The notes under the pieces: generated by a model
Database searches by the model: none
What the model saw: the letters and a program-made list of their open reading frames with translations, nothing else
What the model was told of the DNA's origin: nothing
Shown here: piece after piece, positions 1 through 52,433 of the stretch
How the letters are laid out: each line of letters opens with the position of its first letter
How positions within the stretch are numbered: the stretch's first letter is position 1
Origin: Actinomycetes bacterium
GTDB lineage: Bacteria > Actinomycetota > Actinomycetes > Streptosporangiales > Streptosporangiaceae
NCBI GenBank assembly: GCA_021792405.1
Contig: JAJYUU010000008.1
Location: forward strand, 1 to 52,433
Direction of reading: 5' to 3'
DNA length: 52,433 nucleotides
Made by a program: the position numbers and the translations under genes

Positions 1-27
1 GCACGCGGTGGCCACGATGCCCGCCTG

Positions 28-789
28 TCACGTGATTGTGACGCCGCCATCGACCACGATCGTCTGCCCGGTGACATAACCGGCGGCAGGACTGACTAGC
101 CAGACCAGCGTCGCAGCGCACTCGGCGGGCCGGCCCATCCGGGGTATCAGCAACCGCGAGCGCACGGATTCCAGGTAGCCGGGCTCGTACTGGTCGGTCA
201 TCTCAGAAGGAAAGAAGCCGGGCGCGATCGCGTTCACGCGGATGCCCTTGCGACCGGTCCACTGGCTGGCCAGGTCGCGGGTGAGGCCGATCAGGCCGGC
301 CTTGCTGGCGGCGTAGGCGGCCTGGGGCAGCCCGGCAGTAGTGATCCCGAGGATGCTGGAGATATTCACGATGCTGCTGCCGGGCTGCATATGCACCCCG
401 CACGCCTGCGCCATCCAGTAGCTGCCATTGAGGTTGACATCGATCACCGACCGGAACTGCTCAGGGGTCTCCCGGCTGGCCGGATACGCGGTTCCGACGC
501 CGGCGTTGTTGACCAGGATGTCGATCCGGCCATGCTCAGCGACTGCAGCCGCCGCGAGCGCCCGGCACGACTCCGGGCTGCTGACGTCAACGGGAACCTC
601 GGTGGCGCGGCCGCCTGCGGCCCGGATCTCGGCTGCCACTGACCTCAGGCGCTCGGCTCGGCGCGCGCCGAGCACGACGGACGCGCCGGCTTCGGACAAC
701 GCCCGGGCGAAGGCGACACCCAGTCCCGAGGACGCGCCGGTAACGATCGCAACCCGGTCGGTGAGCAGGAACTCATCCATGATCGACAT
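28..789 (-). CDS. SDR family NAD(P)-dependent oxidoreductase
   Basis: A classical short-chain dehydrogenase/reductase of 253 residues. Seen: the Rossmann glycine motif TGASSGLG at residues 17-24, the NNAG motif near residue 90, the active-site serine in NISS, the YAASK catalytic Tyr-x3-Lys pair, and the usual C-terminal GQTIVVDGG. The frame is open 23 codons further upstream, but the start MSIMDEF is chosen because AAGGAG lies 5 bases before it. Family knowledge: such enzymes interconvert alcohols and ketones with NAD(P)H in the cytoplasm. The substrate cannot be read from the sequence. It is not tightly linked to the methyltransferase that precedes it on this strand. Confidence 0.9.
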   Translation of the reverse strand: MSIMDEFLLTDRVAIVTGASSGLGVAFARALSEAGASVVLGARRAERLRSVAAEIRAAGGRATEVPVDVSSPESCRALAAAAVAEHGRIDILVNNAGVGTAYPASRETPEQFRSVIDVNLNGSYWMAQACGVHMQPGSSIVNISSILGITTAGLPQAAYAASKAGLIGLTRDLASQWTGRKGIRVNAIAPGFFPSEMTDQYEPGYLESVRSRLLIPRMGRPAECAATLVWLVSPAAGYVTGQTIVVDGGVTIT

Positions 790-943
790 CTGATCTCCTT
801 GATCGCTGCCTGGCTGCCCGGCCCTGGACCTCCGCGCAATCGACGGCGCCTTCGGCACGCGCGAACTCGACGCCCCGTTGCACGGGCTTACCGGCGGGCC
901 TGCGCGAGGGACGGGCCTGCGCGAGGAGCGGGCGCGGACTGCG

Positions 944-1780
944 TTACAGCTTCTGAGCGACCCCGCACCAGGCTGTCACTAGCGGTGGGCTCAGCGCGCC
1001 CGGCTCGGGCCGCCACTGCTGCGGCTGGACCACGCCGGGTTCGAGGAGTTCCAGGCCATCGAAGAAGCGAGTGATCGCGAAGCGATCGCGCATGGTGGCC
1101 TTAGGCCCGCTCATCCGGTCGTTGACCCGTTTGGTCATCTCTGCCATCTGTGCCGCGCGGATGTCGCTGGCCGGGTGCGCGAGCACAAGGTAACTGCCCG
1201 ACGGCAGGGCACGCATGAGTGTGGCCACGATGCCGTAGGGGTCGTCGCTGTCCGGGATCAGGTGCAAGATGATCAGCAGCATCAGCGCGACCGGCTGGCC
1301 GAAGTCCAGCGTCTGCGCCGCCGCCCGCAGGATGGCAGCGGGGTCGCGCAGGTCAGCGTCCAGGTAAGCGGTCGCCCCCTGCGGGGTGCTGGTCAGCAGA
1401 GCCCGGGCGTGGGCCAGCACGATCGGGTCACTGTCGGCGTAGACGATCCGGGCATCCGGGGCCGCCGCCTGGGCTACCTCATGAGTGTTGCTGGCCGTGG
1501 GCAGCCCGGTGCCGATGTCCAGGAACTGGCGGACGCCGCGCTCGGCGGCCAGGAACCGCACCGCACGGGCCAGGAACGCCCGGTTGGCGCGCACGTCAGT
1601 GACGATCCCCGGGTTGGCGGCAATCGCCTGCTCGCCTGCTTCCCGGTCGGCGGCGAAATTGTCCTTGCCGCCCAGCCAGTAGTTATAAACCCGGGCGGAA
1701 TGCGCACGCTGGGTGTCAAATCCCGGCGCCAGCGCCTCAGCGGGAATGCCCGGCGCCGATGTCCCGGTCTGCTCCGACAT
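944..1780 (-). CDS. SAM-dependent methyltransferase, DUF574 type
   Basis: A 278-residue protein of the actinobacterial SAM-dependent methyltransferase family once called DUF574. Seen: the family signature RVYNYWLGGKDNF near residues 31-43, then a class I SAM-binding motif DIGTGLPT near residues 88-95, and an acidic YADSD at the end of the second strand. Length agrees with the family (about 270 residues). These proteins are numerous in actinomycete genomes and most have no known substrate. It sits alone, 64 bp downstream of a small hypothetical gene on the same strand. Confidence 0.88.
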   Translation of the reverse strand: MSEQTGTSAPGIPAEALAPGFDTQRAHSARVYNYWLGGKDNFAADREAGEQAIAANPGIVTDVRANRAFLARAVRFLAAERGVRQFLDIGTGLPTASNTHEVAQAAAPDARIVYADSDPIVLAHARALLTSTPQGATAYLDADLRDPAAILRAAAQTLDFGQPVALMLLIILHLIPDSDDPYGIVATLMRALPSGSYLVLAHPASDIRAAQMAEMTKRVNDRMSGPKATMRDRFAITRFFDGLELLEPGVVQPQQWRPEPGALSPPLVTAWCGVAQKL

Positions 1781-1845
1781 AGCGCTGATACTAGCCCCAT
1801 TGGCTCACGTCGGCCCTCACTTGCGCCGTTGCTGACAGGCCTGCG

Positions 1846-2049
1846 TCAAACGGCGTTCCGCCGGGCATGCCGCCCCGGCACTCTCGCGCTGCTGAGTTCG
1901 ACCGCGTCCGCGATCTCGAAGATGATGCGGTCCCACTCGGCCATGTCCCCGGCGATAGCGCCGTCGGGGATCGGTTCGGTAAGGCGCTCCCACACGCGGT
2001 CCAGGTCGCCCTTGTAACTATGCGCTACCTCATCAGTACGTAACGTCAT
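1846..2049 (-). CDS. small hypothetical protein
   Basis: A 67-residue open frame that I do not recognise. The central part is acidic and amphipathic (GDMAEWDRIIFEIADAVEL), and the tail is Arg-rich. It lies in the same direction as its neighbours and uses codons with a high GC third position. There is no clear ribosome site ahead of the ATG, so it could be spurious. No membrane segment or metal motif is visible. Confidence 0.35.
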   Translation of the reverse strand: MTLRTDEVAHSYKGDLDRVWERLTEPIPDGAIAGDMAEWDRIIFEIADAVELSSARVPGRHARRNAV

Positions 2050-2193
2050 GTGTCAGATTCTGCGCCGCCGGCGGCGCCGTTCGCAGCCGATGTTGAACAA
2101 CGTCCCGGTAGCGCTGGTAATCGCCCCGACTGCGCCCTGCCACACTGGATGGGACGGCTCATCCCCGCCCGCCGATCATCCTGCCCGGCTGGT

Positions 2194-3216
2194 TTATCGC
2201 CAGCCGAGCGCAGGCGCGACGTGGGTGAGGATGCTGCCGATGACGTGAGCGTTGTAATCGACGCCGAGTTGGCTGGGCACGGTGAGCAGCAGCGTGTCAG
2301 CGGCCGCGATCGCCTCGTCATCCTTGAGCTGCTGGATCAGCACATCCGGCTCCGCGGCGTAGGTGCGGCCGAAGATCGCCTGCGTCGTTGCGTCGATGAA
2401 CCCGATCTCGTCGGCGCCGGAGTTACGACCGCCGAAGTACGCCCGGTCCCGGTCGTCTACCAGGGCGAAGATGCTCCGGCTCACCGACACTCGCGGCACG
2501 CGCTGGTGACCGGCCTTCTGCCACGCGTCGCGGAATGCCCGGATCTGCTCGGCCTGCTGCACGTGGAAGGGCTTGTCCGACTCGTTGTTGACCAAAGTGG
2601 AGCTTTGCAGGTTCATGCCCAGCTCGGCCGCCCACGCCGCGGTCTGCTGGGACCCGGCACCCCACCAGATGCGGTCGCGCAGCCCTTCTGAGTGCGGCTC
2701 GAGGCGCAGCAGGCCCGGCGGGTTGGCAAACATCGGGCGCGGATTGGGCTGCGCAAAGCCCTTCCCGCGCAGTACCTCGAGCAGCACCTCGGCATGCCTG
2801 CGGGCCATCTCGGCGTCGGTCTCGCCCTCCTGCGGCTGGTAGCCGAAGTACCGCCAGCCATCGATAACCTGCTCCGGTGAGCCCCGGCTGATCCCGAGCT
2901 GCAGGCGGCCGCCGGAGATCAGGTCGGCCGCGCCGGCATCTTCGGCCATGTACAGCGGGTTCTCGTAGCGCATATCGATGACCGCCGTACCGATCTCGAT
3001 CCGGCTGGTGCGCGCACCGACAGCAGCCAGCAGCGGGAACGGGGATCCTAGCTGCCGGGCAAAATGGTGCACGCGAAAGTATGCGCCGTCGGCGCCGAGC
3101 TCTTCGGCGGCTACCGCCAGGTCGATCGACTGGAGCAGCGCGTCGGACGCCGACCTGGTCTGCGAGCCCGGCGCCGACGACCAGTGCCCGAACGACAGGA
3201 AGCCAATCTTCTTCAC
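2194..3216 (-). CDS. LLM-class flavin-dependent monooxygenase
   Basis: A 340-residue luciferase-like (bacterial luciferase / F420-reductase fold) oxidoreductase. Seen: the typical N-terminal strand KIGFLSFGHW, AAEELGADGAYFRVHHF, the IEIGTAVIDMRYENPLYMAEDAGAADLISGGRLQLGISRG block characteristic of the family (here quoted in parts), and a C-terminal loading region. Such enzymes use FMN or F420 and oxidise small organic molecules; the substrate is unknown. It follows the ureohydrolase gene on the same strand with a 60-bp gap and may be the last gene of that operon. Confidence 0.88.
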   Translation of the reverse strand: MKKIGFLSFGHWSSAPGSQTRSASDALLQSIDLAVAAEELGADGAYFRVHHFARQLGSPFPLLAAVGARTSRIEIGTAVIDMRYENPLYMAEDAGAADLISGGRLQLGISRGSPEQVIDGWRYFGYQPQEGETDAEMARRHAEVLLEVLRGKGFAQPNPRPMFANPPGLLRLEPHSEGLRDRIWWGAGSQQTAAWAAELGMNLQSSTLVNNESDKPFHVQQAEQIRAFRDAWQKAGHQRVPRVSVSRSIFALVDDRDRAYFGGRNSGADEIGFIDATTQAIFGRTYAAEPDVLIQQLKDDEAIAAADTLLLTVPSQLGVDYNAHVIGSILTHVAPALGWR

Positions 3217-3276
3217 CAGCGCGCCAACGTCGGGCCGCCGGGCGGCATTCCTCGCCGGCTTCAGGCCACGGTGACC

Positions 3277-4257
3277 TTAGCTGGCCACGGCCATGGCGGA
3301 CACCAGCTCGAACGCCGCGTGCGCGGCCGCGATGCCGGTGATCTCCGCATGGTCGTAGGCCGGCGCGACCTCGACGATGTCAGCTCCGACCAGGGTGACG
3401 GCCGACAGCGAGCGCAGCGCTGCCAGCAGTTCACGTGCGCTCAGCCCGCCCGCCTCGGGCGTGCCGGTGCCGGGAGCGTGCGCCGGGTCCAGCACGTCGA
3501 TGTCTAGCGACACGTAGACCGGCCTGCCGCCCAGGCGGGCGTGCATGCGCTCGAGGAGGCCGGCCAGTCCGGCCGACTCGATCTCGGGGCAGCTGATGAC
3601 CTGGAAACCGAGCACCGAGTCATCGGCTAGGTCGGACTCCGCGTACAGCGGTCCGCGGATGCCGACGTGCACCGAGTGCTCCCGGTCGATCAGCCCTTCG
3701 TCCGATGCCCGGCGGAACGGCGTTCCGTGCGTGTACGAGGCGCCGAAGTAGGTGTCCCACGTGTCCAGGTGCGCGTCGAAGTGCAGCACCGCGACAGGCC
3801 CGTGGCGCTGCGCGGCAACCCGCAGCAGCGGCAGCGCGATCGTGTGGTCGCCGCCTATGGTGAGCAGGCGCGCGCCGCCGACGGTGAGGGTCCGGGCGCC
3901 GGCCTCGATCTGGCCGATGGCATCGGTGATGTCGAACGGGTTGACGGCGATGTCCCCGGCGTCGGCAACCTGAAGCTGAGCGAATGGCGAGACTCCCGCG
4001 GCCGGGTTGTACGGGCGGAGCAGCTTCGATGACGCGCGGACGTGGGCTGGCCCGAACCGCGCTCCGGGCCGGTAGCTCACTCCGGAGTCGAACGGCACGC
4101 CCGCGATGACGATGTCCGCGCAGGAAACCTCGTCCAGCCGCGGCAGCCGGGCGAACGTGGCCGGGCCGGCGAATCTCGGCACGAGAGTGGCATCGACCTG
4201 GCCGACATGGTCGCCGGCGACCACGCGCGGTAGGCCGGCTCCAGGCTGGTCAGTCAT
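3277..4257 (-). CDS. agmatinase-family ureohydrolase (agmatinase or guanidinobutyrase)
   Basis: A 326-residue manganese ureohydrolase. All metal-ligand motifs are present: [13 protein letters not shown] and [19 protein letters not shown]. The family hydrolyses guanidino compounds to urea and an amine. Agmatine (giving putrescine) and 4-guanidinobutyrate (giving GABA) are the common substrates, and the sequence alone does not separate them. The start is well supported by GAAGGAGGAT 4 bases before ATG. The nitrilase-family gene upstream is 48 bp away, so the two are likely co-transcribed. An amidase followed by a ureohydrolase would fit the arginine-oxygenase route through 4-guanidinobutyramide, which is an inference. 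Confidence 0.9.
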
Positions 4258-4305
4258 CGCGATCCTCCTTCGTCACGTCCTGCTCGCGCCCTGGTCGGGC
4301 CCTGC

Positions 4306-5193
4306 TCACTCACTGCTCACGCCGCCGTACAGTGCCGGGCGCCGGTCAGCCAGCACGTCGTTCCGGTCGGAGATGCGCTTGTCCGCCGCCGATGCAAGGT
4401 CACAGTCGGCGGCGATGGTGACCTCGTGATCGCCGGGCTGCGGCCCGGCGACCGGCCAGCCGTCCGGGTCGATGATCACCGAGCCGCCGACCCAGTCCAC
4501 GCCGCGCTCGGCACCCATCCTGTCGCAGACCGCCACGAACATCCGGTTGACCGACGCCGCCGCTTGGGCGCGGACTACCTCCATCGGCCGCTCCCCCGCC
4601 GGGCGCGGCGCTGCTGGCCAGTTCGCCGGAACGCACAGCAGGCGAGCGCCGGCCAGCGCTGGCAACCGGGCCCACTCGGGGAACTCCAGGTCGTAGCAGA
4701 CCATCACCGCGAGCGATGTGCCAGCGGTCTCGATGACCGGGGGCGGATCTGCGCCGGGTGTGAACACCAGCTTCTCGGCGTCCCACAGGTGCGCCTTGCG
4801 GTAGACGGCGCGCACGCCGCCGGCGTCTACCACCAGCGCGGTGTTGTACAGCAGGCCGTCGGCGCCGAGCTCGCAGATGCCGCCGACGATCGTGATGGCC
4901 AGCCGCCGGGCGAGAGCTGCCCAGCCCGCCGCGGTCGGGCCGTCGGCCGGCTCGGCCAGGTCCCTCGCCTCGGCCATGTCGCGGAACACGTAACCGCTCG
5001 CGCTCAGCTCGGGAAGGACCACGATCGCGGCGCCACGGGCGGCCGCAGCCTGCGCGGCGGCCACGCCAGCGGCACGGTTCGCGTCGGGCTCGCCGATCCG
5101 CGGGCCGATCTGGCAGCAGGCGACCCTGGTCAGCTCAGCGGGTGCTGTCGGCGTCAAGGACGAGCTCCGGCCCCTCGGTGGCAGCGCGGTCAA
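4306..5193 (-). CDS. carbon-nitrogen hydrolase (nitrilase superfamily amidase)
   Basis: A 295-residue member of the nitrilase superfamily with the complete Glu-Lys-Cys triad: Glu in VVLPELSASGY, Lys in YRKAHLW and Cys in VMVCYDLEFPE. The conserved domain begins at about residue 22, so the first 20 residues are probably dispensable or the true start lies downstream; the chosen ATG overlaps the end of the permease remnant. Known relatives hydrolyse amides such as N-carbamoylputrescine or 4-guanidinobutyramide. Linkage to the ureohydrolase gene makes a guanidino-amide substrate plausible. Confidence 0.88.
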   Translation of the reverse strand: MTALPPRGRSSSLTPTAPAELTRVACCQIGPRIGEPDANRAAGVAAAQAAAARGAAIVVLPELSASGYVFRDMAEARDLAEPADGPTAAGWAALARRLAITIVGGICELGADGLLYNTALVVDAGGVRAVYRKAHLWDAEKLVFTPGADPPPVIETAGTSLAVMVCYDLEFPEWARLPALAGARLLCVPANWPAAPRPAGERPMEVVRAQAAASVNRMFVAVCDRMGAERGVDWVGGSVIIDPDGWPVAGPQPGDHEVTIAADCDLASAADKRISDRNDVLADRRPALYGGVSSE

Positions 5194-5464
5194 GCGCCGG
5201 GCGCCGCCGGACGTAAGCGATGGCCGTAGCGACCACCGCGATCGCCACGATAGCGAGGATCCAGGCCCAGTACACGTTGGCGGGCGGTGGCTGGCTCGGC
5301 TGCACGAACTCCCAGACGCCGTACACCAGCACGGCGGTGCCGATGAGCGGCACGATCACGTGCCGGGCCGGCCGGAATGCCGCGCGGTTCGTCGCCAGCA
5401 CATGCAGCGGCAGCGCGATGTTGGCCAGCAGGTAGACGATCAGGATCGGCGCCGTCCCGATGCC
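5135..5464 (-). pseudogene. 3' remnant of an APC-family amino acid permease
   Basis: The reading frame from about 5464 down to the stop at 5135 encodes the end of an amino acid/polyamine permease: two hydrophobic spans (APILIVYLLANIALPLHVL and HVIVPLIGTAVLVYGVWEF), a third (VYWAWILAIVAIAVVATAIAYV), then a short charged tail. An intact APC transporter has about 12 spans and 450-500 residues, so most of the N-terminal part is gone. Upstream of 5464 the frame stays open but the sequence is no longer permease-like; there the opposite strand is a PucR regulator remnant. The stop overlaps the start of the amidase gene, as expected for a former operon. Confidence 0.75.
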
Positions 5465-5467
5465 GGC

Positions 5468-6034
5468 CGCGCTGCAGGTGTCGATGCTGGCGCACGAGCG
5501 GGAGATACTACGCAGGCCGGGCGCCGAGACCCTGGCCGAGATGCTGCAGGGCACGCTGGACCGGGCCTCCGTCGCCCGGCGGCTCGCCGCGAGCGGGTTC
5601 CGTCCCGGACAGGGCCTTGCGCCTTGCCGTGGTCGGTCCTCCGGAGGGACGCGACGCGGCTGGTGACGACAGCCTGGCGGACGCCCTTGCCGGTTCCGGC
5701 GCTCCGCACCTGATGCTCCGGCAGGGCGGCGAGCTGTTCGTGCTGATTCACGACGATACGGCCCTGGCGGGCCTGACCGGGGTGCCGGACGCGACGACTG
5801 GCATCAGCCGCCCGTTCCCGGCCGGCGCATCGCTCATTGTGAGCGCGCCGCGCGGGCTCTGCACGTCCACCCGAACACGCTGCGCTACCGTGTGCAGCGC
5901 TTCGAGCGATCAGCGGCCGTAGCCTGGCCTCGACCGCGTCCCTTGCCGAGGTGTGGATCGCGCTGCGGGCGACGCTCGCGGCCGGACTCAGGGGAGCGAA
6001 CTTTGCCGGCCCGGGAAGATGTCCGCAGCAGTGA
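5468..6034 (+). pseudogene. frameshifted 3' remnant of a PucR-family regulator
   Basis: Translation of the plus strand gives pieces of a PucR/CdaR-type activator in changing frames. LAHEREILRRPGAETLAEML lies in one frame to about 5615. ALAGSGAPHLMLRQGGELFV follows in a second. The hallmark C-terminal helix-turn-helix ALHVHPNTLRYRVQRFER (5856-5908) is back in the first, and ISGRSLASTASLAEVWIALR (from 5909) is in a third, ending at a stop at 6032. That makes three frame changes in under 600 bp and no N-terminal domain. The end overlaps the 3' end of the convergent ATPase gene. Confidence 0.72.
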
Positions 6035-7385
6035 TAACGAGAGTTTCGGGATCGGCATGCTCGGCTTGCTCGCGGCCGCACACGACGTATCGCAGGGACT
6101 CCGGCGCAGCGACAAGGTCAGCGGCTTTAGCGGTGAGTCCGGCCTTGATGCGCGCCACATTGATGCGCTTTGACCATTTGGCCTCGCCGACTAGAAAGGG
6201 CTGCCGGGACCGCCCGGCCAGGGCAACCGCGTCGATCTGGCTACCGCCGTCCCGCCACCATGACCCGACGGCGACGACATCGTCGCGGCCCAGTCCTCCG
6301 CCGGCGGCCCGCAGCCGCAGATGATCACGGAAGGCTTCTTCCCAGGCGCCGCCCATATGCTCGTCGATCCCTGCGATGACGGCATTGATGATGCTCGTTC
6401 CAAGACCGCGGTCGATCTCGCCGCGGAACGGCGACAGCACGCCAAGGAAGAAGGCCAGGAAGTTGTCGGCAATACGGTAGGTCCGCCGTCGTGTCCGTGC
6501 CGACTCGGTTACCGGCATGACGCGTTCGACCAGCCGCAGCGCCGTCAGGTCGCGCAGCGTCCGCGTTGGTTCGAGTCCCACGCCGTCTGCAATCTCATTG
6601 TGCTTCGTTCGCCCCAGCGCGATGGCTTGCATGACCGCTGCCATGTGCTCTCCGTGGCCAGCCTCGGTGGCCAGCACCAGGTCGCCTTCGACTAGCATCC
6701 GGCCGTCAGGCGTGCAGGCCAGGCGCATCAGGTTGTCGCGAATCGGCGCGTCCTGATCCCACCACGATAGGTACAGCGGCATGCCTCCGAGGACGCCGTA
6801 CACGACCGCACGATCGGCGGGCCGCAGACGCGGCAGCATCTCTGCCGCCTCGTGCGGGCGGAATGGATGCAAGTGCATCGTCAGGTCGAACCGCCCGTAG
6901 AGGGGCGCACGGTACTCCTGAATCGCCTGCATCGTGCGTACCGCCGAACCGCAGAGCAGAATGCGCAGTCCCGTCCGGCCATGGGAGCGGTCGAGGAAGG
7001 CACGCAGGATGCCCGCGATGTCCGGGACTGCGCCCGCGACCTCTGGAAACTCGTCGATTACGAGGAGAAGCGGCTCATCTGCCGCATACCGGGCAAGGCT
7101 GTCGAGCGCCTCGTCCCAGGTCTGATAAGGGCGCGCCGAAAGATCACGCAAGGCGTCCGGCGCGGCCAGGGACACCTGCCGGGAGAGTTCCGCGAGTTCT
7201 CCTGACCCGGTGCGGTTTCCCCCGGTATAGAAAACGCTCCGCCGGCCCGCCGAGAAGCGCTGCAGCAAGGCAGTCTTGCCTACCCGGCGCCGCCCCCAGA
7301 TCAGCGCCGGCCGCGCGGCAGGCTGCTTCCACCATGCCTCCAGCCTCGCGAGTTCCCCGTCCCGCCCGACAAAAGGCCTATCCAT
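5988..7385 (-). CDS. orphan AAA ATPase with C-terminal DUF234 nuclease-like domain
   Basis: A 465-residue ATPase of the archaeal-type ATPase_2/DUF234 group. Seen: FVGRDGEL at the N terminus, Walker A GRRRVGKTAL at residues 31-40, Walker B LLLVIDEFPE near 106-115, and the arginine-sensor region LLCGSAVRTM. A winged-helix-like segment (LGRTKHNEIADGVGLEPTRT in part) follows. The C terminus has a PD-(D/E)xK-like pattern: SQIDAVAL followed by FLVGEAKW. Family members are widely scattered, often of archaeal affinity, with poorly known function. No partner gene is adjacent. The two neighbours on this strand are unrelated, which suggests an independently acquired gene. Confidence 0.85.
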   Translation of the reverse strand: MDRPFVGRDGELARLEAWWKQPAARPALIWGRRRVGKTALLQRFSAGRRSVFYTGGNRTGSGELAELSRQVSLAAPDALRDLSARPYQTWDEALDSLARYAADEPLLLVIDEFPEVAGAVPDIAGILRAFLDRSHGRTGLRILLCGSAVRTMQAIQEYRAPLYGRFDLTMHLHPFRPHEAAEMLPRLRPADRAVVYGVLGGMPLYLSWWDQDAPIRDNLMRLACTPDGRMLVEGDLVLATEAGHGEHMAAVMQAIALGRTKHNEIADGVGLEPTRTLRDLTALRLVERVMPVTESARTRRRTYRIADNFLAFFLGVLSPFRGEIDRGLGTSIINAVIAGIDEHMGGAWEEAFRDHLRLRAAGGGLGRDDVVAVGSWWRDGGSQIDAVALAGRSRQPFLVGEAKWSKRINVARIKAGLTAKAADLVAAPESLRYVVCGREQAEHADPETLVITAADIFPGRQSSLP

Positions 7386-7410
7386 GCCGCCTCATGATAT
7401 ACCGACATAG

Positions 7411-7451
7411 CGTCGCCGACAAAGGTGTCGACGACATTCTCGTCGGCGACG
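7411..7451. terminator. inverted repeat between SDR and ATPase genes
   Basis: Perfect 10-bp arms CGTCGCCGAC (7411-7420) and GTCGGCGACG (7442-7451) enclose 21 bases. The hairpin lies after the stop of the SDR gene and just ahead of the ATPase gene, both on the minus strand. There is no T-run, so it may act as a weak or I-shaped terminator, or as a protein-binding site for ATPase gene control. Confidence 0.4.
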
Positions 7452-7469
7452 TCTGCGCCGGCGACGAGA

Positions 7470-8252
7470 TCAGCCGGCTTCCGGCGTCCTGCGCTCGCGC
7501 TGTAGGTAACCGGCCGTCATTCCGCCGTCAACCAGGAGCGTCGTCCCGGTGATGAAGTCAGCCTCCTGGCTGGCGAAGAACACCGCTGCCGCCGCGACGT
7601 CGCGGGCCTCACCCAGGCGGCCGATCGGAGGCAGCGGCCAGTCGCCTTCCTCGGGCCTGCCCTCCTCACCCGGCGGCGCCATGTGCCGCATGCCCGGCCA
7701 GATGTCGCCGGGGCACAGCACGTTCGAGCGCACGCCGTCCGACCCTCCGTCCAGCGCGAGCATCTTCCCCAGCATGATCACGGCGGCCTTGGTGACCGAG
7801 TAAAGGCCGGTTGCCTGCTCGCCCCAGATCCCCGCATCCGAGGCGACGTGGATCATGCAGCCGCGGCGGCGCGCAAGGTAGGGGTAGGCATGCTGGGCAT
7901 AAAGCAGGTAACCACGGACATTCACCGCCATCACCGCGTCATAGTCCGCCAGCGGCGTGTCAATTAGCCGGGCGCTCACTCCGACGCCAGCGTTGTTCAC
8001 CAGCACGTCCAGGCCGCCCAGATAGCTGGCCGCCGTGCTCACCGACGATGCGATCGCGTCGGGGTCGGCGGCATCCGCGGCCAGGAACCGCACCCGGTGT
8101 CCCAGTGTCTGCTCGGCGCGGCTGCCCAGGTCGCGATCGCGGCCGGTGATCACGATCCGAGCTCCCTCGCGCAGGAAACGCTCGGCAATCGCCAGGCCGA
8201 GGCCCGTAGTCCCGCCAGTGATCAGCGCGCACTTCCCCGCCAGCAAGGGCAT
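7470..8252 (-). CDS. SDR family oxidoreductase
   Basis: A 260-residue short-chain dehydrogenase. Seen: TGGTTGLG cofactor loop at residues 13-20, NNAG near residue 88, the catalytic serine in HVASDAG, Tyr and Lys in YSVTKAA, and GTTLLVDGGMTAGY at the C terminus. The start overlaps by 31 bp the tail of the Lsr2 gene upstream, so the two may be translationally coupled; no strong ribosome site is visible before the ATG. The substrate is unknown. It is distinct from the SDRs at 28-789 and 50429-51205. Confidence 0.88.
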   Translation of the reverse strand: MPLLAGKCALITGGTTGLGLAIAERFLREGARIVITGRDRDLGSRAEQTLGHRVRFLAADAADPDAIASSVSTAASYLGGLDVLVNNAGVGVSARLIDTPLADYDAVMAVNVRGYLLYAQHAYPYLARRRGCMIHVASDAGIWGEQATGLYSVTKAAVIMLGKMLALDGGSDGVRSNVLCPGDIWPGMRHMAPPGEEGRPEEGDWPLPPIGRLGEARDVAAAAVFFASQEADFITGTTLLVDGGMTAGYLQRERRTPEAG

Positions 8253-8740
8253 GGCGGCAATTCTAGAAGCACCCGCGGTCTCCGCGGCCGGCCGGACCGT
8301 CCCGGCGCTAACTGCCCCGACTTCCGGCGCCGGGACGCCCGTCCCTTGCGCTGGGGTTCCGCGGTGGCACGTCCGGCTGCTCCGGCGCGGCCGGCAGCCG
8401 GCTCCGCTGGCTGGCGGCCGCCGTGCGCGGCATCGTATTCGCGAACGACGTTCTCCGGGAGCCGACCATGGTCCGCCACGGCGAAACCCTGCTGCTCGGC
8501 CCAGGCACGTATGTGGCGGCTCCGCTCCCGGCTCGCCGCCGTCCTGACCCTGGCGCGGGAGAGCTGGCGCTGCGCCTGGCGTGCATGGTCCACGAATGGG
8601 GCGAGCAGCCGACGGAACTCGGTCGCATGCCGCATGCTCAGGTCGACCTCATAGTCTGTGCCGTCAACGCCGAACCTGACGGTCTCGTCCGCGGGGCCGC
8701 CGGTGAGATCGTCCTCCAGAAGTACTTCGACCCGTTGCAT
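8222..8740 (-). CDS. lsr2: Lsr2-family nucleoid-associated protein with long basic tail
   Basis: Residues 1-107 match Lsr2: the N-terminal dimerisation sheet (VEVLLEDDL, TVRFGVDGTDYEVDLS), a linker, and the DNA-binding helix-turn-helix with IRAWAEQQGF and GRLPENVVREYDAAHG. Lsr2 bridges AT-rich DNA and silences genes. The core RGR-type AT-hook is replaced by HGRLP. Residues 108-172 form a Pro/Arg/Gly/Ala-rich extension that is not part of normal Lsr2 (about 110 residues) and overlaps the next gene; a lost stop codon is possible. Start supported by GGGGGGAAAG 2 bases before the ATG. Confidence 0.82.
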   Translation of the reverse strand: MQRVEVLLEDDLTGGPADETVRFGVDGTDYEVDLSMRHATEFRRLLAPFVDHARQAQRQLSRARVRTAASRERSRHIRAWAEQQGFAVADHGRLPENVVREYDAAHGGRQPAEPAAGRAGAAGRATAEPQRKGRASRRRKSGQLAPGRSGRPRRPRVLLELPPCPCWRGSAR

Positions 8741-8851
8741 TACTTTCCCCCCAGCTGCGGATTACGTTGAGCCGGCAGGCCCAGTCGTGAGCTAGCAGTC
8801 CAGGGTCATTCCCATCCCGGAACAGATGTATCGCGGACTGGCAACACTGGG

Positions 8852-8881
8852 TTAGTCCAGGTGGCGCTAGTCCAGATGGCG
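8852..8881. repeat. 15-bp tandem duplication of the citrate synthase gene end
   Basis: Bases 8867-8881 (last four codons plus stop of the citrate synthase gene) are repeated directly at 8852-8866 with 13 of 15 positions identical. Read on the minus strand this gives RHLD-stop followed by RHLD-stop. It looks like a slippage duplication and leaves a second in-frame stop. Confidence 0.7.
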
Positions 8882-10141
8882 GAGGCCCGGACCGACGTAG
8901 ATCTGCCGGGGCCTGGAGATCTTCTGCTCAGGGTCAGCCGCGCCCTCCTGCCACTGGGCCAGCCAGCCTGGCATGCGCCCGATGGCGAACAACACCGGGA
9001 ACATGGCCACCGGGAAGCCCAGGGCCTGGTAGATGATGCCCGAGTAGAAGTCCACGTTCGGGTACAGCTTGTGGCCGATGAAGTAGTCGTCGGCGAGCGC
9101 GATCCGCTCAAGCTCCAGCGCTATGTCCAGTAGCGGATTGCGGCCCGTTACCTCGAAGACCTGGTCAGCGACCTCCTTGATGATCTTGGCCCGCGGGTCG
9201 AAGTTCCGGTACACCCGGTGCCCGAAGCCCATCAGCCGCAGCTCGCCGCGCTTCACCCGCTCGATGTAGGCGGGGATGTTGCCGACCGAGCCGATCTCCC
9301 GCAGCATCCGCAGGACCTGCTCGTTGGCCCCGCCATGCAGCGGGCCGAACAGCGCGGCCGCAGCTGCTGCAGCGGCCGAGTAGGGGTCGACCTGAGAGCT
9401 CCCGACCACCCGCATGGTGCTGGTGGAGCAGTTCTGCTCGTGATCGGCATGCAAGACGAAAAGCACGTCCAGGGCGTGCTCCAGCACCGGATCCGGGCTG
9501 TACCTGGGCTCGCTCATCTTCCGCATCATGTTGAGGAAATTCCCCGCGTACGACAGCCCGTTGTCGGGGTATGCGTACGGCAAGCCCATCGCGTGCCGGT
9601 AAGCGAAGGCAGCAAGGGTCGGCATCTTCGCGATCAAGCGGACTATCTGCTCCTGCTGCCGCACCTGGTCAGATACCGCCCTCGCCTCGGGATAGAACGT
9701 CGAGAGCGCGGCGATGGTGCTGACCAGGATGCCCATCGGATGGGCATCGTGATGAAAGCCGTCGATGAACTTCTTGACGTTCTCGTGGACGAACGTGTGG
9801 TGGGTGATCTCATCCGCCCACGCCGCCGACTTGTCCTTACCGGGAAGCTCGCCGTTCAGCAGCAGGTAGGCGACATCCAGGAACGACGTGTGCCCTGCCA
9901 GTTCCTCAATCGGGTACCCCCGGTAGCGCAAGATTCCCCGGTCACCGTCGATGTAGGTGATGGCGCTGCGGCAGCTCGCGGTATTCAGATACGCCGGATC
10001 GTAGGACATCAGCCCGAAATCGTCCTCGGAGGTCTTGATCTGGCGGAGGTCAATCGCCCGTATCGCGCCGTCCACGACCGGAATCTCATAGCTCAGGCCG
10101 GTCTGAGAATCGGTGACCTGCAAAACTCTGCTAGCTGCCAT
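8867..10141 (-). CDS. gltA: citrate synthase
   Basis: A 424-residue citrate synthase that condenses acetyl-CoA and oxaloacetate to citrate in the TCA cycle. The catalytic residues of the family are all visible: His in [10 protein letters not shown], His in [15 protein letters not shown], and Asp in [24 protein letters not shown] is the standard upstream motif. The length and the N-terminal extension with [18 protein letters not shown] fit the type II (NADH-regulated, hexameric) form typical of actinobacteria. GGGAG lies 10 bases before the ATG. It appears monocistronic, with 189 bp between it and the metallophosphoesterase gene upstream. Confidence 0.95.
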
Positions 10142-10330
10142 CGCCTACGCGCTCCCTACAGCTCCGGCTTCCAGCAGCAGTCGCCGCAGGGCCCGCGAGC
10201 CCGTTTCGTCTCACCTTATCCTTATGCCCAGCCGCTGCCGCCGACTGCTCGCCCCGCTTGCAGTGGTTATCCCGAAGCTTTTTTAGCCCGAAACGGTGCA
10301 ACATCCTTCGCCTTAACCACTCCCGCCTGC

Positions 10331-12054
10331 CTAGCCGGGAAGCCGCGACAGCGGGAACGGCGCGGGTATCCGCAGCTCGGTATTGCGGTCGGTCCAGGTG
10401 CCAGGCCGGGCGGAGTCCGCCCCGAGCAGCGGCACGTTCGCGGCCAGTTCCCGGTGCAGCGAGGCCAGGTCATCGCCGGTCGCCAGCACCTGCGCCGCGG
10501 CCGGGGTGTCGTGGTCGACCATCGTGCACACGATGGACAGGTAACTGCCGCAGTCCAGGATCTCGACAAGCCTGGCCTGGCAGGGCCAGTCCACGATGGC
10601 GGAGGTCGTCACCTCCCAGAACCCGCGCCGGGGATCGTCCGGGTGGCGGCGCGCGCGCACGGCGTTGGTGTGGGTATGGCCGTTCAGCCAGAGCACGACG
10701 TTGCCGAACCGATGCAGCAGCGCAAGCAGTTCGGCGGCGCGCAGAACCGGCTCGGCCGCGGCACTCGAGCCGCCGGCCCGGCTGCTGTTGAGCGTGTCGA
10801 CTCCGTGGTGGGAGAACAGGACTACGAGCCGGTCGTCGTTACCGGTCCGCACTTCGCGCCCGTTCCCGTCGTGGAACTGCGAGTGGACCTCAGCGAGCCG
10901 GGCTTGCAGCCACCGCGCCTGGTCGGCGTCCAGGCACCCGGCCGCGCCGCCGGCCGCGCAGCTAGTGTCCAGCGCGATGAAGCGCACCGCCGGGGTGTCG
11001 TAGACGTAGTAAGCGGTGGCGTCGAGCCGGTTCTGCTGGGTGAACCCGTGCCCGAACGGGCGCGCCTGCGGCCGGAAGTGCGCTTCGACGAAGTCCCGCT
11101 TGGTAATGGGCCATCGGTGCGCGTCGGCGGCCACCGCCCGGGCCGGGCCGGCCATGAACACCTCGGGCTGCTCGGTGAAGAACTCAAGCGCGCGATCGTG
11201 GTCGAATCCGGGCGGCAGCTGCAGTGGCTTCCGGTCGCCGACGAGCGCGCTGGCGAGTGCCGGGGTGATCGTTCCGACGCCCTGGTTCAGCGCCTCGTGG
11301 TTGCCGAAGCACGACAGCCACGGCATGCGCAGCCCGCCAGCGGCGAAGTCGTGCAGCGCGCGCTGCAGCAACCCAGGGTGGTGCGGGAAGCCGAACTCCC
11401 GCCGGAATAGGTCGGGGCCGTCCCCGCTCGGGCCGTCCGGCTTCCAGAACACGTCGTCAGGCCAGTCAAGCGCCTGGACTCCGGCGTAGCCGGGACCGCC
11501 GGAGTTTGCCCGCACCAGCCCGCCGTCGAACAGCGCGAGGAATATCTGCATCTCGTTCCACTGCGCGTTGTCGATGGCGTCACCGGTAGTGATCGCAAGC
11601 TCCGGCGCCGTCCCGCTGGCCGGGCAGGTCACCTCGTTGACCGTGCGCAGCATCGCGTCCACGGCGTGCGCCGTCAGCGCCTCCTGAGGTCGCTGCACCG
11701 GCACGATCTCGGCGTAACGCGGATCGGCGAAGTAGCGGTTGAGGAACTCGAAGCGCGTCGGGGACTGGACGTCGGCAAGCTGGAGGTCGGTGAGATGGAC
11801 GAGGCTGAGCAATGGCCGCCCGGTGCCAGGCCAGGGGTCCGGCCGGGCAGCCGCATCCGGCACGGGGGCTGCCTGCGGCCCGGCTCCGGGAGCGGGCGCG
11901 GCGAAGTCGTCCCGGACCAGGTGCCGCTCGCCGCTGGCGAACGCCACCGCCCGGTAGGGCGCGCTGGCCCCGCGCCGCAGCACCGGACCCCAGGTAAGGG
12001 ACCGGTCCGTGGTCAGCGGCGGGCGCCTGCCCGGCTCGTGCTGGCCGGCGCCGG

Positions 12055-12058
<4 letters not shown>
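10331..12058 (-). CDS. metallophosphoesterase (TIGR03767-like)
   Basis: A 575-residue calcineurin-like phosphoesterase. The metal-binding motifs occur in order: HLTDLQLAD, TTGDAIDNAQWNE, CFGNHEALNQG, FSHHGVD and NGHTHTN. It resembles a large actinobacterial subfamily (about 500-600 residues) that often lies beside ABC importers. There is no clear signal peptide at the chosen ATG. Its ATG overlaps the stop of the ABC ATPase gene by 4 bp, so it is the last gene of the importer operon and should act on the imported compound or a phosphate ester of it. Phosphonate, phosphodiester or glycerophosphodiester use is an inference. Confidence 0.85.
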
Positions 12059-13179
<1,121 letters not shown>

Positions 13180-13180
13180 C

Positions 13181-14056
13181 TCATCCCCGGCTGCGCCGAC
13201 GGCGGCGGCCGACGTAGGAAAGGATCAGCAGCAGCGCGAACGCGAACGCCAGCGCCGCGGTAGAAGTAGCGAACAACACGCCCGCATTGGGCGTATTCCG
13301 GCTGATGGAGTACAGCTCGACCTGCAGGTTGTTGTACAGCAGCAGGTAGGCGATGGTGAACTCACCGAGTACCAGCGCCGAGGTGAGCAGCAGCGCGTTG
13401 ATAATGGCCTGCCACATGTTCGGCACGATGACCCGGACTATCACGGTGAGCCACCTCGCGCCGAGGCTGCGGGCCGCCTCTGCCAGGGTCGTGACGTCAA
13501 GCCCGCCAAGCCCCGCAGCCAGCGCGCGGTAGGCATACGGCAGTGCCAGGATCACGTACACCCAGAACAGCATCAGCGCCGACAGGCTGACCCGCTGGAT
13601 CCGGTTGTAGATCGGCCCGAGGCCGACCACCAGCACGATCGCCGGGATGGTGAGCGGGAGCAGGCACAGGAACTCGAACGTGCGGCTGAGCCAGCGGACC
13701 CGCAGCCGGATCCAGATCATCGTCGGGACCAGCAGCAGCACGATGACCGCGCAGGTGATCACGGCCAGTTCCAGCGTGATCTCGATCGAGCTGATCAGCG
13801 GCGGGATGCCGACGGCCTGGGTGCCCTGGTAGGAGGCGATCTGCGACCACGCGGTCACCGACCAGGTGCCGAGCTTCGCCCCTTCCAGCGAGAAACGGGC
13901 CATTGCCAGCAGCGGCAGCGCGAAGAACAGCCCGAACACGGTGAAGACCAGGTAACGGAACGCGTTGAGCCGCCGGCGGCGACGGGCCGATACGCCCGCC
14001 GCCCGCCTGGCCGATGGCTCCCGCACTACCTCGCCGACCGGCGCTAGCGCAGCCAT
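13181..14056 (-). CDS. ABC transporter permease (second)
   Basis: A 291-residue integral membrane protein of the binding-protein-dependent transport family. About six hydrophobic spans are visible, starting with YLVFTVFGLFFALPLLAMA. The EAA-loop region reads TTLAEAARSLGARWLTVIVRVIVP, which contacts the ATPase. The C terminus is a run of arginines. It overlaps the first permease gene by 13 bp. It is the PotC/PhnV-like partner of the heterodimeric channel. Confidence 0.9.
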   Translation of the reverse strand: MAALAPVGEVVREPSARRAAGVSARRRRRLNAFRYLVFTVFGLFFALPLLAMARFSLEGAKLGTWSVTAWSQIASYQGTQAVGIPPLISSIEITLELAVITCAVIVLLLVPTMIWIRLRVRWLSRTFEFLCLLPLTIPAIVLVVGLGPIYNRIQRVSLSALMLFWVYVILALPYAYRALAAGLGGLDVTTLAEAARSLGARWLTVIVRVIVPNMWQAIINALLLTSALVLGEFTIAYLLLYNNLQVELYSISRNTPNAGVLFATSTAALAFAFALLLILSYVGRRRRRSRG

Positions 14057-14910
14057 CGAGCCGCCCTTCGCTGCAGGAGCACGTACAACGTCATGACGAT
14101 CGCGACCATCACGATCATGCCCAGGGCCAGCAGGTCAGCGACGTTGACGTTGCTGAGCCCGACCTCGCTCGACAGCGCCGTGCTGATCTGCTGCGGCACG
14201 ACATAGGCGATCTGGTTCTCCCAGGCCGCGATCGTCGCGAACGCGGAGAGCGCGTTGGCGAACAGCAGCAGCGTCGCGCCGAGAAAAGCCGGGGCGAGCA
14301 GCGGTCCGCCCACGTACCGCCAGTACTGCCAGGCCGACGCGCCGAGGTTCTCCGACGCCTCGCGCCACTGGATCTTGAGCCCGTCGATAGCGGGCAGGAA
14401 GACCAGCACCATCAGCGGAATCTGGAAGTAGGTGTAGATCAGGCCGATGCCCCACGGGAAGTCGTAGTACCAGCTCGCGTGGAACAGCAGGCCGACCGGC
14501 CCGATCAGGACCAGGAACGCGAATGCCAGCGTCACCCCGCCGAACTGGGCCAGCACGCCCGAGGCGGACAGGTAAAGCCGCCGCACGATGCCATCGGGAT
14601 TGCCGGACGCCACCGCATAGGCCAAGATCGCGCCGAGCACCGCGCCGGCCACCGAGGACAGCAGGCACAGCTTGAATGAGCCGATGAAGTAACCGCGTAC
14701 CAGCGGATTGGCCAGCTCGGTGATGTTCGATAGCTGCCATGCGCCGGACGGGTTCTTGAGGGAGTCGACTACCACGATCCCGGTCGGCCACAGCAGGAAC
14801 ACGCCGACGTAGGCAAGGAACGGAACCGTTCCGGTCCACGCCGGAACAGCCAGCCGGCGCCCGGCCCGTGATGGCCGGGCGCCGGTCTTCGTCGTCGCAG
14901 CTACCGCCAC
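14044..14910 (-). CDS. ABC transporter permease (first)
   Basis: A 288-residue permease with about six hydrophobic spans, beginning VPFLAYVGVFLLWPTGIVVVD. It carries the EAA-like loop EASENLGASAWQYWRYVGGPLL. Start is GTG with GAGGGA 2 bases before. It lies 9 bp after the binding-protein gene. Together with the second permease it would form the membrane channel of the importer. Confidence 0.9.
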   Translation of the reverse strand: MAVAATTKTGARPSRAGRRLAVPAWTGTVPFLAYVGVFLLWPTGIVVVDSLKNPSGAWQLSNITELANPLVRGYFIGSFKLCLLSSVAGAVLGAILAYAVASGNPDGIVRRLYLSASGVLAQFGGVTLAFAFLVLIGPVGLLFHASWYYDFPWGIGLIYTYFQIPLMVLVFLPAIDGLKIQWREASENLGASAWQYWRYVGGPLLAPAFLGATLLLFANALSAFATIAAWENQIAYVVPQQISTALSSEVGLSNVNVADLLALGMIVMVAIVMTLYVLLQRRAARWLR

Positions 14911-14919
14911 ATTCCCTCG

Positions 14920-16038
14920 CTAGCTGACGGCTTTGGCCCAGTTGGCGGCCAGGTAGTTAGCGGCGGCCGTAGCCTGGCCCTCGGTCAGGAACACCGGTGT
15001 GCCGATCACCGGCGGCAGCTTCGCCGCGGCCGCCTTGTTGATCGTGCCGTTGGCGGTCATCGCCGCTTCCTCGACCGGCCGTGCGCCGCCGTCCAGCCAG
15101 AGGTTCTGCCCGCCGGCCGGGGCCTGCGAGTACAGGAACTCCTCCCACAGCCTGGCAGCAGCCGGGTGCGGCGCGTCCTTGTTGATGGCCTGGGCGTAGT
15201 AGCCGCCGAGTACCGCGTTCGGCGGGATGAACACCTTCCAGTTCGTCACGCCGACATAGCTCGGCAGGTTGAGGTAGTCCCAGTTGAACACGACCGGAGT
15301 CGTGCCGGCCTTGACGGTTGCGCCAGTCGCCTGCACCGGGGAGAAGTTGCCCTTCACCTTGAGCTGATGGAAGAAGTTCACGCCCTGGGCGATGCTGCTG
15401 GCAGACCCGCCCTCAGCCAGGCTCGCCATCATGACCCCGTTCAGCGCGGCGTTCGCCGCGGTCGGGTTGCCGTTCAGCGCGACCGCGTTCTTGAACTTCG
15501 GGCCCAGCAGCTGGCTCAGCGAGGTGATGGTGCCGAACTTGCTCGAGTACCCGACCGCCATGTAGCCGCCGTAGTCCTGAACCCACTGGCCGCTCGGGTC
15601 CTTCTGCGCGGTCGGTATGTCGGCCCAGGTGGCGACCTTGTAGGGGGCGAACAGGTTGGTGTTCGCCAGCGCCACCGCCATGCCGACGTCGAGGACGTCG
15701 GGTGCCTTGGCAGTGCCGTTCTCAGTCTTCACGGCGTCGACCTCTTGCTGGCTCGAGCCGTCCGGCAGGGCGGAAACGACCTTGATCCCGTACAGCTTCT
15801 CGAAGTCGGAAATGATGGTGCCGTAGTTCGCCCAGGTTGGCGGCAGGGCGATGACGTTCAGCGTGCCCTCTTTCTTAGCGGCGGCGATGAGCTTGCTCAT
15901 GCCGCCGCCGGCCGCCGCCGAGGTGACGTTCGACCAGTTCGTTCCTCCGCTGGAGCCCGATGGGCTCGACCCGCAGCCGGCTGCCAGCAGCGCCAGGGCA
16001 GCGAGCCCGGCGAGCGCATACCGAAATGGCGATCTCAA
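14920..16038 (-). CDS. extracellular solute-binding lipoprotein
   Basis: A 372-residue substrate-binding protein. The start is TTG, supported by AGGAGG 5 bases upstream. The signal peptide ends in the lipobox LLAAGC, so the mature protein is anchored outside the membrane. The body (KEGTLNVIALPPTWANYGTI, then LYGIKVVSALPDGSSQQEVD in part) is that of the Fe(III)/polyamine/2-aminoethylphosphonate binding group (periplasmic binding class II). It heads the five-gene operon binding protein, permease, permease, ATPase, phosphoesterase. The ligand cannot be read directly. Confidence 0.9.
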   Translation of the reverse strand: MRSPFRYALAGLAALALLAAGCGSSPSGSSGGTNWSNVTSAAAGGGMSKLIAAAKKEGTLNVIALPPTWANYGTIISDFEKLYGIKVVSALPDGSSQQEVDAVKTENGTAKAPDVLDVGMAVALANTNLFAPYKVATWADIPTAQKDPSGQWVQDYGGYMAVGYSSKFGTITSLSQLLGPKFKNAVALNGNPTAANAALNGVMMASLAEGGSASSIAQGVNFFHQLKVKGNFSPVQATGATVKAGTTPVVFNWDYLNLPSYVGVTNWKVFIPPNAVLGGYYAQAINKDAPHPAAARLWEEFLYSQAPAGGQNLWLDGGARPVEEAAMTANGTINKAAAAKLPPVIGTPVFLTEGQATAAANYLAANWAKAVS

Positions 16039-16155
16039 GAATGCCTCCTGTTGCTTCCCTGTGCCGGTAAGGCCGCCGCGGTCTCCCCGACCCCAAGCCG
16101 CAGCATTATCAGGAAGTGAGCGTCCTGTCAGGCAAAAGGTAACGAAACCAGCTGC

Positions 16156-16168
16156 CTAAAACGTTTAG
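16156..16168. promoter_or_regulatory. LacI-type operator upstream of ABC operon
   Basis: The palindrome CTAAA-ACG-TTTAG, with AAACGTTT at its core, resembles operators of LacI-family repressors, which centre on CG. It lies 118 bp before the TTG start of the binding-protein gene and 64 bp after the stop of the lacI-like gene. It is also one of the few AT-rich stretches nearby. Control of the ABC operon by the adjacent repressor is inferred. Confidence 0.6.
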
Positions 16169-16231
16169 CATCGGTATGCTCGCGTAGCCCGTCCGGAGTG
16201 TCAAGAGACGTTACCGACTAGACGCCGCACG

Positions 16232-17266
16232 TCACCCGATGTTCACCTGGGGCGCAGGGGGCGCCTGTACCGAAGCGCGCTCCACCAGCGTGACCTCGGC
16301 GATGTAATCGCCCGGCGGCTCGAGTTCGAGCAGCCGCGTCATCAAGGCGGTGCCCATGGAACGGTGATCGATCCGGATGGTCGCCAGCGGCGGATCGAGC
16401 AACTCCGATGTCGGCAAGTCGTCATGTCCCACCACCGAAACGCCCGCGCCGATGAGCACGCCGAGCTCACGCGCGGCCTTGTAGATACCGTAGGCGGTGT
16501 AGTCGGAGTTCGTGACGATCGCGGTGGGCGGATCCGGCCTGGCGAGCTCGGCCAGCGCAGCGCGCTGCACGTCGGTGATCGTGAGCGGCGAGTACAGCAC
16601 ATCCGGGCGCATCCCGAGTTCGCGCGCCAGCAGGCGGAAGTGACGCAGCCGGTCCGGGTCAGCCATGAGCTGCCGTGGAGCGGACAGGAAGGCGACCCGA
16701 GAGTGGCCGAGTTCGGCCAGCCGCCGCATCGGCAGTTCTACGGCCGCGGCATCGTCCGGCCGCACCCGGCTCAGCCCTGGCACCCCGGCCGCCGAGCCGT
16801 TCAGCGCTACCACCGGAGCGCCGGGGCGCAGCCGGTGCCACAGCCGTATCGACTCGCCAGTTCCGACCGGCGCGATGGCCAGGCCAGCCACCCGCTGCGC
16901 GGCAAGCTCGCACACATGCCGCCGCTCGCGATCGAGCGAGTACTGCGAATCCAGCACCAGCAGCGTCGCCCCGGAGTCGGCGGCAACCTGCTGTGCTCCG
17001 CTGAGCACCTCGAGGAAGAACGGGTTGGCGAAATTCCGCACGACGAAGCCATACGTGCTGGTCCGACCCCGCCGCAGCGCCCGCGCCTGCGGGTTGGCCC
17101 GGTAGCCAAGGGCCTTGGCCGTGGCCAGGATGCGCTGCCGGGTCTCCTCGGCGACACCCGGCTGGCCGTTGATTGCCAGGCTCGCCGTTGCTACCGAGAC
17201 GCCGGCCAGCCTGGCCACATCACGAATGCCGGTTACCTGGCCAGGGGCATCACTGCCTGTCGTCAT
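16232..17266 (-). CDS. LacI-family transcriptional regulator
   Basis: A 344-residue repressor. The N-terminal helix-turn-helix is clear (IRDVARLAGVSVATASLAIN at residues 14-33, then the hinge RILATAKALGYRANPQARAL), followed by a periplasmic-binding-like effector domain (TYGFVVRNFANPFF, VVGHDDLPTSELLDPPLATI). It lies directly upstream of the ABC importer on the same strand and probably senses its substrate or a derivative. The recognition-helix sequence TASLAIN is a variant of the usual TVSRVLN. Confidence 0.9.
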   Translation of the reverse strand: MTTGSDAPGQVTGIRDVARLAGVSVATASLAINGQPGVAEETRQRILATAKALGYRANPQARALRRGRTSTYGFVVRNFANPFFLEVLSGAQQVAADSGATLLVLDSQYSLDRERRHVCELAAQRVAGLAIAPVGTGESIRLWHRLRPGAPVVALNGSAAGVPGLSRVRPDDAAAVELPMRRLAELGHSRVAFLSAPRQLMADPDRLRHFRLLARELGMRPDVLYSPLTITDVQRAALAELARPDPPTAIVTNSDYTAYGIYKAARELGVLIGAGVSVVGHDDLPTSELLDPPLATIRIDHRSMGTALMTRLLELEPPGDYIAEVTLVERASVQAPPAPQVNIG

Positions 17267-17494
17267 GGCTACCTGCCGGCGCCTTCCCCTCGTCAGCTGC
17301 GGCCGGGCGTCAGCGGGACGTGGCCGGTGTCACGCTCGATCATCAGGCGTCAGGCTATCGCCCGGACTGCGCAATCTCAGGACTAATGGCCCGCCGTGGC
17401 TAAGCCATCGGCCTCTGCTGCCATTCCGGGCGCTTTGCCATCGTCAGGAGACGAACGGGTTAGCCAACGGGCGCGCCCGGGAGGAGAGGGTGAC
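17267..17494. promoter_or_regulatory. divergent intergenic region with DevR/DosR-like box
   Basis: The 228 bp separate the divergent lacI-like and usp genes. At 17379-17393 is AGGACTAATGGCCCG, which fits the core GGACT-N3-G-N-CC of DevR/DosR (hypoxia/dormancy) boxes and lies about 105 bp before the usp start. Universal stress genes are classical members of that regulon in mycobacteria and Streptomyces. No DevR gene is present in this window, so the link is inferred from pattern only. Confidence 0.4.
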
Positions 17495-17932
17495 ATGCCA
17501 GAGATCGTGGTGGGCATCGACGGGTCGCACAACGCCAGCCGGGCGCTTGAATGGGCCATGACCGAAGCCGGTCTGCGGGGCGCGGAGCTGACCGTCATCA
17601 CCGTGAACTCGGTGATCGCCGGCTACTGGTCCGGGCGGCCGGTCACGATGCCCGGCGATGACGAGCGGCTGGCCGCCGCGCGCAAGCTGGCCGAGGACGC
17701 GGTCGCGAAGATCGCGGCGGAGCTAGCTGACCGCCAGCCCGCCAGCGTCCGGGTGGTGGCGGTGAACGGCTTCCCGGCCACGACACTGATCGACGCGTCG
17801 GAAGGTTGCGACCTGCTGGTGGTCGGCAGCCGCGGTGGCGGCGGATTCGGCGCGCTGGCCGTCGGCTCGGTCGCCGATCAGGTTGTCCACCACGCCAAGT
17901 GCCCCGTCGCCGTGGTGCCATCAGGTCGCTAG
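17495..17932 (+). CDS. universal stress protein
   Basis: A single-domain UspA protein of 145 residues. Seen: the N-terminal strand EIVVGIDGSHNASRAL and the nucleotide-binding signature VVGSRGGGGFGALAVGSVADQVVHHAKCPVAVV, here given in parts as G-x2-G-x9-G-S. It should bind ATP. Start MPEIVVG chosen for GGAGGAGAGGG 4 bases upstream; the frame is open further 5'. The CBS-BON gene reads antisense through its last 290 bp. Confidence 0.9.
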   Translation: MPEIVVGIDGSHNASRALEWAMTEAGLRGAELTVITVNSVIAGYWSGRPVTMPGDDERLAAARKLAEDAVAKIAAELADRQPASVRVVAVNGFPATTLIDASEGCDLLVVGSRGGGGFGALAVGSVADQVVHHAKCPVAVVPSGR

Positions 17933-18632
17933 CCAGCACCTGCAGGCTAAGCGGCCGGGCAGCAGCCGGGCCGGCCGGGCGACCCGGTAATGCCCGTTTC
18001 CCGCCATCAGCAAGACGGTTTCGGACCGCGACGACACCCTCGATGTGCCGGATTCGCGCCGTGAGCTCCAGCGCGGTCTTCTCGTCAGGCACGGACCCGG
18101 CCAGGGTGACGACCCCGGCGGTGACCGTCACCTCGACGTCGGCGGGATCCAGGCCGAACTCGGCGGGGATGAGCTCGGTTATCTCGCCGAGAATCTCCGG
18201 GTCCGGCCGCTCGTAGATGCTCAGCACGTCGACCCGGCTGATGATGCCGACCAGGTGATTCTCGTCGTCCACGACGGGCAGCCGCTTCAATCGGCGATCT
18301 TGCATGACCCTGGCGGCGACCGAGACCGGCGTGTCCGGCGTGACGGTCTCGGCCGGTGAAGTCATGAGCTGATCCGCGGTGACGGCCGTAGCCTTGGACT
18401 CCTCGCCGAGCTTCCAGCGCAGCCGGGTCAGGCCGACAGGAAGATCCGGCTCGGCCGGCTTGAACAGCAGATCTGCCTCGGAAACCACGCCCACGACGGC
18501 GCCGCTGTCGCTGACGACTGGGCAGGCACTGACCCGGAACTTGGCGAGCATGTGCGCGATCTGCTTGAAGTCCGCATCTTGAGGGACCGCGATAACCCGG
18601 GTGGTCATCACGTCCCGCACGGTCGCGTTCAC
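17643..18632 (-). CDS. CBS-pair and BON domain protein with abnormal antisense tail
   Basis: Residues 1-140 hold two CBS motifs (RDVMTTRVIAVPQDADFKQIAHML at the start; LMTSPAETVTPDTPVSVAARVM in part), a regulatory adenosine-nucleotide-binding pair. Residues 150-210 form a BON domain (PADVEVTVTAGVVTLAGSVPD). Such CBS-BON proteins normally end near residue 210-230. Here the frame continues another 100 residues of Arg/Pro-rich sequence that is exactly antisense to the usp gene. The tail is probably not an evolved domain; a frame change or lost stop near 17950 is the likely cause, since another frame has TAG at 17947-17949. Confidence 0.8.
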   Translation of the reverse strand: MNATVRDVMTTRVIAVPQDADFKQIAHMLAKFRVSACPVVSDSGAVVGVVSEADLLFKPAEPDLPVGLTRLRWKLGEESKATAVTADQLMTSPAETVTPDTPVSVAARVMQDRRLKRLPVVDDENHLVGIISRVDVLSIYERPDPEILGEITELIPAEFGLDPADVEVTVTAGVVTLAGSVPDEKTALELTARIRHIEGVVAVRNRLADGGKRALPGRPAGPAAARPLSLQVLASDLMAPRRRGTWRGGQPDRRPSRRPARRIRRHRGCRPPAGRNLPTRRSVSWPGSRSPPPPGRWRAGGQLAPPRSSRPRPRPACARRPAARHRRAS

Positions 18633-18773
18633 TGGCCAGATCCTCCCCGGCGCGCCCAGTTCCAGCAGAACCGGCTGCCTAGGACAATGCCAGCCGGTCG
18701 TGCCGTCCGTTCCCTGGCTAGCCTTACCCCCTCAGCATCGCTCGCATCCGCGCCGGCGCCTGCGCGCCCGGCC

Positions 18774-18789
18774 GGGAACCTTAGGCCCC
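18774..18789. promoter_or_regulatory. DevR/DosR-like box upstream of CBS-BON gene
   Basis: GGGAACCTTAGGCCCC (reverse strand GGGGCCTAAGGTTCCC) is a near-palindrome that fits the DevR-type pattern GGG-N-CT-N3-G-N-CC. It lies about 142 bp before the CBS-BON start, between it and the second usp gene. Match by eye only. Confidence 0.35.
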
Positions 18790-18803
18790 GGATCTTGACG
18801 CGG

Positions 18804-19304
18804 TCATGACCCCCTGATGACGACCACCGGGCAGCGAGCATGGTGCACACAGTGCTGACTGACCGAGCCGAGCAGCGCCTCCGTGAAGCCGCCGTAGCCG
18901 CGGCTGCCCACAACCAGCAGATCAGCTCCGGCCGCGGCATCCAGCAGCACCTGAGCCGCGTTCCCCTGCCGGACGACTGGCCTGACGCTCACCGGGCTGT
19001 CCGCCTTGACGACCGAGCGAATGCTGTTATTCAGCGTGCTGGTCGCGAACTTGCCGAAATCCGACTCCCCCAGGACAGCGACCGGACCGTACGGCATTCC
19101 GCCGATGACCACCGGGTTGTGCCATGCGATCACCGCGTCGACTGCGGCACCGGTCCGTTCAGCCTGCCGCACGGCCCAGGCCAGCGCCTCCTGCGACGGC
19201 TGCGAACCGTCGACCCCGACGACGATGCGGCGGCCGTTGCCCTGGCCGTTGCCCTGGCCGTTGCCCTGGCCGTTGCCCTGGCCGTTGCCTGAAGCCGTGC
19301 TCAT
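18804..19304 (-). CDS. universal stress protein with GNGQ-repeat N terminus
   Basis: A UspA-type protein of 166 residues. After an 8-residue leader comes a low-complexity GNGQ repeat (residues about 7-25), then IVVGVDGSQPSQEALAWAV and the ATP-binding signature VVGSRGYGGFTEALLGSVSQ. The start MSTASG is preferred because a GGGGGGCGGG ribosome site lies just before it; a longer frame begins at 19328. It follows the ClC gene with a 59-bp gap and may be co-transcribed with marR and clc. Confidence 0.9.
   Translation of the reverse strand: MSTASGNGQGNGQGNGQGNGQGNGRRIVVGVDGSQPSQEALAWAVRQAERTGAAVDAVIAWHNPVVIGGMPYGPVAVLGESDFGKFATSTLNNSIRSVVKADSPVSVRPVVRQGNAAQVLLDAAAGADLLVVGSRGYGGFTEALLGSVSQHCVHHARCPVVVIRGS
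19232..19289. repeat. 12-bp tandem repeat (4.8 units) coding GNGQ
   Basis: The unit GGCCGTTGCCCT is repeated four times without change and then in part. In the minus-strand frame each unit encodes Gly-Asn-Gly-Gln. Identical codons in all units point to recent slippage, so copy number may vary between strains. The unit length is far too short for a CRISPR array. Confidence 0.9.
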
Positions 19305-19363
19305 ATCCCGCCCCCCGCTGTGCCTCACCGCCCGCCGGTAAGCCTTCCCCTAAACCGTCCGCC

Positions 19364-21184
19364 CTACTGCCGGGCCGACGCTACCTCGGCGGCCGACGGT
19401 GACTTCCGGCGCCTGCCGAGGAGAAAGAGGTGCCGGGCCGCCGCGCCGGCGAACAACAGGCGCTCGCGGTGCTGTTCCTCGTCGATGTCGCGGCGGCGAG
19501 CGTGCAGCAACTGGGCGAGGCTGATCTCACCGATCAGCTGCCGGGAGTTGCCACGATCGACGACCGGTGCGCGAGTGACCTCGTGCCGGGCGAACGCGTT
19601 GGCCACCTCGCGCAGCGTGCTGTCACCGTAGACGATCAGCCGGGCCGGCCGGACCAGGTCGCCGACGGTAGCTCCGGGCTGGCCGGCGCCGCCGCTGAGC
19701 GCGCTGCGCGGCAGCACGCCAGCGAACGCGCCGTTCGGCTCGGCCACGAGGTAGAGCGCGGCCGAGCCGGGCGCGACGGCCGCAGCCCGCTCGGTGGTGA
19801 GCAGCGTCGCGGGCATGCTCGTCATGACCTCATGTGCGAAGAAGACCTCCAGTGGGTCCGTGCTGTACTCGCGAGTCAGGTGCAGGCCGCGGCGAGCCAC
19901 CTTCTCGGTCAGCACCGAGCGCTTGAGAAGCAGCACCGACACCAGGTAAGCGCTGGTTGCCGCGACCAGCACGGGCAGCAGGCAGCTCCAGGCGTGAGTC
20001 AGTTCGAGAGTGAAGAGCACGCCCGTCAGCGGCGACCGCATCACGCCGCCCAGCACGGCAGCAAGGCCCGCCATCGCCCAGAAGCCGGCGAACACGTGCG
20101 GCAGGGCGAGGCCCTCGAGCGCGCCGAGCGCGCCGCCGATCATGAAGGTCGGAGCGAGCACGCCACCAGACGTGCCTGAGCCCAGCGCGAGGGACCAGAT
20201 CAGCGTCTTGACGATCAGGATGCCGAGGATGAGCGAAACAGCCGCGCGCCCGGTCAGCAGCTGGTCGATGACGTCGTAGCCGACGCCGAGGGCGCGCGGC
20301 TCGGCGAGGCCGCCAGCGCCGATGATCAGTCCGCCGATGGCCGGCCACCACATCCAGTGGATCGGCAGCCGGGCGAAACTGTCCTCGGCCAGGTAGACCA
20401 AGCCCGTCGCCATGATCGCCAGCAGGCCACCGGTAATCCCCGGCAGGAGGGCCAGCATCGTGGCGGCAGCACCTGGCCGGGCAGTGGCCGTGACCGCGAA
20501 GACCGGGCCGGTGCCGAGCAGGGCGCCGCGGCAGAGTGTGGCGACGGTCACCGACGCCGCCACCGGAATCAGGCTTCGCGGCCGCCACTCGAACAACAGC
20601 AGTTCTACCGCCAGCAGCACCGACGCCATCGGCGCGTTGAAGGTCGCTGCCATCCCGCCGGCCGCGCCGGCTACCAGGAGGGTCTTGCGCTCGTCGGCCG
20701 ACAGCCGGAGCAACTGGGCCAGTATCGACCCGACGGCGCCGCCGGTCATGATGATCGGGCCCTCCGCACCGAATGGCCCGCCAGTTCCGATGCTGATCGC
20801 CGCTGAGATTGGTTTCAGTACGGCTACCCTGGGCGCGACCTGGCTGCCGCCGGTCAGGATCGCCTCGATTGCCTCGGGCATGCCATGGCCGCGGATCCGC
20901 TCCGAGCCGTACCGGGCCATCAGGCCCACCACCAGGCCGCCAGCGACGGGAGCGAGCAGGATGAGCCAGGGGCTGTGCTGATGAGCGCCGGGCGCGGCCA
21001 GGCTGGTCGACGCGCGCTGGTAGAAAACCGCGTTCGTGATCAGGCCGATCAGGCGCAGCAGCGCGAATGCGGCCACCGCGCTCGCGCCGCCGACCGCCAG
21101 CGCCATCGCAGTGATCACCAGCACCCGCGGCCGCAGCGTGAAGTCACCCAGATGACGGGCACGCTCCACCACTGGCCTGCTCAC
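19364..21184 (-). CDS. ClC-family chloride channel/antiporter with C-terminal CBS pair
   Basis: A 606-residue ClC protein. The selectivity and gate motifs are present: SIGTGGPFGAEGPII, with the gating glutamate kept, and GSGTSGGVLAPTFMIGGALG. About ten or more hydrophobic helices cover residues 20-430. The C-terminal 160 residues form a CBS pair (FFAHEVMTSMPATLL; TVGDLVRPARLIVYGDSTLR), an intracellular nucleotide sensor. The ATG overlaps the stop of the marR gene (ATGA), so the regulator and transporter are translationally coupled. Confidence 0.92.
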   Translation of the reverse strand: MSRPVVERARHLGDFTLRPRVLVITAMALAVGGASAVAAFALLRLIGLITNAVFYQRASTSLAAPGAHQHSPWLILLAPVAGGLVVGLMARYGSERIRGHGMPEAIEAILTGGSQVAPRVAVLKPISAAISIGTGGPFGAEGPIIMTGGAVGSILAQLLRLSADERKTLLVAGAAGGMAATFNAPMASVLLAVELLLFEWRPRSLIPVAASVTVATLCRGALLGTGPVFAVTATARPGAAATMLALLPGITGGLLAIMATGLVYLAEDSFARLPIHWMWWPAIGGLIIGAGGLAEPRALGVGYDVIDQLLTGRAAVSLILGILIVKTLIWSLALGSGTSGGVLAPTFMIGGALGALEGLALPHVFAGFWAMAGLAAVLGGVMRSPLTGVLFTLELTHAWSCLLPVLVAATSAYLVSVLLLKRSVLTEKVARRGLHLTREYSTDPLEVFFAHEVMTSMPATLLTTERAAAVAPGSAALYLVAEPNGAFAGVLPRSALSGGAGQPGATVGDLVRPARLIVYGDSTLREVANAFARHEVTRAPVVDRGNSRQLIGEISLAQLLHARRRDIDEEQHRERLLFAGAAARHLFLLGRRRKSPSAAEVASARQ

Positions 21185-21708
21185 AGCGGCAGCGGCCCGG
21201 CTCCGGCGGCCAGCGCCTCCCCCGCGCTGGCCGCGAGCTCAGCGAGCCGCCTGGCGACACGGCCGGCCTCGGCGCGCTCAGCGGGCGTCATCCCCGCCAG
21301 GAGTTCCGCCAGCAGTGCCTGCCGCCGTGCTACCACGCGGGCCACGAGTTCCCGCCCGGAGGGCGAGACTTCCACGGTCACTATCGACCTGTTGCCGGGG
21401 TCATGACCACGGATCAGCAGGCCCGCGGCCTCGAGCCGGTCGGCGAGCCGGGTCACCGATGACGCCAGCATCCCCAGCTTGGCTGCCAGCCGCGACGACG
21501 GAACCTGGCCGATGTCGGCCAGGACCAGCAGAAGCCGGAACTGCGGAATGGTCACCGCGCCTGCAAGCACCTCGATGCTGCGCATCGTCAGCCCGACCAG
21601 GGCGCGGGTCATCAGCTCCAGCGCCAGGACATCACTATCAGAGTGTGAAGTATTCACACGCACAAGTATTGTCGTTGACAAGAGCCGTGGCAAATACGGG
21701 CTGACCAC
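21181..21708 (-). CDS. MarR-family transcriptional regulator
   Basis: A winged-helix regulator of up to 175 residues: ALVGLTMRSIEVLAGAVTIP, then QFRLLLVLADIGQVPSSRLA, the recognition helix MLASSVTRLADRLEAAGLL and the wing DPGNRSIVTVEVSPSGRELV. The first ATG at 21708 is doubtful, because two palindromes that look like its own operators fall inside the first 25 codons. A downstream start (GTG at 21663 or 21657, or the ATG of MTRALVG) would put them in the promoter. It is translationally coupled to the ClC gene, whose transport it probably controls. Confidence 0.87.
   Translation of the reverse strand: MVSPYLPRLLSTTILVRVNTSHSDSDVLALELMTRALVGLTMRSIEVLAGAVTIPQFRLLLVLADIGQVPSSRLAAKLGMLASSVTRLADRLEAAGLLIRGHDPGNRSIVTVEVSPSGRELVARVVARRQALLAELLAGMTPAERAEAGRVARRLAELAASAGEALAAGAGPLPL
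21643..21681. promoter_or_regulatory. two palindromic operators at marR 5' end
   Basis: GTGTGAA-GTA-TTCACAC (21643-21659, perfect 7-bp arms) and TTGTC-GTT-GACAA (21669-21681, perfect 5-bp arms) lie 9 bp apart in an unusually AT-rich stretch. MarR dimers typically bind palindromes of this size over their own promoters. The TTGTCA on the minus strand could also serve as a -35 element. Confidence 0.65.
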
Positions 21709-21799
21709 GGTCCGCGTTTCATCGGACCCGTGCGACGGTTCATGTAAGCGGCCGGGGGCGCCCGCTAGGGCGCGCCCGCCAGGCGCACCAGCCAGGCGA

Positions 21800-23296
21800 T
21801 CAGACGGTGTCTTTGCCCGCGATGCCGCCCTTCCACTGTGCCGAGCCAGCGTCCCATTCGGTATAGGTGTAAGGGTTGTCCAGCACCGTGGTCGCCGGGA
21901 TTTCCGGGTGCATTCCCTCGGTCCAGGCGTCCGGCCCGAGCTGTCCCTGCAGGTAGTCCACCGTCACGCTGACAACCTCGCGAGCCTTGGCCAGGTTGAC
22001 TCCGGTGAGCTTGTGGGCGTGCTTCACCACGCGGCCGTTGATCACCACCGTGTGCACGTCGCCGCGCTGCGCCTGGAACGCGACATGACCGTACGGGTTC
22101 AGCAGCGGGAACATGACCGGCGACGCGTCGTTCTTGATGAGCACGACATCGGCCTTCTTGCCTGGCTCGAGTGAGCCGACAACGGAGTCCAGGCCAAGCG
22201 CCTTCGCGCCGCCGCGGGTGGCCCAGTCGACCACGTCCTCCGCGCGCAGATGACAGTTGGTAACGGTCTCCTGCCTGGCGTGCGCCTCCAGGTGCTCCCG
22301 CGAGCGGTCCGCGCCCAAGGTCGTCCGCATGGCGGAAAACAAGTCCCCGCTCCACCAGACGCTGGTGTCCATCGATAGCGAGACCGGGATACCGTGCTCG
22401 CGCAGCCGCCAGGTGGGCGGGTAGCCCTGGCCCGCGCTTTGCTCGCTCTCGGTGGAAACCGAGGCCGACCCGCCGGTTGCCGCGATGCGGTGGTAAGAGT
22501 CCCTGGTCAGGGTGGCCGCGTGCACGTAGATCGTCGACGGAGTCATAAACCCGTGCTCGTGCATCAGCCGGATCCCGTCGTCGTTGGTTGCGCCCCAGAC
22601 CCCGGCGTGCGTAGTCACAGGAACGCCGAGGTCACGTGCCACTTCGAAAGCCGCCCGCTCCGGGAACGCCGGATCTCCGGTGACATCGAATGCCATCTGG
22701 AATCCGAGCATGTCGCTAGCGGCGCCGAACCGCCTGGTCACGAAGTCCCGGAACGCGGGCTTGCCTGACCAGTCCCACGGACCTGCCTGGATGTTGCCGT
22801 AGGCCAGCACGAACCGGCCCGGCACCTCCGTCAGCGCGTCCACCGCGGCTTCGGCGTGGTCTATCGTCTGCAAGCCGTGCGACCAGTCGACGGTCGTGGT
22901 CACGCCGGCGTCAACGGCCTCGATCGCGGCCAGCAGGTTACCCGCGTAGATGTCCTCGGGCCGGAAGACCTTGCCCCAGTTCAGGTAGTACCAGACGAAA
23001 TACTGAGTGAGCGTCCAGTCGGCACCGTAGCCGCGCATCGCCGTCTGCCACATGTGCCGGTGCGTGTCGATCATGCCGGGCATCAGCACGCCGCCGGTGC
23101 CGTCTACCTCGGCCGCTCCGTCAGGTGCCGTCAGGTTCTTGCCCACCGCGGCGATCCGCTCGCCGTCGATCAGGAGATCGGCATCGCGAACGATGGTGTG
23201 CGCGTCGTCCATGGTCAGGATCGTCGCGTTGCGGAAGACCAGGGGGCGGCCTGACGTCAGGTCGGGCTCGGCTGCCGGAGCAGCTCCTGCACTCAT
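21800..23296 (-). CDS. amidohydrolase (TrzA/AtzA-type metal-dependent deaminase/chlorohydrolase)
   Basis: A 498-residue amidohydrolase-superfamily enzyme. Seen: the N-terminal beta-sandwich (NATILTMDDAHTIV, DADLLIDGERIAAVG), the metal ligands in MPGMIDTHRHMW, later histidines in THAGVWG and YVHAATL, the catalytic Asp region SMDTSVWWSGD, and the C-terminal AKALGLDSVVGSLEPGKKAD. This is the subtype-III layout of cytosine/guanine deaminases and s-triazine hydrolases. It is divergent from the iclR gene and probably part of the same catabolic regulon. The substrate is unknown. Confidence 0.9.
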   Translation of the reverse strand: MSAGAAPAAEPDLTSGRPLVFRNATILTMDDAHTIVRDADLLIDGERIAAVGKNLTAPDGAAEVDGTGGVLMPGMIDTHRHMWQTAMRGYGADWTLTQYFVWYYLNWGKVFRPEDIYAGNLLAAIEAVDAGVTTTVDWSHGLQTIDHAEAAVDALTEVPGRFVLAYGNIQAGPWDWSGKPAFRDFVTRRFGAASDMLGFQMAFDVTGDPAFPERAAFEVARDLGVPVTTHAGVWGATNDDGIRLMHEHGFMTPSTIYVHAATLTRDSYHRIAATGGSASVSTESEQSAGQGYPPTWRLREHGIPVSLSMDTSVWWSGDLFSAMRTTLGADRSREHLEAHARQETVTNCHLRAEDVVDWATRGGAKALGLDSVVGSLEPGKKADVVLIKNDASPVMFPLLNPYGHVAFQAQRGDVHTVVINGRVVKHAHKLTGVNLAKAREVVSVTVDYLQGQLGPDAWTEGMHPEIPATTVLDNPYTYTEWDAGSAQWKGGIAGKDTV

Positions 23297-23330
23297 CGCA
23301 GATCTCCATTCTCGCCGGGGATTCGTTCTC

Positions 23331-23460
23331 CCGGACAGGCGTCCGGATAACGACTGCCTGGAGCCTGACCGGAAGCGTTCCCGGTTTGGCGACCGGTGTC
23401 AAGGCCCCGGATGCGGCCGTTAGCATCGCCTGGCCAGATGCTGTCCGCAGAGCGGACAGC
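23331..23460. promoter_or_regulatory. IclR-type operators between amidohydrolase and iclR
   Basis: Two palindromes lie in the divergent promoter region. TGTCCGC-AGA-GCGGACA, with arms extended to 9 bp on each side, spans 23440-23460, about 53 bp before the iclR start. CGGAC-AGGC-GTCCG lies at 23332-23345, 36 bp before the amidohydrolase start. Both patterns recur before the CoA-transferase gene, which marks them as sites of one regulator. Confidence 0.75.
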
Positions 23461-23512
23461 GGGCCGGCGCCGCGCTACAGTCATTGCGGGCGTGCTCACC
23501 AAGGGAGATGGC

Positions 23513-24331
23513 ATGGCACGGCAGGACACCAGCCCCGACTTCATCGAGGCGCTAGCCCGCGGCCTCGACGTGATCCGGGCCTTCCAGCCCGGTCAGCCGG
23601 TGATGAGCCTGGCCGCGGTAGCCGCCGCCACCGGGCTGGCCCGGCCGACCGCCCGGCGCATGCTGGTGACGTTGCAGGATCTTGGCTACGTCCGCGTGGC
23701 CGACGGCGGCTTCGAGCTCACCCCGCGGGTACTCGACCTCGGCATGAGCTACGTCCTGTCCAAGAGCCTGTGGCAGCTAGCCCGGCCGCACCTGGAGGCA
23801 CTGGTCGGGCGGACCCGCGAGTCGAGCTCGATCGCCCAGCTGGACGGCTCGGACATCGTGTACGTGGCCAGGGTGGCGGTCCCCAAGATCATCACTCTGG
23901 CGGTGACCATCGGCACCCGGTTCCCGGCCATGCAGACGTCGCTGGGAAAGGTCCTGCTTGCCGCCCTGACGCCGGAAGAGGCCGAGCAGGCGCTCGCCGA
24001 GCCGAGCCGGTCCGGCATCGCGGCCCGCTGGCAGCCGACTGCCGCGGAGCGCGCCGCCGAACTTCGTGACGTGCGCGCCCGGGGCTGGTCCCTGACCGAC
24101 GAGCAGCTTGCGCTCGGCATCCGGTCTGTCGCCGCGCCGCTTCGCGACGGCAACGGCCGGGTCATCGCCGCGCTGAACGTGACAGTGCACGCCGCCGAGA
24201 CGCCCCTGCAGGTGCTCACCGGGGAGTACTTGCCACTGCTGCTTCAGGTTGCCGGTGCCATCAGCGCTGACTGGGCCGCCCATCAGGCCGCCCCGCAGAT
24301 CGCGGTTCCGCTGCGGAAGGCCGCGTCCTGA
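23513..24331 (+). CDS. IclR-family transcriptional regulator
   Basis: A 272-residue IclR protein. The N-terminal winged helix-turn-helix (ALARGLDVIRAFQPGQPVMS, then LAAVAAATGLARPTARRML) is followed by the effector domain (ESSSIAQLDGSDIVYVARV, TRFPAMQTSLGKVLLA, LGIRSVAAPLRDGNGRVIAA), close to the PcaR/PobR group that controls aromatic acid pathways. Start chosen for AAGGGAG 5 bases before ATGGCACGG. It sits between the amidohydrolase and the CoA-transferase/dioxygenase genes and probably controls both. Confidence 0.92.
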   Translation: MARQDTSPDFIEALARGLDVIRAFQPGQPVMSLAAVAAATGLARPTARRMLVTLQDLGYVRVADGGFELTPRVLDLGMSYVLSKSLWQLARPHLEALVGRTRESSSIAQLDGSDIVYVARVAVPKIITLAVTIGTRFPAMQTSLGKVLLAALTPEEAEQALAEPSRSGIAARWQPTAAERAAELRDVRARGWSLTDEQLALGIRSVAAPLRDGNGRVIAALNVTVHAAETPLQVLTGEYLPLLLQVAGAISADWAAHQAAPQIAVPLRKAAS

Positions 24332-24384
24332 CCGCACGGCTCCCCTTGACAGCACGGGACCGACGGCGCGAAACTTGCTCGCCT

Positions 24385-24410
24385 GCGGACTAATGTCCGC
24401 CAAGCGGACA
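24385..24410. promoter_or_regulatory. overlapping IclR-type operators before CoA-transferase
   Basis: GCGGAC-TAAT-GTCCGC (24385-24400) overlaps TGTCCGC-CAA-GCGGACA (24394-24410). Each matches one of the two palindrome types in the iclR/amidohydrolase promoter. They lie 52 bp before the chosen start of the CoA-transferase. The first half, GGACTAATGTCC, also resembles a DevR box, but the shared second palindrome favours IclR. Confidence 0.75.
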
Positions 24411-24412
24411 GA

Positions 24413-24459
24413 GGAATTGTCACTGCGGAATTGTCACTGCAGAGAGGAATTGTCACTGC
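24413..24459. repeat. three direct copies of a 14-bp sequence in CoA-transferase leader
   Basis: GGAATTGTCACTGC occurs identically at 24413-24426, 24427-24440 and 24446-24459, just before the ATG at 24462. Each copy carries a GGAAT that could act as a weak ribosome site, and the copies could bind a protein. Exact identity suggests recent duplication. Confidence 0.85.
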
Positions 24460-24461
24460 AG

Positions 24462-25667
24462 ATGAGCCATGCCGAATCCACGGCACATCCCCCGCCGCTG
24501 ACGGGCGTGCTGGTCGCCGACTTCTCCAGGGTGCTGGCTGGCCCGTATTGCACGATGCTGCTCGCCGACCTCGGCGCGGACGTGATCAAGGTCGAGAGCC
24601 CGCAGGGCGACGACACCCGCCGCTGGGTGCCGCCGGTCAGCGCGGACGGTGTGGCGACCTACTTCCTGGCGATCAACCGCAACAAGCGCTCGATCGCGCT
24701 CGACCTCACCGATGCCGGCGATCTAGCTGCCGCTCGCGAGCTAGCCAGGCGCGCCGATGTCCTGGTGGAGAACTTCAAGCCCGGCGGCTTGGCGAAGTTC
24801 GGCCTCGACTTCGAGTCGGTCGCCGGGGCAAACCACGGCATCGTGTACGCATCCATCACCGGGTTCGGCTCCGGGGGCGGGAAGAACCTGCCCGGCTACG
24901 ACCTCATGGTGCAGGCCATCTCCGGGCTGATGAGCCTCACCGGGGACCCGGCAGGACCGCCGTTCCGGTCTGGCATCTCGGTTTTCGACGTGATCACCGG
25001 CCTGCACGCGGCGATCGGCATACTTGCCGCGCTCGGTCAGCGCGCCGCCACTGGCGTCGGCCAGCACGTCGAGGCAAGCTTGATGACCTCAGCGCTGTCA
25101 GCGATGGTCAACCAGGCCAGCGCCTACGCGGCCGGCGGGGTGACCCCGTTCCGGATGGGCAACTCGCACCCCAGCCTGTTCCCGTACGAGCCGCTGCCCA
25201 CGGCCAGCGGAGACCTGATCATTACCGCCGGCAACGATGTCCAGTTCCGCAAGCTGTGCCGGGTACTCGGCGGCGAGCACCTGGCCGATGACGCCCGGTT
25301 CGCGCACACCGACGGTCGCACGGCCCACCGGGATCAGCTCCGGCCGCTGCTGATGAGCCTGCTGGCGAAGCGGACGGCCGGGGAATGGTTCGGCGAGCTG
25401 ATCCAGGCGGGGGTGCCGTGCGGGCCGGTCAATACCGTCGCCGAGGGAGTCGCCTTCGCCGAGCGGCTCGGCCTGTCCCCGATTGTGCGGGCAGGCCAGG
25501 GGGACGCCGCGGTCGCGACCATCCGTCACCCGCTGACGTTCTCCGCTGCCGAGCCGCGATATGACCTGCCGCCGCCGCGGCTTGACGAGCACGGCCAGGA
25601 GATCCGCGCCTGGCTGAGCCAGCCTGCCGGTGACCACGCAGCAGGATCGGCATGGACGCCGGCCTGA
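24462..25667 (+). CDS. CaiB/BaiF (family III) CoA-transferase
   Basis: A 401-residue family III CoA-transferase, moving CoA between carboxylic acids. Seen: LLADLGADVIKVESPQGDDTRRW at the N terminus (quoted in part), FLAINRNKRSIALDLT, RADVLVENFKPG, and the catalytic Asp in LPGYDLMVQAISGLM, with TGDP following. The start MSHAEST is where family similarity begins; no strong ribosome site is within 10 bp, though GAGAGG lies 14 bases away. It heads the run CoA-transferase, LigB-like, LigA-like and suggests that the ring-cleavage route involves a CoA thioester. Confidence 0.9.
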   Translation: MSHAESTAHPPPLTGVLVADFSRVLAGPYCTMLLADLGADVIKVESPQGDDTRRWVPPVSADGVATYFLAINRNKRSIALDLTDAGDLAAARELARRADVLVENFKPGGLAKFGLDFESVAGANHGIVYASITGFGSGGGKNLPGYDLMVQAISGLMSLTGDPAGPPFRSGISVFDVITGLHAAIGILAALGQRAATGVGQHVEASLMTSALSAMVNQASAYAAGGVTPFRMGNSHPSLFPYEPLPTASGDLIITAGNDVQFRKLCRVLGGEHLADDARFAHTDGRTAHRDQLRPLLMSLLAKRTAGEWFGELIQAGVPCGPVNTVAEGVAFAERLGLSPIVRAGQGDAAVATIRHPLTFSAAEPRYDLPPPRLDEHGQEIRAWLSQPAGDHAAGSAWTPA

Positions 25668-25739
25668 CGGTGGAGCAGCATGCCGAGTATGTGATTGCCT
25701 GCCTGGATAATACTGATCGGATCAGGACGAAGGAGCGCC

Positions 25740-26600
25740 ATGGCCACAGTCGCCGCGGTCATCGCCTCGACGCATCACCCGTTCTATTACAAGGCGAGCA
25801 CCTCGGCCGGGTCCGACCGGCCGCCGTTCGTTGACGAGTGGGTTGCGAAGATAGCGGCCTTCCGCGAAACGCTCACCGCCGCCCGCCCTGACGTGCTCGT
25901 GATGGTCGGCAGCGATCACTTCCACCAGCTCTGGCTGGACAACATGCCGCAGTTCCTGATCGGCAAGGCGCCCTTCTACGACGGCAACTGGTACAACGAG
26001 GAGCGCGAGTTCGGGCTGCCGAGAATGTTCCTGCGCGGCGACGAGGACTTGTCGGCGTACCTGCTGCGCCAGGGCATGGACGCCGGATTCGATCTGGCCT
26101 TCAGCAACGAACTGCGGATCGACCACAGCATTACCTGCCCGCTGATCACCCTGCGGCCGGAAGCTGACCTTCCGATCGTGCCCGTCTACACCAACATCTT
26201 CGCGCCCCCGCTGCCGCAACCCAGCCGGTTCGCTGAGCTCGGCCGGACCATCAGGCGGCTGGTCGAGTCCTGGCCCAGCGACAAGCGCGTGGCCATCATC
26301 GGGACCGGCCACCTGTCGCTCGAACTCGGCGGCCCGCGCCAGTTCGGCCCGCACGGACCGGACCCGGAGTTCGACCGCAAGGCGGTGAGCTGGATCGCCT
26401 CCGGCGACCTGGGGTCCGCGCTCGCCGAGGTCAGCCTGGACAGCTTGTGGCTGCCGGGCAACGCCACGCACGGCTTCATGGACTTCCTGCTCATGATGGG
26501 CGTGGCGGGCGACGGCGCGAAGGCTGACTACACCGACTCGCTCGACCTGTTCCACACCATGGAGGCCTACTTCACCTGGTACCCGGAGGGGACCCAATGA
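25740..26600 (+). CDS. LigB-type extradiol ring-cleavage dioxygenase, catalytic subunit
   Basis: A 286-residue class III (LigB) extradiol dioxygenase subunit. The iron-binding histidines are visible in ASTHHPFYY (residues 9-17) and GSDHFHQLW (57-65), and the catalytic histidine lies in GTGHLSLELGGPR. Such enzymes open catechol, protocatechuate or gallate rings next to the two hydroxyls. Start supported by GAAGGAG 4 bases before the ATG. The gene follows the CoA-transferase and is followed 10 bp later by a LigA-like small subunit. Confidence 0.88.
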   Translation: MATVAAVIASTHHPFYYKASTSAGSDRPPFVDEWVAKIAAFRETLTAARPDVLVMVGSDHFHQLWLDNMPQFLIGKAPFYDGNWYNEEREFGLPRMFLRGDEDLSAYLLRQGMDAGFDLAFSNELRIDHSITCPLITLRPEADLPIVPVYTNIFAPPLPQPSRFAELGRTIRRLVESWPSDKRVAIIGTGHLSLELGGPRQFGPHGPDPEFDRKAVSWIASGDLGSALAEVSLDSLWLPGNATHGFMDFLLMMGVAGDGAKADYTDSLDLFHTMEAYFTWYPEGTQ

Positions 26601-26610
26601 GGCGGACACA

Positions 26611-26973
26611 GTGAGCAAGTACCTGGTGGACAAGTTCCTGTACACCATCGACCGGGACCCGGCGCTGGTAGAGCGCTACCGGGCGGACCCGAGCGGCACC
26701 GTGGCATGGTGGGAGGCCGAGCAGGCCGCGGTGATCCTCAACTGCCACGGGCAGGAGCGCAGTACCTGGCATGCCTTCACCGACACCGAGCGTGCCGCGC
26801 TGGCCAGCCACGACTATGTCACCCTGTTCGAGCTCGGCGCGCACAACTTCCTGCTGCTCACGCTGTTCATCGCGCTGTTCGAACGTGACTACGCCGAGCC
26901 GCTGGCCTTCCAGCGCGAGTTCGCAGCCAGGCTCGGCCACTGGAGCCCGCCGTATCCCGACATCGCGACCTGA
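26611..26973 (+). CDS. LigA-like small subunit of extradiol dioxygenase
   Basis: A 120-residue all-helical protein of the LigA family: SKYLVDKFLYTIDRDPALVE, then a pocket-lining segment LVERYRADPSGTVAWWEAEQ and LASHDYVTLFELGAHNFLLL. LigA caps the active site of LigB in protocatechuate 4,5-dioxygenase. The start is GTG with only a weak GAGG upstream, consistent with coupling to the LigB gene 10 bp away. A short downstream gene of the opposite strand ends 4 bp after it. Confidence 0.85.
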   Translation: MSKYLVDKFLYTIDRDPALVERYRADPSGTVAWWEAEQAAVILNCHGQERSTWHAFTDTERAALASHDYVTLFELGAHNFLLLTLFIALFERDYAEPLAFQREFAARLGHWSPPYPDIAT

Positions 26974-26977
26974 CGGC

Positions 26978-27334
26978 TCACCCGCGCACGCTACGGGTCG
27001 CGTCCTCGTACTGCTCGACGACGCTCGCCGGAATGCGCCCGCGGTCACTGATCGCGATGCCCTCGGCCTTCGCCCAGGCGCGGATGTCGCTGCTGCGCTC
27101 GCGAGCCGACGCCGGACGGGCCGGACGGGCCGGGCGGGCCGGACGGTGCCGGGGCCCGCGGCCGGGCTTGCGCGCATGCTCGACGAATGGCTCCAGGCTG
27201 GCGCGGAGGGCCCTGACATTTCTCGCGCTGAGGTCGATCTCGTACTCGCTTCCGCCGACTCCGAACCGGACCGTCTCGTCCGCCCGTCCGCCGTCAAGAT
27301 CGTCTTCCAGCATGACTGCAATCTTCGTCGCCAT
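26978..27334 (-). CDS. lsr2: Lsr2-family nucleoid-associated protein
   Basis: A 118-residue Lsr2: ATKIAVMLEDDLDGGRADET at the N terminus, YEIDLSARNVRALRASLEPF, a Pro/Ala/Arg linker with repeated PARPA, and the C-terminal DNA-binding part SDIRAWAKAEGIAISDRGRI with the RGR AT-hook intact. Start MATKIAV chosen for GGAGG 6 bases upstream. Full normal length, unlike the copy at 8222-8740. It is convergent with the dioxygenase genes and may silence xenogeneic neighbours. Confidence 0.93.
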   Translation of the reverse strand: MATKIAVMLEDDLDGGRADETVRFGVGGSEYEIDLSARNVRALRASLEPFVEHARKPGRGPRHRPARPARPARPASARERSSDIRAWAKAEGIAISDRGRIPASVVEQYEDATRSVRG

Positions 27335-27420
27335 CTCAGACCTCCACGACTGCGATGAGTCCCCCACTCACCGTACCGACTGCGACAGCCCGGCGATCGT
27401 AACAGCGCCGCCGCGGCGGC

Positions 27421-29037
27421 TCAGCGAGCCGCCGGGGCCGCTGGAGCAGCCGGGCGACGGCCGGGACCGAGCGATACCCGGTTCACGGTTCCGGACGACC
27501 GGACGTAAACCCGCTCACCGATAGGCTCGGCCGCCGCGGCGAGGAGCTCGAGCGTCTCGGCGTCCCCGTCATTTGTGCGGGCGATGAAGCGGCAGCCGTC
27601 GGCATCGAGGCGGCCGACGATGATGCCGGTCCGAATTCCGTCACGGCCGTGCCGGATCGTGTAAGTCTCGATGACGGCCCATCCATCGGCCGCGTGAACC
27701 TGGGCCGGCGGCGCCCAGCTATCCACCTCGGCCTGCAGCTCGCTGCTCCGGTCCGGTATCCAGGCGACCGGGGCGGTGCCATACACGCCTGCCGAGTACT
27801 TGCTCATGATGCCGCCATTAGCGCCGACGAGTCCGCACGAGCCGGGAGCCTGCCGGGCGCGCTGAACCGTCTCGGCGATCGCGTGCATGGAATAGTTGTT
27901 GCCCGCGCCGCCGAAGAACGGCAGGCCGCCGGTCAGCGTCAGCCCGCGCGGGTCGCCCGCCGTCAGGCCAAGGCCGTCGCAGATGTTGAACACCGGCACC
28001 GGGAAACAGCTGTACAGGTCGAGAGTGGCCAGCCCGCCGGCGCTCACGCCGGCTAGCTCCAGGGCGTGCGTCACGGCCATCACCGCGGCGGGACTCACCG
28101 ACAGCTCGGCGCGGTCCAGCAGGCTCCGCTCCCGCAGGTCCGCATGACCGTGCAGGAACACCCATCGGTCGGCGGGCACGCCCAGACGGCGGGCGGCGCC
28201 GGCGGACATCAGCAGCGCGGCAGCGCCCTGGTTGACCTTCTCCCTGGCGACGATGTACCGGGTGTACGGGTCGGCAATCAGGCGGTTGGCGCTGGTCGGC
28301 GTGACTAGCTCGGTCGCGCTCCGCTCAACCGGCGCGGCAGCGTGCGGATTGGCCGCCGCTACCCTGCTGAACGGGGCGAAGAGCTCGCCCATCGCGGCGG
28401 CGTACTCGTCGCGGGTCAGCCCGAGCCGGGCCCGGCGGGCGTTCTCGATCAGTGCGTACTGGCTGGGCGCACCGGTGAGGCCGTGCTCGGCGAAATGGCG
28501 GGAGAACATGCCGTGCAAGCCGTAGCCACGATCCTCCAGATCTCCGTCGGCATGCTCGGTGAAGTCCGGCCGGCCGGGATCCTGCGCGTAACGCTCGACC
28601 GTCGAGATGGCCTCCGAGCCGATCAGCAGCACGACTTCGCTGCCGCCCGCGGCGATGACGCCGGCGAACTCGTTGACCAGGTGCTGCGGAGCCTGGCCGC
28701 CGACAACTTCCAGGATCGCCCGCGCCGGGCTGGCGCCGATGCGGCTCGCCACCGACCGCGGGTAGTTGTCCGACCGGCCGAGCGGTGCCGTCGCGCCGGG
28801 TGCTGAGGTCTCGAACTGACGGATCCCCGCGACCGTGTCGATCGCCTCAGCCACCGCGCGCTCCGCCGCACCGGTATCCGCCAGGGCCGCTCGCGCGGCA
28901 TCGGCGGCCAGCTCGACCGGCGAGCGGCGGCGGTAACCCGGATCGTCAAGCCGCTCGGACACCTGCCCTACCCCGACCACGACCGGAGTGCGAGGATCGA
29001 CGTCGCCATGCGTGCCGTTCCCGCTCATATTGATCAT
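27421..29037 (-). CDS. thiolase-like acetyl-CoA acetyltransferase family protein
   Basis: About 538 residues from the preferred start MINMSGN (an open frame continues upstream, and starts at 29049 or 29028 are also possible). Seen: TPVVVGVGQVSERLDDPGYR, then VVGGQAPQHLVNEFAGVIAA and GGSEVVLLIGSEAIS of the thiolase N-terminal half, and LYSCFPVPVFNICDGLGL plus GGLPFFGGAGNNYSMHAIAE in the C-terminal half. The N-terminal nucleophilic cysteine of true thiolases is absent (GGQAPQ at that place), as in an actinobacterial thiolase-like subfamily. Its role in acyl-CoA metabolism is inferred. Confidence 0.82.
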   Translation of the reverse strand: MINMSGNGTHGDVDPRTPVVVGVGQVSERLDDPGYRRRSPVELAADAARAALADTGAAERAVAEAIDTVAGIRQFETSAPGATAPLGRSDNYPRSVASRIGASPARAILEVVGGQAPQHLVNEFAGVIAAGGSEVVLLIGSEAISTVERYAQDPGRPDFTEHADGDLEDRGYGLHGMFSRHFAEHGLTGAPSQYALIENARRARLGLTRDEYAAAMGELFAPFSRVAAANPHAAAPVERSATELVTPTSANRLIADPYTRYIVAREKVNQGAAALLMSAGAARRLGVPADRWVFLHGHADLRERSLLDRAELSVSPAAVMAVTHALELAGVSAGGLATLDLYSCFPVPVFNICDGLGLTAGDPRGLTLTGGLPFFGGAGNNYSMHAIAETVQRARQAPGSCGLVGANGGIMSKYSAGVYGTAPVAWIPDRSSELQAEVDSWAPPAQVHAADGWAVIETYTIRHGRDGIRTGIIVGRLDADGCRFIARTNDGDAETLELLAAAAEPIGERVYVRSSGTVNRVSLGPGRRPAAPAAPAAR

Positions 29038-29143
29038 GGTAACGGGCATTGACCGGCCGGCCACCAGCCCGGCGGAGCCGGAGAGCGTCGCAGCCCGTCG
29101 CCCGGCGGGCGACGGGCTGCGACCTCGGGGGGCGGAGAAGGAG

Positions 29144-30529
29144 TTACGAATGCGCCTTGCCGCGGCCGTTGGCCAGCGCGTGGCCGGTGCCCAGCACATG
29201 GCCGGTGGCCAGCGCGTGAGCGGTGGCCATGCCGTGCAGCGCCGACTCGTAACCGGCACCGAAGCCGGTCGGCTTGCCGTTGTAGCTGGTGATCAGCCCG
29301 GGGCCAGTGGCGCAGTTGAAGTCGGTATTCCACGTCCAGGCCAGGTAGCTGGCGGACTTGGAGTTCAGCCAGTTCATCAGCGGGCGGACATAGGTATCGG
29401 CGCAGTCGTTCTCGCCGATCTCCCCGGCGATGAGCGGAACCTTGGCCGCCACCGGCGCGATCTGGCTGTTCCAGCACGACTGCGTGTTGCAGGCGTTGAA
29501 GTTGTAGGAGTGCCAGGACGCGGCGAGGTTGTGAGCGGGGTCGACCGGCTCGTGGGACAGCCAGCCGTTCAGGTAGTTCGACCACTCCAGGCCGCCGAGC
29601 ATCAGCACGTTGTTCGCCCCGGTGGAGCGGACCGCGTTCACCATGCTCTGCATGCCGGCCACCGGGTAAGGGATGCCAGCGCAGTTGCCGCCGTGCAGCC
29701 AGCAGTGCCAGCCCTCGGCGTAGTTCATCTGGTCGGCCTGCTCCGGGTATGGCTCGTTGAACAGGTCGAAGATGACGGCGTCGTTGCCCTTGAACGTCCT
29801 TGCCACGGAGGTCCAGAACGGGATTGCCTGCGCCGCGTCGGGCATCGGCTTCTGGCACGTCGCCTGCGCCGACGAGCAGGCCGACGCCGGGCCGGTGTAT
29901 GCGCCGTTAGTCCAGTGCAGGTCGAGGATGACGTTCATGCCGTCGGCGTTGAGCCGCTTCACGTAGCCCTCGACCGCAGCCCGGTAATTGGCGCCCGAGT
30001 AAGCGGGGTTGACGTAGGAGTCCCCGTTCCAGCAGGCCTCGTTGAGCGGTACCCGGACCGAGTTGATCCCGTAGGACTTCATGACATTGATCGACGCCGT
30101 GCTGGTGGGGCCGTCGAAGATGCCCTTGTTCTGCACGCACGCGTATTCGGTGCCGGAGCGGTCCACGCCGTGCAGGATCACCTGCTGGCCGGTAGCGCTC
30201 ACCAGCTTGTTACCGGACACGTGCAGCTGCGGAGCCGCACCGGGATTGGTCGCCGCGGTCAGCCCGAACGCCGGCGGACTCGCCGCTGAGCCGGCCGATG
30301 AGAACACCGCGACGCCTGTCGCGACACTGGCCGCCAGGACGGCGACGCCCGTCACGCGGCGGCGCATTGGCGATCCCAGCGTGGTGCCAGCGGCTTGGCC
30401 AGCGGCTTGTGTCACGCGGCGGCCGATGGGTGACCTCAGCAACCCGGCACTGGGGCTGCGTCCTGCCGCGTGAGCCGGCTCACCGGCTCGGCAGCGACGG
30501 ATGCGGGCCATTGTTGTCGGGAACTTCAC
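29144..30529 (-). CDS. secreted glycoside hydrolase family 5 (endoglucanase-like)
   Basis: A GH5 enzyme of up to 461 residues. Seen: ILHGVDRSGTEYAC, YGINSVRVPLNEACWNG, VILDLHWTNG, the acid/base Glu in DLFNEPYPEQ, and the nucleophile Glu in PLIAGEIGEND. Two starts compete: GTG at 30529, with GGAGG 9 bases upstream, or ATG at 30367, giving a clean signal peptide RRRVTGVAVLAASVATGVAV and an AGSAASP cleavage region. The C terminus has a short His/Ala/Gly-rich repeat (ATGHVLGTGHALANG). It is exported and likely acts on beta-glucan, matching the nearby polysaccharide genes. Confidence 0.88.
   Translation of the reverse strand: MKFPTTMARIRRCRAGEPAHAAGRSPSAGLLRSPIGRRVTQAAGQAAGTTLGSPMRRRVTGVAVLAASVATGVAVFSSAGSAASPPAFGLTAATNPGAAPQLHVSGNKLVSATGQQVILHGVDRSGTEYACVQNKGIFDGPTSTASINVMKSYGINSVRVPLNEACWNGDSYVNPAYSGANYRAAVEGYVKRLNADGMNVILDLHWTNGAYTGPASACSSAQATCQKPMPDAAQAIPFWTSVARTFKGNDAVIFDLFNEPYPEQADQMNYAEGWHCWLHGGNCAGIPYPVAGMQSMVNAVRSTGANNVLMLGGLEWSNYLNGWLSHEPVDPAHNLAASWHSYNFNACNTQSCWNSQIAPVAAKVPLIAGEIGENDCADTYVRPLMNWLNSKSASYLAWTWNTDFNCATGPGLITSYNGKPTGFGAGYESALHGMATAHALATGHVLGTGHALANGRGKAHS
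30351..30440. repeat. 60-bp-spaced duplication in the GH5 leader
   Basis: GTCACGCGGCGGC occurs at 30351 and again exactly 60 bp later at 30411, with the following 17 bases still partly alike. On the minus strand the copies encode SPMRRRVT and SPIGRRVT. The duplication creates the long N-terminal extension before the signal peptide. Confidence 0.6.
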
Positions 30530-30778
30530 TTCGGCGCCTCCAGGGCATGTCTAGGTGCTCGGTACTGCCTGGAGAGCCTAGGAAGCGGGCACCGCAGAAA
30601 GCGTCGTACCGGTGGCCGAGTTCCGGGCACGCCAGCTGGCCGGCGGACGCCTACTTCCATCGCGGTAGACAGCGAGCCCAGCCGCAGGTCAGCGGCGTGC
30701 GCGAGAGCCACGGACGGCCGGGCACCCGGCGCTGTGTGAGCGAAGTAACGTGACCGCAGCGGCCGCTATCGGCAGGTC
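30530..30778. other. intergenic region between GH5 and transposase genes
   Basis: These 249 bp separate the divergent GH5 and transposase genes. They contain the GGAGG ribosome site of the GH5 gene. I see no clear terminal inverted repeat for the transposase, and no operator that matches the others in this window. Confidence 0.5.
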
Positions 30779-31891
30779 ATGCCGTTAACTGTGCGGGTGG
30801 ATCTTCCGTCGCGCGATCGCCAGGTGCTGACGTCGTGGGCCTGCTCAACATCGGTACGGCCAGGGCTCGCGCAGCGTGCCCGGATCGTGCTGCTGGCCGC
30901 CGACGGCGCGCGGACCAGCGAGATCGTCGCCCGGACCGGGGCGTCCAAACCGACGGTGATTGCGTGGAAGAAACGGTATGCGGTCGAGGGCCTGCGCGGC
31001 CTGCAGGACCGGCGCAAGCCCGGCCGCCCGCGGCACACCGATGACGCGGCGATCGTGCTGGCGACGCTAGCCCCGCCGCCACCGCGGCCCGGAGTAACGC
31101 GCTGGTCATCCAGGCTGCTGGCCGACGAACTCGGCGTGTCCTACGTCAAGGTCGCGGATGCCTGGCGAGAGCTGGGACTGCAGCCGTGGCGGCGCGAGCC
31201 CTTCCGGTTCGCGACGCAGCCCCGGCTGGACATCAGGGCACGGGACGTGACCGGGCTCTACCTCAGCCCGCCCGATTACGCGGTCGTGCTCGACGGGACC
31301 AAAAGCCCGGCACGGCCGGGCGAGCCCGCGGATGAGGCTGACCAGTCCGCTGGTGCCGTGGCCCTGCTGGCCGCGCTGACCTCAGCTGCCGCACAGGCTG
31401 TCGCAGGCACCTACTACCCGCGCCGGCGGCACCGCAAGTTCCTGCACTTCCTGCAGCAGGCCGCGGCCGCACGGCCAGACGCCGTGCTGCACGTCGTCGC
31501 GGTCGACAGCTATGCCACCCGCCGGCACCCCGATGTGCGGGCCTGGCTGGCCAGACATCCCCGCGTCACGCCGCACTTCACCGCGACCCACAGGTCCTGG
31601 CTGACCATGACGGAGGTCTTCGTCTCCCTCAGCTCGCCGTCTGCCGGTGACAGCCCGCTAGCGCTCCCCCGCACCTTCGGCGTATCGGCGGCGATCGGCG
31701 CCGTCCTGACCAGCTGGGCTGACGGCTCACAGCCATTTGCCTGGACCAAGCCCGCCGGTGCGGACGAGCCTGGCGGCCTGCGGGATCAGTCTCGCAGGCC
31801 TAGCTGGACCGCCTTAGCGACTGCGTCGAGTTGCGAGCGCGCGCCGAGCTTGGCCAGGATCGAGCGAACGTGCGTCCGTACCGTCGCGTAG
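30779..31891 (+). CDS. IS630-family transposase (probably immobile)
   Basis: A 370-residue protein with IS630 layout. The N-terminal helix-turn-helix is RTSEIVARTGASKPTVIAWK with GLRGLQDRRKPGRPRH. The DDE core follows: VTGLYLSPPDYAVVLDGTKS (first Asp), HVVAVDSYATRRHPDVRAWL (second Asp) and HRSWLTMTEVF (Glu). The three acidic positions are kept, but the first motif has DG in place of the usual DE, and the expected HGTTSL is AGAVAL. The last 35 residues run antisense into the response-regulator gene. No terminal inverted repeats were found, so it looks like a remnant or domesticated copy. Confidence 0.75.
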   Translation: MPLTVRVDLPSRDRQVLTSWACSTSVRPGLAQRARIVLLAADGARTSEIVARTGASKPTVIAWKKRYAVEGLRGLQDRRKPGRPRHTDDAAIVLATLAPPPPRPGVTRWSSRLLADELGVSYVKVADAWRELGLQPWRREPFRFATQPRLDIRARDVTGLYLSPPDYAVVLDGTKSPARPGEPADEADQSAGAVALLAALTSAAAQAVAGTYYPRRRHRKFLHFLQQAAAARPDAVLHVVAVDSYATRRHPDVRAWLARHPRVTPHFTATHRSWLTMTEVFVSLSSPSAGDSPLALPRTFGVSAAIGAVLTSWADGSQPFAWTKPAGADEPGGLRDQSRRPSWTALATASSCERAPSLARIERTCVRTVA

Positions 31892-32460
31892 CTGATCTGC
31901 AGGCGCTCGGCGACCGCGCGGTTATCTGCACCGTGGATCATGAGGCCGAGTACTTCCTTCTCCCGCGGTGTCAGGCTTGCCAGCAACTGCGCCTGGCTGG
32001 CGTGCTCGCGATCGATCTCGCGGCGCCGTGCGAGCGCGCCGGCGATGGTGGCGGCCGGGATGAGAGTCTCGCCCGCCGCCGCCGCGCGGATCGACTCGAC
32101 GATCTCCTCACCAGTCGCGGACTTGAGCAGGTAGCTGCTGGCCCCGGCTTCGATCGCGGCCAGCAGCGGCTCATCGGTGTCGTCGGCGCTGAGGAAGACG
32201 ATTGCGGTGGACCCTGAGCGAGCATGGATCAGGTCGGCCGCGTCGGCGCCGGTGCCGTCGGGAAGATGGAAATCGATCACGGCCACGTCGGGCGATGACC
32301 CCGCCAGCGCCGGGGTCACCTCGGCGACGGACATGGCGCTAGCGACGACCTCCAAATCCGGGTAGTCCGCCAGCAGCGACGACAGGCCCTCGGCAACGAC
32401 CGGATGGTCCTCGACGAGCAGCACCCTGATCGGGTTGCTGCGCTCAGGCCGCCCGGCCAC
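31786..32460 (-). CDS. NarL/LuxR-type response regulator
   Basis: A 224-residue response regulator. The receiver domain has VLLVEDHP, the phospho-acceptor Asp63 in VAVIDFHLPDG, the threonine/serine in FLSADDTDE, and the Lys in LLKSATGEE. The C-terminal LuxR helix-turn-helix is LTPREKEVLGLMIHGADNRA and onwards. It overlaps the histidine kinase gene by 17 bp, so they form a cognate pair. It is the last gene of the long minus-strand run that begins with the glycosyltransferases. Confidence 0.93.
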   Translation of the reverse strand: MAGRPERSNPIRVLLVEDHPVVAEGLSSLLADYPDLEVVASAMSVAEVTPALAGSSPDVAVIDFHLPDGTGADAADLIHARSGSTAIVFLSADDTDEPLLAAIEAGASSYLLKSATGEEIVESIRAAAAGETLIPAATIAGALARRREIDREHASQAQLLASLTPREKEVLGLMIHGADNRAVAERLQISYATVRTHVRSILAKLGARSQLDAVAKAVQLGLRD

Positions 32461-33508
32461 GGCCAGCCTCAGGTGATCCGCCCAGCGGAATCCAGAACTC
32501 CACGGTGGTCCCGTCGCCCGGTGCGCTTTCGATCCGGCACCAGCCGCCTGCCACCTGTGCGCGTTCCCGCATCAGGGTCAGACCGAGGTGACCAGGGCGG
32601 TTCTCGACCTCCGCGGGGTTGTAGCCGACGCCATCGTCGACGATGCGGACCAGGCAGCCGCCGTCGACGTCAGTGAATTGAACCCGCACGGTGGTCGCGC
32701 TGGCATGGTCGCGGACATTCGCCAGTGCCTCCTGGATGATCCGGTACATCAGCACGGTGGCAGTACCCGGGGTCCGGGCAGTGGCAGTGTCATCGAGCCG
32801 GTAGGCGATCCCGTTCTCGGTGCGCATCTGCTCAAGCAGCGCGTGCAAGGCCGCGTCGAGACTTCCCCGCTGCAGGCTGGGCGGCCTGAGGTCGAAGATG
32901 AGCTGTCGCAAGCGGCTCAGCGACAGCGTGAGCGTCTCCTGGAGTTTGCCGAGAATTCGCAGCTCATCGGGATCGGAGAGGCGATGCCTGAGCTGCTGCA
33001 GCCGCAGGTTGGCCGCGGCGAGCAACTGAATGGTGTCGTCGTGAATGTCGGCCGCGATGCGGCCGCGCTCCTCCTCCTGCGCGCGGATGAGATGACCGAG
33101 CAGCGCCTGCTGGTCCCGGTCCGCCGACTCGAGTGTGTCCAGGCCGAGTTCGAGAACGAACTGAGCGCGCTGTGCCTCGGTGAGATCCTTGACGCACATA
33201 ACTGTCACCGTGCCCTCCCTACTCACAATAGGGACGACGTAGACCTCGGCCGGGAACTGGCTGAAGTCGCGGCGGCTGGCAACCAGATCCAGCCGCTGCC
33301 CGGTTCCGCCCTCGCCGGTGACATCCCCGCCGAGCGCTACCGGCTGACCGGGAAAGAGCCGCTCGACGGCCTGGCCGCGCAGTTCCCCCCGCCGGTAGCC
33401 GAACAACGACTCGGCCCCTGCGTTGGCCTCACGGACCTGACCAGCCCGGTTCACTATCACCATCGGGTCCGGAGACGATTCGAAGAGCTGACGGAACCGG
33501 CTCTTCAC
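32444..33508 (-). CDS. PAS-domain sensor histidine kinase (HisKA_3, NarX/DesK type)
   Basis: A 354-residue soluble kinase. Residues 1-110 form a PAS domain (LFESSPDPMVIVNRAGQVRE, SLFGYRRGELRGQ). The dimerisation helix carries the phospho-accepting His156 in AADIHDDTIQLL. The HATPase domain has MYRIIQEALANVRDHA (N box) and VRIVDDGVGYNP (G1). There is no membrane span, so the signal is sensed in the cytoplasm. The start overlaps the stop of the upstream unknown gene by 4 bp (ATGA), and the end overlaps the response regulator. Confidence 0.93.
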   Translation of the reverse strand: MKSRFRQLFESSPDPMVIVNRAGQVREANAGAESLFGYRRGELRGQAVERLFPGQPVALGGDVTGEGGTGQRLDLVASRRDFSQFPAEVYVVPIVSREGTVTVMCVKDLTEAQRAQFVLELGLDTLESADRDQQALLGHLIRAQEEERGRIAADIHDDTIQLLAAANLRLQQLRHRLSDPDELRILGKLQETLTLSLSRLRQLIFDLRPPSLQRGSLDAALHALLEQMRTENGIAYRLDDTATARTPGTATVLMYRIIQEALANVRDHASATTVRVQFTDVDGGCLVRIVDDGVGYNPAEVENRPGHLGLTLMRERAQVAGGWCRIESAPGDGTTVEFWIPLGGSPEAGRGRAA

Positions 33509-33972
33509 GGCGCGCGTGCCTCCCTGCGGTCCGGGGCTGAGGGCTGAGCAGGCACCACGTGCTCGACGCCAGCCTGCTCGGTCGCGCCCCTGGCCAGCGG
33601 CGGCATGACGGCGGCGAGCGGCGCCGTCAGCACGTCGTAGTTCCTGCCGATCTGCTCGCCCGCGGCGATCGCCGCGGCGGCGTCCCAGACGGCCGTCCAG
33701 AAGGCCCAGTCCGGCCGGTGCCTGCTGTAAGCGATGGTCATCGCCTCCGCCCGGGCGCTCGACGCCGCGGCTCTGATGCGGTACCGCTGGTCCTCCGAGG
33801 AGGTTCGGTACAGTTCCGCCCAGGCCCGGACCCGCTCGGTGTTGCTTGCCTGTTTCCAGGTGTCTGCCACCCGGCTGATCTGGTCAGCCGACAGGTTCTG
33901 CAGGTCGGTAAGGAAGCTCGCTATTCGCCCCGTGTGCGGACCGAAGATCGACTTCATGCTGATCATCCCCAT
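33505..33972 (-). CDS. hypothetical protein coupled to the two-component system
   Basis: A 155-residue protein I do not recognise. It is mostly helical and soluble by composition: TGRIASFLTDLQNLSADQIS, VADTWKQASNTERVRAWAEL, AFWTAVWDAAAAIAAGEQIG. There is no signal peptide or metal motif. Its stop overlaps the kinase ATG, so all three genes should be made together, and a role as a co-sensor or modulator is an inference. It starts 39 bp after the Ig-repeat membrane protein gene. Confidence 0.7.
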   Translation of the reverse strand: MGMISMKSIFGPHTGRIASFLTDLQNLSADQISRVADTWKQASNTERVRAWAELYRTSSEDQRYRIRAAASSARAEAMTIAYSRHRPDWAFWTAVWDAAAAIAAGEQIGRNYDVLTAPLAAVMPPLARGATEQAGVEHVVPAQPSAPDRREARAP

Positions 33973-34011
33973 CTGGATCAGGTCACGGGGACCGGCAGAG
34001 CCTGGCTGCGG

Positions 34012-35607
34012 TCAGGGATGCGAGGAGGCCGGCGCCGCCGACGAGTGGCTTGGTGCCGGGCTTGGCTTGCCGCCCAGGCTGGGTGGCAGCACGTACGGCG
34101 GCTGCGGCGGGACGCTCGGCGCAGCGCCCTTCGGCGCGGTCACCGAGATCTTCGCGGTAGCCGTGCCGCCACTCTGCTGGCCGACCAGGCGGAACGTGAG
34201 CTGCGGTCCGACTCCGCTGGGCACGACGTACGAGCCTGCGGCGGCTGCGGAGCCCTGCGCGTTGACCCGGAACGCGGTCACTAGCTGACCGGCGTTGCCC
34301 TGGCCGCCGATATAGACCAGGACCACTTCATTGGCAGCGAAGCCGTTGGCGTAGAAGCTCACGGTGGTGCCAGGCAGGGCGCCGTACGTGCTTGCCTGAG
34401 CGCTCGGATCGTAGGGCAGGACGGTGAACGCCGACGTGACGCCGGCCCTGCTCTGGTCGCCGATGGCGGTCAGGTGCTGGACGCCCTTGAGCCCGAACGG
34501 CACCACGAAGCTGACCGAGAAGTCGCCATAGCTGTTGGCCGTCGGGGTCAGCGCAGGCTGGGAGCGGTTCGAGTTGAGGTAAATGAGCACCTGCTCGCTG
34601 GGCGCGAACCCGCTGCCGGTGAAGGTCATCGCATGGCCTGCCCGCATGGCCCACGGATGTGCCGTCGTGCTCGGGTACAGGCCCAGCATCAGGTACGGCG
34701 CCGTCGCCGTCACCTTCGTCCGCTGCCCGACCAGCACCAGGGAGGTTGGCCCGACCGGGGCTATGCCGACCCGCAAGGTGGCCCGGATGTCGCCCGAGCT
34801 GTCGGCGGTCAGCGTTGCCGCCGGGGTGCCGGCGGTCCGGCCCCAGTAAGCGTTCACCAGCTCGCCAGGTCCGAACCCGCTGGCGGCAACGGTCACCATC
34901 GAACCCGGCTTACCTGCCGCCTTGCCGATGATGCTCGCGGTGCCGACCCCGCCGGATGACGAGAGCGACGCCGTGGCGGTCTTGCCGCCGCCCGCCTGCT
35001 GGGCCACGACCTCGGCGTTCGACGTGTTCACCGCTGTCGGCATGTGGAAGCCCACGGTGAGGTTGCCCCACTTATCGGTCTTACCGTGCGCGACCAACGT
35101 CGAGGTGCTCGACTTGCCGCCCGACCGCAGCCAGACCGAGACCGCCGAGGCCGGGGTGAAGCCACTGCCCTCGACGTTCACATATCCGCCCGGAGCCACC
35201 AGGCCCGGGTTGAGGATGATCACCGGCCCGGCGCCGGCCGCTACCGCGTGGCCGCCCAGTGTCACGGTTGGCATCGGCGTCGGCTTCACTGACGGCGCGA
35301 CCGGGCCCGATGTCGCGTTCTGGCCGGCGCTGGCGGGCTTCTTCGTGTTCTGCGTCAGCACGTTGAAAAGCTGCCAGACGATCACGATGGCGACCGCGGC
35401 GCCAACCATGGCCTTCCAGTTGACCTTCTTCCGCCCAGGCGGACCCGAGCCGCCAGCACTTCTCGGCCGCTGCGGACCCGAACCGCCTGCACTCTGCCGC
35501 ACTGGCGGACCCGAGCCGCCAGCGCTTCTCGGCCGTGGCGGACCTGCGCTACCAGGGCGACTTTCGCGTTCTGCGGCAGAGCTTCCGTTAAGCTTGGCGT
35601 CCATCAT
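34012..35607 (-). CDS. membrane-anchored protein with four Ig-like repeats
   Basis: A 531-residue protein. Residues 1-60 are cytoplasmic and Pro/Gly/Ser/Arg-rich, with the repeat SAGGSGPP three times. A single membrane span (MVGAAVAIVIVWQLFNVL) covers about 67-84. The outer part has four related modules marked by GSGFTPASAVSVWL, ASGFGPGELVNAYW, GSGFAPSEQVLIYL and ANGFAANEVVLVYI, an Ig-like/IPT-like fold found in surface proteins. The C terminus is Pro/Ser-rich. The gene lies 16 bp after the GT39 gene, so it probably helps assemble, anchor or export the polysaccharide. No known family name fits. Confidence 0.75.
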   Translation of the reverse strand: MMDAKLNGSSAAERESRPGSAGPPRPRSAGGSGPPVRQSAGGSGPQRPRSAGGSGPPGRKKVNWKAMVGAAVAIVIVWQLFNVLTQNTKKPASAGQNATSGPVAPSVKPTPMPTVTLGGHAVAAGAGPVIILNPGLVAPGGYVNVEGSGFTPASAVSVWLRSGGKSSTSTLVAHGKTDKWGNLTVGFHMPTAVNTSNAEVVAQQAGGGKTATASLSSSGGVGTASIIGKAAGKPGSMVTVAASGFGPGELVNAYWGRTAGTPAATLTADSSGDIRATLRVGIAPVGPTSLVLVGQRTKVTATAPYLMLGLYPSTTAHPWAMRAGHAMTFTGSGFAPSEQVLIYLNSNRSQPALTPTANSYGDFSVSFVVPFGLKGVQHLTAIGDQSRAGVTSAFTVLPYDPSAQASTYGALPGTTVSFYANGFAANEVVLVYIGGQGNAGQLVTAFRVNAQGSAAAAGSYVVPSGVGPQLTFRLVGQQSGGTATAKISVTAPKGAAPSVPPQPPYVLPPSLGGKPSPAPSHSSAAPASSHP

Positions 35608-35623
35608 TATGGCCTTCCTATGA

Positions 35624-37330
35624 CTATGGCTGAACCTTCCAGATTGAGACGCTCACTTGCCCGCTCGCCGACCCTTTAGATGCGTGCCAGACTTCTACGG
35701 AGTTGCTCAGGGCGGTGAGCATCCAATTCTCCTGGCCGTTCGTGTTATTGAGAATCATCGCGTGCTTCATGCCATTGGACAGCACGATGTAATTGACGTC
35801 CTGCCAGTTACCGTTGCCGTACATCTTCTTGACCTGCGGGTCTGACGCGGCATTCCAGTGCGACTCGTCGTAGCGGTAATAGGGGGCCACGTCATGCAGC
35901 GCAACCCAGATGTCGTCGTCAGAAATGATCTTCGCGTTCGGCGGGATGTGCTGCCGGATCCAGGCGATCTGCTCGGCCTGCAGGTAGGTCAGCGGCACGT
36001 GATAAGGGTCGGCCGCCTGCAACGGTCCCGGTTGGCCGTTGACCCCCTGGCCGTGCTTGATCAGGTAGCCGCCGGGCGGCACCAGCAGGAATAGTGCCGC
36101 GCACCCGCAGATCGCCGGCACGAAGAAACGTGACGCGGGGGCCGGAATGCTTCTCAGCGCACGGTCCGCCACGAACGCGATGCACAAGGCGTACATCGGG
36201 ATGAGCGGAATCACGTAGAAGTCGAGTATGACGCTTCCCCTGGCCAGGTAGAACGCAATCTCGAAGGCAAGGGTTCCGGCCACCAGCAGGGCGGGGTCCT
36301 TCTTCCGCACGTGCCAGCCGATCCAGATGCAGATGACCATCGCTGCGGTGCCGCCGATGAGCAGGAACGGGTCCTTCGGCAGCCAGGCAGTATAGAGGTA
36401 CGGGTCCTGGCTCCTGGGGTTGAACAACGTCCCCTGATCGCGGTGAATCTGATACCACATCTCATACAGCAGGGACACATGGCCCTTCTGCCCGGCGTTC
36501 AGGTTGAACGAGAGGTCGGTCGGCAGCAGCTCATTGTTAAGCGTGGCGTACAAGAAATAGGCAACGATTGGCGCAGCGGCGGAAAATAGCCAGAAGAATA
36601 TCGTGAAGTGCCGGCTCTCGTCCTGCTTGGCCCGGCGCGTCAGCAGGTAGAAAATGGTCGGCGCGAAGAATATCGCATTCTCCTTGGTGACCACGGATAT
36701 CCCGAATGCCAGGCCGGACCACAGGCCGGTGAACAGCAGCACGTCCTCGCGCAGCAGCAGGTAAATGCTCAGCAGCACCCAGAAGACCATGATGTTGTCG
36801 AGCAGTACCATCCGCTGGTAGTAGACGGCGAGCCAGGAGAAATTGAAGAAGAAGCACGCTATCGTCGGCGCTAGCAGGCCGCGGGACAGCTTGCGCGCGA
36901 TCTCGAACAGGAAGTACGTGCTGGCCGCGTGCAGTATCACCATCAGCACGCGGCCGGCGTTCACCGGGTTGCCGAACGTCTCGAATTGGCCGGGAAGCAG
37001 CATGACCCAGGCCGCGATCATCAGCCAGCCGGCCGGCGCATGGTCAAAGACATAGGTCTGCGGGCTCAGCCGGCCCTCGCGGATCACCGCCCAGGCCCGC
37101 TCCATGTAGATGCCCTCGTCGGTCTCCCACAGCGGATAGTCGAACAGGTGGTAGCTGTGCGTCACCAGGCCGCTGAGAATCGCGAAGGCCAGCGCGATGG
37201 TGCCGAGCTTGCCGCGGGCGGCGTACCAATCGTGTGCGGAGGAGGCGACGCTCGCACGCCGGGTTACCGGGGCGCTGCCACGAGGAGCAAGCCCGGTGAC
37301 CCTTGCGCCAGGTGCCGTCCTATGCGACAT
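35624..37330 (-). CDS. GT39/ArnT-like membrane glycosyltransferase
   Basis: A 568-residue multi-span protein of the dolichyl-phosphate-mannose/ArnT (GT-C) type. The first outer loop has the catalytic acidic motif YPLWETDEGIYMERAW. It is followed by many hydrophobic segments (VLMVILHAASTYFLFEIA, NIMVFWVLLSIYLLL, AIFFAPTIFYLL) and a soluble C-terminal domain of about 150 residues. Such enzymes move a sugar from a polyprenyl carrier to an acceptor outside the membrane. The start MSHRTAPG overlaps the GT2 stop by 11 bp, so the two are translationally coupled. Confidence 0.88.
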   Translation of the reverse strand: MSHRTAPGARVTGLAPRGSAPVTRRASVASSAHDWYAARGKLGTIALAFAILSGLVTHSYHLFDYPLWETDEGIYMERAWAVIREGRLSPQTYVFDHAPAGWLMIAAWVMLLPGQFETFGNPVNAGRVLMVILHAASTYFLFEIARKLSRGLLAPTIACFFFNFSWLAVYYQRMVLLDNIMVFWVLLSIYLLLREDVLLFTGLWSGLAFGISVVTKENAIFFAPTIFYLLTRRAKQDESRHFTIFFWLFSAAAPIVAYFLYATLNNELLPTDLSFNLNAGQKGHVSLLYEMWYQIHRDQGTLFNPRSQDPYLYTAWLPKDPFLLIGGTAAMVICIWIGWHVRKKDPALLVAGTLAFEIAFYLARGSVILDFYVIPLIPMYALCIAFVADRALRSIPAPASRFFVPAICGCAALFLLVPPGGYLIKHGQGVNGQPGPLQAADPYHVPLTYLQAEQIAWIRQHIPPNAKIISDDDIWVALHDVAPYYRYDESHWNAASDPQVKKMYGNGNWQDVNYIVLSNGMKHAMILNNTNGQENWMLTALSNSVEVWHASKGSASGQVSVSIWKVQP

Positions 37331-38645
37331 TTTCGCGCGCCTCGTCGAGCCCCAGTGCCCGGTCGCCAGACTCGCTGCGATGGGCTCCGACGTGCTGGGT
37401 CTTCTCCCAGTTGATGATGCCGCGGGACTGGCGCCTGACCGCCCGCAAGGCCGCGTAGGACAGCACAAGCTGATAGGGAATCCAGGCAACGGCCAGCAGC
37501 AGGACCGTCCGCAACGGCGGCTTCAGCCCGTGCGCCCCGGCAAACTCGTGCAGGCCGATAACCGAAACAAGCAAGTGCGCCAGCAGCAAGAGCACGGGCA
37601 GGAACGAGATCAGCGCCACGAGTACCGGCGTCTTGAATGTCAGCATCGTCGTGAGCGAGAAAATGAAGTAGATGCCGAGCAAAGCCTGGGCCTGCGGGAA
37701 AGCGAGGGTGTAGAAGGCGAGCCGGCGCTGCTTGGCGGTTGGCAGTTCGCGCCATACTCCTTTGCGCAGGGTCTGCAAGAATCCCTGGCTCCACCGGGTG
37801 CGCTGCCGGATGAACTGCGCCAGCGTCGGCGGGGTTTCCTCCTTGGTCACGTAGCGGTCGTCGTAGACGACGCGGATCCGCTCGCCGGCCGCCGACACGC
37901 GCAGGCCAATGTCGGCGTCCTCGGTCAGGTTCTGCTCGTCCCAGCCGCCAAGCCGGGCGACCAGGGCGCGCTCGAAGAAGACGGTGTTCCCGCCCAGCGG
38001 GATCGCTCCGAGCTTGGCGTGGTAGTGCAGGCGGCTCTTGAACCAGAAGAAGTACTCCAGGACATTCAGGGCCGAGTACCAGCTGGAGTCGAAGTTCATG
38101 AGCTGGACGCCAGCCTGGACGACCTTGACTTTCTCTTCTTCCATTACCGTGTTCACGACGTTAAAAATGTCCGGATGCATGTCGTCTTCGGCATCGAAGA
38201 TGGTGATGACGTCGTGACGCGAGTGCGGCAACGCGGCATTGAGGCCGTGCGGCTTGTTGACCGGACCGTCGCTGAACACAACTATCTGGACATTCGCCCG
38301 GCCTCGCCGCCGGAGGCGCTTGATCTCCTCCTCGGCCTTGCCGATGGTGTCCTGATCATCGGCGGAGCAGATCACCAGGACCTGGATGAGATGGGCCGGA
38401 TAGTTCACGCGCGCGAGGCGCGCGATGGTCGCGCGGATGACCTGTTCCTCGTGGCGGGCCGGGAGCATGACCGTGAACGACAAGCGCGGCGCCAGGAAAT
38501 GATCGGGCGCGCGGGCCTCATCGGGCGGCCGGTCCCAGGTATACAGCGTCAGGTACAGCGTGTGGGAGGCCTGGGCCGTGACAAGTAGCGAAACCAGCAG
38601 CAGGCCGGCGAAGATGACATCCGCCATCACGCTGCCCGGCCCCAT
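37320..38645 (-). CDS. processive family 2 glycosyltransferase (cellulose synthase-like)
   Basis: A 441-residue GT2 enzyme. One span near residues 8-25 precedes the catalytic domain. That domain carries PARHEE (62-67), DAEDD (151-155), TEDAD (241-245, the general base region) and QRTRW (281-285). The last is the QxxRW mark of processive beta-glycan synthases such as cellulose and hyaluronan synthases. Three or four hydrophobic segments follow (residues 300-390). No PilZ domain is present, so it lacks the c-di-GMP site of BcsA. It is the first gene of the run that goes on with GT39, the Ig-repeat protein and the two-component genes. Confidence 0.9.
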   Translation of the reverse strand: MGPGSVMADVIFAGLLLVSLLVTAQASHTLYLTLYTWDRPPDEARAPDHFLAPRLSFTVMLPARHEEQVIRATIARLARVNYPAHLIQVLVICSADDQDTIGKAEEEIKRLRRRGRANVQIVVFSDGPVNKPHGLNAALPHSRHDVITIFDAEDDMHPDIFNVVNTVMEEEKVKVVQAGVQLMNFDSSWYSALNVLEYFFWFKSRLHYHAKLGAIPLGGNTVFFERALVARLGGWDEQNLTEDADIGLRVSAAGERIRVVYDDRYVTKEETPPTLAQFIRQRTRWSQGFLQTLRKGVWRELPTAKQRRLAFYTLAFPQAQALLGIYFIFSLTTMLTFKTPVLVALISFLPVLLLLAHLLVSVIGLHEFAGAHGLKPPLRTVLLLAVAWIPYQLVLSYAALRAVRRQSRGIINWEKTQHVGAHRSESGDRALGLDEARENVA

Positions 38646-38962
38646 GCCGAGACGACGCTCACGACCTCATTGGTAAAACCGGCAATCCCGAATTGTGCGA
38701 CCCGGCCGACTTTGGCCCACGGCAGCCTGGTTATCGTTGCGTTCGTCAACTGGGTCTCCGAATCTTCTGGTTACGCAAGCTCTGCCCGCGCCTGCGTGCT
38801 TATGACTCGGCCTTGTTAGCTGACCGCCTTGATCTCCGGGGGCTTCTGAAGAACCTCATCCGCTACCCAAATTTCTACCGGGCGGGAAACGCGGTGCCAT
38901 CCCGGCGATCAACCATCTTTCGCGACGGGCGGCTGTCGCGTGCTGATGCTCCCGTGAGCGGG
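38646..38962. other. 317-bp intergenic region upstream of glycosyltransferase operon
   Basis: This gap lies between the LAL regulator stop and the GT2 start, both on the minus strand. It is less GC-rich than its surroundings near 38750-38880. It holds one copy of the three-copy element (see the entry starting at 38868) and should carry the promoter of the glycosyltransferase operon. An open plus-strand frame here has no family likeness. Confidence 0.6.
38868..38925 (-). promoter_or_regulatory. three-copy locus element, copy A (sense to glycosyltransferases)
   Basis: Read on the minus strand, this copy has GCGAAAGATGGTTGATCGCC, then GGGATGG, then about 17 less conserved bases and CCGGTAGAAAT. 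It aligns with copies at 41468-41522 and 41572-41628 over about 55 bp. It lies 220-280 bp before the GT2 start and points towards it. It may be a regulator-binding site or a transcribed leader. Confidence 0.7.
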
Positions 38963-41335
38963 CTATGCAGCGAGCCGGAGGCGGCTGCGGCCTAACGGCG
39001 TGGTACGGGTGATGTACGCGGCAGCATCGGCCCGGTTCCGGACGCCGACCTTGCGGTAGGCGTTTTGCAGATGCCGCTCCACGGTGTGGACGCTCACGAC
39101 GAGCTTGACCGCTATCTCGTTGTTCGTGTCGCCGGCGGCCAGCAGCTCGAGAACCTGGGCCTCGCGAGCCGTCAGGCCGTCTGGCCGGCGACCAGGCCGG
39201 CCGGCGCTGGCACCGCCCGGCCGTGGCCCGGGAATCAGCAGTTGCTGACTGGCCATGCGGCCGGTGTTCGTCATGACCTCGGCAAGAATGCCCGGCTCCG
39301 GGCAGGTGGCGATGATCTCCCTGGCTTCGCCGAGATACGCCTGCGCGTCTTCGGATTCCCCGGCCCTGGCCTTAAGCCTCGCCAGGCAGAGCAGCGCCTG
39401 GGCGGTTTCCAGCCGCGCCTGCCCGCGCCGGCCGATCTGCAGTGCTTCCCGCGCAGCGACTTCGGCCTCACCCCACTCGCTGCGCCGCTCGTGCAGGTCC
39501 GCCGCTGCCAGCGCCACCATCGGCGTGGCCCAGTACTGGCCGAGGCCGTGATGAGCGGCGAGCTTCGAAGCCTTGTCCAGGAAGCGCTCGCACGACTCCG
39601 CATCCCCTGACCTGATGGCGATCGCAGCCAGGCAGCCGAGCGCCCAGAGCGTGGCCAGGTTGCTGACGGCTGCCCGGGTCGGAGCCACCGCCTGCTCGAG
39701 CGTGGTGCGTGCCTCGGCGTCCTGCCCGCGCCAGGTCAGCACGGCACCCAGCGTTGCCAGCGTGATCGCTTGCCATCGAGCGGTCCCGGCCGCTTCGAGC
39801 TCGACCGCCCGCCGGCTGGCCCGCTCGCTCCGGGCGAGATCACCGGTCATGATCAGCTGCCCGGCTCGGACGATGACCGCAGCCGACTCGACCGACGTTG
39901 GACCCTGGCCGAACGCGCCCTGCGGCACAGCCGCGGCGGCGGCGTCAAGCCACGGGTCCACCTCATCAAGCCGGCCCAGGTGGCGGGCGAGAAACGCCCT
40001 GATGACGCACATCCGGGCGTCCTCCACCAGCATCTCCGGCGGCAACCTGTCCAGCCATGACTGCACTGTCGCGATCAGCCCCTGATGGACCACCGGGTTC
40101 CAGTTCGAGACGATCAGCTCTCTGGCGTCGGTCAGATCGGTTGCGGCGATGGCATGCCCGATCGCATCGGCGATCGACCCGTGCTCGCGATGCCACATCG
40201 ACGCGCGCCGGTGCAGTTGCGGGGCCAGGCCGGGCTCGGACATCTCCAGTTCGTGACGCAAGAGTTCGGCGAACAGGGTGTGATAGCGGTACCAGTGGCG
40301 AGCGGAGTCCAGCGGGACCAGGAAGAGCTGGGACCGCTCGATCTCCTCGAGCAGGCGCTGCGAGCCGGTCGAGCCGGTCACCGCGTCACACAGCGGGCCG
40401 GACAAGCGTTCCAGGACCGATGTGCGCAGCAGCAGCGAGCGAACATCGGGCGGCAGCCCGTCAAGGACTTCGGCGGCAAGATAGTCGACGATCTGGCGGT
40501 CATCGCCATGGAAGGCGTGCACCTGCTGGTGGGCGTCGTCGCGTCCGCGCAGCGATAGGCCGGCCAGGTAGAGCCCGGCGGCCCAGCCTTCAGTGCGGTG
40601 ATGCAGCGCCTGCACGGCGTCCGGCGGGAGCGTCACGCCCGCCGTGCCGTTGAGCAACTGCGTCGTCTCGGCCTCCGAGAAGCGGAGCTCATCAACCCGG
40701 ATCTCGGCCATCTGGCCCCTGGCCCGCAGCCGGGCCAGCGGAAGCTCAGGATCGGACCGGCTAGCCAGCACCAGGCGCAGAGCCGGCGGCAAATGCTCCA
40801 CCAGGAATGTCATCGATTCCTGGATGGCCTGGTTGGAGATCAGGTGATAGTCGTCGAGCACCAGCGTCACTGGTACCCGAATGCCTGCGAAGTCATTAAT
40901 TACCTGCGATAGCACGGTATCCGTGCTCTTCACCCCGGTCGCGGTGAGCGCCTCCAGGGCACCGGCGCCCACGCCAGGGCGCACGGTGCTGACTGCCGCG
41001 ACGACATGAGCCCAGAAGCTGACCGGGTCGTTGTCACCCCGGTCAACCGAGAGCCATGCGACGCGATCGGATTCACCAGCCGAGTACCAGTCGCACAGCA
41101 GCGACGTCTTGCCCCATCCGGCAGGCGCGACCAGCAGGACGAACCTGGCGGCAAGAGCCTCGTCGAGGCGATCGAGCAGGGCCTGGCGAATGACCGTCCC
41201 CGACTGTGCCATCGGGGGATGAAGCTTGCTCGCGAAGATCAGCGTCCTGCCGGGCACGCCAGGAACACTCCTCGCGCCACCCATCAGCCGGGCAGCCGAG
41301 GTGCGCTTACGGGTATAGAGACCCTGGTTGTTCAC
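38963..41335 (-). CDS. LAL-type (MalT-like) LuxR-family transcriptional regulator
   Basis: A 790-residue large ATP-binding LuxR regulator. The N-terminal ATPase has Walker A APAGWGKTSLL (residues 70-80) and Walker B VTLVLDDYHLI. The middle 450 residues are helical, TPR/MalT-like repeats. The C-terminal LuxR helix-turn-helix is LTAREAQVLELLAAGDTNNE and onwards to VHTVERHLQNAYRKVGV. The start is GTG; an ATG at 41284 is an alternative. It sits between the glycosyltransferase operon and the GH8 gene, and all three units have the same upstream element, which makes it the prime candidate for binding it. Confidence 0.92.
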   Translation of the reverse strand: MNNQGLYTRKRTSAARLMGGARSVPGVPGRTLIFASKLHPPMAQSGTVIRQALLDRLDEALAARFVLLVAPAGWGKTSLLCDWYSAGESDRVAWLSVDRGDNDPVSFWAHVVAAVSTVRPGVGAGALEALTATGVKSTDTVLSQVINDFAGIRVPVTLVLDDYHLISNQAIQESMTFLVEHLPPALRLVLASRSDPELPLARLRARGQMAEIRVDELRFSEAETTQLLNGTAGVTLPPDAVQALHHRTEGWAAGLYLAGLSLRGRDDAHQQVHAFHGDDRQIVDYLAAEVLDGLPPDVRSLLLRTSVLERLSGPLCDAVTGSTGSQRLLEEIERSQLFLVPLDSARHWYRYHTLFAELLRHELEMSEPGLAPQLHRRASMWHREHGSIADAIGHAIAATDLTDARELIVSNWNPVVHQGLIATVQSWLDRLPPEMLVEDARMCVIRAFLARHLGRLDEVDPWLDAAAAAVPQGAFGQGPTSVESAAVIVRAGQLIMTGDLARSERASRRAVELEAAGTARWQAITLATLGAVLTWRGQDAEARTTLEQAVAPTRAAVSNLATLWALGCLAAIAIRSGDAESCERFLDKASKLAAHHGLGQYWATPMVALAAADLHERRSEWGEAEVAAREALQIGRRGQARLETAQALLCLARLKARAGESEDAQAYLGEAREIIATCPEPGILAEVMTNTGRMASQQLLIPGPRPGGASAGRPGRRPDGLTAREAQVLELLAAGDTNNEIAVKLVVSVHTVERHLQNAYRKVGVRNRADAAAYITRTTPLGRSRLRLAA

Positions 41336-41467
41336 CCGGATATCGCCAAGATCTCGTTACGCCTGTGGTAGGCGAAGCCCATAGTGGCAGGATAACCCAG
41401 CTGTGATCGAGCCGGAACCGGCAGCGCGCTGTCATTCACGCCGAGTGAACGATGCAGGGCCCTACTT

Positions 41468-41522
41468 GCCGTTCTACCTGCGGGCCCGGCCGATGCCATC
41501 CCGGCAATCGACCATCTGGAGC
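41468..41522 (-). promoter_or_regulatory. three-copy locus element, copy B1 (sense to LAL regulator)
   Basis: On the minus strand: CAGATGGTCGATTGCCGGGA, then TGGCATCGG and CAGGTAGAAC. The distance from ATGG to GGTAGAA is 37 bases, as in copy A. It lies about 135-185 bp before the LAL regulator start. Similarity to copy A is 22 of 24 bases over the best-kept stretch. Confidence 0.7.
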
Positions 41523-41571
41523 CGCCGCGAGAGCATCCGGCTCGCGCGCCAGCGCCACCTGGACCCGGCAG

Positions 41572-41628
41572 CGCGAAACATGGTCGATCTCCGCGATGAA
41601 GCCCGCCCGGGTTCCCCGGTAGAAACTT
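41572..41628 (+). promoter_or_regulatory. three-copy locus element, copy B2 (sense to GH8 gene)
   Basis: On the plus strand: CGCGAAACATGGTCGATCTC, then CGCGATGAAG, then CCGGTAGAAACTT. The spacing from ATGG to GGTAGAA is 38 bases, one more than in the other two copies. It lies about 95-150 bp before the GTG start of the GH8 gene. Together B1 and B2 form a large inverted repeat with 49 bp between them. Confidence 0.7.
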
Positions 41629-41720
41629 CGGGACGCCGCAGTTCCGTCCAGGGCAACTGTTGCCCGCCGTCCGCTAGCGATCACCGCCGTGAGCGCCGCC
41701 GGCCGCCGAGGGGGCTTCGC

Positions 41721-42848
41721 GTGATCCGATCAGGTACCCGCCGTGGCCCCGGAGTGCGGCCGAAGACAACTTCCCGGCCACGGTATCTGAGGGTGGCTTT
41801 CCGGCTGATGGTGGTCATTGCCTCGGCAGGGCTCGCGGTCAGCGTCGCGGGCTGCGGCAGTGGCGGCCCGCAGCAGGCGGCGGCCAGGTTCCTGCAGACC
41901 TACGCCCGCCCTGATGGCCGTGTGGTGCGGATCGACCAGGGTCACGACACAGTGAGCGAGGGCCAGGCGTACGGCATGCTGCTGGCCGAGGCTGCCGGCG
42001 ATAGCACCCAGTTCCGGCAGATATGGATGTGGACGAAACGGCACCTGCAACTCCGCAGTCATCTCTTCGCCTTCCACGCAAACGCCGCGGGCCGGGTCAT
42101 CGGCCCCGGCGCTGCCAGTGATGCGGACCTGCTGATCGCCTGGGCCCTGCTCCGCTACCGTGGGCCAGAGGCGGCAGCCTGGCATCGCGACGGGCGCGAG
42201 GTAGCCGATGCGGTGCTGGCGCACGAGGTAGTCAGTGGTCCTGACGGGGTCCCGATCCTGGCAGCCGGGCCCTGGGCTACCGGGCCGCCAGCCACGATCG
42301 ACCCCAGCTACTGGTCGCTGGCCGCGTTTCAAGGGCTGGCGCACTTCACCGGTGATGAGATCTGGCTCCGCCTGGAGGCGGGCGCCGTTCGCCTCGCGCG
42401 CCAGATTACCGACAACGGCAAGCGGCTTCCGCCCGATTGGGCGCAGCTCAGCGTCGGCGACGCCCCGCAGCCGGAGCCGTCACCCGACGGCACGCAGACC
42501 CAGGCGCAGTACGGGCTGGATGCACAGCGCACGGTCGTCTGGTTTGCCGCGTCCTGCAATCCGCACGCCAGGGCGCTGGCGGCGCGCTGGTGGCGGCTGC
42601 TGCGAGCCGGACGCCGCGCGCACGCGCTCGCGCTGCGCCTCAACGGCACTGTACTGACTGCGACGCATGCCGCACTGCCGCTGGTAGCGGCAGCGGCAGC
42701 GGCAAAGGCGGCGGGCCATGGCACGCAATCCCGGCATTTGCTGGACGAAGCCGCGCTGCAGCAGCGCCACTACCCGACCTACTACGGCGGGGCCTGGTCG
42801 GCCCTCGGACAGGCGCTGCTGACGAGCGATGCGCTGGGTCCTTGCTGA
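41721..42848 (+). CDS. glycoside hydrolase family 8 lipoprotein (BcsZ-like endoglucanase)
   Basis: A 375-residue GH8 enzyme from the preferred GTG start (GAGGGGG 7 bases upstream). After a basic n-region come a hydrophobic core and the lipobox-like AVSVAGC with Cys45. Catalytic residues: the acid Glu80 in DTVSEGQAYGM and the base Asp in AASDADLLIAWALL. Then come IDPSYWSLAAFQGLAHFTGD and the C-terminal HYPTYYGGAWSALGQALL. GH8 endoglucanases accompany cellulose synthases and trim the nascent glucan. It is on the plus strand, divergent from the LAL regulator. Confidence 0.9.
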   Translation: MIRSGTRRGPGVRPKTTSRPRYLRVAFRLMVVIASAGLAVSVAGCGSGGPQQAAARFLQTYARPDGRVVRIDQGHDTVSEGQAYGMLLAEAAGDSTQFRQIWMWTKRHLQLRSHLFAFHANAAGRVIGPGAASDADLLIAWALLRYRGPEAAAWHRDGREVADAVLAHEVVSGPDGVPILAAGPWATGPPATIDPSYWSLAAFQGLAHFTGDEIWLRLEAGAVRLARQITDNGKRLPPDWAQLSVGDAPQPEPSPDGTQTQAQYGLDAQRTVVWFAASCNPHARALAARWWRLLRAGRRAHALALRLNGTVLTATHAALPLVAAAAAAKAAGHGTQSRHLLDEAALQQRHYPTYYGGAWSALGQALLTSDALGPC

Positions 42849-42998
42849 TCCGGCGCCGGAAGATGATTGATCGCCGGGATGCGCCGTCGCCCGGCGTCAA
42901 GGTAGGACTGTGCCTATAGCCTGAGCGGCCTGCCGCGAACCCGGCAACCGGCCTATTACCGACAGCCGATATCCCGACACGCGAGCACGGAGAGAGCC

Positions 42999-43394
42999 AT
43001 GAGCTTGAAGGCTAGCGAGCAGATTGCGCTGGATGCGATCGAGCACAATCTGCGGATCGCCGACCCAGAACTGACGATCGCGTTCGAGTCCTTCACGACA
43101 GTGACAGCGAACACGGCATTGCCGGAGTCCGAGCGACTCGGCGGACCCCGGACGCCGACCGTCACACCGGCAGATCACGGTCCAGAACCGGCCAAGATGA
43201 CGTTCGCGATGTGGCTCACCGTCTTCTTCCTGGTCGGCATGGTGCTAGCCGGAACGGCCCTGGCGCTGTTCTCCGGAGCGAGCCGTAGTGGCTGCCCGGG
43301 CCCGGCGCGACCAGCCTTCGCGCAGGCCAGAACTGCGGGCGGGCTGCCGCCCGGACGGACGGGGCCGTCCTGCTCAGGCTTCACGCAGAAGTAA
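42999..43394 (+). CDS. DUF3040-like small membrane protein
   Basis: A 131-residue protein. Its first 40 residues (LKASEQIALDAIEHNLRIAD, PELTIAFESF) are like the DUF3040 opening, where E-x2-AL-x2-IE-x2-L leads to DP. One membrane span follows (MWLTVFFLVGMVLAGTALAL, about residues 70-89), then a Gly/Pro-rich tail. The span is single where most DUF3040 proteins have two. Start ATG with GGAGAG 4 bases upstream. Function of the family is unknown. Confidence 0.75.
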   Translation: MSLKASEQIALDAIEHNLRIADPELTIAFESFTTVTANTALPESERLGGPRTPTVTPADHGPEPAKMTFAMWLTVFFLVGMVLAGTALALFSGASRSGCPGPARPAFAQARTAGGLPPGRTGPSCSGFTQK

Positions 43395-43416
43395 TGCCTG
43401 CCCCGGGCGGGCCGGC

Positions 43417-44313
43417 TTAGCTGGCTCCCGCATACTGAGTCGCCAGAACGGCGGGGAACCCTAGGTCGGCAGCCATCACCGCGGCTGACAGCCGGGCGGT
43501 CAGTTCAGCGAGCCGGGCGCAGCCGTCCTCGCCGATTGCCTCGTAGGCGTAAGTAGCCAGCTGATCGGTGCGATCCTCGACGAACTGGCGCCGCTGTTGC
43601 CCCAGCTCGGTCAGCGCGAGCTCTGGCCCGTCGGCGAGCCAGCCCTGCTCCCGGAGGCCTTCGGCCCCGGCGGCCCACTCCTCCTCGCTCCAGCCGCGCG
43701 TCGCCCGCAGCACCCCGGCGGAGACGGCTCCCGTCGCGGCATGCGAGATGAGAGCGCCGGTGCCGTCGAGGCCCTCGGCCAGCAGCAGCGCGACGTGCCC
43801 GTCGCCCCGGTACTCGCGCAGCAGCGTCTGCGCGTGCCAGAGCACCAGGTGCGGCGCGTCGGGCCAGGGCAGCGCGGCGTGCGCCGCGAACAGCGGGCGG
43901 CCCTGCAGGCGCGTGGCCGCCCGCAGCGCGGCACGCTGCGCCAGGTCGGCCGCCTCGCGCACCTGCGGGCCCGCGACGTCGTCCGGCCACGCCTGGCGCA
44001 GCGACCGGTCGGCCGCGTCCAGCCGCGCCGCCAGCACCTGGGCCGGGGTGGCAGCCTCCCACGCCGCCGGAATGCACCGGCGGACGAGCGCGGGGCTGAA
44101 GTTGAAGAAGGTAGCGATGACGGTTTCGGCCGGCACGCGGCCCAGCGCGGCCGAGCGCGAGGCGAAGTAAGCCATGCGCTGATCCGTGATGCCGACCTTC
44201 CCGTACGCATCCGGGCCGTACGGGGTGAAATAGATCATCCCGTGGATCGGCTCCGCCGCGCGGAAGGTGCGCCGGGCCGTGTGCGGCGAGATGCCGCCGA
44301 TCAGTCCTGACAT
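43417..44313 (-). CDS. SCO6745-family protein
   Basis: A 298-residue actinobacterial protein of unknown biochemical role. Seen: RRTFRAAEPIHGMIYFTPYG near the N terminus, MAYFASRSAALGRVPAETVI, ATFFNFSPALVRRCIPAAWE, and a C-terminal winged-helix-like segment LREQGWLADGPELALTELGQ. GAGAGG lies 5 bases before the ATG. It lies 9 bp after the small oxidoreductase gene on the same strand, so the two are probably co-transcribed. Confidence 0.85.
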   Translation of the reverse strand: MSGLIGGISPHTARRTFRAAEPIHGMIYFTPYGPDAYGKVGITDQRMAYFASRSAALGRVPAETVIATFFNFSPALVRRCIPAAWEAATPAQVLAARLDAADRSLRQAWPDDVAGPQVREAADLAQRAALRAATRLQGRPLFAAHAALPWPDAPHLVLWHAQTLLREYRGDGHVALLLAEGLDGTGALISHAATGAVSAGVLRATRGWSEEEWAAGAEGLREQGWLADGPELALTELGQQRRQFVEDRTDQLATYAYEAIGEDGCARLAELTARLSAAVMAADLGFPAVLATQYAGAS

Positions 44314-44322
44314 GCTCGCCTC

Positions 44323-44679
44323 TCAGCCGGGCAACCCGACGTCGACAGCGACGTCGGTCTTCGGGTAGTACTGCGCCACCAGGTCAGGCCCGTAGCTCGC
44401 GCGGAACCTCTCGACGACCTCGTGCACCTGACGGGGCTCGGTAACCGGTGTGGCCGTGGCGGTCACGGTCGCGCCGTCGGCGGTGAGCCGCAACCGCGGC
44501 GTCTTGAGCACGTTCTTGAACCAGTCACTGTCGGATCCTCTGACCGGGAGCAGGTAGAACTTATCGCCATCCCGCACAAACCATACCGGGAGCGAAATCT
44601 GCCGCCCGGTGTTCCTGCCGGTAACAGTGAGCTCGACCTGGTTCGTGTGCTGCAATGCGCTGGCGAAGTCACCAGACAT
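44323..44679 (-). CDS. nitroreductase/quinone-reductase-like (split beta-barrel, F420 or FMN type)
   Basis: A 118-residue split-barrel protein of the deazaflavin-dependent nitroreductase or pyridoxamine-oxidase-like group. Seen: VELTVTGRNTGRQISLPVWF, FYLLPVRGSDSDWFKNVLKT and PRLRLTADGATV, the usual cofactor-binding strand pattern. The family reduces quinones or nitro compounds with F420H2, or binds FMN; which applies here is open. GGGGAA lies 6 bases before the ATG. Confidence 0.8.
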   Translation of the reverse strand: MSGDFASALQHTNQVELTVTGRNTGRQISLPVWFVRDGDKFYLLPVRGSDSDWFKNVLKTPRLRLTADGATVTATATPVTEPRQVHEVVERFRASYGPDLVAQYYPKTDVAVDVGLPG

Positions 44680-44909
44680 CTGTGATTCCCCCCGTCCCTT
44701 GCCTGGCCGGCCAGCCGAGCAGGCCGGCTACTGCCGATGCTGGCAGGCTAATACCCGCGTCCCGCTGACCCCTGAGCCGCCCGCGTCGGCCGCGGTCAAA
44801 CTACCTGGCCGAGGGATGCGCGCCGACTGGCCAGCACGGCATCGTTGCTGACAACCGCGTAACCGCAGCCGCGGCCGGAGGTAGCGCGGCGATGACGGGA
44901 GGATCTGCC

Positions 44910-46055
44910 GTGAAAGCGCTTGTGTACAACGGTCCGCGGGACGTATCGGTGACCGAGGTGCCCGATCCGCGCATCGAGCGGCCCGGTGACGCGGTCGTGC
45001 AGATCACCAGGACCAACATCTGCGGCTCGGACCTGCACATGTACGAAGGCCGCACCGACATCGAACCCGGCCGGGTCCTCGGCCACGAGAACATGGGCCG
45101 GGTCGTGGAGACCGGCCCCGCGGTCGAGCAACTGCGCCCCGGCGACATGGTCGCGGTCCCGTTCAACGTCGCCTGCGGCCACTGCCCCAACTGCGAACGC
45201 GGCCTGACCAGCTACTGCCTGACCGCCAATCCCGACAGCGGCATCGCCGGCGCCGCCTACGGCTTCGCCGACATGGGCCCTTGGAACGGCGGCCAGGCCG
45301 AATACCTGCGAGTCCCGTGGGCCGACTTCAACCTCCTCCCGCTGCCCGACGACGCGGCTGAGAAGCAGAACGACTACGTCATGCTCTCCGACATCTTCCC
45401 TACTGGCTACCACGCCACCGAAATGGCCCACGTCACCGCCGGCGACACCGTCGTCATCTACGGCGCGGACCCGGTTGGCCTGATGGCCGCCTACTCCGCC
45501 ATCATCAAAGGCGCCAGCAAAGTCATGGTCATCGACCGCCACCCGGACCGGCTCGCTCTCGCCGAGAAGATCGGCGCCATCCCGATCAACGACGGCGCAA
45601 CCTCACCCGTCGAGCAGGTCCTGCACGCTACCGACGGCCACGGTGCCGACTGCGGCTGCGAGTGCGTCGGCTACCAGGCCCACGACCCGGCAGGCCACGA
45701 GCACCCCAGTCAGACCCTCAACGAACTCGTTGATTCCGTCAAGGCCACCGGCCACATCGGCGTGGTCGGTCTCTACGTCCCCGCAGACCCCGGCGGCTCC
45801 GACGAGCTCGCCCGGCGCGGCGAGATCGCCTTCGACTACGGGAACTTCTGGTTCAAGGGCCAGCACATGGGCACCGGGCAGTGTCCCGTCAAGGCCTACG
45901 ACACCCACCTGCGCGACCTCATCAGCATCGGCAAGGCAACACCCTCCTTCGTCATCTCCCACCAGCTCCCGCTCGACCAGGCACCGCAGGCGTACCGGCA
46001 CTTCGACAACCGCGATAGCGGCTGGACCAAAGTCACACTCTTCCCGGCCGGCTAA
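44910..46055 (+). CDS. fdhA: glutathione-independent formaldehyde dehydrogenase (zinc ADH family)
   Basis: A 381-residue zinc alcohol dehydrogenase of the PFDH class. The catalytic zinc ligands are Cys38 in NICGSDLH and the GHE at 58-60. The structural zinc cysteines are C89, C92, C95 and C103 in ACGHCPNCERGLTSYC. The NAD-binding motif is IYGADPVGLMA. The long insert after residue 240 (CECVGYQAHDPAGHEHP) marks the formaldehyde-dehydrogenase class, which keeps NAD tightly bound. GTG start chosen for GGGAGG 7 bases upstream. It lies 20 bp before the PfpI-like gene. Confidence 0.9.
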   Translation: MKALVYNGPRDVSVTEVPDPRIERPGDAVVQITRTNICGSDLHMYEGRTDIEPGRVLGHENMGRVVETGPAVEQLRPGDMVAVPFNVACGHCPNCERGLTSYCLTANPDSGIAGAAYGFADMGPWNGGQAEYLRVPWADFNLLPLPDDAAEKQNDYVMLSDIFPTGYHATEMAHVTAGDTVVIYGADPVGLMAAYSAIIKGASKVMVIDRHPDRLALAEKIGAIPINDGATSPVEQVLHATDGHGADCGCECVGYQAHDPAGHEHPSQTLNELVDSVKATGHIGVVGLYVPADPGGSDELARRGEIAFDYGNFWFKGQHMGTGQCPVKAYDTHLRDLISIGKATPSFVISHQLPLDQAPQAYRHFDNRDSGWTKVTLFPAG

Positions 46056-46075
46056 CCACAACCACGGGAGCAGCC

Positions 46076-46693
46076 ATGACTCGAGATCTTGGCGGCATGA
46101 CAATCGCGATCCTGGCGACCGACGGTGTAGAGCGGAACGAGCTTGAGGAGCCCCGGGGCGCCGTATACGGTGCGGGCGCCGCCTGCGACCTGCTGTCAAT
46201 CCATCCGGGCGAGATCCAGGCCCGGCAGTTCGACCTGGTACCGGCCGGCACGCTCGCGGTCGACCGGCAGATCGGCGACGCCAGGCCGGACGACTATGAC
46301 GCGCTGCTGCTGCCGGGCGGCACCGTCAGTCCCGATCTGCTGCGGATCAATGCCACTGCTATCGGCTTCGTGAAGGCGTTCGCGCAGACCGGCAAGCCCA
46401 TCGGCGCGATCTGCCACGGCCCGTGGACGCTCATCGAGGCCGACGTGGTGCGCGGCCGGCGACTGACCTCGTGGCCGAGCCTGTGGACCGACCTGCGCCT
46501 GGCCGGCGCTCAAGCCGTCGACCAGGAAGTCGTCATCGACGGCCAGTTCACAACCAGCCGCTCCCCCGCAGACCTGCCCGCCTTCTGCCCGGCGATCATC
46601 GAGCAATTCGCCGGCCGCCGGGTGGCCGGGTTAGCTGGCCGGCACCGGCGGGAGCGGGAACCGGATCGACGCGGCAGTGAGCGGCTCAGCTAG
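46076..46693 (+). CDS. DJ-1/PfpI-family protein
   Basis: A 205-residue DJ-1/PfpI protein: MTIAILATDGVERNELEEPR with the conserved Glu, YDALLLPGGTVSPDLLRINA, and the nucleophile elbow GAICHGPW with Cys113-His114. Family members act as glyoxalases, deglycases or chaperones. Placement 20 bp after the formaldehyde dehydrogenase suggests a joint role in reactive-carbonyl defence. The last 60 bp overlap the end of the convergent baeRF gene; the terminal Arg-rich stretch is outside the usual domain. Confidence 0.9.
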   Translation: MTRDLGGMTIAILATDGVERNELEEPRGAVYGAGAACDLLSIHPGEIQARQFDLVPAGTLAVDRQIGDARPDDYDALLLPGGTVSPDLLRINATAIGFVKAFAQTGKPIGAICHGPWTLIEADVVRGRRLTSWPSLWTDLRLAGAQAVDQEVVIDGQFTTSRSPADLPAFCPAIIEQFAGRRVAGLAGRHRREREPDRRGSERLS

Positions 46694-47776
46694 CCGCTCA
46701 TCATCGCTGATGTGCTTGACAGAGCCACCCTCGGCGATTACCTCCTGGGCCAGCTCGTCGACGATGTCCGGGGATGGCCTGGTCGGATTGCCGCAGAGCG
46801 GACAGGTATCGCCAGATCGCGCCAGCCAGCCCGATTGGTCGCATACCACGCCCGGCACCACAACGCCGTCCATGACGAGCAGGGTCTGTATCGCGGCGAT
46901 CGAACCAGCCCACAGGCAGCTGTCCAGGCCCGCGACGGCCAGCCCGCCCGATGCCACCTTCGCCAGGGTGTCGCTGACCAACTGCCTCTCCTGCGCACTC
47001 TCGTAACTCTGCAGGATCGCGTCGGCGTTCGCGCGCACCTCGGCGAGCACCGGCTCGGCCGGGTCGACGCTGAAGGTGCCGGCGACCAGTGCCCGCAGGT
47101 CCTTCGGCAGGAAGTCGATGAAGGCCGGCACCTCGTACTCGTGACCGCCGACGATCAGCAGGTCGAAGCCCTTAGCCCGGAACAACTGCTCAAGTCGCTC
47201 CACGACGTTCCGATAGTGGCGTTTGCTCAGTTCGTCTGCCTTGTTGCGGACCCGTTGCTCGACCCGCCACGCGGCGAAGTTCGGCTTGCGCAGCACCCGG
47301 TCCCGGACCTTGCCCACTTCGCGTAGCTCGTCCTGGTAGATCTCCCAGAGCCGGGCAGAGGCCTTGTCCACGACCACGACGCAGGCGCGGTGGTACTCGT
47401 CCAGGACTGTCAGCATCGGCCGGACGTGCGGCATCGCATCGACTACCGCTTGGTCACGGACCCGGCGCGGCAGCGGCACCTCCTCGTAGAGATTGCGCCC
47501 GCTGCAGGCGAAGATGGCGACCGCACCCGGCTTCCAGCGTTCCTGCGCCAGCGCTTCCCTGATCCGGTCGACGTCGGCTCGCAGTGACAGGCGTGCTTCA
47601 TGATCGACGGAGTCGTTCTTCGCGAGCGGGTAGACCTCGTCCAGCATGCTCGTCACCCGTGCGTGCAGATCCTCGCGATGACCTGGATCAGCGTCGACGT
47701 GTGCATAGAGCGAAGTAACGGGTAGCTCGTTTCCGTCGAACCGGACAATCCGATCAACTGTCTCCGCTGTCAGCAT
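46631..47776 (-). CDS. baeRF-family (Rv2629/Vms1-like) ribosome-associated protein
   Basis: A 381-residue bacterial relative of archaeo-eukaryotic release factor eRF1. The first domain has TSLYAHVDADPGHREDLHAR and AVAIFACSGRNLYEEVPLPR. The second has HRACVVVVDKASARLWEIYQ and RHYRNVVERLEQLFRAKGFD. The third has LLIVGGHEYEVPAFIDFLPK and then a CPLCGNP zinc-ribbon remnant. No GGQ peptide-release motif is visible. Relatives are linked to ribosome hibernation or peptidyl-tRNA hydrolysis. Start MLTAETV chosen for GGGGAGAG upstream. Convergent with, and overlapping, the PfpI gene. Confidence 0.8.
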   Translation of the reverse strand: MLTAETVDRIVRFDGNELPVTSLYAHVDADPGHREDLHARVTSMLDEVYPLAKNDSVDHEARLSLRADVDRIREALAQERWKPGAVAIFACSGRNLYEEVPLPRRVRDQAVVDAMPHVRPMLTVLDEYHRACVVVVDKASARLWEIYQDELREVGKVRDRVLRKPNFAAWRVEQRVRNKADELSKRHYRNVVERLEQLFRAKGFDLLIVGGHEYEVPAFIDFLPKDLRALVAGTFSVDPAEPVLAEVRANADAILQSYESAQERQLVSDTLAKVASGGLAVAGLDSCLWAGSIAAIQTLLVMDGVVVPGVVCDQSGWLARSGDTCPLCGNPTRPSPDIVDELAQEVIAEGGSVKHISDDERLAEPLTAASIRFPLPPVPAS

Positions 47777-47997
47777 CCGCTCTCCCCGCGTTAGGACGAT
47801 ATCCGGGCCGCCGGAGACAACGAGTGCTGCCATTAGTCAGGGCGACGACGGTACCTGAGCTTTTGATGTACCCACGGCAGCCGGCCGCCCATGCGCGCAA
47901 CTGCCGGGTCGGCTGAGTTCAAACTTCGGCAACGCGTCGAGGACCGCCATGATCTCGTCGAACGGCCAGCGCTGTGTGACGCGCTGAGCGCGGGGTG

Positions 47998-48957
47998 TCA
48001 CGGCACCGCCAAGGCGTGGGCGGCCAACGGGCCGGCAAACCGGGCGATCAGCGCCGACCCTGCCGCGACGAGCAGCGTCACGGCGACGAGGGCCAGCCCG
48101 TTGCCGATGTGCCGGGCGCGCGGCGGGGGGTCAAGCAAGCGCTGCACCCGGGCTGTCACGTTCTGGGCGGTTGCCGCCAGGGCGAGGACGGGGATGGCCG
48201 TGCCGGTGCCCATGGCCAGCAGCGCAGTGACGAGGACCGGCCGGCCAAAGTCGCGCGCCGCGCGGTCGTCGGCACGCATCTCGGCAAGCCGCTCCACCTC
48301 GGCGGCACCGCGCCTGAACAGCGGCACGCGCGGCAGGATTGCGGCCAGCGCGCGGGTGAGCGCCACGAGCCGGTGGTGGCCGCCGGCCAGGTGCGCCTTC
48401 TCGTGCGCGATCACCGCGGTGAGCTGCGCGGGCTCGAGTACGGCGAGGGCGCCGGCGGTAAGCACGATGGCGGGCGGGCGGCCCGGCACGCAGTAGGCGG
48501 CCGGCTGCGGGACGTCGAGGACTACCGCGCCGCTGGCCGCCGGCAGCGCGCGGCCGGTGATCCGGGCTGACTCGGCATGAGCGCGCGTCTGCCGACGGGA
48601 CCGCTGCAGCCGGCGGCCGTACTGCCCGGCCAGGACCGCAGCGGTCAGGGCACCGCCGAGTGCGGCGGCGCTGAGCGGAATCTCGAGGATCGCGCCCCGG
48701 TATACCAGCGGCGGGCAAGCGTGCCCGGTGGCCGACCGGCAGATCGCCTGAGCCAGCAGCGGCCAGCCCGTGACTGCCGCGCTGAGCAGGTACTGCAGCG
48801 CGGCCGCGAAGCATGCCAGCACGCAGGCCATCGAGGCCAGCCAGGCCGCCAGCCCCAGCCGCGCGCTCATGCCGCGGGCGGTCAGCGCCGCCAGCAACCC
48901 GGGCAGCAACCGCGCGACCGCCAGCGCATACACGCAGATCAGCAGCGCCGCGGTCAT
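47998..48957 (-). CDS. M56-family (BlaR1-like) membrane metallopeptidase
   Basis: A 319-residue membrane protease. About four hydrophobic spans surround the zinc motif HEKAH at residues 185-189 (AVIAHEKAHLAGGHH), with the Glu ligand region EVERLAEMRADDRAARDFG after it. Unlike staphylococcal BlaR1 there is no penicillin-binding sensor domain, so the signal must come another way. The ATG overlaps the stop of the blaI gene, giving the classical BlaI-BlaR1 pair in which the protease cleaves the repressor. Confidence 0.9.
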   Translation of the reverse strand: MTAALLICVYALAVARLLPGLLAALTARGMSARLGLAAWLASMACVLACFAAALQYLLSAAVTGWPLLAQAICRSATGHACPPLVYRGAILEIPLSAAALGGALTAAVLAGQYGRRLQRSRRQTRAHAESARITGRALPAASGAVVLDVPQPAAYCVPGRPPAIVLTAGALAVLEPAQLTAVIAHEKAHLAGGHHRLVALTRALAAILPRVPLFRRGAAEVERLAEMRADDRAARDFGRPVLVTALLAMGTGTAIPVLALAATAQNVTARVQRLLDPPPRARHIGNGLALVAVTLLVAAGSALIARFAGPLAAHALAVP

Positions 48958-49322
48958 TCCGGCCGCCGGCCGGCCAGCCGCTGCACCACGGCGCGCAGCA
49001 CTTGCGACTCCGCTCCCCCGATCTGCGCGACAAAGTGCGTGAGCACTGCCTCGGTGTCCCCACCGCCAGCCAGCGCCTCGCGCATCAGCCGCGCGCTGTA
49101 CTCCTCGCGACTCGCAGTCGCGGTGTACTGATAGGCCTTGCCGTCCTTGACCCGCGCGAGCCAGCCCTTGCGGTGCAGGTTGTCCATAGTGCTCATGACC
49201 GTCGTGTACGCGATCGAGCGATCCCGGCTGAGCTGATCGAACAGGTCCCTGACGGTCACCGGCCCGCAGGCGTCCCACACCATGTGCATGACCACCGACT
49301 CAAGCTCGCCGAATCCGCGCAC
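48954..49322 (-). CDS. BlaI/MecI/CopY-family repressor
   Basis: A 122-residue winged-helix repressor: GELESVVMHMVWDACGPVTV, then SIAYTTVMSTMDNLHRKGWL (recognition helix) and GKAYQYTATASREEY (wing). GTG start with GGGAGG 4 bases upstream. It is translationally coupled to the M56 protease. A perfect 26-bp palindrome 71 bp upstream is its likely operator and would also cover the promoter of the divergent DUF929 gene. Confidence 0.93.
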   Translation of the reverse strand: MRGFGELESVVMHMVWDACGPVTVRDLFDQLSRDRSIAYTTVMSTMDNLHRKGWLARVKDGKAYQYTATASREEYSARLMREALAGGGDTEAVLTHFVAQIGGAESQVLRAVVQRLAGRRPE

Positions 49323-49393
49323 GTTGCCTCCCGCTGCGCCGCCGGGCCGTTACCTGCTGCCGCTGACAGCTACCGGGAGCAGTCTAACGCATG

Positions 49394-49419
49394 CTACGGT
49401 CTACGTACGTAGACCGTAG
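49394..49419. promoter_or_regulatory. BlaI-type operator, perfect 26-bp palindrome
   Basis: CTACGGTCTACGT (49394-49406) is followed directly by its exact reverse complement. The inner GTCTAC/GTAGAC halves resemble the TAC-TAC/GTAGTA pattern of BlaI/MecI sites. It ends 15 bp before the first ATG of the DUF929 gene, so repressor bound here would block that promoter. Confidence 0.85.
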
Positions 49420-49434
49420 ATAACGACCGGCGGG

Positions 49435-50331
49435 ATGGGTACCATGGGTAAGGCTGACCGGCTTGCAGCGCAGCGGACCCGGCAGAAGATCGCCGCCCAG
49501 CAGGCGGCGGCAAGGCGCGCCGAGACGCGCCGGAGAATCGCGATCGCAGGCGGCGGCGTCGCCGTCGTGGTGCTGCTGGTGATCGTCCTCGTGCTGGTCA
49601 GCCTCGGCAGGTCCCCGGCACCAGCGGGGCCGGCCTTCGCGCCAGTCGCAGCCGACCCGGCGATCGCGCGCGAGATCACGACCGTGCCGGCTACCACGTT
49701 CAACCGGGTAGGCGCAGGCACAGCGACCGGCCTCAAACCGATCACCGGGCAACCCGAGCTCATGGCCGGTCGGACGCCGGAACTGCTGTACATGGGCGGC
49801 GAGTTCTGCCCGTACTGCGCCGCGGAACGGTGGGCGATCGCAGCCGCCGTCAGCCGGCTCGGCACGCTTACCGGACTGCGCTTCATCCACTCCTCGCCTG
49901 CCGACGTATACCCGAGCACGCCCACGCTGACCTTCGCCGACGCCCGCTACGCCAGCAAGTACCTCCAGTTCGTGCCCGTCGAGTGGTACGGGGAGAAGGC
50001 TGACCCGGCCACCCCCTTCGGGCACGTCTACCTCCAGCACCCCACGCCGCAAGAGCAAGCGCTGTTCGCCCGGTACTCAGGCGGCTCGATTCCGTTCGTC
50101 GACATCGGCAACCGCTACCTTGTCCCGAGCGCTCAGTACCTGCCGTCCGCCCTGGCCGGGCTGACTTGGGCGCAAGTCGCCGCGGCCATGCACAACCCGG
50201 CCAGCGCGATCGGCCGCGACATCGACGGGGCAGCCAACATGATCACCGCCGCGATCTGCAGGCTGACCGGCAATCAGCCCGCCAGCGCTTGCCGGTCAGC
50301 CGGCGTCGTCACGGCCGGCCAATCGATCTGA
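49435..50331 (+). CDS. DUF929-family thioredoxin-like membrane protein
   Basis: A 298-residue protein. The basic N terminus is rich in Arg/Gln/Ala, and a single span (VAVVVLLVIVLVLVSLG, about residues 41-57) follows. The extracellular domain has a thioredoxin-like CPYC in YMGGEFCPYCAAERW, and a later SGGSIPFVDIGNRY with the cis-proline position. DUF929 members are thought to be thiol oxidoreductases; that is family inference. Two ATGs (49435 and 49444) are possible. It is divergent from blaI and shares the palindromic operator. Confidence 0.88.
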   Translation: MGTMGKADRLAAQRTRQKIAAQQAAARRAETRRRIAIAGGGVAVVVLLVIVLVLVSLGRSPAPAGPAFAPVAADPAIAREITTVPATTFNRVGAGTATGLKPITGQPELMAGRTPELLYMGGEFCPYCAAERWAIAAAVSRLGTLTGLRFIHSSPADVYPSTPTLTFADARYASKYLQFVPVEWYGEKADPATPFGHVYLQHPTPQEQALFARYSGGSIPFVDIGNRYLVPSAQYLPSALAGLTWAQVAAAMHNPASAIGRDIDGAANMITAAICRLTGNQPASACRSAGVVTAGQSI

Positions 50332-50428
50332 CCAGCCAGGCAAGCACCGGCGGCTGACCACCACCACAGCGACGCTCGCCCGCCGGCGGCTTCAACCGGC
50401 CCCGGGTTTCTGCGAGAGCGTCACCGGG

Positions 50429-51205
50429 TCAGCTGGACGTCGTGAACCCGCCGTTGCTGTACAGGACTTGCCCGTTGATCCAGCCTCCGGCGTCGGACAT
50501 GAGGAAGCGGACCAGATCCGAGATGTCGGTCGGCGTCCCGAGCCGACCGGCCGGCGTGCTGCTCACGCACGCCTGGCGGATCGCGGGGGTCATCCAGCCG
50601 GTGTCGATCGGGCCGGGGTTGATGACGTTGGCGCGTATGCCGCGGCTGGCGAGCTCGATAGCCGCTGCCATAACGACCCGGTCCAGAGCTCCCTTGCTCG
50701 CTCCGTACGGCAAGTTGTGCGCAGCGTGGTCACTGGTGAGCGCGACAATCCGTCCTCTGACCTCCGTCGTCGGGCTGGCAGGCAGGCACTCAGCAAATGC
50801 CTTGATCAGCAGCCACACGGCACGGGCGTTGACCGCGAAATGCCGCTCCCAGCTGTCAAGCGTCGTGTCCAGGATCGAGCCGTCCACGCTCTCGCAATGC
50901 GACATCACCAGCCCGTGCAGGGCGCCCAGCCCGGACGCGGTCGCTACCAGGTCCGCGGCGGTACCGACCGTGGCAAGGTCCGCGGGCATGACCTCAACCC
51001 TGCTCCCCAGGCGGCGGCACTGCGCCGCCACGTCGTCGGCATCGTGCTCGCCGCGCTCATAGCCCAGCCGGTCGTCATACGGCTTCCAGCAGTTCAGCAC
51101 CAGGTCCCACCCGTCCTCGGCAAGCCCGAGCGCGAGACCTGCGCCAATGGACCGCCGCCGGCCGACACCAGTGACCAGCACCGTGCCGTGACCCTGACCA
51201 GACAT
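50429..51205 (-). CDS. SDR family oxidoreductase
   Basis: A 258-residue short-chain dehydrogenase of a divergent kind. The cofactor loop reads TGVGRRRSIGAG, the type found in enoyl-reductase-like SDRs. The NNAG motif is replaced by VMSHCES. The active-site serine lies in ALTSDHAAH, and Tyr-Lys in YGASKGA. It ends with GQVLYSNGG. Start MSGQGHG chosen for GGGAGG 5 bases before. It is convergent with the DUF929 gene. Similar SDRs occur near aminoglycoside or sugar-modifying genes, but nothing here shows that. Confidence 0.88.
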   Translation of the reverse strand: MSGQGHGTVLVTGVGRRRSIGAGLALGLAEDGWDLVLNCWKPYDDRLGYERGEHDADDVAAQCRRLGSRVEVMPADLATVGTAADLVATASGLGALHGLVMSHCESVDGSILDTTLDSWERHFAVNARAVWLLIKAFAECLPASPTTEVRGRIVALTSDHAAHNLPYGASKGALDRVVMAAAIELASRGIRANVINPGPIDTGWMTPAIRQACVSSTPAGRLGTPTDISDLVRFLMSDAGGWINGQVLYSNGGFTTSS

Positions 51206-51682
51206 GACAGCCTCCCGGACGGACAAGACAGAGCGCGAGCAAGGCAACCATGCCCGGCCAGGCCAGGGCAACTGACTATCCGCGCCAGGGCAACTGACTA
51301 TCCGCACCGCAGGATGTGGCCCAGCCCTTCCGCGCGCTAATGGCCCGTGCTGGTGAGCGGCTGCCTCGGCTAGCGTCGGTTGCATGGCAACTGCAAGGGG
51401 CGAGCCGTGCTGGCCTACCCGGCCGACCGGCCGGTGACCAGGCGGGACGCTATCCAGGCGCTCTACCAGCAGCTGGTTGATGCGGAGGTGAAGTTCGGCA
51501 GCGAGGCGCCGCTGCCGACCGTAAGGTTCGAGGACCTGGCGCTAACCTCAACTCGCCATAACTGGCGGGAGCGGTGTCACCCGCGGGCGACAACAGCGGT
51601 TCAGCTACTAGCAGGCACACCGGAGCGGCCGCCCGGCAAGGCGCCGCCGAGCGTTTCCGCGGAGACGTCAGGGGCAGGACGG
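51206..51682. other. intergenic region with a possible small gene
   Basis: The 477 bp between the SDR start and the acyltransferase stop hold a 22-bp tandem repeat. On the plus strand there is also a GTG at 51407 with AAGGGG 6 bases before it, opening a frame that begins VLAYPADRPVTRRDAIQALY. The frame then runs antisense through the acyltransferase gene to the window end, so only its first 90 codons could be meaningful. I do not recognise it. Confidence 0.35.
51262..51305. repeat. 22-bp perfect tandem duplication
   Basis: The unit starting GCCAGGGCAACTGACTATCC and ending GC is present twice back to back (51262-51283 and 51284-51305), about 60-100 bp before the SDR start. It may hold a duplicated regulator site or be a slippage product. 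Confidence 0.85.
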
Positions 51683-52433
51683 TCAGGCCAGGATCTGCGC
51701 GGGATGCTCGATCAGCGCGACGAAAGCCTTCATCCACTCCGCTGCCGTGGCGCCGTCGATGGCCCGGTGGTCGGCCGAGAGAGTCACCCGCATCACCGCG
51801 CCGACTCGCAGCTTCCCCTTCTTGACCACCGGGGCGTCGTGAATGGCACCGACGGCAAGGATCGACGACTGCGGCGGGTTGATGATCGCGCTGAACTGCT
51901 CGACGCCGAACATGCCGAGATTTGTCACGCAGGTCGTGCCGCCTTCGAGCTCGCGCTGCTGGAGGCGGCCCGCTCCGGCGCGGTCAACCAGGTCGGCAAC
52001 CGCAACGGCCAGCGCGGAGACCGGGTATCGCTCGGCTGCGCGGAGTACCGGGGTGACCAGCCCGCGCGGACTGGCAACGGCAACGCCGATGTCGACCGAG
52101 TCATACGACAGCAGGGCCTCGGGTGTCCAGATCACGTTCATGGCAGGGACGAGCTGATGGGCGCGGGCGACCGCCTTGATGACGAGGTCATTGACCGAGA
52201 CCCTGGCCGGGCCCGTCCCCTCGTTGAGCTCCGCTCGCAATCGCAGCAGCTTGCCTGCCCTGGCGCTGCCGCTGAGGTAGAAGTGCGGGACCGTCCGCTT
52301 GCTCTCGGTCAGCCGGCTGGCGATTGCCTGGCGGACCCGGCTGTGCGCGATTGCGGTGTGCCCCGCAGGCGCCAGCGCGGCCGCCAGCGGCGCGGCCGTC
52401 TGCGGGGCGGCCGTCTGCGGGGCGGCCGGCGCG
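51683..52433 (-). CDS. dihydrolipoamide acyltransferase (E2), C-terminal part, runs off window
   Basis: The catalytic domain of a 2-oxo acid dehydrogenase E2. Seen: the opening AIAHSRVRQAIASRLTESKR, TVPHFYLSGSARAGKLLRLR, VSVNDLVIKAVARAHQLVPA, VASPRGLVTPVLRAAE and FGVEQFSAIINPPQSSILAV. The active-site histidine lies in TLSADHRAIDGATAAEW. Towards the window edge is an Ala/Pro linker (AAPQTAAPQTAAP), so the lipoyl and E1/E3-binding domains lie outside. The protein transfers the acyl group from lipoamide to CoA in a pyruvate or branched-chain dehydrogenase complex. Confidence 0.92.
   Translation of the reverse strand, partial: APAAPQTAAPQTAAPLAAALAPAGHTAIAHSRVRQAIASRLTESKRTVPHFYLSGSARAGKLLRLRAELNEGTGPARVSVNDLVIKAVARAHQLVPAMNVIWTPEALLSYDSVDIGVAVASPRGLVTPVLRAAERYPVSALAVAVADLVDRAGAGRLQQRELEGGTTCVTNLGMFGVEQFSAIINPPQSSILAVGAIHDAPVVKKGKLRVGAVMRVTLSADHRAIDGATAAEWMKAFVALIEHPAQILA

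Follow-up and report, generated by a model that had tools for sequence, protein, structure and literature searches.

Analysis of a 52,433-nucleotide contig stretch from an uncultivated actinobacterium, from now on referred to as the window, revealed four copies of a directional two-block DNA element within a single locus that probably builds, trims and controls a surface sugar polymer. The best explanation, to which we assign a probability of roughly 55%, is that the element is an operator-promoter private to this locus, with a MalT-type LAL regulator as candidate binder, and that it places four transcription units on one autoregulated switch. This sort of gene control looks fairly ordinary and the DNA sequence of the signal looks new; a literature search for the letters of the box, with subscription journals outside its coverage, returned no match. 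The general build of the element is a 20-nt box (SATGRTYGATYKCCGSGATG), then a free linker of 18–19 nt, then GGTAGRA. The four copies are:

38873–38917, minus strand: copy A, box GATGGTTGATCGCCGGGATG, 18-nt linker, GGTAGAA; faces the putative GT2 operon
41472–41516, minus strand: copy B1, box GATGGTCGATTGCCGGGATG, 18-nt linker, GGTAGAA; faces the LAL gene
41579–41624, plus strand: copy B2, box CATGGTCGATCTCCGCGATG, 19-nt linker, GGTAGAA; faces the GH8 gene
42862–42907, plus strand: copy C, box GATGATTGATCGCCGGGATG, 19-nt linker, GGTAGGA; faces the DUF3040 ORF at 42999–43394

All four copies are directed into a transcription unit, each into a different one. Measured from the last base of GGTAGRA, the likely start codon lies 242 nt away for copy A (GT2), 136 nt for B1 (LAL), 96 nt for B2 (GH8) and 91 nt for C (DUF3040), where the start codons are our choice, guided in part by sister ORFs. 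The linker measures 18–19 nt in all eight copies known, four here and four in a sister locus. Inside the box, GRTYGA and GGATGN (CGATGA in B2) point the same way at an interval of 12 bp, although reading them as a direct repeat is post hoc. The first-pass annotation had described three copies in front of three units and proposed one control signal. The positions and orientations of those three hold, as does the interval between ATGG and GGTAG (37 bases in A and B1, 38 in B2), and the reading of a directional, locus-specific control element common to the synthase operon, the regulator and the GH8 gene is supported. The count has to be corrected to four copies and four units, copy C having been overlooked.

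The genes of the locus are:

31786–32460, minus strand: NarL-type response regulator with GerE helix-turn-helix (HTH; Pfam), last gene of the putative GT2 operon
32444–33508, minus strand: PAS/HisKA_3 histidine kinase (Pfam), same operon
33505–33972, minus strand: hypothetical protein, same operon, no match in Pfam and NCBIfam searches
34012–35607, minus strand: protein with repeated Ig-like domains (267-nt repeats), same operon
35624–37330, minus strand: GT39/PMT-like membrane glycosyltransferase (PF13231, 29.6 bits, cut-off 26.1)
37320–38630, minus strand: membrane GT2 glycosyltransferase (PF13641, 136 bits), first gene behind copy A
38963–41335, minus strand: LAL regulator with MalT-type STAND ATPase, TPR and C-terminal GerE HTH (Pfam)
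41721–42848, plus strand: BcsZ-like GH8 glycan hydrolase (PF01270, 99.1 bits)
42999–43394, plus strand: small DUF3040 protein behind copy C (PF11239, 25.5 bits, cut-off 24.7, first 34 residues)

The run behind copy A consists of six genes that overlap or are separated by gaps of at most 39 nt and is predicted to form an operon. The GT2 ORF is listed to 38645, with its start probably at 38630 or 38627, and the GT39 ORF is listed to 37489, with its start probably at 37330 as judged by the sister ORF at 10313–12019 of locus L005. The nearest NCBIfam models of the GT2 protein include EpsU, PgaC and CelA, each scoring well short of its cut-off. The Ig-like protein, which may be secreted or anchored, matches the NCBIfam model GxPGS_dom below cut-off (E 1.5e-8) and gave no match in the Pfam search. 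The GH8 protein scores 106.4 bits against NCBIfam BcsZ, below the cut-off of 299, and its N-terminus is lipoprotein-like by eye; the DUF3040 protein likely has a transmembrane segment, also judged by eye. The N-terminal STAND ATPase of the LAL protein matches MalT (8bob_C, residues 33–445, E 1.3e-63), followed by a MalT-like TPR region (PF17874, 54.4 bits, cut-off 45) and a C-terminal LuxR/GerE helix-turn-helix (PF00196, 60.5 bits, residues 720–774). Against the MalT equivalog model NF003420 the protein reaches 440.1 bits in two stretches (best 35–675), short of the cut-off of 537. Sigma70_r4 models also hit the GerE HTH of both regulators, scoring above cut-off for the response regulator and below it for the LAL protein, which we read as overlap between HTH models.

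The first reading of this DNA held that such copies are unlikely by chance, and leave-one-out scoring excludes chance resemblance. Held-out copies scored 32.9–42.1 bits. The highest score was 22.7 among 100 simulated windows and 30.6 across 489 kb of real DNA, part of which was fetched for resembling the model and so makes for a stricter control. A search of the whole 5.4-Mb genome, using a model built from the four copies themselves and scoring 150 of 10974 first-look candidates, yielded four strong matches (49.8–54 bits), all within the locus, the next best score being 18.1. A repeat scattered genome-wide, the outcome against which a profile search had been proposed at the outset, is thereby ruled out. 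In a search of 341 genomes of the family under strict filters, with 15 candidates scored per genome, the 339 other than this genome and its sister gave no strong match.

The same four copies recur in one sister genome, at locus L005, with a DNA identity of 94.7%. Between the two loci, 1 of 108 block positions changed as against 13 of 74 linker columns (Fisher p 4e-5) and 15 of 156 flank positions (p 0.003). Copy A is invariant in both box and linker and therefore adds nothing to the contrast between blocks and linkers. In copy B1 the box and GGTAGAA are intact while the linker is altered and has gained one base; copy B2 carries a single C/T difference in its box; and copy C retains its box and GGTAGGA with five changes in the linker. 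The gain in the B1 linker next to intact blocks, together with the spacing of 18–19 nt, would be behaviour as for a promoter spacer. All of this comparative evidence comes from a single sister locus, since the genomes searched yielded no further orthologue of the locus; in that one orthologous locus the element is conserved, in line with the support anticipated by the first-pass annotation.

Derivation of the copies from fragments of a repeat, a mobile element or decayed coding sequence appears extremely improbable. Some copies, when read on the reverse strand, do resemble protein sequence, and isolated low-scoring hits of the model to other genomes look like coding sequence, the genes there being unannotated. 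However, the genome holds no other strong copies, and the layout of A and B1 on the minus strand and B2 and C on the plus strand is not that of terminal repeats. Further, the frame between the blocks varies (37 or 38 nt) and that of B1 shifts between the sisters with both blocks intact; a coding remnant is ruled out by this difference in frame between copies. A structured, riboswitch-like RNA leader transcribed ahead of each unit would be permitted by the sense orientation and the 91–242 nt to the start codons but is highly improbable too. At gathering thresholds Rfam gave no matches in the window, in agreement with the earlier judgement that the patterns of c-di-GMP and c-di-AMP riboswitches do not fit, and at E ≤ 5 two low-score, unrelated matches were found in 38600–41900, an interval that leaves copy C outside. 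The consensus fold of the eight copies contains five pairs, none with compensatory changes and four of them broken or gapped in two copies, so the covariation check suggested earlier leaves an RNA structure unsupported; the linkers, moreover, vary freely between the sister loci.

We hypothesize that one of the locus's own DNA-binding regulators recognizes the 20-nt box directionally, with the box at about −52 to −33, and that GGTAGRA, at about −14 to −8 and 18–19 nt 3′ of the box, serves as a −10-like element. The regulator would thus substitute for the ordinary −35 contact in the fashion of MalT. The housekeeping −10 element of actinobacteria is TANNNT, with T usual at −7. GGTAGRA[AC] offers T-A at the would-be −12/−11, but the final T at −7 is missing in all eight copies (TAGRA[AC]). 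A simple sigma-70 consensus scan found no promoters here and is uninformative for this organism. Fixed spacing between two blocks with a tolerance of 1 nt is also typical of sigma-factor promoters, and the copies could accordingly be recognized by a factor from outside the locus, either an alternative sigma factor (box at about −35, GGTAG as −10) or a global regulator. We consider this unlikely: the four strong matches in 5.4 Mb fall in one locus, none of the 339 family genomes gave a strong match under the strict filters used, and a scan of 16 proteins from the locus and its flanks showed no sigma-factor gene.

Among candidate binders the MalT-type LAL ranks first as the most likely. It would probably act as an ATP- and ligand-dependent activator and would turn on all four units at once: the GT2-GT39-Ig-HK-RR operon (A), its own gene (B1), the GH8 gene (B2) and the DUF3040 gene (C). 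The LAL had been named earlier as the natural binder, which remains plausible given its MalT type; it is not the sole candidate, because a NarL-type response regulator, overlooked in the first reading, ends the six-gene operon behind copy A together with its kinase, and this regulator was found only in the same two genomes. It is conceivable, at rather low odds, that the same operator-promoter module is bound by this response regulator, the LAL gene being one of its targets. The response regulator likewise has a GerE HTH, and at E ≤ 1e-40 it was found in 2 of the 41 genomes searched, the window genome and its sister, which is also the distribution of the element. NarL-type regulators commonly use short repeats, but the box shows no clear symmetrical heptamer pair, and it is the LAL gene that sits between A and B1 and encodes a regulator of the MalT type, with known sites overlapping −35. 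That both GerE-type regulators read one box seems quite unlikely. If they did, the shared box would integrate an ATP/ligand-sensing switch with a kinase signal, and the two inputs, jointly or competitively, would govern synthesis and trimming as well as expression of the two regulators themselves, closing a feedback loop.

Known systems offer partial parallels to the proposed regulation by the LAL. In Actinoplanes sp. SE50/110, a motif with a GGATGA half has been assigned to a MalT-like regulator and overlaps the −35 of 17 transcription starts in one region; the motif has the inverted-repeat form TCATCC-N5-GGATGA, and transcriptomes from deletion and overexpression support it (PMC7567727). Shared features are a MalT-type regulator in a compact region, one motif before many units and a GGATGA-like core; the overlap with −35, mapped there, is predicted here. 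In contrast to the 17 mapped starts, our element has a longer box, another upstream half and four predicted glycan-gene sites; the inverted half TCATCC is absent, the expected positions reading GTTGAT, GTCGAT or ATTGAT.

The MalT box of E. coli and Klebsiella is GGGGA(T/G)GAGG, as quoted in the same source (PMC7567727). Its core GGA(T/G)GA is matched at five of six positions in seven copies and at six of six in one, at the same position in all eight, which are not independent trials; this is weak evidence because five of six is reached by about 32% of random 24-mers. The earlier statement that no named motif resembles the element is to this extent softened for the proximal part. With GGTAGRA at −10, the MalT-like core would fall near −37 to −32. 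MalT sites are directional and lie near −35 in direct repeat, as GRTYGA/GGATGN may do here by the post hoc reading, whereas the flanking G residues of the MalT box are not kept. For TpdR, an LAL of Rhodococcus jostii TMP1, two 15-bp direct repeats have been proposed as the binding site, the proximal one (−51 to −37) overlapping −35 (PMC6099782). This is again an actinobacterial LAL with direct repeats in the promoter, one of them overlapping −35; however, the proposed repeat TnnAAnnGCGGAnTC is unlike our box, and binding of TpdR was deduced from promoter mutations. The Streptomyces SARP-LAL PimR, an LAL-related regulator specific to its pathway, also has an operator that is private to its cluster and built of direct repeats; it is without a LuxR-type HTH, and its SARP domain binds CGGCAAG heptamers upstream of −35 (PMC5930380), whereas the LAL described here has a GerE HTH and no SARP domain was found in the Pfam search.

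The LAL family has been described as poorly studied (PMC3282765), and a literature search on LAL together with glycan, subscription journals being outside its coverage, gave no match. The element offers a specific candidate site for binding by an LAL and outlines, from the DNA sequence, a small self-contained putative regulon in which a MalT-type regulator is joined with a GT2/GT39 glycan synthase, a GH8 hydrolase and a small membrane protein.

At E ≤ 1e-60, GT2 relatives were found in 9 of 297 genomes from the order, a count that includes this genome and its sister; at E ≤ 1e-120, 4 of 396 genomes from the phylum had one, this genome among them. Eleven distant GT2 loci were inspected, the other 10 from these searches and the Chloroflexi record L006, and none combines an LAL with a separate GH8 gene (L075, L115 and L116 are broken by contig ends). 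The LAL query gave short C-terminal matches only, in L075 and L081, and GH8 is present in L114 and L115. The element model scored no higher than 13.4 bits in the 10 loci and had no match at E ≤ 5 in L006. These element-free loci do not refute the proposed reading because the LAL unit is absent there too. Relatives of the LAL occur in 21 of 60 genomes at E ≤ 1e-60; the sister's is 93% identical, and the others do not exceed 46%. The best box-plus-GGTAG score near them is 2.7–15.6 in 18 loci and 18.9 around an LAL paralogue on contig 187, compared with 45.2 in the two true loci. Finally, GT39-GH8 fusion proteins occur in two other genomes, which lends support to a link between GH8 and this synthase that would otherwise not be obvious.

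The three copies of the element described in the first-pass annotation (A, B1 and B2) are present as stated when checked against the window sequence. A repeat search and profile scan added a fourth, copy C, directly after the GH8 gene and ahead of a DUF3040 gene. All four follow the pattern SATGRTYGATYKCCGSGATG, a linker of 18 or 19 nt and GGTAGRA, and are oriented as follows:

38873-38917, minus strand: copy A, pointing into the GT2 operon
41472-41516, minus strand: copy B1, pointing into the gene of the MalT-type LAL regulator
41579-41624, plus strand: copy B2, pointing into the GH8 gene
42862-42907, plus strand: copy C, pointing into the DUF3040 gene

Because B1 enters LAL on the minus strand and B2 enters GH8 on the plus strand, these two genes diverge from a common intergenic stretch. 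The element is real, directional and private to this locus. Weight matrices were built from three copies at a time and applied to the one left out, which scored 42.1 (A), 38.5 (B1), 32.9 (B2) and 35.6 (C), against top scores of 22.7 among 100 order-2 simulated windows and 30.6 (24.4 for the matrix without B2) in 489 kb of fetched DNA, part of which had been chosen for resemblance to the element model. The genome comprises 5.39 Mb in 314 contigs, of which the window is contig 255. The possibility that the copies are fragments of a repeat dispersed through this genome, raised at first pass, was addressed by a genome-wide search with a sequence model of all four window copies (R1): the four strong matches, at 49.8-54 bits, all lie in the locus, and the next best reached 18.1 bits, with 150 of 10974 first-look candidates scored.

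R1 was further searched, under stricter filters, against 60 relatives, 341 family genomes and 394 class genomes, overlapping sets that each include the window genome. Apart from the window genome, strong copies were found only in G004, which belongs to the same genus and carries four, scoring 44-51 bits. The proposed profile search of relatives thus recovered all four copies in a sister locus, L005 ('Actinobacteria bacterium isolate clean1706'), the nearest named match of the window and, given identical R1 scores, probably the same genome as G004. The other seven same-genus genomes, 72-93% complete, contained no strong R1 match. At E <= 0.001, matches occurred in 8 of the 341 family genomes, namely the window genome, G004 and six with a single match at 22-25 bits; judged by alignment alone, these six look like GC-rich coding sequence. 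In the class sample, which may not include G004, the window genome was the sole match at E <= 1e-5.

The window and L005 are 94.7% identical across 12.5 kb. Over the four pairs of copies, only 1 of 108 positions in the box and GGTAGRA blocks has changed, a C/T difference in B2 at a position already variable among copies. In contrast, 13 of 74 linker columns (Fisher p 4e-5 vs blocks) and, after indel correction, 15 of 156 flanking positions (p 0.003 vs blocks) differ. These p-values are indicative, since the same copies served to set the block limits and the linker of copy A is unchanged. Given 5.3% overall divergence, at most 1/108 has a probability of 0.02 and at least 13/74 one of 0.0001; the linkers are therefore unusually fast, besides the blocks being slow. 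The B1 linker is one base longer in L005, and neither of the blocks beside it has changed. A regulator site combined with a core promoter element would give this pairing of two constrained blocks with a freely changing linker whose length can vary by one base. A folded RNA would not be expected to produce this pattern, and the covariation check suggested at first pass yielded no compensatory pair in the eight-copy consensus fold.

Two candidate binders are encoded locally. The LAL gene is placed between copies A and B1, and a PAS histidine kinase and NarL-type response regulator are appended to the glycosyltransferase operon (31786-33508, minus strand). The response regulator was found in 2 of 41 genomes, the same two as the element, a distribution match equal to that of LAL. 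In Actinoplanes, a GGATGA-half motif overlaps the -35 over a compact region and was assigned to a MalT-like regulator through motif search and mutant transcriptomes (PMC7567727). GGATG[GAC] or CGATGA stands at the identical place in 8/8 element copies, a core that would lie at about -37 to -32 if GGTAGRA is taken as the -10. Similar to the MalT direct repeat, a weaker GRTYGA is found 12 bp upstream of this core in the same direction; unlike the Actinoplanes motif, the element has no inverted half. As such a core also occurs in 32% of random 24-mers and the inverted half is missing, the resemblance counts as no more than a lead. A second LAL in the window genome (contig 187; L117 7586-9904, minus strand) is 42% identical to the first and has no element. 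The element is most likely a new operator-promoter for the MalT-type LAL, which, bound there, would control glycan synthesis, trimming and its own gene. With a local binder the circuit would be autoregulatory, because LAL and the response regulator each have their own gene behind a copy. The kind of element is already known; its sequence and regulon are new within the material searched.

Behind copy A follow GT2, GT39, an Ig-like repeat protein, a hypothetical protein, the histidine kinase and the response regulator, six genes that overlap or lie no more than 39 nt apart. GT2 is closest to EpsU/PgaC/CelA-type synthases, all far under family cut-offs, and GH8 is BcsZ-like, under the BcsZ family cut-off. 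A Chloroflexi record also carries GT2-GT39-Ig (GT2 identity 61%); LAL, GH8 and the element were not found in the 11.3 kb of it that were searched. Two further genomes of the window's own phylum, G506 and G714, have a single gene encoding a GT39-GH8 fusion directly after GT2:

L114 6519-9608, minus strand: GT39/PMT-like membrane glycosyltransferase and GH8 domain in one ORF right after the GT2 synthase
L115 7533-10463, plus strand: GT39/PMT-like membrane glycosyltransferase and GH8 domain in one ORF right after the GT2 synthase

Of 10 GT2 loci examined in genomes of the phylum other than the sister, 2 have a GH8 beside GT2, both times as one of these fusions. This supports a functional link between GH8 and the synthase, and with it the logic of controlling the two by one switch.

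The Ig-like repeat protein gene (34012-35607, minus strand) contains 267-nt spaced DNA repeats and, near the N-terminus, a 33-nt repeat region encoding SAGGSGPP-like units that differ from those in the sister genome. A GH5 cellulase-family gene lies near the locus (29144-30529, minus strand), with no strong element copy ahead of it in the whole-genome R1 search. The operon is adjoined by a helix-turn-helix/DDE_3 transposase-like ORF (30779-31891, plus strand), which is present in the sister locus too.
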